From a virus, in the IMG/VR virus record IMGVR_UViG_3300044846_000835, positions 1 to 26,849 of that record: a stretch of DNA of 26,849 nucleotides. One strand, written 5' to 3'. The notes below the pieces were generated by a model. It was not told the DNA's origin and made no database searches. It worked only from the letters and a program-made list of their open reading frames with translations. The position numbers were made by a program, and so were the translations under genes. Numbering within the stretch: the first letter of the stretch is position 1; every line of letters begins with the position of its first letter. Positions 1 through 26,849 of the stretch are shown one piece after another.

Positions 1-76
1 TGTGCGTGCGGCTGTTAGCTGCATAAGGGATTAACTCCGCAACGCTGCGCTGTTCAACCTTAGGTGCATCAATCAT
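1..76 (-). CDS. N-terminus of a probable ParB-like / DNA methyltransferase protein (cut by window edge)
   Basis: Only the first 25 codons are in the window. They read from an ATG at 76 that overlaps the end of the upstream gene, with AAAGG nine bases before it. The residues VAELIPYAANSRTH resemble the opening of phage proteins in which a ParB-like nuclease domain (often starting with a LIPY-x-N-x-R-x-H stretch) precedes a DNA adenine or cytosine methyltransferase. The assignment rests on this short motif and on recalled family members, so it is tentative. Position at the distal end of the leftward early operon fits a DNA modification gene. Confidence 0.5.
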   Translation of the reverse strand, partial: MIDAPKVEQRSVAELIPYAANSRTH

Positions 77-584
77 TAGTTTCTGCCTTTACTTGGTCAT
101 AGCCTTCCAGCCAATCTTTGCTGCGCCGTGTGTCCCGTGGCAACCCGAATATTGCAGCTTCACGGCCAGCTTGGAATTGCAATATGTTCTCAGCCATAAT
201 GTTTCTTTTAACCTCTAGCTCAATTAATTTGGTAAGGTTACTTTTACCTTTTGGACGGCCCTTTGGGTTACCTGATTGCCCAGCCTTAAAACGAGTGTTT
301 ATTGGTGGCTTACCATAGCCTACCTTACCATCGTCCTTGTTGGCTGCGCCATCTATAATCTTTTTACCGTCCTCAATCTCAATTAGCTTGGCAAGGTAGT
401 GCTGGCACTTCTTTAGGTCTTCAATGCCATTCTTGTCCATATACCTTGCTAAGTATTTTATACAATTCCCGTGCAGATAACCAGAGAATGCTTCTTTAGT
501 CATCCATGCTTGCATAGCTTCCCAAGGCTGCACAGCCTTTAATGCGTAGTGGTCACCGCCTACCTGATAACTATTCGTCTTCAT
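69..584 (-). CDS. DUF3310 - DUF5681 - RMF-like three-part fusion protein
   Basis: 171 residues. Residues 4-70 match the phage DUF3310 (SaV-like) family: YQVGGDHY, a WEAM stretch, GNCIKYLARY and GIEDLKKCQHYL. Residues 88-115 carry the DUF5681 signature VGYGKPP...RFKAGQSGNPKGRPKG, a basic segment common at the start of phage and prophage proteins. Residues about 135-168 (AGREAAIFG...WLEGYDQVKAE) look like the short ribosome modulation factor / CrpP-like fold. An in-frame ATG at 608 exists, but the ATG at 584 has GAGG nine bases upstream and opens directly into the DUF3310 domain, so it is preferred. It overlaps the upstream regulator by 14 bases, implying coupled translation. The function of each domain is unknown or only inferred. 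Confidence 0.75.
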   Translation of the reverse strand: MKTNSYQVGGDHYALKAVQPWEAMQAWMTKEAFSGYLHGNCIKYLARYMDKNGIEDLKKCQHYLAKLIEIEDGKKIIDGAANKDDGKVGYGKPPINTRFKAGQSGNPKGRPKGKSNLTKLIELEVKRNIMAENILQFQAGREAAIFGLPRDTRRSKDWLEGYDQVKAETND

Positions 585-786
585 AATAATCATCCTCAAA
601 CGGGTCATAACCCTTTAGCATGGCATCAACTGCAACCATTATAGGGCCAGTAATGTTTATCTTGCCAGCCTCCATCTTCCGAATTGTTGTGCCACCATTA
701 GCTTCCGACAGGCGCAATGCAGCAGCCATATCGTTTATGCTAAAGCCCATGCTATGACGGGCCAGCTTTAGTTTTTCGGGGGTCAT
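571..786 (-). CDS. Small XRE/Cro-type helix-turn-helix regulator
   Basis: 71 residues. The sequence LKLARHSMGFSINDMAAALRL...TTIRKMEAGKINITGP has the spacing of an XRE helix-turn-helix: a helix with LARH, a turn, then the recognition helix region ending in the typical RKMEAGK. The tail is very acidic (DPFEDDYYEDE). The start codon overlaps the stop of the DnaA-like gene (ATGA), so the two are probably translated together. It is one of two XRE-type proteins in the leftward operon, the other being at 4103-4309. It is probably a phage transcription regulator of unknown target. Confidence 0.8.
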   Translation of the reverse strand: MTPEKLKLARHSMGFSINDMAAALRLSEANGGTTIRKMEAGKINITGPIMVAVDAMLKGYDPFEDDYYEDE

Positions 787-1076
787 GCCTCTGCCTTACT
801 TTTTTGCAAAGAATGAACAATAGTGCTGTGGTCGCGGTTCATAATACGTCCAATCTCTGTAGTAGAGTAGCCCTTTTCACGCAGCATAACAGCACATTTA
901 CGCCGCACTGCAACCAGCTTTTTCATGCGGTTCTTGCCTATTATGTCTTCCGCCGTGTATCCATACACTTTAGCAATGGCTTCCATTTCCATAATATTGG
1001 ATTGCCTCGGCGTCATTCCGCGACTGTCAACAAGCACTATTTCTTCTTCTTCTTTCCAAAATTCATCATCAAACAT
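783..1076 (-). CDS. Free-standing DnaA domain IV-like DNA-binding protein
   Basis: 97 residues. Residues 39-95 follow the C-terminal DNA-binding domain of DnaA: a V-x-x-x-Y-G-Y-T-x-E-D-I-x-G-K-N-R start, VAVRRKCAVMLREKGYS in the middle, and the diagnostic TTEIGRIMNRDHSTIVHSLQK at 73-92, with RDHST in the position that reads the DnaA box in host DnaA. No AAA+ ATPase domain is present. The N-terminus is acidic (FDDEFWKEEEEI). A good ribosome site (AGGGAG, six bases before ATG) supports the start. It may bind DnaA boxes in phage or host DNA and so compete with, or mimic, host DnaA. The binding specificity is inferred. Confidence 0.8.
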   Translation of the reverse strand: MFDDEFWKEEEEIVLVDSRGMTPRQSNIMEMEAIAKVYGYTAEDIIGKNRMKKLVAVRRKCAVMLREKGYSTTEIGRIMNRDHSTIVHSLQKSKAEA

Positions 1077-1077
1077 T

Positions 1078-1326
1078 TTATGCTCCCTCTACATTTACGA
1101 AATAATAACCATCACCTTTGACGGAACCGCCTTGAGCAAACTTTCCTTGCCAGCCCATTTTACGGCGCAAAGTTAGTGCTGCTATCGCATGGTTTTGGGC
1201 GGTGTTTAACTCATAGTCATAATTAACTATAACGCTTCCTCCCCATGCAGTTGCTTTGATGCGACTGTTTTTTCTGTCAGTGGCTTTAAGATATTTTGTT
1301 TCGATTGCTTGAGTGATAAATGTCAT
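1078..1326 (-). CDS. Conserved hypothetical phage protein
   Basis: 82 residues, no function recognised. The pattern (a SRIKATAWGGSV stretch, a LNTAQNHAIAALTLRRKMGW segment, then a glycine-rich end GGSVKGDGYYFV) is like short early proteins found in many phages, where an N-x-x-NH-x-x-A-A-x-x-L helix precedes a GW and a final beta strand. A GGGG stretch lies upstream of the ATG. It sits one base before the DnaA-like gene start region and is cotranscribed with it. Confidence 0.7.
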   Translation of the reverse strand: MTFITQAIETKYLKATDRKNSRIKATAWGGSVIVNYDYELNTAQNHAIAALTLRRKMGWQGKFAQGGSVKGDGYYFVNVEGA

Positions 1327-1337
1327 TTTATATCCCC

Positions 1338-1640
1338 TTAACCTTGCAATAATTGATTGGAGCGCATTTCTTCGTAGCGGTAGTCCGCTTCGTTATCAGG
1401 GCATTCCCATTCTGTTTGCCAGATTAGTTCTTGTAATGTGCCGGAGGCGTCATCGTCGTAATCGACAATAGCGGTTAGCAGTTCAATTTCTTGCTCATCG
1501 CTAATACCAAAAGCCTTGCCGTTAAAAGCCATAGCATAGCGCGATGCTACCCATTTGGCTTTCTGGCGCTTATGCTCTGCCGTGTAAGCGTTTAGGGCGT
1601 CGATAGCCGCTTGTGCTAGGTCTGTGAGGTTCTGGCTCAT
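1338..1640 (-). CDS. Hypothetical early protein, acidic
   Basis: 100 residues, not recognised. The N-terminal half is helical (LTDLAQAAIDALNAYTAEHKRQKAKW). The C-terminal half is acidic, with VDYDDDASG and ECPDNEADYRYEEM. AAGGAG lies eight bases before the ATG. The start overlaps the stop of the 76-residue gene by four bases, typical of coupled phage genes. No signal peptide or membrane segment is visible. Confidence 0.65.
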   Translation of the reverse strand: MSQNLTDLAQAAIDALNAYTAEHKRQKAKWVASRYAMAFNGKAFGISDEQEIELLTAIVDYDDDASGTLQELIWQTEWECPDNEADYRYEEMRSNQLLQG

Positions 1641-1867
1641 GCTGCAAACTCCTTATCAACCCATGCCTGACGGCGAGCATCAGCACGTTTATTATATTCA
1701 TATACTTCGTATTCATCAGCGGACAAACAGGCATCAAGATGGCTTTCGCTGGCATAGGTAAGAAATCCATTATCTAACCGCAAAAGCATATTGCCGTCAG
1801 TTTCCTTAACCAGATGCCAAGCGCCGTCCGCTTTTACCTTCACATAGTCTCCAACAAATATAATCAT
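1637..1867 (-). CDS. Hypothetical early protein
   Basis: 76 residues, not recognised. The start MIIFVGDYVKVKADGAWHLVKE reads like a small beta-barrel segment (VGDYVKV...W), followed by a charged helical tail (YEYNKRADARRQAWVDKEFAA). GGAG lies seven to eight bases before the ATG. The 5' flank of about 60 bases contains two short GC-rich hairpins (1887-1922) that would sit in the mRNA just before this gene. Confidence 0.65.
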   Translation of the reverse strand: MIIFVGDYVKVKADGAWHLVKETDGNMLLRLDNGFLTYASESHLDACLSADEYEVYEYNKRADARRQAWVDKEFAA

Positions 1868-1886
1868 TTTATTTCTCCGTATTGGC

Positions 1887-1922
1887 GAGGCTTGGCCTCT
1901 GGTGAATAGGGGCCGAAGCCCC
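1887..1922 (-). other. Two intercistronic GC-rich hairpins, one with a UUCG loop
   Basis: Read leftward, GGGGC-TTCG-GCCCC (1909-1922) forms a five-pair stem with a cUUCGg loop. It is followed by GAGGC-CAA-GCCTC (1887-1899). Neither is followed by a T-run, so they are not simple terminators. They lie between two genes of the same operon and may protect or separate messages. Confidence 0.45.
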
Positions 1923-1929
1923 CGTTAAA

Positions 1930-2133
1930 TTAGATTTTGTTATAACCGTGCTTACGCAAGTCGTTAATCATCCAAGTAGCGCCATTAACGATAGCAGAAA
2001 TTCCGCCTTTTACTTGAGTTTTAGTGCGGCTGCTAAAAACAAAGTCGCCATCGGCATCAACTGCTTTCCAGCCTTGCCATGTCTTAGCGATAGTGAAGCC
2101 TTTGTATTTTGTGCTTTGTGATACTGCTGGCAT
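1930..2133 (-). CDS. Hypothetical protein, first gene behind the folded leader
   Basis: 67 residues, not recognised. KYKGFTIAKTWQGWKAVDADGDFVFSSRTKTQVKGGISAIV suggests a small beta-sheet domain (a GF-x-I...GW-x-A...F-x-S-x-T pattern) followed by a helix. The ATG at 2133 sits one base after the closing stem of a structured leader with AAGGAGA as ribosome site, and its own promoter lies at 2180-2208. It is therefore the first gene of a separately controlled leftward transcript. Confidence 0.65.
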   Translation of the reverse strand: MPAVSQSTKYKGFTIAKTWQGWKAVDADGDFVFSSRTKTQVKGGISAIVNGATWMINDLRKHGYNKI

Positions 2134-2173
2134 TATCAGTCTCCTTGTTGGCGGGGAAAATCCCCTTGCTGAT
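2131..2173 (-). promoter_or_regulatory. Folded 5' leader, copy 1 (leftward)
   Basis: Read leftward, the message would begin near ATCAGCAAGGGGA. Outer arms ATCAG (2169-2173) and CTGAT (2135-2139) pair and enclose the inner hairpin GGGGA-TTT-TCCCC and the ribosome site AAGGAGA. The start codon follows one base after the outer stem. A second copy with the same outer stem, inner hairpin position and ribosome site lies on the other strand at 7449-7490. Confidence 0.6.
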
Positions 2174-2179
2174 ACTCAT

Positions 2180-2221
2180 TCTATAATAGCAGTAAATTTA
2201 AAAGAAAAGCGTTTTTTTCAT
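2180..2221 (-). promoter_or_regulatory. Leftward promoter with AAAAAACGCTTTT element
   Basis: Read leftward: ATGAAAAAAACGCTTT (2206-2221, identical to 7402-7417), a -35-like TTTTCT (2203-2208), 17 bases, then TATAGA (2180-2185). The predicted start is near the ATCAG of the leader. The -35 is weak on its own, but the layout matches the stronger rightward copy at 7415-7443. Confidence 0.55.
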
Positions 2222-2236
2222 TCATAATGCGATTTA

Positions 2237-2413
2237 TCAATTTTTTTGTCGTTTAGCGTAATTAATCGATTCTAACGCCCATGCCTCTGGCGCTCCTGCA
2301 TACTGGCCCTTGGCCCAATGCTTGCGGATGTCATCCATTGTTAGCTGCCCTGATTGATACTTGATAAGGTCGCACATTAATCTGGTGGCCGCGCTATTTG
2401 TGCTTTGTGCCAA
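2237..2413 (-). CDS. Small hypothetical protein (TTG start candidate)
   Basis: 58 residues if it starts at TTG 2413, which has AAGGAG eleven bases upstream and overlaps the end of the P-like gene by 20 bases. It is 46 residues if it starts at ATG 2377. The C-terminal part reads MDDIRKHWAKGQYAGAPEAWALESINYAKRQ (quoted in two pieces: MDDIRKHWAKGQYAG and APEAWALESINYAKRQ). Not recognised. It ends just before the promoter of the next transcript. The start is uncertain. Confidence 0.45.
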   Translation of the reverse strand: MAQSTNSAATRLMCDLIKYQSGQLTMDDIRKHWAKGQYAGAPEAWALESINYAKRQKN

Positions 2414-2924
2414 TTTCCAAATTGCTCCTTAGGTCTGCCAGTTCCTCTGCCGTGACATATTCAATAAGCGGCACATAGTCGCGCTTGTGTATCTGAATGA
2501 GATATTTTGCCCTGCCTATTCTCCGCCGCCTTCCGTAACCTTCCTCTTGCACTACCGTATCAATCTCGGCTGGCGTTGGCATAAACTTGCAAGTGCGTAA
2601 CAGTTTAATGAATGCACTGCGTAAATCCACCAAGGGATAAATGCGAAGGGTTATCCAATAAAGTTCCAGACGTTCCGTTTCTTCCTGAATGCTGCGCTTC
2701 TGATTTGCAGTCGCCAATGATAGTTTGGCAATCATCACTTCAACCTGTTCGCGCTCTGGCATGGGTGGCCGTGCGGCATCCACAAACTGTTGCAATACCT
2801 CTGCGGTTTTAGGCCCAATCGTCGGCAGATGGTCGCCCATTAGAAGTTCGTCTAGCTTGGCTGGCAAATACGGCTCTAACCATTGGGTTGGTTGGCTCTG
2901 TTGGCTTGGCACTATTTCCTGCAT
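2394..2924 (-). CDS. Putative lambda P-like helicase loader
   Basis: 176 residues from ATG 2924, which has AAAGGA seven bases upstream. A longer frame to 2954 has no comparable site. Residues about 55-120 are helical (EREQVEVMIAKLSLATANQ, then YWITLRIYPLVDLRSAF), followed by a CKFMPTPAEI motif. A PxPAE turn after a long helix recurs in phage replication P/helicase-loader-type proteins. The C-terminus is basic (GRRRRIGRAKY). It directly follows, and overlaps by 116 bases, the O-like gene, as expected for a replication initiator/loader pair. The family match is from motif and position only. Confidence 0.5.
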   Translation of the reverse strand: MQEIVPSQQSQPTQWLEPYLPAKLDELLMGDHLPTIGPKTAEVLQQFVDAARPPMPEREQVEVMIAKLSLATANQKRSIQEETERLELYWITLRIYPLVDLRSAFIKLLRTCKFMPTPAEIDTVVQEEGYGRRRRIGRAKYLIQIHKRDYVPLIEYVTAEELADLRSNLEIGTKHK

Positions 2925-3507
2925 TTTGCGTTCCTTTCGGCTCGTAAATATCAAGCCAGCCGTTAATTGTCGAACGGTCTAGCAATTCCGCTATGTCATG
3001 ACCATTAGCCCTTATAGCATCTAGCTTGTTGATTGCCCTATTGGTTGCTCTATCAGTCAATGGGCGTTTGCGCTGCTTCCGCATATCTACCCAACCCTGC
3101 CAAGCATCTATTGGCATCCAATCGGGAAGCGGCTCTTTTATACACTTGGTGTTTAATTGATGTATAATTAATGTATTGGGTGCATCTGGTGCACGGGTCT
3201 CATGCATCTGGTGCACGGGTGGTGTGTCTTTAATGCACGGGTGCATTTCATGCACTGGTATGTTTATCCAATACTTATTGCCCTTGCCAATGACTTCTTC
3301 ACGGCGAATAAACTGCGTTTCCTCAAGCGACCTAATCGCCAGTTGGACTGCCCTTTTTTTCAATGATGATTTTTTTGCAACGCGCTCAATGGAAGGCCAG
3401 CATAAACCTTCGTCGTTTGCCCAATCTGCCAAAGCTAGTAGAACAAGCTTTTGCGTAGATGATAGGTCTTCCCTATCCCATACTGCTGTCATTAATTTTA
3501 TACTCAT
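2809..3507 (-). CDS. Lambda O-like replication initiation protein with internal origin repeats
   Basis: 232 residues. Residues 1-80 form a winged-helix domain of the phage replication protein type: a SSTQKLVLLALADWANDEG helix, CWPSIERVAKKSSLKKRAVQ recognition helices, then a wing ending GKGNKYWIN. Residues 85-125 are a linker. Residues 128-193 (LPDWMPIDAWQGWVDMRKQR, TDRATNRAINKLD, STINGWLDIYEP) match the C-terminal domain of many phage replication proteins. The linker is encoded by iteron-like repeats (3181-3259) and an AT-rich tract, the layout of the lambda origin. The start ATG overlaps the stop of a 15-codon leader frame. The 3' end overlaps the P-like gene by 116 bases. Confidence 0.75.
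   Translation of the reverse strand: MSIKLMTAVWDREDLSSTQKLVLLALADWANDEGLCWPSIERVAKKSSLKKRAVQLAIRSLEETQFIRREEVIGKGNKYWINIPVHEMHPCIKDTPPVHQMHETRAPDAPNTLIIHQLNTKCIKEPLPDWMPIDAWQGWVDMRKQRKRPLTDRATNRAINKLDAIRANGHDIAELLDRSTINGWLDIYEPKGTQNAGNSAKPTEPTNPMVRAVFASQARRTSNGRPSADDWA
3141..3259. other. Candidate lambda-type replication origin
   Basis: An iteron array (3181-3259) is followed, in the direction of the O-like gene, by an AT-rich tract (3151-3178). That tract contains the inverted repeat TTAATT-N7-AATTAA (3153-3171), and next to it lies a near-consensus DnaA box TTATACACT (3138-3146). In lambda the origin has the same order inside gene O: iterons, then the AT-rich unwinding region. Function here is inferred from layout. 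Confidence 0.6.
3181..3259 (+). repeat. Iteron-like 18-bp direct repeats
   Basis: TGCATCTGGTGCACGGGT occurs exactly twice (3181-3198 and 3203-3220). A third unit at 3225-3242 keeps the second half (TGCACGGGT) at the same 22-bp step. A degenerate fourth (14 of 18 matches) is at 3242-3259. A 22-bp step is close to two helical turns. Because 22 is not a multiple of three, the copies are read in different frames of the O-like gene, so selection is on the DNA, not on the peptide. Confidence 0.75.
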
Positions 3508-3551
3508 AACGCAAACCCTTGCGTCATAGTTCTGTGGCGTGTATTACTCAT
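3504..3551 (-). CDS. Possible 15-residue leader peptide coupled to the O-like gene
   Basis: An ATG at 3551 with AGGAGG ten bases upstream opens a frame MSNTRHRTMTQGFAL whose TGA overlaps the O-like start (ATGA). The O-like gene's own weak site (AAGGG) lies in the loop of a six-pair hairpin, ACGCAA-GGGT-TTGCGT, so leader translation could open it. This is a prediction from sequence only. Confidence 0.35.
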   Translation of the reverse strand: MSNTRHRTMTQGFAL

Positions 3552-3586
3552 TACAGCGATGCCTCCTGTTACTAGGCGTTGTTAGA

Positions 3587-3624
3587 GCGGGTTGAGTGCC
3601 TTTCCTCTCTTGGGCACTCCCCGC
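3587..3624. other. Long perfect hairpin with 2-base bulge between replication leader frames
   Basis: Plus-strand arms GCGGG (3587-3591) + TT + GAGTGCC (3594-3600) pair with GGCACTC (3613-3619) + CCCGC (3620-3624): 12 pairs, a two-base bulge and a 12-base loop. No T-run follows on either strand, so it is not an intrinsic terminator. It would form in the mRNA just before the O-like gene. Confidence 0.55.
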
Positions 3625-3638
3625 TTGCTCTTTATAAT
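3610..3638 (+). promoter_or_regulatory. Rightward promoter candidate for an antisense RNA
   Basis: TTGGGC (3610-3615), 17 bases, then a perfect TATAAT (3633-3638). It reads against the replication operon and points into a 120-base stretch ending in an intrinsic terminator. The -35 matches only three of six positions. A variant of the shared element (AAAAGCGATTTTT, 3656-3668) lies just downstream of the predicted start. Confidence 0.45.
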
Positions 3639-3712
3639 CGCATTCCGTGATTTATAAAAGCGATTTTTATCAAGCATTGACCGCTGATACGCTGATAGCG
3701 TATTAACGGCAT
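3632..3712 (-). CDS. Possible 26-residue small protein
   Basis: An ATG at 3712 with AAGGAG seven bases upstream opens MPLIRYQRISGQCLIKIAFINH... ending at 3632. The ribosome site sits in the loop of a six-pair hairpin (TTGGTA/TACCAA, 3712-3730). The candidate antisense RNA would cover the whole frame including its ribosome site. There is no family match. The strong ribosome site is the main support. Confidence 0.35.
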   Translation of the reverse strand: MPLIRYQRISGQCLIKIAFINHGMRL

Positions 3713-3763
3713 TGGTATTCTCCTTACCAACGGACTTGGGTGGCTTCGGTCACCCATTTTTTT
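3645..3763 (+). ncRNA. Candidate OOP-like antisense small RNA
   Basis: The predicted transcript of about 120 bases runs opposite to the replication operon, upstream of the O-like gene. It contains hairpin ATACGC-TGATA-GCGTAT (3687-3703) and hairpin TTGGTA-TTCTCCT-TACCAA (3712-3730), whose loop is complementary to a ribosome site. It ends at the terminator at 3737-3763. In lambda, the OOP RNA occupies the same place: antisense, just before O, with a terminator. No expression evidence is available here. Confidence 0.45.
3737..3763 (+). terminator. Rightward intrinsic terminator with UUCG tetraloop
   Basis: TGGGTGGC-TTCG-GTCACCCA (3737-3756) gives eight pairs including one G-U, closed by a cUUCGg loop, followed directly by seven T (3757-3763). 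It is oriented rightward although all annotated genes here are leftward. On the leftward strand the T-run precedes the stem, so it would not terminate the replication operon. Confidence 0.8.
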
Positions 3764-4106
3764 ACTTTGTTTCGCGCAAAAGGTAATTTGGGAATAGCGC
3801 AATAAACACAGCGCGGCGCAGGGGCCAATCCCGAACGATTACCCCTTTTACATCCTCAGTGACCCATATGCCATTTTCGTTATATTCAAAGTCAGACTTG
3901 TAGCCCACGCGCCTACCATTGGGATGCTTTAGCTGACGGCCATTGATGACAAACCAGTATTGAGGATGCACCGTCAGTTCAGTAATCTCACCAGCCGCTT
4001 GCATTAGATGCAGTTCATTACACCTAATGGCTTCCCGTTTGCTGTCATGAGTATGACCAGCATTGCATTGCGACTTAACTGCGCGATACTTGCCAAAGCG
4101 TTTCAT
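3762..4106 (-). CDS. DUF1064 nuclease-like protein
   Basis: 114 residues, the usual DUF1064 length. The family pattern is clear: KYRAVK at the start, HDSKREAIRCNELHLMQAAGEI (20-41; longest quoted piece SKREAIRCNELHLMQ), HPQYWF, GYKSDFEY (69-75) and WVTEDVKG (81-88). Asp72 followed by Asp85-x-Lys87 fits a PD-(D/E)XK-type nuclease core, and DUF1064 proteins are thought to act as phage resolvases or recombination nucleases. Catalysis has not been shown here. Its ATG overlaps the stop of the upstream XRE gene by four bases. Confidence 0.8.
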   Translation of the reverse strand: MKRFGKYRAVKSQCNAGHTHDSKREAIRCNELHLMQAAGEITELTVHPQYWFVINGRQLKHPNGRRVGYKSDFEYNENGIWVTEDVKGVIVRDWPLRRAVFIALFPNYLLRETK

Positions 4107-4309
4107 GCGTTTAATTTGCTCTCAATCAAACGGTCTAGTGCGTCATTGGCTTGCAACCATGCAGCCAGAGTTGGTTCGCACCTGTCAGTCTTCCAGTTTG
4201 ATAGCGTGACACGGGTAATGCCAGCTTCGTTGGCTATCTGGTAAGCCCTTATTTTATGCAGCTTTGCTACGGTAAAAAAGTCGGCAATCGTTTGTTGAAC
4301 AGTGGTCAT
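4103..4309 (-). CDS. XRE-family repressor-like protein at the divergent switch
   Basis: 68 residues. IRAYQIANEAGITRVTLSNWKTDRCEP is a standard XRE/Cro helix-turn-helix: helix 2 AYQIANEAG, turn, recognition helix TRVTLSNWK. No oligomerisation or cleavage domain follows, so it is Cro-sized. It is the first gene of the leftward operon and is divergent from the ERF operon across a 91-base region that contains overlapping promoters and one copy of the AAAAAACGCTTTT element. It is the most likely protein to bind that element, but this is inferred from position only. Confidence 0.8.
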   Translation of the reverse strand: MTTVQQTIADFFTVAKLHKIRAYQIANEAGITRVTLSNWKTDRCEPTLAAWLQANDALDRLIESKLNA

Positions 4310-4326
4310 ATTAAACTTTCTTTTGG

Positions 4327-4359
4327 TTGATAATAAAAAACGCTTTTAATCTTATGCAA
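4327..4359. promoter_or_regulatory. Overlapping divergent promoters with central AAAAAACGCTTTT element
   Basis: Rightward: TTGATA (4327-4332), 17 bases, TCTTAT (4350-4355). Leftward: TTGCAT (4354-4359 complement), 18 bases, TATTAT (4330-4335 complement). The two promoters share almost the same DNA, and the element AAAAAACGCTTTT (4335-4347) lies in the spacer of both. A protein bound there could block both. Confidence 0.55.
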
Positions 4360-4400
4360 ATTGATTACAAGGGGTTTGGCAAATAAAAGGAGATACCACA

Positions 4401-4961
4401 ATGCCAGTGCATAAAAAAATCAATGAGGCACGAGTTGCCTTCCATGCTTTACCGCTTAAAAAGTCAGGTCATAACACGTTTGCGGGTTACAAATATTTTG
4501 AGCTATCGGACTTTGTAATTCCCGCCCTTCGCATTTTTAACGATGTCGGGTTGTGCGCTATTATCAGCTTTTCCGAAACCACAGCTTCAATGCACATTGT
4601 CGATGTTGAGGATGGCACGCAAGTTATCATTCACAGCCCAATGGGTTCAGCAAATCTTAAAGGTTGCCATGAGATACAAAACATTGGTGCTTGCGAGACA
4701 TACAGCACCCGATACCTCTGGACAGCCGCGCTTTGCATCGTCGAGCATGACGCTTTAGATGCTACGACAGGCAAGAGCGAACCAGCGCCACGGGATAAGT
4801 TTATTAGCAAAGCGCAGTTTGATGAATTGCAAGCCTTAGTAGACAAGACCAACACCGACAAAACCTTGCTCTGCAAACATTATAAAATCGACTCACTTGC
4901 GGAATTGCAAGAAAGCCGCTTCGATATAGTCAAGTCTACATTAGAAAAGAAGCTGGCATGA
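4401..4961 (+). CDS. erf: ERF-family single-strand annealing protein
   Basis: 186 residues. Residues 22-120 hold the ERF family core: SGHNTFAGYKYFELSDF, then IQNIGACETYSTRYLWTAAL and EHDALDA, close to the usual GA-x-x-x-YA-x-RY-x-L-x-x-x-L-x-I-x-x-x-x-D-x-DA. ERF proteins pair complementary single strands in phage homologous recombination, working with a 5' exonuclease. Here the exonuclease is the next gene, overlapping by four bases. Residues 134-186 form a separate helical tail (KFISKAQFDELQALVDK) common in phage annealing proteins. The ribosome site AAGGAG precedes the ATG. First gene of the rightward operon. Confidence 0.9.
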   Translation: MPVHKKINEARVAFHALPLKKSGHNTFAGYKYFELSDFVIPALRIFNDVGLCAIISFSETTASMHIVDVEDGTQVIIHSPMGSANLKGCHEIQNIGACETYSTRYLWTAALCIVEHDALDATTGKSEPAPRDKFISKAQFDELQALVDKTNTDKTLLCKHYKIDSLAELQESRFDIVKSTLEKKLA

Positions 4962-5587
4962 CAGACGCAGCTATTATCCAACGCAGCCCAGAATGGTTCG
5001 CAGCACGTTGTGGAAGCCTTGGCGCTTCCCAACTAGCAGACGCCCTAGCTAAGACAAAATCAGGCTGGGGAGCGTCACGCGCTAACCTTCGCGCCAAGCT
5101 GGTGGTCGAACGGCTAACAGGCCAGCAAGAAGAAAGCTTCACCAGTGCAGCAATGCAGTGGGGAGTAGATAAGGAAGAAGAAGCACGCATCGCTTATAGC
5201 TTCCTTACAGGGCGTAATGTGGTTGAGGTGGGCTTGTATAAGCACCCGACCATTATTGGCTCTCACGCCAGCCCAGACGGGCTTGTGGATGACGATGGAT
5301 GTCTAGAGATTAAATGCCCTAATTCAGCCACTCATATCGAAACGCTAAAAAGCAATCAGGTTTCCCATAAGTATCTTTTGCAGATGCAATGGCAGATGGC
5401 TTGCGCTGACCGTCAGTGGTGTGACTTTGTGAGTTTCGACCCACGGATGCCAGACCATCTTATGCTTTATGTGCAGCGTATAGAGCGTGACAGCGATATG
5501 CTGGCGATTTTAGAAGCGGAAGTTAGCACGTTTCTTTCAGAGGTAGAAACTGACGTAAAAAAACTAAATGAAATTGGAGACGCATAA
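4958..5587 (+). CDS. Lambda-type (YqaJ family) exonuclease
   Basis: 209 residues. Clear viral recombinase/alkaline exonuclease family: RSPEWFAARCGSLGASQLAD (9-28), KTKSGWGASRANLRAKLVVE, FTSAAMQWGVDKEEEARIAY, and the catalytic SPDG (105-108) and EIK (117-119) of a PD-(D/E)XK nuclease, then LLQMQWQMA and CDFVSFDPRMP. Lambda Exo-type enzymes digest the 5' strand from duplex ends, giving single strands for the annealing protein. All key acidic and lysine residues are present. It overlaps the ERF gene by four bases and the next gene by one, so it is translationally coupled. Confidence 0.93.
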   Translation: MTDAAIIQRSPEWFAARCGSLGASQLADALAKTKSGWGASRANLRAKLVVERLTGQQEESFTSAAMQWGVDKEEEARIAYSFLTGRNVVEVGLYKHPTIIGSHASPDGLVDDDGCLEIKCPNSATHIETLKSNQVSHKYLLQMQWQMACADRQWCDFVSFDPRMPDHLMLYVQRIERDSDMLAILEAEVSTFLSEVETDVKKLNEIGDA

Positions 5588-5808
5588 TGGCACAAATGGA
5601 TAGAGTTTTATCGCACCTTAAAGAAAAAGGCACAATTCAACCATTAGAAGCGTGGCGCGACCTTGGCATTTATCGCCTTAGCGCCGTGATTTATGACTTG
5701 CGGCAGGAAGGCCACAAAATAGATACAAAGCGCATTGAAGTGGTTAATCGCTTTGGTGAGCCACTTCTAATTGCAGAATATAGCTTAGAGCTAGAAAATG
5801 CTGCCTAA
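5587..5808 (+). CDS. Small winged-helix phage protein
   Basis: 73 residues. VLSHLKEKGTIQPLEAWRDLGIYRLSAVIYDLRQEGHKI is a winged-helix pattern seen in short phage proteins (HTH_55-like: a helix, then PLEA, a recognition helix with RLSAVIYDLR, then a wing with RFGEPLLIAEYSL). It probably binds DNA. The start lies one base from the exonuclease stop, and the end overlaps the DUF968 gene by eleven bases. Confidence 0.75.
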   Translation: MAQMDRVLSHLKEKGTIQPLEAWRDLGIYRLSAVIYDLRQEGHKIDTKRIEVVNRFGEPLLIAEYSLELENAA

Positions 5809-6130
5809 TCGTATTGCAAAGAAACCAAAGCGGACAGCGCGGTGGCGCTCAATAGGACACCTAAACTTTATTAGGGGATTTCATTGCAGCATTAATGGCT
5901 GTCAGGATATGCCTATTGAATGCGCTCATGTCCGTTTTGGCAGCAACACGGGGATGGGACAAAAGCCAGATGATTGGCGAGTAGTTCCATTATGTCGAAC
6001 GCATCATATTCAACAGCATACGGTTGGTGAGCAAACATTCTGGAAAGGCATTGACGTTGAAGCTTTGATTGAAGCGTTTTGCAAAGCCAGCCCAAAGGCT
6101 CGTGAAATTAAAGAGGCGCAAAGCACATGA
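5798..6130 (+). CDS. DUF968-like HNH nuclease
   Basis: 110 residues. C30 and C35, an ECAH motif (41-44), a GMGQKPDDWRVVPLCRTHH segment (52-70) and QQHTVGEQTFW (72-82) match the DUF968 branch of the HNH superfamily, in which the Cys pairs bind zinc and the His residues act in cleavage. These proteins sit in recombination blocks of lambda-like phages. The specificity is unknown. The ATG overlaps the winged-helix gene and the stop overlaps NinB, so it belongs firmly to this operon. Confidence 0.8.
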   Translation: MLPNRIAKKPKRTARWRSIGHLNFIRGFHCSINGCQDMPIECAHVRFGSNTGMGQKPDDWRVVPLCRTHHIQQHTVGEQTFWKGIDVEALIEAFCKASPKAREIKEAQST

Positions 6131-6507
6131 CGCAAACAGTTTGGCTTCGCGGTGAGCATCAAAGACGATTAGCCCACCAGCTTATCGACCATGCTCCAGT
6201 AGATGCAGTTGTTAAAGTCAGTGCCGCCAAGCGCAGCGATGACCAGAACGCAAAAATGTGGGCTATGCTATCTGATATTAGTCGAGCAAAGCCAGAAGGC
6301 AGAATGCACATACCAGAAGTGTGGAAGTGCATCTTTATGGCAGCACTAGGGCATGAAGTTAAATTTGAAATGGGGTTGGATAACCAGCCCTTCCCGATAG
6401 GGTTTAGAACATCAAGGCTAACCAAGCCAGAGATGTCAGACTTGATTGAGTTTATTTACGCATACGCAAGCAAGCATAATATAAAATGGAGTGAAGAATA
6501 TGAGTGA
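6127..6507 (+). CDS. ninB: NinB recombination protein
   Basis: 126 residues, similar to lambda NinB (Orf), which binds single strands and SSB and helps Red-type recombination. Family marks: [20 protein letters not shown] (33-52), [13 protein letters not shown], and [20 protein letters not shown]. It follows DUF968 with a four-base overlap. Together with ERF, exonuclease and SSB it completes a recombination set. Confidence 0.88.
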
Positions 6508-6733
6508 TAATACCGACGATATGTTGCGCCTGTTGATTGAGCGCATTGAACGCATGGAAATTGAAAAGAAAAGCGTTACAGATGACATTAAAGACATTTA
6601 CGGCGAAGCAAAATCGCACGGATATGACGTTAAAATCTTGCGTGCCGTTATACGCCTTCGTAAGATGGAAAACCATGAACGAGCAGAATACGAAGCCCTG
6701 CTTGAAACATATATGAACGCACTAGGCGGTTAA
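6500..6733 (+). CDS. GapR-like (DUF2312) nucleoid protein
   Basis: 77 residues from ATG 6500, which has GGAG eight bases upstream. A GTG at 6491 is in frame but less likely. [20 protein letters not shown] (then [15 protein letters not shown] and [12 protein letters not shown]) is the DUF2312/GapR pattern: a coiled coil followed by a basic helix that tracks overtwisted DNA in alphaproteobacteria such as Caulobacter. A phage copy may act during replication or bind host DNA. The domain is complete. The start overlaps the NinB stop. Confidence 0.88.
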
Positions 6734-6743
6734 GGGGAATATT

Positions 6744-7121
6744 ATGCAGAATATCACAATATCTGGAAACATTGGCAAGGATGCTGAGTTGCGCGACACT
6801 CGCGACAGCAAGGTTCTTAGCTTTAATGTTGGCGTCAAGAACGGGTTTGGCAAAGATGCTGGCAGCGTTTGGTATCGGTGCAGCTTATGGGGCAAGGCAG
6901 CGGAAGTGTTTGCTGGTAGCTTAAAGAAAGGCACTAAGGTCTTTGTATCTGGTGAGCTTACGCACGACGAATACGAAGGCAAGCCGCAATTCAATGTGCG
7001 CGTTGGTAGCATTGACACAGGGCCACGCTCTGATGCTGGCACAGGCAATCCAACTAGAGCCATTGACCCTGACAGCGCATGGGATAACGCAAAGGATTTA
7101 GATGATGACGTGCCATTCTGA
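6744..7121 (+). CDS. ssb: Single-stranded DNA-binding protein
   Basis: 125 residues with one OB fold: ITISGNIGKDAELRDTRDSK, VLSFNVGVKNGF, WYRCSLWGKAAEVFAGSLKK, GTKVFVSGEL and PQFNVRVGSI. The C-terminus ends in the acidic tip DLDDDVPF that in bacterial SSB recruits partner proteins. It protects single strands and, with NinB and ERF, supports recombination and replication. GGGG lies upstream of the ATG. The next gene begins inside its last codons. Confidence 0.93.
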   Translation: MQNITISGNIGKDAELRDTRDSKVLSFNVGVKNGFGKDAGSVWYRCSLWGKAAEVFAGSLKKGTKVFVSGELTHDEYEGKPQFNVRVGSIDTGPRSDAGTGNPTRAIDPDSAWDNAKDLDDDVPF

Positions 7122-7353
7122 AATACTAGTAAAAAGGCGGCAGGAGTTGCCTACGCGCCTTAAAAACATTCCGCCATCGTCTGAATTTTTAGAACGTCGA
7201 TACAAGCAAAGTAATCAAGCTACCATAGATAGCTCCACGGCATTGCTGAAAGCGCAGCTAAAGGCTGGGCATCATACGCTAACTAAAGAAAGCCTAATGG
7301 CGGTAATCAAAAAATACGGGTGGCAATATTCTCTGCAACCCACGTTATTCTAA
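7102..7353 (+). CDS. Hypothetical protein, last gene of the recombination operon
   Basis: 83 residues, not recognised. It starts within the last 20 bases of ssb in another frame. ATG 7102 and ATG 7105 are both possible, with AAAGGA five or eight bases upstream. The sequence is basic and helical, ending KKYGWQYSLQPTLF. A terminator follows seven bases after the stop. Confidence 0.6.
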   Translation: MMTCHSEILVKRRQELPTRLKNIPPSSEFLERRYKQSNQATIDSSTALLKAQLKAGHHTLTKESLMAVIKKYGWQYSLQPTLF

Positions 7354-7359
7354 GCCAGA

Positions 7360-7394
7360 TGGCGGGTGGCAATGCGCTTCCCGCCATTATTTTT
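7360..7394 (+). terminator. Rightward intrinsic terminator ending the recombination operon
   Basis: TGGCGGG (7360-7366) pairs perfectly with CCCGCCA (7380-7386) over a 13-base loop, followed by TTATTTTT. It lies seven bases after the last gene of the block and just before the next promoter, so it separates the two rightward transcripts. Confidence 0.85.
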
Positions 7395-7401
7395 GCACAA
7401 T

Positions 7402-7443
7402 ATGAAAAAAACGCTTTACATATAATTATGGCCTTTTTATAAG
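7402..7443 (+). promoter_or_regulatory. Rightward promoter with AAAAAACGCTTT element
   Basis: ATGAAAAAAACGCTTT (7402-7417) runs into -35 TTTACA (7415-7420, five of six), a 17-base spacer and -10 TATAAG (7438-7443, five of six). The predicted start is at about 7450, the first bases of the folded leader. The 16-base upstream block is identical to the leftward promoter at 2206-2221. Confidence 0.75.
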
Positions 7444-7448
7444 AGGGC

Positions 7449-7487
7449 ATCAGCAAGGGAATAGTCCCGCCATTTAGGAGACTGATT
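7449..7487 (+). promoter_or_regulatory. Folded 5' leader, copy 2 (rightward)
   Basis: Outer arms ATCAG (7449-7453) and CTGAT (7482-7486) enclose the inner hairpin GGGA-ATAG-TCCC (7457-7468) and the ribosome site AGGAGA. The start codon follows one base later at 7488. The outer stem, the CAAGGG lead-in, the CGCCA after the hairpin and the AGGAGACTGAT end are shared with the leftward copy at 2131-2173, while the inner loop differs. Confidence 0.6.
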
Positions 7488-7694
7488 ATGAAACTTACAA
7501 CCAACCAAAAAATAGTGCTGACGCAAGCTTGGCACAGCGGCGACGAACCACAGGACTTTGTTGCACGGTGGGGCGTGACCGACAGTGGAATAACAAGAGC
7601 AGTTAATGCTTTAATTTCCCTTGGCCTTTTGACGCAGGACAAAATTATAACCGAATTAGGTGAAGAAGCTTTTTGGCAAATTTCCAGAATTTAG
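7488..7694 (+). CDS. Small winged-helix-like protein
   Basis: 68 residues. MKLTTNQKIVLTQAWHSGDE, then FVARWGVTDSGITRAVNALISLGLLTQ and ITELGEEAFW, is compatible with a MarR-like winged helix: a helix, a recognition helix ITRAVNALISLG, then a wing. Not assigned to a named family. It is the first gene behind the folded leader copy 2, so it is under the same kind of control as the gene at 1930-2133, to which it shows no evident protein similarity. Confidence 0.7.
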   Translation: MKLTTNQKIVLTQAWHSGDEPQDFVARWGVTDSGITRAVNALISLGLLTQDKIITELGEEAFWQISRI

Positions 7695-7704
7695 GAGGCG
7701 TAAA

Positions 7705-7794
7705 ATGACTAAAGTAACAAAGCTTCAATTTTGGGCAGTGACCGCATGGCTCACGCTATTGATAATTATGCTGATAACAGAGAGGACATTTTAA
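7705..7794 (+). CDS. 29-residue single-span membrane protein
   Basis: The ATG at 7705 has GGAGG five to six bases upstream. The protein starts MTKVTKLQFWAVTAWLTLLI and ends TERTF, with one hydrophobic stretch at residues 8-24. Too short for family assignment. It may be a small inner-membrane peptide acting on the host. The next gene begins two bases after its stop. Confidence 0.6.
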   Translation: MTKVTKLQFWAVTAWLTLLIIMLITERTF

Positions 7795-7795
7795 G

Positions 7796-7984
7796 ATGAC
7801 ATTAGTAGAGCTTAGAAGTGTAGTTGCTGACCATGTGGAAATGACGCATGGTAATGTAGAATTTATCCGCCAGATTAGAGATGGTGAGCAGGATGATGGC
7901 CCATTTATAAAGGGCGCTTTAGCAGTGTGGGCAAAGTTTATGGAAGGCTTGCAACCAGCACCAGAGGTATTGGCAGATGATTAA
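7796..7984 (+). CDS. Small hypothetical protein
   Basis: 62 residues, not recognised. Acidic and helical: LVELRSVVADHVEMTHGN, FIRQIRDGEQDDGPFIKGAL. AGAGGA is nine bases before the ATG. It overlaps the next small gene by eight bases. Confidence 0.6.
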   Translation: MTLVELRSVVADHVEMTHGNVEFIRQIRDGEQDDGPFIKGALAVWAKFMEGLQPAPEVLADD

Positions 7985-8114
7985 GGCAAAACAAGCAGCC
8001 CCTATGGGCAAGACCTACCGTGTATCATCTGACAGCGCATGGCCGCTTAGAGGCTTAGACGGCAAGACGTATGCCGAAAGACGCGCAGAGCAAGAAAAGG
8101 CACAGAGCAAATGA
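7977..8114 (+). CDS. 45-residue hypothetical protein
   Basis: ATG 7977 lies inside the end of the previous gene, and the stop at 8112-8114 overlaps the next start (ATGA). The protein begins MIKAKQAAPMGKTYRVSSDS and ends in a charged helix (AERRAEQEKAQSK). Not recognised. Tight overlaps on both sides support that it is translated. Confidence 0.5.
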   Translation: MIKAKQAAPMGKTYRVSSDSAWPLRGLDGKTYAERRAEQEKAQSK

Positions 8115-8296
8115 GCCGCCCAATGACATACCCAATGGGAAGAATGGTTGTTGGTGATGTAGAAACTATGCCAGCAACGGAAAAGGGTTGGGCAAAGCGA
8201 ACCAGCCGAAACGTGTCACAATATGCGATACGACATGGCAAGTGCTTTAAGTGCCGCACTGTGAATGGTGTTACTTTTATCACTAGGTTAGGATAA
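8111..8296 (+). CDS. Small phage protein of the 'YP-G-x-M-x-VGD' type
   Basis: 61 residues. MTYPMGRMVVGDVETMPAT, then RNVSQYAIRHGKCFKCRTVN and FITRLG, has the layout of short phage proteins that start with YPF-x-x-M-x-VGDS-F and end with a helix, a basic turn and a strand, possibly a small DNA-binding fold. The function is unknown. The start overlaps the preceding gene by four bases. Confidence 0.6.
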   Translation: MSRPMTYPMGRMVVGDVETMPATEKGWAKRTSRNVSQYAIRHGKCFKCRTVNGVTFITRLG

Positions 8297-8308
8297 GAAG
8301 TAAGGCAA

Positions 8309-8566
8309 ATGAGAGAAACCGCACAACAGCATATCATGCGTATAGGCAAAATGGTGGACAAAGGTAGAAATAAAGGGAAAAAGCAGATGATGATTGATAT
8401 AGACGTAAGCCAGTTAGAAGGCATAGTCCGCGCATGGCTCAAAGATACGATAGAGACAGTGCATTATAACGCATCTCAAAACTACGTTCATCCAGAGGAT
8501 GACAAAGATTACAAAAAAGACATTAAAGCTTTAAAGCGCATATTGCATTACATTGGTGAAGATTAA
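8309..8566 (+). CDS. Small hypothetical protein, end of rightward block
   Basis: 85 residues from ATG 8309, or 59 from ATG 8387, which has AAAGGG nine bases upstream and opens MMIDIDVSQLEGIVRAWLKD, the usual start of similar short phage proteins. The C-terminal part is YVHPEDDKDYKKDIKALKRI. Function unknown. Its stop overlaps the stop of the converging metallophosphoesterase gene by four bases. Confidence 0.6.
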   Translation: MRETAQQHIMRIGKMVDKGRNKGKKQMMIDIDVSQLEGIVRAWLKDTIETVHYNASQNYVHPEDDKDYKKDIKALKRILHYIGED

Positions 8567-9741
8567 TCTATCTCCAGCATTTCGGTGGTAATCATTACGC
8601 GACCAACAGCGCCATATTTTTTATGGTATGTAATGGCCCACGCCGCCCTATCAGCAATCCAGCCACCACGGGCGGCATAAGCATCCCTAGCAGCTAGTGT
8701 TGGATGCTGGACTACCGTAACCCCATTATACTCTTTTTCGTCCCTGTGGTGGCGATGTCCACAATGTATCTCGCGGCGGGTAGTCCTGCCCCATTCTTGC
8801 GGAAACTGTGCTGCAAACAGCAGCGGTAGGCTCTCGTTCTTGACCTTGTGGCCGTGATGAACGCCAAGCATAGTAGCGCCCCATTCAAAGACGTAGAATG
8901 GCAAGACAGCATCGCTAACACTAATGCGCGGTTCTTCTTCGTAATGCACAGCAAAAAGGTCTGACAGCCAGCCAGCACTTTCTTCGTCGTGATTACCTTC
9001 TGCAATAATCAAATGCACTTCTTGATGGCGCTGCAATGACATTGCTACCAGTGAACGTATAACGCGAATAGCTGACTTGCGGAGTTTAGGAAATCGAGTG
9101 TCAGCATCTAAAACATGACGGGACACTGGAGTAACTGGTATCTTGCCATCCGTATGAAGAAAGTCGCCTTGGATGTTTAAGACAGCAGTGTGAGCCTTGG
9201 GGCTTTGTTCTATCATTTGCGCTAGAGCGGCAACGATAGTTTTTTCTGCAATAGATACATTCCAATCACTGCCGCCCTCTTTATGCCATGCCAGCATTCC
9301 AAGATGGTAGTCAGTGAACGTGTAGAGGTTGCACAGATGCTCCTCACAGCCCTGTGGAGCAACAATAGGGCTGGCTGGGTCTATACTACTCTTAAAGCCT
9401 TCTACAGCCTCCTGCATCGCTTCTATGGCGGCTTGATGGCTAAGTGATGCCTTTACCCATTGTCCTGCCGCTTTGCCTTCAGCATTATAATAGGTGCTGA
9501 CGCCCTTAGCTACATAGCCTTCAGGTACAGGTCGGGTGAAATCGTGCTCTGGTGCATAGCCAAAACGCGCCGCTTTCTTTTTGACTGCAATGTAAGCATC
9601 GCTTGCAGCGCCGACATTAATGCCTAGAGCTAGTGACGCAGCCTTTGCGCTTCCATGTAGGTTAATTGCTTCCAGCATCTCGCGTTGGCGAGGTGTGCAA
9701 TATTGAAACAGCTTTTCGTCGACTTGTAATGCAAAAGTCAT
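8563..9741 (-). CDS. Calcineurin-like metallophosphoesterase with N-terminal HTH
   Basis: 392 residues. Residues 16-60 (TPRQREMLEAINLHGSAKAA...) look like a helix-turn-helix. From residue 140 the metallophosphoesterase motifs appear in order: TDYHLGM (143-149), GDFLHTD (192-198), GNHDE (249-253), HHGH (295-298) and GHRHH (328-332), all metal ligands present. Many tailed phages carry such a protein of unknown substrate, possibly a nuclease or phosphatase. AAAGG lies seven bases before the ATG. It is the last gene of the late operon, after the spanins, and converges with the rightward block with overlapping stop codons. Confidence 0.85.
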   Translation of the reverse strand: MTFALQVDEKLFQYCTPRQREMLEAINLHGSAKAASLALGINVGAASDAYIAVKKKAARFGYAPEHDFTRPVPEGYVAKGVSTYYNAEGKAAGQWVKASLSHQAAIEAMQEAVEGFKSSIDPASPIVAPQGCEEHLCNLYTFTDYHLGMLAWHKEGGSDWNVSIAEKTIVAALAQMIEQSPKAHTAVLNIQGDFLHTDGKIPVTPVSRHVLDADTRFPKLRKSAIRVIRSLVAMSLQRHQEVHLIIAEGNHDEESAGWLSDLFAVHYEEEPRISVSDAVLPFYVFEWGATMLGVHHGHKVKNESLPLLFAAQFPQEWGRTTRREIHCGHRHHRDEKEYNGVTVVQHPTLAARDAYAARGGWIADRAAWAITYHKKYGAVGRVMITTEMLEID

Positions 9742-9777
9742 TGACTTGCCTTTCGGACAATCATGTTTGCATCTAAG

Positions 9778-10122
9778 TTATTTTATAGATGCAGCATCAA
9801 TCCATGCCTTAACTGTCAAATGGTGCTTTACACTACAATCTGTATACTTTGCAATGATATCAGCCTCCCAAAGCGCACGCTCTGGGTCAATCAATACCAT
9901 TGGTGGATTTTGCAGTGCTTGGCACTTTGACGCTAGGTTCGCTGGCGGCAGTGGCATTGGCGTCACGGACACTGCTTTCGAGCAACCCGCGCAAAGCATC
10001 AGGAGCAGAGCAATCAGGAGCAATGGCAGGAACCGTTTTGTATATTTCACGAATGGTGTTGGTTCGTTCGGTTGCCACGACATCGGCTTGATTTCGTTCG
10101 GATTCGTAGGTTTGTGAAACAT
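9778..10122 (-). CDS. Rz1: Rz1-like outer-membrane spanin lipoprotein
   Basis: 114 residues. A basic lead (VKYTKRF) precedes a hydrophobic stretch LLLIALLLMLCAGC, whose final Cys fits a lipobox, followed by a proline-rich piece (TPMPLPPANL) typical of Rz1. It starts inside the Rz gene in another frame (ATG 10122, AGAGG nine bases upstream) and extends past it, the standard overlapping spanin layout. It would join Rz across the periplasm to disrupt the outer membrane at lysis. An internal ATG at 10083 is an alternative start. Confidence 0.85.
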   Translation of the reverse strand: MFHKPTNPNEIKPMSWQPNEPTPFVKYTKRFLPLLLIALLLMLCAGCSKAVSVTPMPLPPANLASKCQALQNPPMVLIDPERALWEADIIAKYTDCSVKHHLTVKAWIDAASIK

Positions 10123-10288
10123 TGTCTACTACCTCTTGTTTTTTGACACGCAGCTTTTCAGCCTTTTCCAGCGCCTTTGCAAAAGCTGCATCGCACTGCC
10201 AATCACGGACTTTGTAGCCAGAGGCTACACCAAGAATAAGAGCGCCGCCCAATGCGTAAAGCATTACTGGATTAGGAATTAAAGCCAT
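9887..10288 (-). CDS. Rz: Rz-like inner-membrane spanin
   Basis: 133 residues. One N-terminal membrane span (PVMLYALGGALILGVASGY, 7-25) is followed by a charged coiled-coil periplasmic part (AFAKALEKAEKLRVKKQEVV, ERNQADVVATERTN) and a C-terminal DALRGLLESSVRDAN, as in Rz proteins. It partners the embedded Rz1 gene. It overlaps the endolysin stop region by ten bases. Confidence 0.85.
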   Translation of the reverse strand: MALIPNPVMLYALGGALILGVASGYKVRDWQCDAAFAKALEKAEKLRVKKQEVVDNVSQTYESERNQADVVATERTNTIREIYKTVPAIAPDCSAPDALRGLLESSVRDANATAASEPSVKVPSTAKSTNGID

Positions 10289-10890
10289 TGCCTATATTTC
10301 CTTGTTTTTAATTTGCGGTCATCTAGACCATGTGTCCCGCCGTTAATGCGTTTTGTCAGCGCAAGTATTGCGCGGTCACCTGTGCCTTGGTCGCAAATGC
10401 CCCAAAGCTTGTTGCGGTCAAAAAACCATAAGGCACTTTCAAAGCAAAGTTCTCCAGCCACAAGGTCTGGATTATCCATTACTTCGGGGCGTCCAACGTA
10501 GATTGCGAAAGCTTCGTAATTTGCTTTTCCAGTAAGTTGGAGAGCGCCACGTCCACGGAACTTCCAGCCATCCCCAGACGCTTCATTGCCATTGCCCATG
10601 CGGTTTGCGTATACCCGATTAGCAATCTTTTTTGGCTGACGTTCATACGCCCTAGCCATTGCTTCAGTCGGGAAATACTTTCTAAAGATATTGCGTAAAC
10701 CTTTCGCGCCATAGTTAAGGTTTTCGCTAAAAGCTTTGAAGCCGCCACTTTCATGCGCTGTTTGAGCAAAGAAATGCGCTGCACGATTAGGTGATAATTT
10801 ATAGAAAGCCGCAGCTTTCTTAAATGTTGTAGGGCCGAACGCACCATCTGCTGTTATTCCTATCTTTTGTTGAAGGTTTACAAGGCTCAC
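10279..10890 (-). CDS. Endolysin, glycoside hydrolase 19 family
   Basis: 203 residues. Residues 10-30 (ITADGAFGPTTFKKAAAFY) resemble a short peptidoglycan-binding motif. The catalytic domain has AHESGGFKAFSENLNYGAKG (45-64) with the two family glutamates Glu47 and Glu56, then YFPTEAMARAYERQPKKIAN, RMGNGNEASGDGWKFRGRGA and LQLTGKANYEAF. It cleaves peptidoglycan glycan strands during lysis. There is no signal peptide, so release needs a holin, probably one of the small membrane proteins upstream. The start is GTG, overlapping the stop of the 55-residue membrane gene. Confidence 0.93.
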   Translation of the reverse strand: MSLVNLQQKIGITADGAFGPTTFKKAAAFYKLSPNRAAHFFAQTAHESGGFKAFSENLNYGAKGLRNIFRKYFPTEAMARAYERQPKKIANRVYANRMGNGNEASGDGWKFRGRGALQLTGKANYEAFAIYVGRPEVMDNPDLVAGELCFESALWFFDRNKLWGICDQGTGDRAILALTKRINGGTHGLDDRKLKTRKYRQWL

Positions 10891-11054
10891 TTGTCTTTTC
10901 CCTTATTCCAAAGCTCGAATAATGTTTTAATCTTTTCTTCCGCAACACCAAGGCGCACATCCATTTTGGCAAGAATAATGGTCAACGAAATAAAGGCTAA
11001 CACAATAGGCCATAATTGACCAATTAGCTCAACGGTGGAGAGGTCACCCGCCAT
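10887..11054 (-). CDS. 55-residue single-span membrane protein, holin-like
   Basis: Starts at ATG 11054 inside the end of the EF-hand membrane gene and ends in the GTGA overlap with the endolysin. It has one hydrophobic segment (LIGQLWPIVLAFISLTIILA, residues 10-29) and a charged amphipathic C-terminus (MDVRLGVAEEKIKTLFELW). Size, topology and direct coupling to the endolysin make it a holin or holin-accessory candidate. No family match is claimed. Confidence 0.65.
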   Translation of the reverse strand: MAGDLSTVELIGQLWPIVLAFISLTIILAKMDVRLGVAEEKIKTLFELWNKGKDK

Positions 11055-11556
11055 TTACGCCACCAGCATTGCGCCAATCTGGAAAGTCATCTTTATCAAC
11101 TACGCCATCACCATTGGCATCATAGCGCAAGTCATTGCGATACTTTTCCCAAGGCTCCATATCGTCATCTTCGTCTTCGTCTTTTTCAATGTCGTCATTA
11201 GGGAAAATTGTCCCAGCAGGTCGAACAAACGGCACGGGATTATACTCACCGACTTCTGGCTCTGGTGTAGGTTCTTCAGGCTCAACAGCCCCTGCCTTGT
11301 CACGCGCATTGGCGTTAAGGCTCAAGCCGCCAAGCAGCCCAACAAGAGCGCCAATAATTGTTTGAAAGGCGGGGTTGACCGTTTCAAGGATAGCTGCGCT
11401 GCTAACAACGTCATTTGAGACAAACAGGCCAACGGCAAGCGCCAGAACAACCACAAGAATAACGGCAGACAAGGTGACAATAGCCACGCGAATGACAAAC
11501 TCAACGGTATCGTTGACACCTTCTTGAGTGCTTTCAAAATTATTCAGGAAGTTCAT
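11044..11556 (-). CDS. Two-span membrane protein with C-terminal EF-hand-like loop
   Basis: 170 residues. Membrane spans lie at about 18-46 (VEFVIRVAIVTLSAVILVVV...) and 61-81 (NPAFQTIIGALVGLLGGLSL). The C-terminal half is very acidic (DDIEKDEDEDDDMEPWEKY) and ends with YDANGDGVVDKDDFPDW, which has the D-x-N-x-DG-x-x-D-x-x-D calcium loop of an EF-hand or dockerin repeat. The second span matches that of the 94-residue neighbour. AAGGAG is ten bases before the ATG. It lies in the lysis region, so a role as holin or lysis timer is possible but unproven. Confidence 0.7.
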   Translation of the reverse strand: MNFLNNFESTQEGVNDTVEFVIRVAIVTLSAVILVVVLALAVGLFVSNDVVSSAAILETVNPAFQTIIGALVGLLGGLSLNANARDKAGAVEPEEPTPEPEVGEYNPVPFVRPAGTIFPNDDIEKDEDEDDDMEPWEKYRNDLRYDANGDGVVDKDDFPDWRNAGGVNGG

Positions 11557-11824
11557 CTTGTTTAATCTCCTTTTCTTTGGGCTTTATTGAGCCGCTACCT
11601 TGCCCAGCCATAAGCCCAGCCAATGCACCTACGATAAACGTAGCTATCGGATTTATGAGCTTAAAGAATTCAGCATCGTTAGGAGACTGACCTTCCATTG
11701 GCTGTGAAACAAATATTAGTGAGTATAGCACAGTCGCCACGATAAACATCAACGTAAACGACAGCACAACGCCAACGATAAAACGCAATAGTTCTTCAGG
11801 TGACCAGTATTTATGGGGCTGCAT
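11540..11824 (-). CDS. Two-span membrane protein, holin-like paralogue
   Basis: 94 residues. Spans lie at about 12-39 (LLRFIVGVVLSFTLMFIVAT...) and 57-75 (NPIATFIVGALAGLMAGQGS), then a charged tail (KPKEKEIKQDELPE). The second span shares the NP-x(4)-I-[IV]-G-A-L-x-G-L pattern with the next gene, so the two look like diverged copies. Small size, two spans and a lysis-cassette position suggest a holin or antiholin. Overlaps exist on both sides. Confidence 0.65.
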   Translation of the reverse strand: MQPHKYWSPEELLRFIVGVVLSFTLMFIVATVLYSLIFVSQPMEGQSPNDAEFFKLINPIATFIVGALAGLMAGQGSGSIKPKEKEIKQDELPE

Positions 11825-11996
11825 TTTCAGCCTCGCCAGTTCTAATTAGCCATTCGGTGCAATAACCCATAGCAATGCACTTAGGCTTTTTGCATTCAGC
11901 TTCCTGCCAGTTATCAGGGTCTTGGCAATCATAGCGATATCGGTCTTGACAGCCCATTAAGGCCATTGATGCCAGCAATAAAAGAGCTAGTTTCAT
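11811..11996 (-). CDS. Small cysteine-rich lipoprotein
   Basis: 61 residues from ATG 11996 (GAGG five bases upstream). A longer frame begins at 12023, but the signal peptide then starts late. MKLALLLLASMALMGC is a lipoprotein signal ending in a lipobox Cys16. The mature part has five or so more Cys (YDCQDPDNWQEAECKKPKC) and CTEW. Similar short RYRYDCQDP proteins occur near lysis genes of several aquatic phages. The function is unknown, and an envelope role is likely. Confidence 0.7.
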   Translation of the reverse strand: MKLALLLLASMALMGCQDRYRYDCQDPDNWQEAECKKPKCIAMGYCTEWLIRTGEAENAAP

Positions 11997-12022
11997 AAAT
12001 GCCTCACCATGACAATATCTCA

Positions 12023-12052
12023 TTGCCGTAGCAGAAATTTAATTTATACACA
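12023..12052 (+). promoter_or_regulatory. Rightward promoter overlapping a consensus DnaA box
   Basis: TTGCCG (12023-12028), 16 bases, TATACA (12045-12050). The -10 lies inside TTATACACA (12044-12052), a perfect TTATNCACA DnaA box. It points at the rightward 47-residue gene. Both promoter hexamers are four of six matches. Confidence 0.4.
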
Positions 12053-12082
12053 ACAAAGTCTGTATTAGCAAAAGGCAAGGCA

Positions 12083-12226
12083 ATGAAATTGGCAGAATGG
12101 TTTGGAATAATCGGCGCAAGCTTGGCTGTGGCTATCAGTTGGAGCGTTAACCAAAGCATTATGTGGGCTATATTTCACGGCTTTTGCGCTTGGCTTTATG
12201 TGATTTATTACGCTATTTGGGGCTAA
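12083..12226 (+). CDS. 47-residue membrane protein on the opposite strand of the late operon
   Basis: The ATG at 12083 is preceded by AAAAGGCAAGGC. The protein begins MKLAEWFGIIGASLAVAISW and continues IMWAIFHGFCAWLYVIYYAI, giving two hydrophobic segments. It is the only rightward gene in the 8.5-26.8 kb late region and has its own promoter candidate. Its TAA overlaps the TAG of the converging DUF6496-like gene. It is possibly a moron-type gene expressed apart from the late operon. Confidence 0.5.
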   Translation: MKLAEWFGIIGASLAVAISWSVNQSIMWAIFHGFCAWLYVIYYAIWG

Positions 12227-12366
12227 CGCTTTCTGCGTTTCTTCTTGGCTTCTTCTGCAACCGATAGCGCAATGGCAATGGATTGCTTTTGGCTTTTGCC
12301 GCTTTTCATTTCGCGCTTGATATTCTTGGACACGCTCTTGGGTGAGTAACCTTTAATCAACGGCAT
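12223..12366 (-). CDS. DUF6496-like small basic protein
   Basis: 47 residues, starting MPLIKGYSPKSVSKNIKREM and continuing KSGKSQKQSIAIALSVAEE with a KKKRRKR end. This matches the DUF6496 pattern (MPLxKG...SxNIxxEMxxGKxQKQAxAIAL). Members are found in bacteria and phages and their function is unknown. The strongly basic tail suggests nucleic acid contact. The stop is shared with the converging rightward gene. Confidence 0.75.
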   Translation of the reverse strand: MPLIKGYSPKSVSKNIKREMKSGKSQKQSIAIALSVAEEAKKKRRKR

Positions 12367-12368
12367 AG

Positions 12369-12656
12369 TTAGCTCCACTTCACTTTGTCGCTCCAATATG
12401 CAGCAGACAATTTGCCCTTTGCAATATCATCAGCATGACGCGCTTTAAACGATGCACGGCGAGCCTTGTCCGCTTTGCTTTCATCTTTGCGCGGGGGTGA
12501 GCCAGAAACGCCCTGTTGACCAAAGCGAATTGTTTTTACCTCATCGCCTTTTTTCGCAACGACCACATGGCTTTTAGTCGGATGACTTGGCGTGCGCTTG
12601 GGCTTGTTATAGCCCTCAACACCAACCTTCTTTAGCCTTGCGTCTTTTACGGCCAT
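12369..12656 (-). CDS. Conserved basic phage protein
   Basis: 95 residues. EGYNKPKRTPSHPTKSHVVV, then KTIRFGQQGVSGSPP and KARHADDIAKGKLSAAYWSD are a recognisable set of motifs shared by short basic proteins in several marine and freshwater phages (possibly DUF5872-related). The function is unknown. The ATG overlaps the previous stop (TAATG). It may be a virion or DNA-associated protein given its charge. Confidence 0.65.
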   Translation of the reverse strand: MAVKDARLKKVGVEGYNKPKRTPSHPTKSHVVVAKKGDEVKTIRFGQQGVSGSPPRKDESKADKARRASFKARHADDIAKGKLSAAYWSDKVKWS

Positions 12657-12967
12657 TACAGCGCCCCTAGTTTAGTTCCAAGAAAGCCCATTGCGCCTAC
12701 AATGATGGCGAGAATAAACCTGTCCATCCAGCCTGACGTTTCTGCTGTTTTTGGCGCTGCCATCTCTAACATAGACAGGCGGTCATCAATTTTAGAGATA
12801 GTCTTAAACGCACGTTCCAACGCTTCAGCCGTTTGCGTTTGCTGTTGCTCAACTAGCGCCAATTTGGTGATTGCCTCCGACAGTTTATTAAGCGCAGTTT
12901 TAACCTCCACAACATCGCTGTGGAGCATCTCTAATTTAAGCGACAAAACGTCAGGAGTGGGCATCAT
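12656..12967 (-). CDS. Coiled-coil protein with C-terminal membrane anchor (XhlA-like)
   Basis: 103 residues. A long heptad helix (VLSLKLEMLHSDVVEVKTAL through ISKIDDRLSMLEM) is followed by one membrane span (RFILAIIVGAMGFLGTKLGA). This layout matches haemolysin XhlA and other holin-accessory proteins. It lies between the fibre genes and the lysis cassette. The start lies next to the stop of the fibre chaperone (TGAATGATG). Confidence 0.65.
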   Translation of the reverse strand: MMPTPDVLSLKLEMLHSDVVEVKTALNKLSEAITKLALVEQQQTQTAEALERAFKTISKIDDRLSMLEMAAPKTAETSGWMDRFILAIIVGAMGFLGTKLGAL

Positions 12968-13320
12968 TCAGGCTTTTCGGGCCAGATAATGTTAAACGGG
13001 TCTTCTTGCTCTGTAATGTCACGCAACCCTTGACGATAGGTCAGCCACGCTTCTGCTTCTACAGGCGCATCAGCAATCTGTGTCCAGTCAGTTTCAGCTA
13101 ACTTGGCATTGCGCTCGGCGCGGATTGCATCCCATTGCGCGTTGATTTTTTCATCAGTTGGAGCGGGGAAAACCCATTCACCATCTTCATTTTTGTATTG
13201 ACCAATCGTCCCGCCTTCGCTGGCATCAATCGCATTGGGCCAATCGTCAAGTCGGTCAACAAAAATGGTGTTTTCAATAACGCCGCTCATGCCAAAAATA
13301 TGTATTTTCGCGCTCATCAT
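12964..13320 (-). CDS. Tail fibre assembly chaperone
   Basis: 118 residues. The C-terminal half WDAIRAERNAKLAETDWTQI, then YRQGLRDITEQEDPFNIIWP is the conserved part of phage tail-assembly chaperone proteins that sit directly after the fibre gene, here overlapping it by four bases. The N-terminal part (IENTIFVDRLDDWPNAIDA) is variable. It probably helps the 812-residue fibre fold or attach. Confidence 0.85.
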   Translation of the reverse strand: MMSAKIHIFGMSGVIENTIFVDRLDDWPNAIDASEGGTIGQYKNEDGEWVFPAPTDEKINAQWDAIRAERNAKLAETDWTQIADAPVEAEAWLTYRQGLRDITEQEDPFNIIWPEKPE

Positions 13321-15755
13321 ATTATTCCTTGAACAACAACAAGTCCATTACCGCCATTTCCTCCAGCACTACCTAATCCTGTGCCATAGCTGAAATTTCC
13401 CCCGCCACCTCCGCCGCCTAATCCACCATCGCCGCCAACAAAGCTTGATGTGCCACTTCCGCCGCCGCCGTCACCAATTTTACGCAATGTGGCTGATGCG
13501 CCTAGAGACGCTTGTGCACCAAAAGCTCCGCCGCCCCAACGCTCTGTAAGAAAAGATTGAGTAAGTGAGTCATCAGACAGTGCCGCACCAAACGTAACCG
13601 TTCTTCGACCGCCGCTGTTTGGGTCATCATCAGTGCTAGTTCCTGTTCCCGACGAACCGCCGCCACCGCCATAGACTGAAGTGCTAGCATTCACAGCACT
13701 AACATTGTTAATGCCTTGACCGCCGCCACCGCCGCCATAAATACTAGGCATGGCTTGAGTGTTATCAGTTGTTCCATACCCGCCCCGACCAGAACCAAAT
13801 GTTGACCATGCAGCAGTTGGTGCATTTGGCTGGTTTATGTTTTGCATATATATGCCACCGCCATATCCGCCATTGGTAGAGCCTGGTCGCCCACCGTTTG
13901 CATGGCAATAAGCGCCAAAAAATGACGCCCCCCCATTACTGCCTGAGGGATTGCCCCTAGTGCCACCCGCTCCGACAGAAATTAGCAAAGAGCTTGAGCG
14001 CAGCAATTCGGCCCGAACCATTCTTGTGGAATATGCGCCACCGCCGCCGCCAGCGCCTGACCGACTTACGGTGCTATTTCCGTCTGATGCACCACCACCC
14101 GCACCTAAGCATTCAACAGAAAAAGCAGAATAACCAGTAGGAGGCGTAAAATAAGTGCTAGACGTAAAAACTCGATTAAAACCCTTTAACGGCGCAGACT
14201 TCAAATTACTGCCATCGGAAGTTATAAGCCGCAATTCACCAGCATAAGAAATAAAGCTACTTCTACCATCAATGGTTTCAACGCCATTTGGGTCTAATGT
14301 AATATCGCCTGATGACTGGTTTGCCATAGCCGTCAAAAGATTGCCCTGTGGGTCAAGAGCAAAATCAATAAGTGCATTATTAGTAGTATCTGCGCCAGCT
14401 ACAGCAAAAATTCCTGCAGAAGAAGAGTAAAACCCATTACCCCTTACTGATACGCTCGGGTCTAAGTCAGCACCCATTGAACCGTAAAAAGACCGAGTGC
14501 TTACTTCCCAAGCAGTCGATAGGTTATATTGAAAAAACGCAATTTTGCCAGAGCCAACAATCCTACTAACGAATAGTTTAGTTCCATCACGGTTAAAAAG
14601 AAAACTTTGATTAAATGTAACGGGAGGGTTTATAGTTGTAGTAGATGCTGTAGTTACAGATGTAAAATCCCAAGCTGTCCCCAAATTATATTGTCTAATA
14701 TTTCCACTATTAGAAATATAAACTCTTGTCCCATTATTAGACATTCTTGCATCAATTGTGCTTGTCAAATCAAATGTAAATGAAGTTCCAGAGTATGTAA
14801 CGCCAGAAGAAATATCCCAAGGAGTAGTGAGAATATAAACAAATACTGTTGTTTGGCTTGCGCCAGAAGGTTTTGCAAATACAAACATACGCAATCCATC
14901 TGGACGAAAATGAATTGCTTCACCGCCAGCAAGGATTTGAGAGTCAGCGTTAAAAACTTGAACAGTAGATTGAATTGTTGCAAAATTACCCGCAGTGCCT
15001 AATTGCATACGGTAAATTCGGCCACGATTTGTGGCGCTGGCATGCAGATAATAAACATAAATACCGTCATCTGTTAAAAATGCGTTTGTGATATTTGTTG
15101 GTTGCAGCGCACCGCTAGGCAATGCCCCACGGTTATACCAACCCCCGCTTGTTTCAAATTGCGGAATAGCTTTGTTGTAAACATAGCACCACCAGCCAGC
15201 ACCCAATGCAGCCGCGCTTGCAAACGTCTGCGTAAATCCGCCAGCGGTATATTCAATCAACTTACCCTTGTCATTGGCGACAATTTCAATGTTGCTAGTG
15301 CGCGTAATGACGGGAAGGTTGGCTCCTAGCGGGGCTAGGCTTGCCCAGTTTGTGCCATCGCTAGTTAGAAGATTACCAGCGGTGCTTGGTGCAGGAAGTT
15401 CTGCAATGATAAACCAGTTTGCTCCATCTACAGGAGTAACACCTGTATTGACTGTCTTGGCGACATAGCGGCGACCAGAATAGCTAACACTTTCGCCAAT
15501 CTGATAGGTTATCGCTGCGTTATAATCGCCTTGATAGTTGGCAGCACCAGCAGCAATAACAGCAGCCGCTTCAGCCGCAGCAGCGTCCGCCGTAACGTCA
15601 ACCGCCAAGGCATCAAGATAATCAGCTTGGTCGTTAGCTTCTTCCTGAAAGTCAGGCAAAGCGCCCAGAAAAGCATCCGCATCCGTGCTGAATGTGTCAG
15701 GCGATTGTGAGCGTGACGGGGGATTAGGAAGCGGAGAAATCTGTGGTGCGGGCAT
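13317..15755 (-). CDS. Tail fibre / receptor-binding protein with propeller and glycine-rich domains
   Basis: 812 residues. (1) Residues 1-50, PLPNPPSRSQSPDTFSTDAD and ALPDFQEE, are the common attachment start of phage fibres. (2) Around 70-115, NYQGDYNAAITYQIGESVSY is a chitin-binding-like module. (3) About 210-470 shows beta-propeller-like repeats, e.g. FRPDGLRMFVFAKPS, YNLGTAWDFTS, RDGTKLFVS and YNLSTAWEVST. (4) The last ~260 residues are glycine-rich (GAGGGG, YGGGGGG, GGNGGNG), opening with FTPPTGYSAFSVECLGAGGG as in Gly-rich fibre tips. The glycine-rich end probably forms the receptor-binding sandwich. Confidence 0.85.
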   Translation of the reverse strand: MPAPQISPLPNPPSRSQSPDTFSTDADAFLGALPDFQEEANDQADYLDALAVDVTADAAAAEAAAVIAAGAANYQGDYNAAITYQIGESVSYSGRRYVAKTVNTGVTPVDGANWFIIAELPAPSTAGNLLTSDGTNWASLAPLGANLPVITRTSNIEIVANDKGKLIEYTAGGFTQTFASAAALGAGWWCYVYNKAIPQFETSGGWYNRGALPSGALQPTNITNAFLTDDGIYVYYLHASATNRGRIYRMQLGTAGNFATIQSTVQVFNADSQILAGGEAIHFRPDGLRMFVFAKPSGASQTTVFVYILTTPWDISSGVTYSGTSFTFDLTSTIDARMSNNGTRVYISNSGNIRQYNLGTAWDFTSVTTASTTTINPPVTFNQSFLFNRDGTKLFVSRIVGSGKIAFFQYNLSTAWEVSTRSFYGSMGADLDPSVSVRGNGFYSSSAGIFAVAGADTTNNALIDFALDPQGNLLTAMANQSSGDITLDPNGVETIDGRSSFISYAGELRLITSDGSNLKSAPLKGFNRVFTSSTYFTPPTGYSAFSVECLGAGGGASDGNSTVSRSGAGGGGGAYSTRMVRAELLRSSSLLISVGAGGTRGNPSGSNGGASFFGAYCHANGGRPGSTNGGYGGGIYMQNINQPNAPTAAWSTFGSGRGGYGTTDNTQAMPSIYGGGGGGQGINNVSAVNASTSVYGGGGGSSGTGTSTDDDPNSGGRRTVTFGAALSDDSLTQSFLTERWGGGAFGAQASLGASATLRKIGDGGGGSGTSSFVGGDGGLGGGGGGGNFSYGTGLGSAGGNGGNGLVVVQGII

Positions 15756-16648
15756 TAAACCAATCCTTCAACATCAATGGAGCAATCTGAGATGCTCGGT
15801 GTAGATAGCACTATATTAAATTGTTTGTAAAATCCATACACTACTGTTTCTGGCTTATTTGCATCACCAATAAAAACTGTTGGCGTTGTGCGAATATCCG
15901 CAAGGGCTTTTTGAACAGCAGCAATAGATGAAGTTTCGACAGTCACATCATAATCAGCGCGTTTGCTATATGCGCGAGTTGTAATGACGGTATTTCCAAA
16001 ATCGTCAGTAGCTTTTACCGAATAGTCAATAATGGAAACGCTAGTGCCAAAATTTGTCACGCCTAGTGTTCGTTGCTTTCCGATAATTACTTCGCCAACC
16101 TTTGCATCTCCAGCACCGCCATCAATATAAGCCGTTATTGTGGCGCTGCCGTATGCAGGAAGGCCAAGAAAAACCATGTCAGGCAAGAAAGATATTTCCT
16201 CAAAAAAGTAAGGATACCAGTCAATAATAAGGGTGTTGTCTTGAAGGCTTCTCGTTTCAGTAAAAACAACACCATCCGTAGGGTCTGTCACTGTTAGCGT
16301 AATTGAATTACCAGAAAGACCAAAGAAGGCAGCAGAATTGACAATGGCTGCGGGGGTAATGTCAACGTCAATCTCGGCGGTGTAGCTGGTCTGCGTATTG
16401 ATAATCTGGTCAAACATTTTGAAGCGGTTAGTCGCCCCAAGGTCAAGCCAGCTAGGTGGCGTTGCAGCGGCCCCAATATCAGGCCGTGCTGTTGTGCTGG
16501 AAACAATCACCTCATAAATGCGATGCTCATAGATGCGTTGCTGCCCAATCGTATAAGTTCCAGCCGTCCAAGCAGGGGCATCCGTCTCAGGGACGTTAGA
16601 TGCCGTCAGCATTGCCGCAGTTACGGGGATAGGCTGAATAATAATCAT
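15755..16648 (-). CDS. Tail protein between tape measure and fibre
   Basis: 297 residues. Residues 25-70 (AWTAGTYTIGQQRIYEHRIY...PSWLDLG) look like a carbohydrate-binding module related in pattern to one in the fibre. The remainder is beta-rich (EIDVDITPAAIVNSAAFFGL, TRAYSKRADYDVTVET). It is joined to the tape measure stop and the fibre start by TAATG overlaps. No closer family. It is the only gene between tape measure and fibre and so probably forms the tail tip. Confidence 0.7.
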   Translation of the reverse strand: MIIIQPIPVTAAMLTASNVPETDAPAWTAGTYTIGQQRIYEHRIYEVIVSSTTARPDIGAAATPPSWLDLGATNRFKMFDQIINTQTSYTAEIDVDITPAAIVNSAAFFGLSGNSITLTVTDPTDGVVFTETRSLQDNTLIIDWYPYFFEEISFLPDMVFLGLPAYGSATITAYIDGGAGDAKVGEVIIGKQRTLGVTNFGTSVSIIDYSVKATDDFGNTVITTRAYSKRADYDVTVETSSIAAVQKALADIRTTPTVFIGDANKPETVVYGFYKQFNIVLSTPSISDCSIDVEGLV

Positions 16649-19600
16649 TAGGCAACTATCCTTTCAGGGGGAAGGCCATCGCCATCCCAGCGGTTGATAA
16701 GGTCATAGCTCTTTCCAGTGTTTTTGGCAATTTGATACATCGCCATTTTAAGTTCTTGACGCATCGCCTTAATTTCCTCGGCAGTCGTTTCATTGTTGAG
16801 CAATGAACCAAGCTGATTGCTGTTGTAAATGCGCGATGGGCCAGTTGACTCAAGCTCTGGGCCTTTTTCGCCAACAATGCGAAGTCCGCCGCTATGGATG
16901 CCGCCATTAGCAAATGGACGGATATTGTTATACATACCAAATTCTCTGTTGCCTCCACCAGCGCCAGAGCCGCCACCCATAATGGGGAAGGGGGTAACAT
17001 TATTAGGCAAGATGGCGACAACTGGGGCTTGAGCAACAAGTTGTGCGGCGGCAGCTTGTGATGCCGCTGCGCCTCTGATGGCATCTACAACTGATTGAAA
17101 GCCGCTTTTATTGATATTATCGCGGATTGCATCGCGGTCAGCTTTTGCCTTTTCAAGCAGCTTTTGAGCTTCTTCGACTGCGTTGACATTAATCCCAACT
17201 TGCTCAAGGGCTTTGATTTGCCTTTCAAGGTCAGCCTTGCGAGCTTCGGCCTCTATCGCCGCTTGTTCCGCTGTTTGAAGCTGCTTAATAGCCTCATCAA
17301 CTGTCAGCACTTTTTCGCCCAGCGAAATAAATTGTTCAACCTGTGCAGCAAGTGCAACCTTATCCGCTTCAAGTTGAGCAATCGCTCGTTCATCTGCAGA
17401 AATCATCGCATCATACTGGGCAGTAAGAACGGCAAGCTGCTGCTCGGCAATAGAGCCCTGTGCTTCGGCTTGAGCCGCTACTTTTTCGCTTTCAAACTGC
17501 AAGGCATAAAGGTCGCGCAGCATTGAAACACGGTCACTCGCACCGCTTGTAATGGCATCACGCAATTGACCGCCAACATCAGTAATCTTGCCCATTGCTC
17601 CTGTATCGCCGCCAATGGCAAGCTTTGCCAATTCAGCAAACTTCTTACGCAAAGCACTAATGGATGATGGCCCAGTTGCATTAAGCGGGATAATGCTTGC
17701 GGCAAATTCGCGCATGGAAGTGGCAAAATCCCGAAACTTGTCAATGGTTCCGTTAATGACTGAAGCTTGCGCGTTAAATGCGCTTTCAAGCGATTGGATG
17801 TTTTTCTGCCTATTGGCAATTTCTCCGTCAATGCGCGAAACTTCTGCATCATAAGCAGCACGGAGTGCTCGTTGCGCTTCTTCGCGGCCAGCAATAATCT
17901 GCTCAAGCCCGTTAATTTCTTCGCGTATCCTTTGAATTTGTAATTCGCGTGTCTTTTGCGCCTGTGCCTCAATAGCTGAAGCAAGGTTTTCTTGAGCAAA
18001 CGCAACATTGTCATTGGCCGCAGCCAAATCCTCATAAGTGTAAATGGCAAGCTGCAATCCACGCAAGCTTTCATTCATTGCCGCAAGCTCATCTTTACGA
18101 CGTGCAGCAAGAGCGCCAGCAGCATCGCCAGACGCTTCCATAAGTTTAATTTCCAACTCACGGCGAGGTTTGTTGGCTTCAAAAGCTGCCTTAGCTTGCT
18201 TGATAGCATATAGTTCTTCAAGTCTGGCATAATCAGCCGCAGACGCACCAGCCTCAGCAAAGATAACCTTCAGCTTTTCCATCTCGGCAGCTAGTTCATC
18301 AAGGCTTGCACCAAGCGGGTCGGTTTCGCTTTTAAGGTCTTTAAACACTTGGTCAAACTTGAGCGCCTTAGCAACTTGCTCATTTAGGTCATTGCCAGCA
18401 CGAATAAGGGTCTGCGCTCCAGCACTAATACCCGTGACGATACCCTGCTGGATTGCCAGTTGCGTGACGTATGCAACAGCAGCCGCTTGGTCTTCGCCAA
18501 AGTTCTTAACGCCAGCACCCTTAGTGCGGCCAGCGCCAGTTGGGTCAACCACAAAGTCTTTCTTGCGTTGACCAAGACTAACCTTGACGTTGCCACCTAA
18601 TGTGCCGCCAAGCTGCTCTGCCATGCTTCCCAAGCCCTTGAGCAAGCCATTAGCCATTGTATTGGCTATGTCTTTTAGCTGTGCGCTGTTGCCCGTCAGG
18701 GTGCGCTCCATTGCGCCGCCAGCAATTTGATTAAGCGTTACTGAACCTGTCTTGGTCTTTTTCAGCAATCCACCGATTACCCCGCCCAAGATGCCGCCAG
18801 CTAAAGCACCAAGCGGCCCAGCAAATTGACCAAGTTGAGGCATTATTTTTTCAAGGCTACCTGTTAGTAGCTTCTTACCTAACGCTCCGCCAATGCCACC
18901 GCCGATAGTGCCGCCAGTTTTGCTACCAGCCATTCCACCGACCAGATTTCCAATCTGCATACCAGCTACGGCTTGAGCAAGAATGTCACCCAATCCTTTG
19001 AACGACTTTGCAAGAGTTGCGCTAATTTTTTCTGTTGTGCCATCAGCCAACACAACTTCCATTTTCAATGCGCCCTGCAATGCACGACCACCTTTGCCGC
19101 CAATCATGCCAGCGGCAGTTTCAAGGTTATTGGTGAGGGTTTGCAGCGCCTCAATGTCTTTATCTATAACGCTTTTTGCGTCGATGTTGGCCGTCCGCGC
19201 TGCGTGATACTCTTTCCAAGCATCTACACCAAATTTAAGGACATAAGCCTCTTTTTCCAAAGCCAAGACAGCTTTTTCACGCTCAACACCAACAAGGCCA
19301 AGCAGCGTTGCTTCGCCTTTTAATGTAGTCATGGTATCACTATGCGCTTTGTTAGCTTCAACAATAGACTTAGCGTAGTCTTTAAGTTTCTCTGAAACCT
19401 CTTGACGTATGTCCGCCGCTTGTTGCGTTAAGGCATTAAGCATACCTTGTTGACGAATTTCATTGGCAATATTGTTACCAGCGCCTTCTTGCGAAGCTTT
19501 ATTGTATTTTTTGCGCCCAGCAGCAGCAGCCTCTAAAGCTAATTTCTCAACTTCAAATGCTTTGATTTGCTCTGGCGTCATGCCAATTTTCTGGCCTTCT

Positions 19601-21108
19601 TCGACCATATCAGCCAAGGCATCACGATATTTCTCAAGCGGGTCAATTGCTTCTTTTGCTTTTTTACCAGTTTTTTCAATAGCAGCAGAAACATTTCGCA
19701 AAGGAGGCTCTACTTGATTGTAGACTTTTTTGCTTTCAATTATAGCATTGCCGTTCTTTATCAAAAATTCATTAGCTTCTTTGATAGCCGCAGCATTCTT
19801 CTTATATTCAATTGCAACTTTGCCGACCATACCGCTTTTTGCAGTATATCTTTCTATTTCTTTATTGCGCTCCATAAGAACATTTCGTTCACCCTGAACC
19901 TGAAGCAAACCTTCATAACCTCTTTTAGCCGCCGCTGCAAAATTCTTATCTTGCGTTGCAGCCAGCCGACCAAGGTCATTGATAAGGTTCTGTGTTTCTC
20001 CCCTAGCTTCTGATTGAGCGGTTACAAGCATATAAATAGCGCCAACAACAGCGCCAATAGCGACAACAGCCAACCCCCAGCCTGTAGATGCAAGAATGGC
20101 TTGCAGCCCTCTAATTCCAGCGCCAGCTATTGCAGCCGCCGTTGTTGTAGCTCCCAATGCAAATTGCGCGGCAATTAACTGAGCAATATATGCAGCGATT
20201 GCTTGAACGGCTAATGCGGCACGAAGCGCAAGAAAAGCAGCGGCCATTCCAGCAACGGATACTATTACAACTTCAGCAACTCGCGCAATTTGATTTAGGT
20301 TATTTGATAAATAAACTATTCCATCAGCTAATGCCGCCGTGAAGCCAGTAGCTCTATCAGCTTCAGCAATAAACAGCATAAGAGAATTGCTTAACACTGT
20401 CATGGATTGGCTGACAGTCATTGGCATTCTGGTAAATTCACTGTCAATGTCATCGCCCATTTTAAGCAATGCCGCATAAACTTCTGCGCCAGTTAATTTG
20501 CCTTGAGCGCCAAGTTTGCGTAGTTCACCAACGGTTATGCCCATGCCCTCAGCGATAGCTTGAGCAACGCGAGGCATACCTTCCATTACGGAATTAAGCT
20601 CATCGCCACGCAATGCGCCAGATGCAAAGGCTTGGCCTAATTGCATAAGCGCACCAGATGCCTGTTCAGCACTGGTTCCAGATACAATCATTGCTTTGTT
20701 AATGGTTTCCGTTACGCGCATAACGGACTGTTGGCTTACGCCTAAATTTTCTGTTGACCGTGCAAGACGCGAGAAAAGCGAAACAGTTGTTTCATATCCA
20801 ACGCGAGTATTTTGCGACATTGTAAATAACTGCTTTTCAGCAGCGGCTAATTGCTGTGCGCTATTTGTAACCAAAGCAAGCTGGCCGCTCATGCGTGTAA
20901 ATGTATCAGCCATTAAAATAGCTTCGCGTGCTATAAGCCCAATGCCTAGCGATGCCAAAACAGCACCAAAACCTCTAAGTGCAGAAGACGCTTTGGTAAC
21001 GCCCTGCTCAACCCCAGTTGACGAGCGATTAAGCTGGTCTAAATCTGTGGCAGCTTTCTTCACCTCACGGCTGTCAACTGAAATTCTGAGATTAGCTAAA
21101 TCTGCCAC
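16648..21108 (-). CDS. Tail tape measure protein
   Basis: 1486 residues from GTG 21108, which has AGGA eight bases upstream; a TTG at 21114 is too close to that site. The N-terminus ADLANLRISVDSREVKKAAT and the segment SGTSAEQASGALMQLGQAFA, LRGDELNSVMEGMPRVAQAI, are the conserved tape measure domain. Hydrophobic stretches follow at roughly 50-65 and 280-370, then long coiled coils (EEINGLEQIIAGREEAQRAL). The length sets tail length, about 0.15 nm per residue in known siphophages, so a tail a little over 200 nm is expected. Confidence 0.95.
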   Translation of the reverse strand: MADLANLRISVDSREVKKAATDLDQLNRSSTGVEQGVTKASSALRGFGAVLASLGIGLIAREAILMADTFTRMSGQLALVTNSAQQLAAAEKQLFTMSQNTRVGYETTVSLFSRLARSTENLGVSQQSVMRVTETINKAMIVSGTSAEQASGALMQLGQAFASGALRGDELNSVMEGMPRVAQAIAEGMGITVGELRKLGAQGKLTGAEVYAALLKMGDDIDSEFTRMPMTVSQSMTVLSNSLMLFIAEADRATGFTAALADGIVYLSNNLNQIARVAEVVIVSVAGMAAAFLALRAALAVQAIAAYIAQLIAAQFALGATTTAAAIAGAGIRGLQAILASTGWGLAVVAIGAVVGAIYMLVTAQSEARGETQNLINDLGRLAATQDKNFAAAAKRGYEGLLQVQGERNVLMERNKEIERYTAKSGMVGKVAIEYKKNAAAIKEANEFLIKNGNAIIESKKVYNQVEPPLRNVSAAIEKTGKKAKEAIDPLEKYRDALADMVEEGQKIGMTPEQIKAFEVEKLALEAAAAGRKKYNKASQEGAGNNIANEIRQQGMLNALTQQAADIRQEVSEKLKDYAKSIVEANKAHSDTMTTLKGEATLLGLVGVEREKAVLALEKEAYVLKFGVDAWKEYHAARTANIDAKSVIDKDIEALQTLTNNLETAAGMIGGKGGRALQGALKMEVVLADGTTEKISATLAKSFKGLGDILAQAVAGMQIGNLVGGMAGSKTGGTIGGGIGGALGKKLLTGSLEKIMPQLGQFAGPLGALAGGILGGVIGGLLKKTKTGSVTLNQIAGGAMERTLTGNSAQLKDIANTMANGLLKGLGSMAEQLGGTLGGNVKVSLGQRKKDFVVDPTGAGRTKGAGVKNFGEDQAAAVAYVTQLAIQQGIVTGISAGAQTLIRAGNDLNEQVAKALKFDQVFKDLKSETDPLGASLDELAAEMEKLKVIFAEAGASAADYARLEELYAIKQAKAAFEANKPRRELEIKLMEASGDAAGALAARRKDELAAMNESLRGLQLAIYTYEDLAAANDNVAFAQENLASAIEAQAQKTRELQIQRIREEINGLEQIIAGREEAQRALRAAYDAEVSRIDGEIANRQKNIQSLESAFNAQASVINGTIDKFRDFATSMREFAASIIPLNATGPSSISALRKKFAELAKLAIGGDTGAMGKITDVGGQLRDAITSGASDRVSMLRDLYALQFESEKVAAQAEAQGSIAEQQLAVLTAQYDAMISADERAIAQLEADKVALAAQVEQFISLGEKVLTVDEAIKQLQTAEQAAIEAEARKADLERQIKALEQVGINVNAVEEAQKLLEKAKADRDAIRDNINKSGFQSVVDAIRGAAASQAAAAQLVAQAPVVAILPNNVTPFPIMGGGSGAGGGNREFGMYNNIRPFANGGIHSGGLRIVGEKGPELESTGPSRIYNSNQLGSLLNNETTAEEIKAMRQELKMAMYQIAKNTGKSYDLINRWDGDGLPPERIVA

Positions 21109-21168
21109 GCGCAATATCCTATGAGGCCCAGAGCGTTATCGCTGAATTTAGGTCATAGCACAAGTCTA

Positions 21169-21605
21169 TCATCTTGTCTTGGTATTGATTCTATTACTCC
21201 AATCAGACATTGCATTGGATATTTTTTCGCGCATTTCATCAGTTATTGTTTCAACATTAGACCAAGGCGCTGGCGTATTAGGTTCAGAACCAGCAGATAA
21301 CATCGCAGCGTATTCATGCGATAATGTTCTTATAGTTCGTGCTTCCCAAGGGGTTAATTGCACATTTTGATTTGACATCCATGCGGCCAAATCAATCTCA
21401 TCTATGGCTATGTTCCCACCCATGCCCATAGGCTTGGCAGGGCCAACCTCAAAAAGTATTTCGATAAGGTAGGCTCCGCCAAGCACAGGAGGCATCGCAT
21501 TTGACTTGGTTTCCCGTCTAGGGCGCTTTGCCTTTGACGGGATTGTGTTAAGCCACGCTGCTTGTTTTACGAACAGTGTTAGTTGTTGGAGCGTTTGTGC
21601 GAAAA
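21169..21605 (-). CDS. Tail assembly chaperone, T-part reached by frameshift
   Basis: This frame continues past the stop of the upstream chaperone and encodes MPPVLGGAYLIEILFEVGPA, DEIDLAAWMSNQNVQLTPWE and ARTIRTLSHEYAAMLS, matching the C-terminal extension (gpGT type) of tail chaperones. The open frame reaches up to 21666 but has no ribosome site there. ATG 21495 is another possible independent start. A run of six T in the coding strand (21602-21607) in the overlap allows a +1 or -2 shift from the G frame, giving a fusion of about 272 residues. The region given starts at the proposed shift site. Confidence 0.7.
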
Positions 21606-21988
21606 AAGTTAGCGCGTTCCGCCACAAATTCAGCAACTTGCTCTTTAATCCAAACCCATTCACCATAAACTTTGCGGACGTTATCTGGTGTGCAGTCTAG
21701 CTTTGCGCCATCAAGCGTAAACCCAGTCCAAGCAACAGTAAGTTTAACAAGGTCATCAATGCTATCTTCAGCCAGCTTTTCAGCGTCAAAATCGACGGCT
21801 TTCTTGCCTTTTGAAATGCGGTTCAATGCGGTTTGTTGTTTGGCAAGTTGAATTTTGCGGTAAACTTTGCTGTCTTGTCCGAGCAGAGTAATCGTCATTC
21901 CCTCAATAACTTCTTCGCTTTCAGGGTGAACAATGTTTAGAACAGCGCCATCGTCAGCCATTACAGGCTTTAAACTATTTAAATCCAT
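21548..21988 (-). CDS. Tail assembly chaperone, G-part
   Basis: 146 residues. Lies between tail tube and tape measure, the fixed position of chaperone genes. VLNIVHPESEEVIEGMTITL, YRKIQLAKQQTALNRISKGK and VKLTVAWTGFTLDGAKLDCT fit gpG-like chaperones of alphaproteobacterial phages. The C-terminal codons from NFFRTNAP onward overlap the T frame. It would coat the tape measure before tube assembly. Confidence 0.8.
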   Translation of the reverse strand: MDLNSLKPVMADDGAVLNIVHPESEEVIEGMTITLLGQDSKVYRKIQLAKQQTALNRISKGKKAVDFDAEKLAEDSIDDLVKLTVAWTGFTLDGAKLDCTPDNVRKVYGEWVWIKEQVAEFVAERANFFRTNAPTTNTVRKTSSVA

Positions 21989-22007
21989 TAGAAACTATCC
22001 TTCTAAA

Positions 22008-22059
22008 TATCCGACTTTTGTCTTGGGTAGGCAAGTCGGATAGTGATTGCCTACCCAAG
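22008..22059 (-). other. 13-bp hairpin with loop complementary to downstream bases
   Basis: CTTGGGTAGGCAA (22047-22059, read leftward) pairs perfectly with TTGCCTACCCAAG (22022-22034). The loop plus first stem bases, TATCCGACTT (22033-22042), also pair perfectly with AAGTCGGATA (22008-22017). The second pairing would form a pseudoknot with, or partly replace, the first. No T-run follows. It lies between the tail tube and chaperone genes. Confidence 0.65.
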
Positions 22060-22080
22060 TTCTTCTAGCGTTCTAGCTAA

Positions 22081-22533
22081 TTAGACTTTGATAATCGAGT
22101 TGTCAATTTCAAGCGTAACTTCTGCCATCGTGATAGCATCAGCATTGCCAACATTCACCTTGTAGGACATAACTTGAGCGGTGAAATACTGAATTTCGCC
22201 GTTAACAAGAACAACCTTAACCGAAACTAGAGCATCCGTGCCAGCAGCAGCTTCAGCAGCATCCTGCAGAACAGTTTGACCAGTATCCGCATCAGATACG
22301 GCCATCGTCAAAGCTACGGAACCGTAGTTAAGCGAACCACGGCGCTTGGCAACAATGCCAGTAGCAAGCGGGGTGTGCGTAGCAAGGGCAGCTTCAGCAC
22401 CGAACGAAGGCAATTCAGCCAATTCGCCGCAAGGTGAAAAAGTAAGCGCACCAAATCCAGCGGCATCATAAGTTGCTGGTGCGGTGGTCGAAACGGAAAC
22501 AACAGTCCCTACGGACGAAACAATATCAGACAT
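22081..22533 (-). CDS. Major tail tube protein
   Basis: 150 residues. VVSVSTTAPATYDAAGFGAL, FSPCGELAELPSFG and KRRGSLNYGSVALTMAVSDA are typical of the short lambda-gpV-like tail tube family of alphaproteobacterial phages, with a final beta region ending MAEVTLEIDNSIIKV. Its position before the chaperone and tape measure genes agrees. It is preceded by a 62-base gap with a possible -10 (TATAAC, 22565-22570) and followed by a strong hairpin, both consistent with separate dosage control. Confidence 0.85.
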   Translation of the reverse strand: MSDIVSSVGTVVSVSTTAPATYDAAGFGALTFSPCGELAELPSFGAEAALATHTPLATGIVAKRRGSLNYGSVALTMAVSDADTGQTVLQDAAEAAAGTDALVSVKVVLVNGEIQYFTAQVMSYKVNVGNADAITMAEVTLEIDNSIIKV

Positions 22534-22595
22534 TTAAATTACTCCAATTGCAAGTGGTTCGATTGTTATAGCATTTTTTTTATTACAAAGTAAGC

Positions 22596-22973
22596 CTATG
22601 TTAACTGCCTTGTAATGTCGTTGACTGTGACGCGAACCATCCCAGCAGGGGCTTGTCTTGACCAGCCCTCAAATTCAAGTCGATAGATATACGGTAGGTT
22701 ATTTGTAATCCACAAAACATTACCCGTTGCTTTGGATATTGCGCCTAGCGAACCAGTTATAGTTGAAGAACCGCTTGCGTCAGTTGACTCTGTTATGTTG
22801 TCGGTTGGGCTACCAATACTGGTGAACCAGTTAGCCCTTGCACGGCCAGTGTCTACAGGCGTTTTAAGCACGATGCCTGTAACTAAGTCCAAGCATATTT
22901 TACGCACTTGAGCGTCAGCAGTCTTGCTGGTCTTGTCAATGAATTTGCTTATGTCTAATTTAAAGGTGCTCAT
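22596..22973 (-). CDS. HK97 gp10-like tail completion protein
   Basis: 125 residues. TPVDTGRARANWFTSIG (about 39-55), a glycine/serine-rich middle, and YIYRLEFEGWSRQAPAGMVR are the HK97-gp10/lambda gpZ family marks. It acts where the tail joins the head during assembly. Its ATG overlaps the stop of the terminator-like gene by four bases. Confidence 0.85.
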   Translation of the reverse strand: MSTFKLDISKFIDKTSKTADAQVRKICLDLVTGIVLKTPVDTGRARANWFTSIGSPTDNITESTDASGSSTITGSLGAISKATGNVLWITNNLPYIYRLEFEGWSRQAPAGMVRVTVNDITRQLT

Positions 22974-23365
22974 ACGAACGCCCGATAAGCAATGCTAACA
23001 GGAATGACAAATCTGTCACCAGATATAAATGCAGCTGATTGTGACACGCTTTGAATGGTCACTGTAACACTACTATAAGTAAACCTAGCGCCACGCTGGA
23101 ATGCAGCGGACACAGTATCTGCAACAGTCCTTCCAGCGCCCTTGCCAGCGTCCATAGGCGCGTAAACAAGCACTTGGTATATGCCGCCTAGTTCATCGCT
23201 TGAACCTGTGGCAATGCCTATAGGAATGGTTGCGCCTTGCAACAGGCTTTCAGACACATAGATTTGCCCAGCAACGGGCGTGAAGGAAGTGTTCTCCCAA
23301 TGCGTAGGAAGATTAAGCGTGTCTAATTGTGTGGCCAGCGCAGCGGCTATTTGCGAATTACTCAT
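22970..23365 (-). CDS. DUF4128-like tail terminator protein
   Basis: 131 residues. LPTHWENTSFTPVAGQIYVS, then GSSDELGGIYQVLVYAPMDA and FIPV-like end FVIPVSIAYRAF are the DUF4128 pattern, which corresponds to the tail terminator (gpU-like) in phages. Gene order (connector, small gene, terminator-like, gp10-like, tube) agrees. It overlaps the preceding small gene by eight bases. Confidence 0.85.
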   Translation of the reverse strand: MSNSQIAAALATQLDTLNLPTHWENTSFTPVAGQIYVSESLLQGATIPIGIATGSSDELGGIYQVLVYAPMDAGKGAGRTVADTVSAAFQRGARFTYSSVTVTIQSVSQSAAFISGDRFVIPVSIAYRAFV

Positions 23366-23525
23366 CTAAAATGTCCACAAGTTGCATATCTATAGCCACC
23401 TTCTTGCCGTCATCCAGCTTGATTATGTAAGCTATTACTTCGTTGCGCGTGTCATATAGAACGCTGTCCAGAATGCCTGAGTCCCATTGCGATGGAAAAA
23501 ATACGCGCTCGCCCATAGGTATCAT
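23358..23525 (-). CDS. Small protein in the connector block
   Basis: 55 residues from ATG 23525, which overlaps the previous stop (TAATG) and has AAGGG upstream. An upstream ATG at 23546 is less likely. MIPMGERVFFPSQWDSGILD then NEVIAYIIKLDDGKKVAIDM suggests a small beta-barrel. Not recognised. Confidence 0.65.
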   Translation of the reverse strand: MIPMGERVFFPSQWDSGILDSVLYDTRNEVIAYIIKLDDGKKVAIDMQLVDILDE

Positions 23526-23878
23526 TAGTTTGCCCTTATCTGACAAATGTAAATTACATCTTCACCAGTAAGGCGAATAGGTTGAACATTCATTATGCGA
23601 TATGTTGTGCTGTCAACCAATGCCAAGCAACCAACAGTCGGCGGCGTGCTTATCAGTTCAAGGATTAAACGTATATCACCAGCCTTGATGCTCGTGCCGT
23701 CTACATCCTTTTTTTGATAAAGTGCTGGATAGCCTTTGCCCGTTATCGTCGTGCTAGTATTGGTTCCAATAACCGCGCCTGTTATGGGGTCTGTCCCGCC
23801 ATACACAGGAAAGATGATGGACACCGCTTCGCCATATTTAGCAAGCAGCCGTGATGCTGTTTGCGCTTGGCTACTCAT
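23525..23878 (-). CDS. Head closure / connector protein
   Basis: 117 residues. ASRLLAKYGEAVSIIFPVYG, a GKGYPALYQKKDVDGT stretch and LILELISTPPTVGCLALVDS...YRIMNVQPI are typical of the small beta-barrel stopper proteins (SPP1 gp16/HK97 gp7-like) that close the head after packaging. Its position between the adaptor and terminator-like genes supports this. It overlaps the adaptor gene by four bases. Confidence 0.75.
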   Translation of the reverse strand: MSSQAQTASRLLAKYGEAVSIIFPVYGGTDPITGAVIGTNTSTTITGKGYPALYQKKDVDGTSIKAGDIRLILELISTPPTVGCLALVDSTTYRIMNVQPIRLTGEDVIYICQIRAN

Positions 23879-24387
23879 GTGCGAAGGGGCCTAACTACAG
23901 CAAACCCGCTTTCAGATGCGGAAATTAGGTATGGCATAACCATGCGATTGACTAATGGGTAACGCTGCGTTGGGTCTGAGTAATCTTGGTATTCAACCTC
24001 AATCACATCAATCTTTTCGCGCCTTACCCTTTGCCCTTGGTCAGCAAGCAAAGTCTCACCCAGTGAGGCCCGTATAGCCATTTCAACGCAAGCATTTATT
24101 ACTTGCGTTGGCACGACATTGGCGGGGAAATTAAATCCATCAACAATTACGTTATATCGCGGCCACGACAGTGACTGCGTTTCACTAACGCGATTGCCTT
24201 TCCAAGCACCGCGATATGTAGCTTCCAGATAATCTGTAGCGTTTACCAAACATTGCTGCTTGATTGTGGAGCTTAATGCTGTCCAACCCGCTATCCCACG
24301 GTCAGCAACATAGCTATCCGCAGCCGAAACGCTGGCGTAGCTATTAGCATTAGAAAGCCCTGCACCTGTTTCGACCACGAATGCCAT
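23875..24387 (-). CDS. Head-tail adaptor (DnaT-like family)
   Basis: 170 residues. VETGAGLSNANSYASVSAAD at the start, then CLVNATDYLEATYRGAWKGN and LSWPRYNVIVDGFNFPANVV are diagnostic of the 'DnaT-like ssDNA-binding' annotated family, which by gene position is the portal adaptor (gp6/gp15-like). The name is a database convention and no DNA binding is claimed. AAGGG precedes the ATG. Confidence 0.8.
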   Translation of the reverse strand: MAFVVETGAGLSNANSYASVSAADSYVADRGIAGWTALSSTIKQQCLVNATDYLEATYRGAWKGNRVSETQSLSWPRYNVIVDGFNFPANVVPTQVINACVEMAIRASLGETLLADQGQRVRREKIDVIEVEYQDYSDPTQRYPLVNRMVMPYLISASESGFAVVRPLRT

Positions 24388-24391
24388 TTAA

Positions 24392-24682
24392 TTAACCCTT
24401 TTTAGAGCGTTTGTATTTTGAAGCGACTTCAGCAATATATTCCTCAACGGGTTCGTCAAGTTTCTCAGCGGCTTCTTCAATTTCTGCTTCTGGCTCATAC
24501 GCTACTGGCGTATTTTCTGGCTTTGCTTCTGGTTCAACAGAGGCTTCTTCTGTATCCAGTTTTTGATGAATAGGTGTGCCAGCAGGAGCAAAGATTGCAT
24601 CCATGATTTTGTATCCATCAGCTTGCAACTTAGCTTTGCGTGCAGGGCTAATGGGATGAGGTTCGTAAATTATTTTAGCCAT
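24392..24682 (-). CDS. Small acidic head-region protein
   Basis: 96 residues. The N-terminal third HPISPARKAKLQADGYKIMD is basic and conserved in look. The rest is acidic and low-complexity (EEASVEPEAKPENTPVAYEP), ending in basic KYKRSKKG. It lies between major capsid and adaptor. It may be a HeH/Rho-N-like head accessory, but this is a guess. TAGGAG lies upstream of the ATG. Confidence 0.65.
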   Translation of the reverse strand: MAKIIYEPHPISPARKAKLQADGYKIMDAIFAPAGTPIHQKLDTEEASVEPEAKPENTPVAYEPEAEIEEAAEKLDEPVEEYIAEVASKYKRSKKG

Positions 24683-24701
24683 AAAATACTCCTAATAGAT
24701 T

Positions 24702-24730
24702 GGGGGCCGCCCTTCCAATCGACGGCCCCC
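24702..24730 (-). other. GC-rich hairpin after the major capsid gene
   Basis: GGGGGCCG (24702-24709) and CGGCCCCC (24723-24730) form eight perfect pairs over a 13-base loop. There is no T-run on either side, so it is not an intrinsic terminator. It may slow polymerase or protect the 3' end of the capsid message. Confidence 0.65.
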
Positions 24731-24740
24731 TAACTATGGT

Positions 24741-25712
24741 TTACAGTGCAGCGTCACCAATTGCCAAGACACCAGCGGTGTGCTTGATGGACGTAGCTAC
24801 CTTGTCCCAGTTAGTGCCAGTTGCAAGCTCTGCATCCGTTGGCGACTTACCACCATTGGTGATGTCCCAAGTGTAACCCTTCAAGGCCACACCAAAGGTG
24901 TAATCGACTTGCATCGTTGTTTCAATGCGGGTCTGACCATTGTTGGTTTCAATGTTGCTGATAACGTCACCGCCGTCATAAACAATGGCTGCGCTATCTG
25001 CCAAGCCAAGAACCTTTGACTTGTTAGGCGTGCCAGCGGCATACAGCGCAGGAGCGTCAGTCACGATGACAGGACGGCCAAGGATGTCTACAACTTGCAC
25101 GTTCTGAGCAACAAACAACTGTGGAGTGTTGGTCAGGTTCTGCGAAATCAACTTATGATACGAAGCGCCGCTCATTACGTTAGCAACAATGCTGGTCGAA
25201 TGGTCACCAAACAAAGCGTTGGCAGCATTCATTGTGGAATAGCTTACGTTAGCAGAAGCAGAAACGTCTACCGTTGTTGCAGTGCTTTGGTTAGCGATTG
25301 CAGCAACAAGACAAGAGATTGCAGTGTTCAACTGGTCAGCCATCAAAGCTTCAGCAAAGTTACGCGATGCAACTTCAATGCCTTCCGATGTTGGCTTCTG
25401 CAACCAAGTAAGCTGCGAAGGCTCAAAACGGATTGGGCCAAAACCACCAGCAACCTTAACGCCGTTCAATTGAAGCTGCGTGAGGTCAGTTGGTGTAGCA
25501 GATGCTTGGCTTGCATAACGGTCAACTCGACGCTGTGCGCTATGCACGGCAGCGAAGAACGATTCCTGATAGAAATCACCGTCAAAACCAGTGGTGGTCA
25601 AACGGATTGCGCCGTTTGATGCTGCGTTAAACTTGTCAACCATTTGAGCCAGTGTCTCAATAGTGGCTGGCATTACGTATTCATTGAATACTTTCATTTG
25701 CGAAAGTGACAT
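24741..25712 (-). CDS. Major capsid protein
   Basis: 323 residues. MKVFNEYVMPATIETLAQMV, GDFYQESFFAAVHSAQRRVD, then LQLNGVKVAGGFGPIRFEPS and a C-terminal domain with VVDILGRPVIVTDAPAL match the capsid family of related siphophages (Gp13-like HK97 fold). The scaffold gene lies directly upstream, and AAGGA is nine bases before the ATG. No N-terminal delta domain is present, consistent with a separate scaffold. It is followed by a strong hairpin. Confidence 0.9.
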   Translation of the reverse strand: MSLSQMKVFNEYVMPATIETLAQMVDKFNAASNGAIRLTTTGFDGDFYQESFFAAVHSAQRRVDRYASQASATPTDLTQLQLNGVKVAGGFGPIRFEPSQLTWLQKPTSEGIEVASRNFAEALMADQLNTAISCLVAAIANQSTATTVDVSASANVSYSTMNAANALFGDHSTSIVANVMSGASYHKLISQNLTNTPQLFVAQNVQVVDILGRPVIVTDAPALYAAGTPNKSKVLGLADSAAIVYDGGDVISNIETNNGQTRIETTMQVDYTFGVALKGYTWDITNGGKSPTDAELATGTNWDKVATSIKHTAGVLAIGDAAL

Positions 25713-25724
25713 AACTTAAAATCC

Positions 25725-26318
25725 TTATTGAAGGTCAGGGAACATTTGTTTAATTGCGTTTGCTCGCTGCACCTTGTCGCCACCAAGGTTGCCCTTGGGT
25801 GCAATAGGAATGCCATTGCCTGTTCCGCCAGTGGCTCCACCACCAGAGTTAGCGGGTGCGGAAACAAAGTGCTTACCTTCATCGCCAGCGGCCCATTCAG
25901 CAATTGCATCATTCAGCGGCTTATCACCCATAAGTGCAGAATATTGACCATTCTCCGCCGTTAGCTTGGTTTGAGACCTTAGCATGGCTTTTGCAGCGGC
26001 CATGAATTCAGCTTTAATACCAGCTTTAAGCATTGCATCGTTTAGCCCGTTGTCGATTAAGTAAGATTGCAGTGCGCCGTCCTTTTCTGTCAGACTTGTC
26101 TGCAATGTTTCAATCGTTTTAGTGCTATCCTTGGTCGTTTTATCGAGTTGCAATTTAAGCGTTTCATTTTCAGTCTGAAGCGCCATAAAATCGTTTGGGT
26201 CTATCTCAACTCCCTTTGCTTTCGCTCTGGTTATTTTAACTTCTCCTAGAAGTTCGCGGTTTTTGGCACTCAGCGCCTCCATTGCGGCTTCTAACTCTGC
26301 TATCCGTTCTTCACTCAT
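25725..26318 (-). CDS. Head scaffolding protein
   Basis: 197 residues. A long coiled coil (EERIAELEAAMEALSAKNRE ... LQTENETLKLQLDKTTKDS) precedes a C-terminal part with a glycine-rich linker (GGGATGGTGNG) and a final helix (AIKQMFPDL). This is the usual build of phage scaffold proteins, which sit directly before the capsid gene. AGAGGA precedes the ATG. It would be absent from mature virions. Confidence 0.85.
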   Translation of the reverse strand: MSEERIAELEAAMEALSAKNRELLGEVKITRAKAKGVEIDPNDFMALQTENETLKLQLDKTTKDSTKTIETLQTSLTEKDGALQSYLIDNGLNDAMLKAGIKAEFMAAAKAMLRSQTKLTAENGQYSALMGDKPLNDAIAEWAAGDEGKHFVSAPANSGGGATGGTGNGIPIAPKGNLGGDKVQRANAIKQMFPDLQ

Positions 26319-26343
26319 AGTGTTTGTCCTCTGGACTAATGTT

Positions 26344-26356
26344 GCCCCTCAGGGGC
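26344..26356. other. Short palindromic hairpin upstream of the scaffold gene
   Basis: GCCCC-TCA-GGGGC forms five perfect pairs with a three-base loop in the 99-base gap between the Mu F-like gene and the scaffold gene. No T-run follows. Possible message-processing or pausing site. Confidence 0.4.
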
Positions 26357-26417
26357 GGTTAATGCTTTGGCACGGCCTCCGCATATTTCTTTTATTATCA
26401 TGCTACAGACAATAATA

Positions 26418-26849
26418 CTATAGTTGTGATAATTGTGTCAGTGTAAGTGGATTGCCACGCTGGTCTAATAATTGCGATAGCGTTATTTTACCAGCACGCC
26501 ATAATTCAGCCTTTCCTTTACCAAGCATCTGGTCAGCAAAAGAGGTTGGTTTACTTTTTAAAAACTGGTCAAATGATAAATCAGCGGCAACTTGCCCATT
26601 CATACTTGCGCGAGTTGTTTGCGCTATTTCTTTTGCTACAGGTTCTCCCCGTATTTCGGCAAATGACTTTGTAATAGGCACATAGCTTGACCTACACGAC
26701 CAATGAGCAGGAGGGCCACCATTCCAAGGTATAGAATGGCCTATTGGTTTAAAGTCTGGGAATGTCCATGTTTTACCAGAACGCGCCATACAGATTTCAC
26801 TGGTGCGGCTATCCAGTGTAGATACCCATTGCACGGCTTTAATAATGTC
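26418..26849 (-). CDS. Mu F-like / SPP1 gp7-like minor head protein, C-terminal part (cut by window edge)
   Basis: The frame stays open to the right edge, giving 143 residues of C-terminal sequence. WVSTLDSRTSEICMARSGKT, then GGPPAHWSCRSSYVPI is the head morphogenesis domain motif (DxRTxxxC...PPxHxxCRS) of Mu gpF and SPP1 gp7. The portal gene is expected just beyond the window. A GTG at 26834 is in frame but upstream codons are open, so it is unlikely to be the true start. Confidence 0.85.
   Translation of the reverse strand, partial: DIIKAVQWVSTLDSRTSEICMARSGKTWTFPDFKPIGHSIPWNGGPPAHWSCRSSYVPITKSFAEIRGEPVAKEIAQTTRASMNGQVAADLSFDQFLKSKPTSFADQMLGKGKAELWRAGKITLSQLLDQRGNPLTLTQLSQL

Follow-up and report, generated by a model that had tools for sequence, protein, structure and literature searches.

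The nearest published system to the leader described here is the start-associated sequence (SAS) of cluster K mycobacteriophages, a brief conserved sequence built around a Shine-Dalgarno core and located a few nucleotides 5' of start codons (PMC3203893, PMC12699233). SAS has the consensus GGGATAGGAGCCC, occurs in 11-19 copies per genome and is essentially missing from the host; a role in translation initiation has been proposed for it, and a hairpin in the ESAS repeats is unsupported according to the authors (PMC3203893, PMC12699233). Stem-loops and Shine-Dalgarno sequences are also known to protect mRNA (reviewed in PMC7509114). A further point of comparison is the put RNA of phage HK022, an element of ~70 nt with two stem-loops that binds RNA polymerase and has no tie to a start codon (PMC9378689).

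The element that we compare with these systems lies in a complete virus record of 26,849 bases (the whole stretch of DNA analysed, hereafter the window), for which megablast against 50,697 phage records gave no match. A sequence-only reading had described two copies of one promoter and 5'-leader module on opposite strands. Both are present, at 2131-2221 (-) and 7402-7490 (+), and the observation proved correct and understated. The first module heads a leftward operon starting at 2133 (-) and the second a small-gene operon starting at 7488 (+). The window also contains a replication-initiation gene (2809-3507 (-); PHROGs replication initiation O-like) and a recombination operon (+) with ERF at 4401 and YqaJ at 4958. 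Each module consists, in order, of an A-tract, a -35 hexamer, a 17-nt spacer, a -10 hexamer, ATCAGCAA, a 4-5 bp hairpin, GCCA, AGGAGACTGAT and the start codon. A repeat search returned the inverted repeat pairs 2198-2221/7402-7425 (88%), 2131-2164/7457-7490 (76%) and 2154-2173/7449-7468 (85%). The 16 bases said to be common to both copies, ATGAAAAAAACGCTTT, were found at 2206-2221 (-) and 7402-7417 (+), and the reported 17-nt spacers separate TTTTCT from TATAGA and TTTACA from TATAAG. Neither promoter was listed by a consensus scan because the scan accepts only -10 hexamers whose sixth base is T.

In copy 1, on the minus strand, the A-tract (UP-element-like AAAAAAACG) and the -35 hexamer TTTTCT occupy 2203..2221, and the -10 hexamer TATAGA, assigned with column conservation in 66 relatives, lies 17 nt from the -35 at 2180..2185. 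The leader (2131..2173) runs from the inferred transcription start at ~2173 to the start codon and begins ATCAGCAA; it contains the hairpin GGGGA-TTT-TCCCC (2165-2153), GCCA (2152-2149), AAGGAG (2146-2141) and ATG (2133-2131). The cargo gene (1930..2133 (-)) encodes a protein of 67 aa that had no match in Pfam or PHROGs, and is also found in L060, there with a different promoter and hairpin. In copy 2, on the plus strand, the A-tract and -35 hexamer TTTACA occupy 7402..7420 and the -10 hexamer TATAAG, 17 nt on, 7438..7443. Its leader (7449..7490; inferred start ~7449) likewise begins ATCAGCAA and contains the hairpin GGGA-ATAG-TCCC (7457-7468), GCCA (7469-7472), AGGAG (7476-7480) and ATG (7488-7490). 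The cargo gene (7488..7694 (+)) encodes 68 aa with a weak MarR-like winged-helix match, under the curated cut-off. Comparison of the two cargo proteins showed them to be unrelated, in agreement with the earlier reading.

A third copy of the core, promoterless and intergenic, was located at 1862..1900 (-), preceding the gene at 1637-1867; it comprises the hairpin GAGGC-CAA-GCCTC, GCCA, ATACGGAG and ATG (1867-1865). The GAGGC/GCCTC hairpin is retained before the same gene in L103, L106 and L147. Directly 5' of this internal leader, at 1902-1930 (-) in the window and in L103, L106, L152, L157, L161 and L163, is a second GC hairpin, GGGGGCTTCGGCCCC, with no T-run; lying between the cargo and the next gene, it is perhaps an attenuator or a barrier at an mRNA end. 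The replication-initiation gene has its own leader (3500-3660 (-)), with a different, larger and stronger hairpin, GCGGG/GAGTGCC...GGCACTC/CCCGC (fold z = -2.87).

Like SAS, the leader is placed a few nucleotides before the starts of several unrelated genes, which for SAS are non-structural genes. It differs from SAS in its usual copy number of 2-3, in its covarying hairpin 5' of GCCA and in the promoter fused to first-position copies. The SAS 13-mer GGGATAGGAGCCC, allowing up to 2 deviations, is absent from the leader core (hairpin-GCCA-N4-GGAG), and the leader is therefore not an SAS member, although it may work like one. It also resembles the E. coli ompA-type 5'-UTR stabiliser in having a hairpin close to the predicted mRNA 5' end and a strong Shine-Dalgarno sequence. 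Unlike that stabiliser, it is a mobile phage element of unrelated genes, with a conserved GCCA, a fixed distance from hairpin to Shine-Dalgarno sequence and intergenic use as well. In the window, no Rfam family scored above its gathering threshold with covariance models, and a relaxed search gave chance-level matches only; the open-licence PubMed Central papers searched do not describe the leader.

A pattern scan for the leader in viral contigs returned 100 stretches. Because such a sample fixes the letters queried, a separate one was taken by ERF protein similarity alone, and these 80 contigs were searched with a covariance model (R1) built on the inner hairpin only. Of those with sufficient length, most show ERF at 5 kb between a minus-strand copy at 1.4-2.8 kb and a plus-strand copy at ~8 kb, which is the layout of the window, left (-) and right (+) of ERF. 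Near-complete records gave 1-4 matches each, typically 2-3, the weakest being chance sites in coding DNA. The outcome named with the sequence-only reading as refuting it, a lack of further compensated copies in relatives, did not occur: they carry many copies, with compensatory changes. Phages, cultured or named, that are related through ERF, terminase or portal (L184-L186, L191-L193) do not carry the element. The strict pattern, run over 84,980 bacterial and archaeal genomes, matched twice, both times chance-like, although it demands CAAGGG and AGGAGACT, so that variant prophage copies could escape. About seven pattern matches in coding DNA (L025, L042, L077, L091, L095 and others) were dismissed as chance. 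A first short-leader blastn search against phages gave matches of low significance only, those inspected lying mostly within coding sequence, and plasmid matches had in common the AAGGAG...TGACATG context or less.

The inner hairpin had been predicted to be an RNA structure whose pairing is kept as its letters diverge, and this was borne out: four of its five pairs change on both sides, for example from GC to AU. Among 57 leaders of fixed geometry, 98.9% of paired cells can pair compared to 87.4% when the 3' letters are shuffled and at most 65% in slid registers. Members of this set were required to have 5/3 geometry or no hairpin, and clearly unrelated sequences were excluded, a selection that flatters the percentage paired and leaves the two-sided changes unaffected. 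RNAalifold chose the same helix unprompted in the fixed-geometry set; on a mixed-length alignment, in which MAFFT put no gaps in the loop, it returned no structure. Folded one at a time, the window leaders do not stand out (z = -1.49 and -0.47), so that the case for structure comes from comparison and not from folding energy. In the ERF-selected contigs we also collected 121 unique sites with GCCA 3-5 nt before the GGA of a start codon, requiring nothing upstream. A hairpin of at least 4 pairs lies directly 5' of GCCA at 99 of them, compared to 157 of 4852 other Shine-Dalgarno sites. The covariation identifies the inner hairpin as a genuine RNA structure; its nearness to the 5' end depends on a transcript end predicted from the -10 box.

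The outer arms behave differently. ATCAG and CTGAT do end both leaders in the window, as the sequence-only reading had reported, but they are not a conserved stem across relatives. That reading further supposed an RNA switch, in which temperature, a protein or a metabolite would open the outer stem. The stem can form in both window copies and in half of the distinct leaders, and some two-sided changes occur at the outer columns of alignment A1; these are few, in an alignment that was assembled by sequence and combines leader types. However, of 100 distinct promoter-type leaders only 50 have both arms, 11 have one and 39 have neither. In the armless leaders, other bases do not take over: the 5' end pairs with the start-codon region no better than in shuffled sequences (2.49 compared to 2.52), and conserved pairing that would sequester the Shine-Dalgarno or start region, as in an RNA thermometer or riboswitch, was not found. 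CTGA after AGGAGA is a common context in unrelated genes: AAGGAGACTGACATG or a close variant is found without a hairpin leader at unrelated genes of Alphaproteobacteria and phages, and CTGA is thus ordinary context of a ribosome site and start site. The inferred transcript start lies at about ATCAG, and this arm is therefore the initially transcribed sequence. With 50 unrelated cargo families, a single common ligand is also unlikely. Together, these comparisons make such a switch scarcely credible and suggest that the outer pairing is incidental.

What is conserved is a core of hairpin, GCCA, 4 nt, GGAG and start codon. Of 122 leaders, 97 have a 4-nt gap from GCCA to GGA, and 107 have GGA 10-11 nt before the start codon. 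Promoterless intergenic copies with GAGGC/GCCTC hairpins keep the same hairpin-GCCA-Shine-Dalgarno arrangement. The conservation of GCCA is the best argument for a specific reader and hints at a specific recognition event. One form of this would be a translational operator, at which a dedicated phage or host RNA-binding protein represses or activates all cargo together. Such a protein would explain why conservation of GCCA and of the CAA 5' of the hairpin exceeds the needs of a generic stabiliser and why the distance from hairpin to Shine-Dalgarno sequence is fixed, and the 2-3 copies typical of a genome would permit co-regulation. Against it, the loop is free to vary in sequence and length even within one phage (TTT, ATAG and CAA in the window), and we found no candidate protein. 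We consider a translational operator unlikely.

The promoters fused to first-position leaders are also alike. In 66 canonical leaders aligned on the hairpin, the upstream sequence reads TTGAAAAAAR-N-RC-TTTACA, spacer, TATAAG, 5-6 nt, ATCAG. The proximal subsite of the E. coli UP element has the consensus AAAAAARNR (PMC2801614, citing Estrem 1999), and AAAAAAACG matches it in both window copies, 1 nt 5' of the -35. Across the 66 relatives the A columns are mostly 85-98% conserved (73% for the sixth A) and the R positions ~80%, so that the A-tract directly 5' of the -35 fits AAAAAARNR together with its allowed variation. We strongly infer that the A-tract is UP-element-like and a putative contact for alpha-CTD. 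The sequence AAAAAACGCTTT has three exact copies in the window compared to 0.04 expected, and none of 100 shuffles reached three. The third (4335-4346 (+)) lies 5' of the ERF operon, without a hairpin leader, and is kept in relatives; the leader is thus not general to the early genes of the window phage. The region upstream of the ERF operon (4335-4400 (+)), AAAAAACGCTTTTAATC...TTACAAGGGGTTTGGCAAATAAAAGGAGATACCACAATG, is nearly invariant among relatives and has a poor -10. A further A-tract promoter, AAAAATCGCTTT with 1 mismatch and TATAAA 20 nt on, lies at 3657..3668 (-), 5' of the replication-initiation gene.

In other phage groups, the leader recurs behind quite different promoters (TTGAC or similar), and the portal, terminase or primase of these contigs fall in different PHROGs families. 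A variant hairpin, GGGC-AATGAA-GCCC, was found in 27 stretches. In several cases (L036, L055, L083, L223-L244 and L215 2426-2600 (-)) a palindrome, AGGACC-N-GGTCCT or TAGCGCCATTGGCGCTA, lies between the -35 and the -10, and is probably the operator of the early regulator of these phages. The sole cultured example is Paracoccus phage vB_PkoS_Pkon1, found with a second blastn query (E = 4e-5), in which TTGACA, a palindromic spacer and GATGGGCAATGAAGCCCGCCAGCAAAGGAGAGATCGACATG precede gene p72 and an XRE regulator adjoins. Under the leader model, its transcript would be expected to start a few nucleotides 5' of GGGCAATGAAGCCC. This copy suggests that leader-bearing phages infect Alphaproteobacteria; the host of the window phage itself is unproven, since its capsid resembles those of Acinetobacter, Oceanospirillum and Paracoccus phages.

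The presence of AAAAAACGCTTT at three early promoters, and of AGGACC-N-GGTCCT-type palindromes between the hexamers in the other groups, would fit a module in which a phage regulator has its DNA operator in the hairpin palindrome or in the A-tract. The arms and spacing of the hairpin nonetheless differ among the copies of one phage (12-13 nt), and it is tied to the Shine-Dalgarno sequence in a single orientation; the A-tract fits a UP element, varies as R-N-R and bears on the promoters rather than on the leader. A DNA operator is, on balance, quite unlikely.

The genes behind the leaders are of many kinds. Clustering by blastp placed 50 unrelated protein families behind first-position leaders, another count giving 55 cargo families, and none of 10 cargo examples scanned reached the Pfam cut-off. 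In 75 locus pairs the promoters are at least 90% identical and the first genes unrelated; many pairs show related cargo with dissimilar promoters, a soft number because one large cluster is loose. Homology returns within 1.5 kb 3' of the cargo in 74 of 82 testable pairs with near-identical promoters and unrelated cargo, in several from the very end of the cargo. For example, L004 and L014 have promoter and leader in common and different first genes (MKISFG... and MKLVHK...), followed by 89% identity over 471 nt that begin with the base directly after the stop. L103 is arranged as promoter, leader and MTYDIP, and L105 as promoter, leader, MTVTRN, promoterless leader and MTYDIP. The tandem leaders of L105 lie at 8045 and 8218 (+), the second promoterless, and the one extra gene between them compared to L103 is likely a recent cargo insertion.

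The ends of the cargo are standardised as well. The stop codon overlaps the next start as ATGA in 75 of 126 first-position cargo genes and in 25 of the 50 first-position families, and 11 families end in GCAGCATGA. This sequence occurs 51 times in the 690 kb of ERF loci, where about 5 are expected. Unrelated cargo genes, for example those of L014, L037, L071 and L009 (-), finish identically, with GGAG-TATGCAGC-ATGA (EYAA, stop), a common coupling signal. More than one position is occupied by 6 of the 39 ERF-group families.

The retention of promoter and leader at a position as the cargo changes, together with the 11 families that share an end, raises the alternative that the leader is mainly a DNA recombination junction guiding cargo exchange, with RNA structure secondary. 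The compensatory changes lose DNA identity yet keep pairing, although a site acting by homology alone would have no use for this, and a gene relocated to an internal position takes the internal-type hairpin. We regard a mere junction as very unlikely.

The leader sits at gene starts, has promoterless copies and joins different promoters. These properties point to action at the RNA level, and they argue against both a DNA operator in the hairpin and an antiterminator like HK022 put, in which the nascent leader RNA would bind RNA polymerase where each of the two early operons begins. The likeness to put is one of position, both being RNA elements that head two early phage operons: the leader lies just 3' of the promoters of two diverging operons, a placement that resembles that of putL and putR (PMC9378689). 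However, it is ~40 nt long with a single 4-5 bp hairpin where put has ~70 nt and two stem-loops, putR lies ~270 nt from its promoter, and the leader hairpin is always locked at one distance from a start codon and found at internal gene starts too. Antitermination of this kind is highly improbable.

We therefore favour, as the probable reading, a constitutive early-expression socket: a sigma-70 promoter with a UP element, joined to a short RNA leader, into which single small genes are exchanged. In this model, the sigma-70 promoter and its alpha-CTD-binding, UP-element-like A-tract would, as we strongly infer, drive strong transcription from about ATCAG. The ~40-nt leader RNA would then fold the 4-5 bp hairpin, a structure shown by the covariation, 8-9 nt from its 5' end, with GCCA, a strong Shine-Dalgarno sequence and the start codon at a fixed distance 3' of it. 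Most likely, the leader would raise translation initiation, guard the mRNA 5' end, or both, so that any following gene may be well expressed. Comparison of loci shows unrelated small genes exchanged one at a time in the space that separates the leader from the next gene, in many cases by way of an ATGA overlap, and the swapping agent would possibly be the phage's own ERF/YqaJ recombination system. Some points count against the socket: its hairpin is short and, in the window clade, begins ~8 nt from the predicted 5' end, which is not ideal for a 5'-end protector; the model does not account for recognition of the conserved GCCA; and the ERF operon has no such leader. A broader proposal is that the leader is a new RNA family of several aquatic phage groups that probably infect Alphaproteobacteria, which with the standardised gene ends would form a plug-in system with one socket per early arm. 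Hairpin-GCCA would be read by a specific factor, be it the ribosome platform or a host or phage protein, that would give all cargo the same timing and level. We put this forward only tentatively and consider it rather doubtful.

The leader flags, by sequence alone, the slot for swapped small uncharacterised genes that are probably expressed early. Such slots are a natural place to seek host-takeover and anti-defence genes in uncultured phages, and the covariance model and patterns locate them. A hairpin that covaries and keeps a constant spacing to the Shine-Dalgarno sequence also makes a clean test case for the effect of an upstream hairpin on translation initiation, and the leader gives the start-associated sequences of the mycobacteriophages, themselves unexplained, a counterpart that bears a hairpin.
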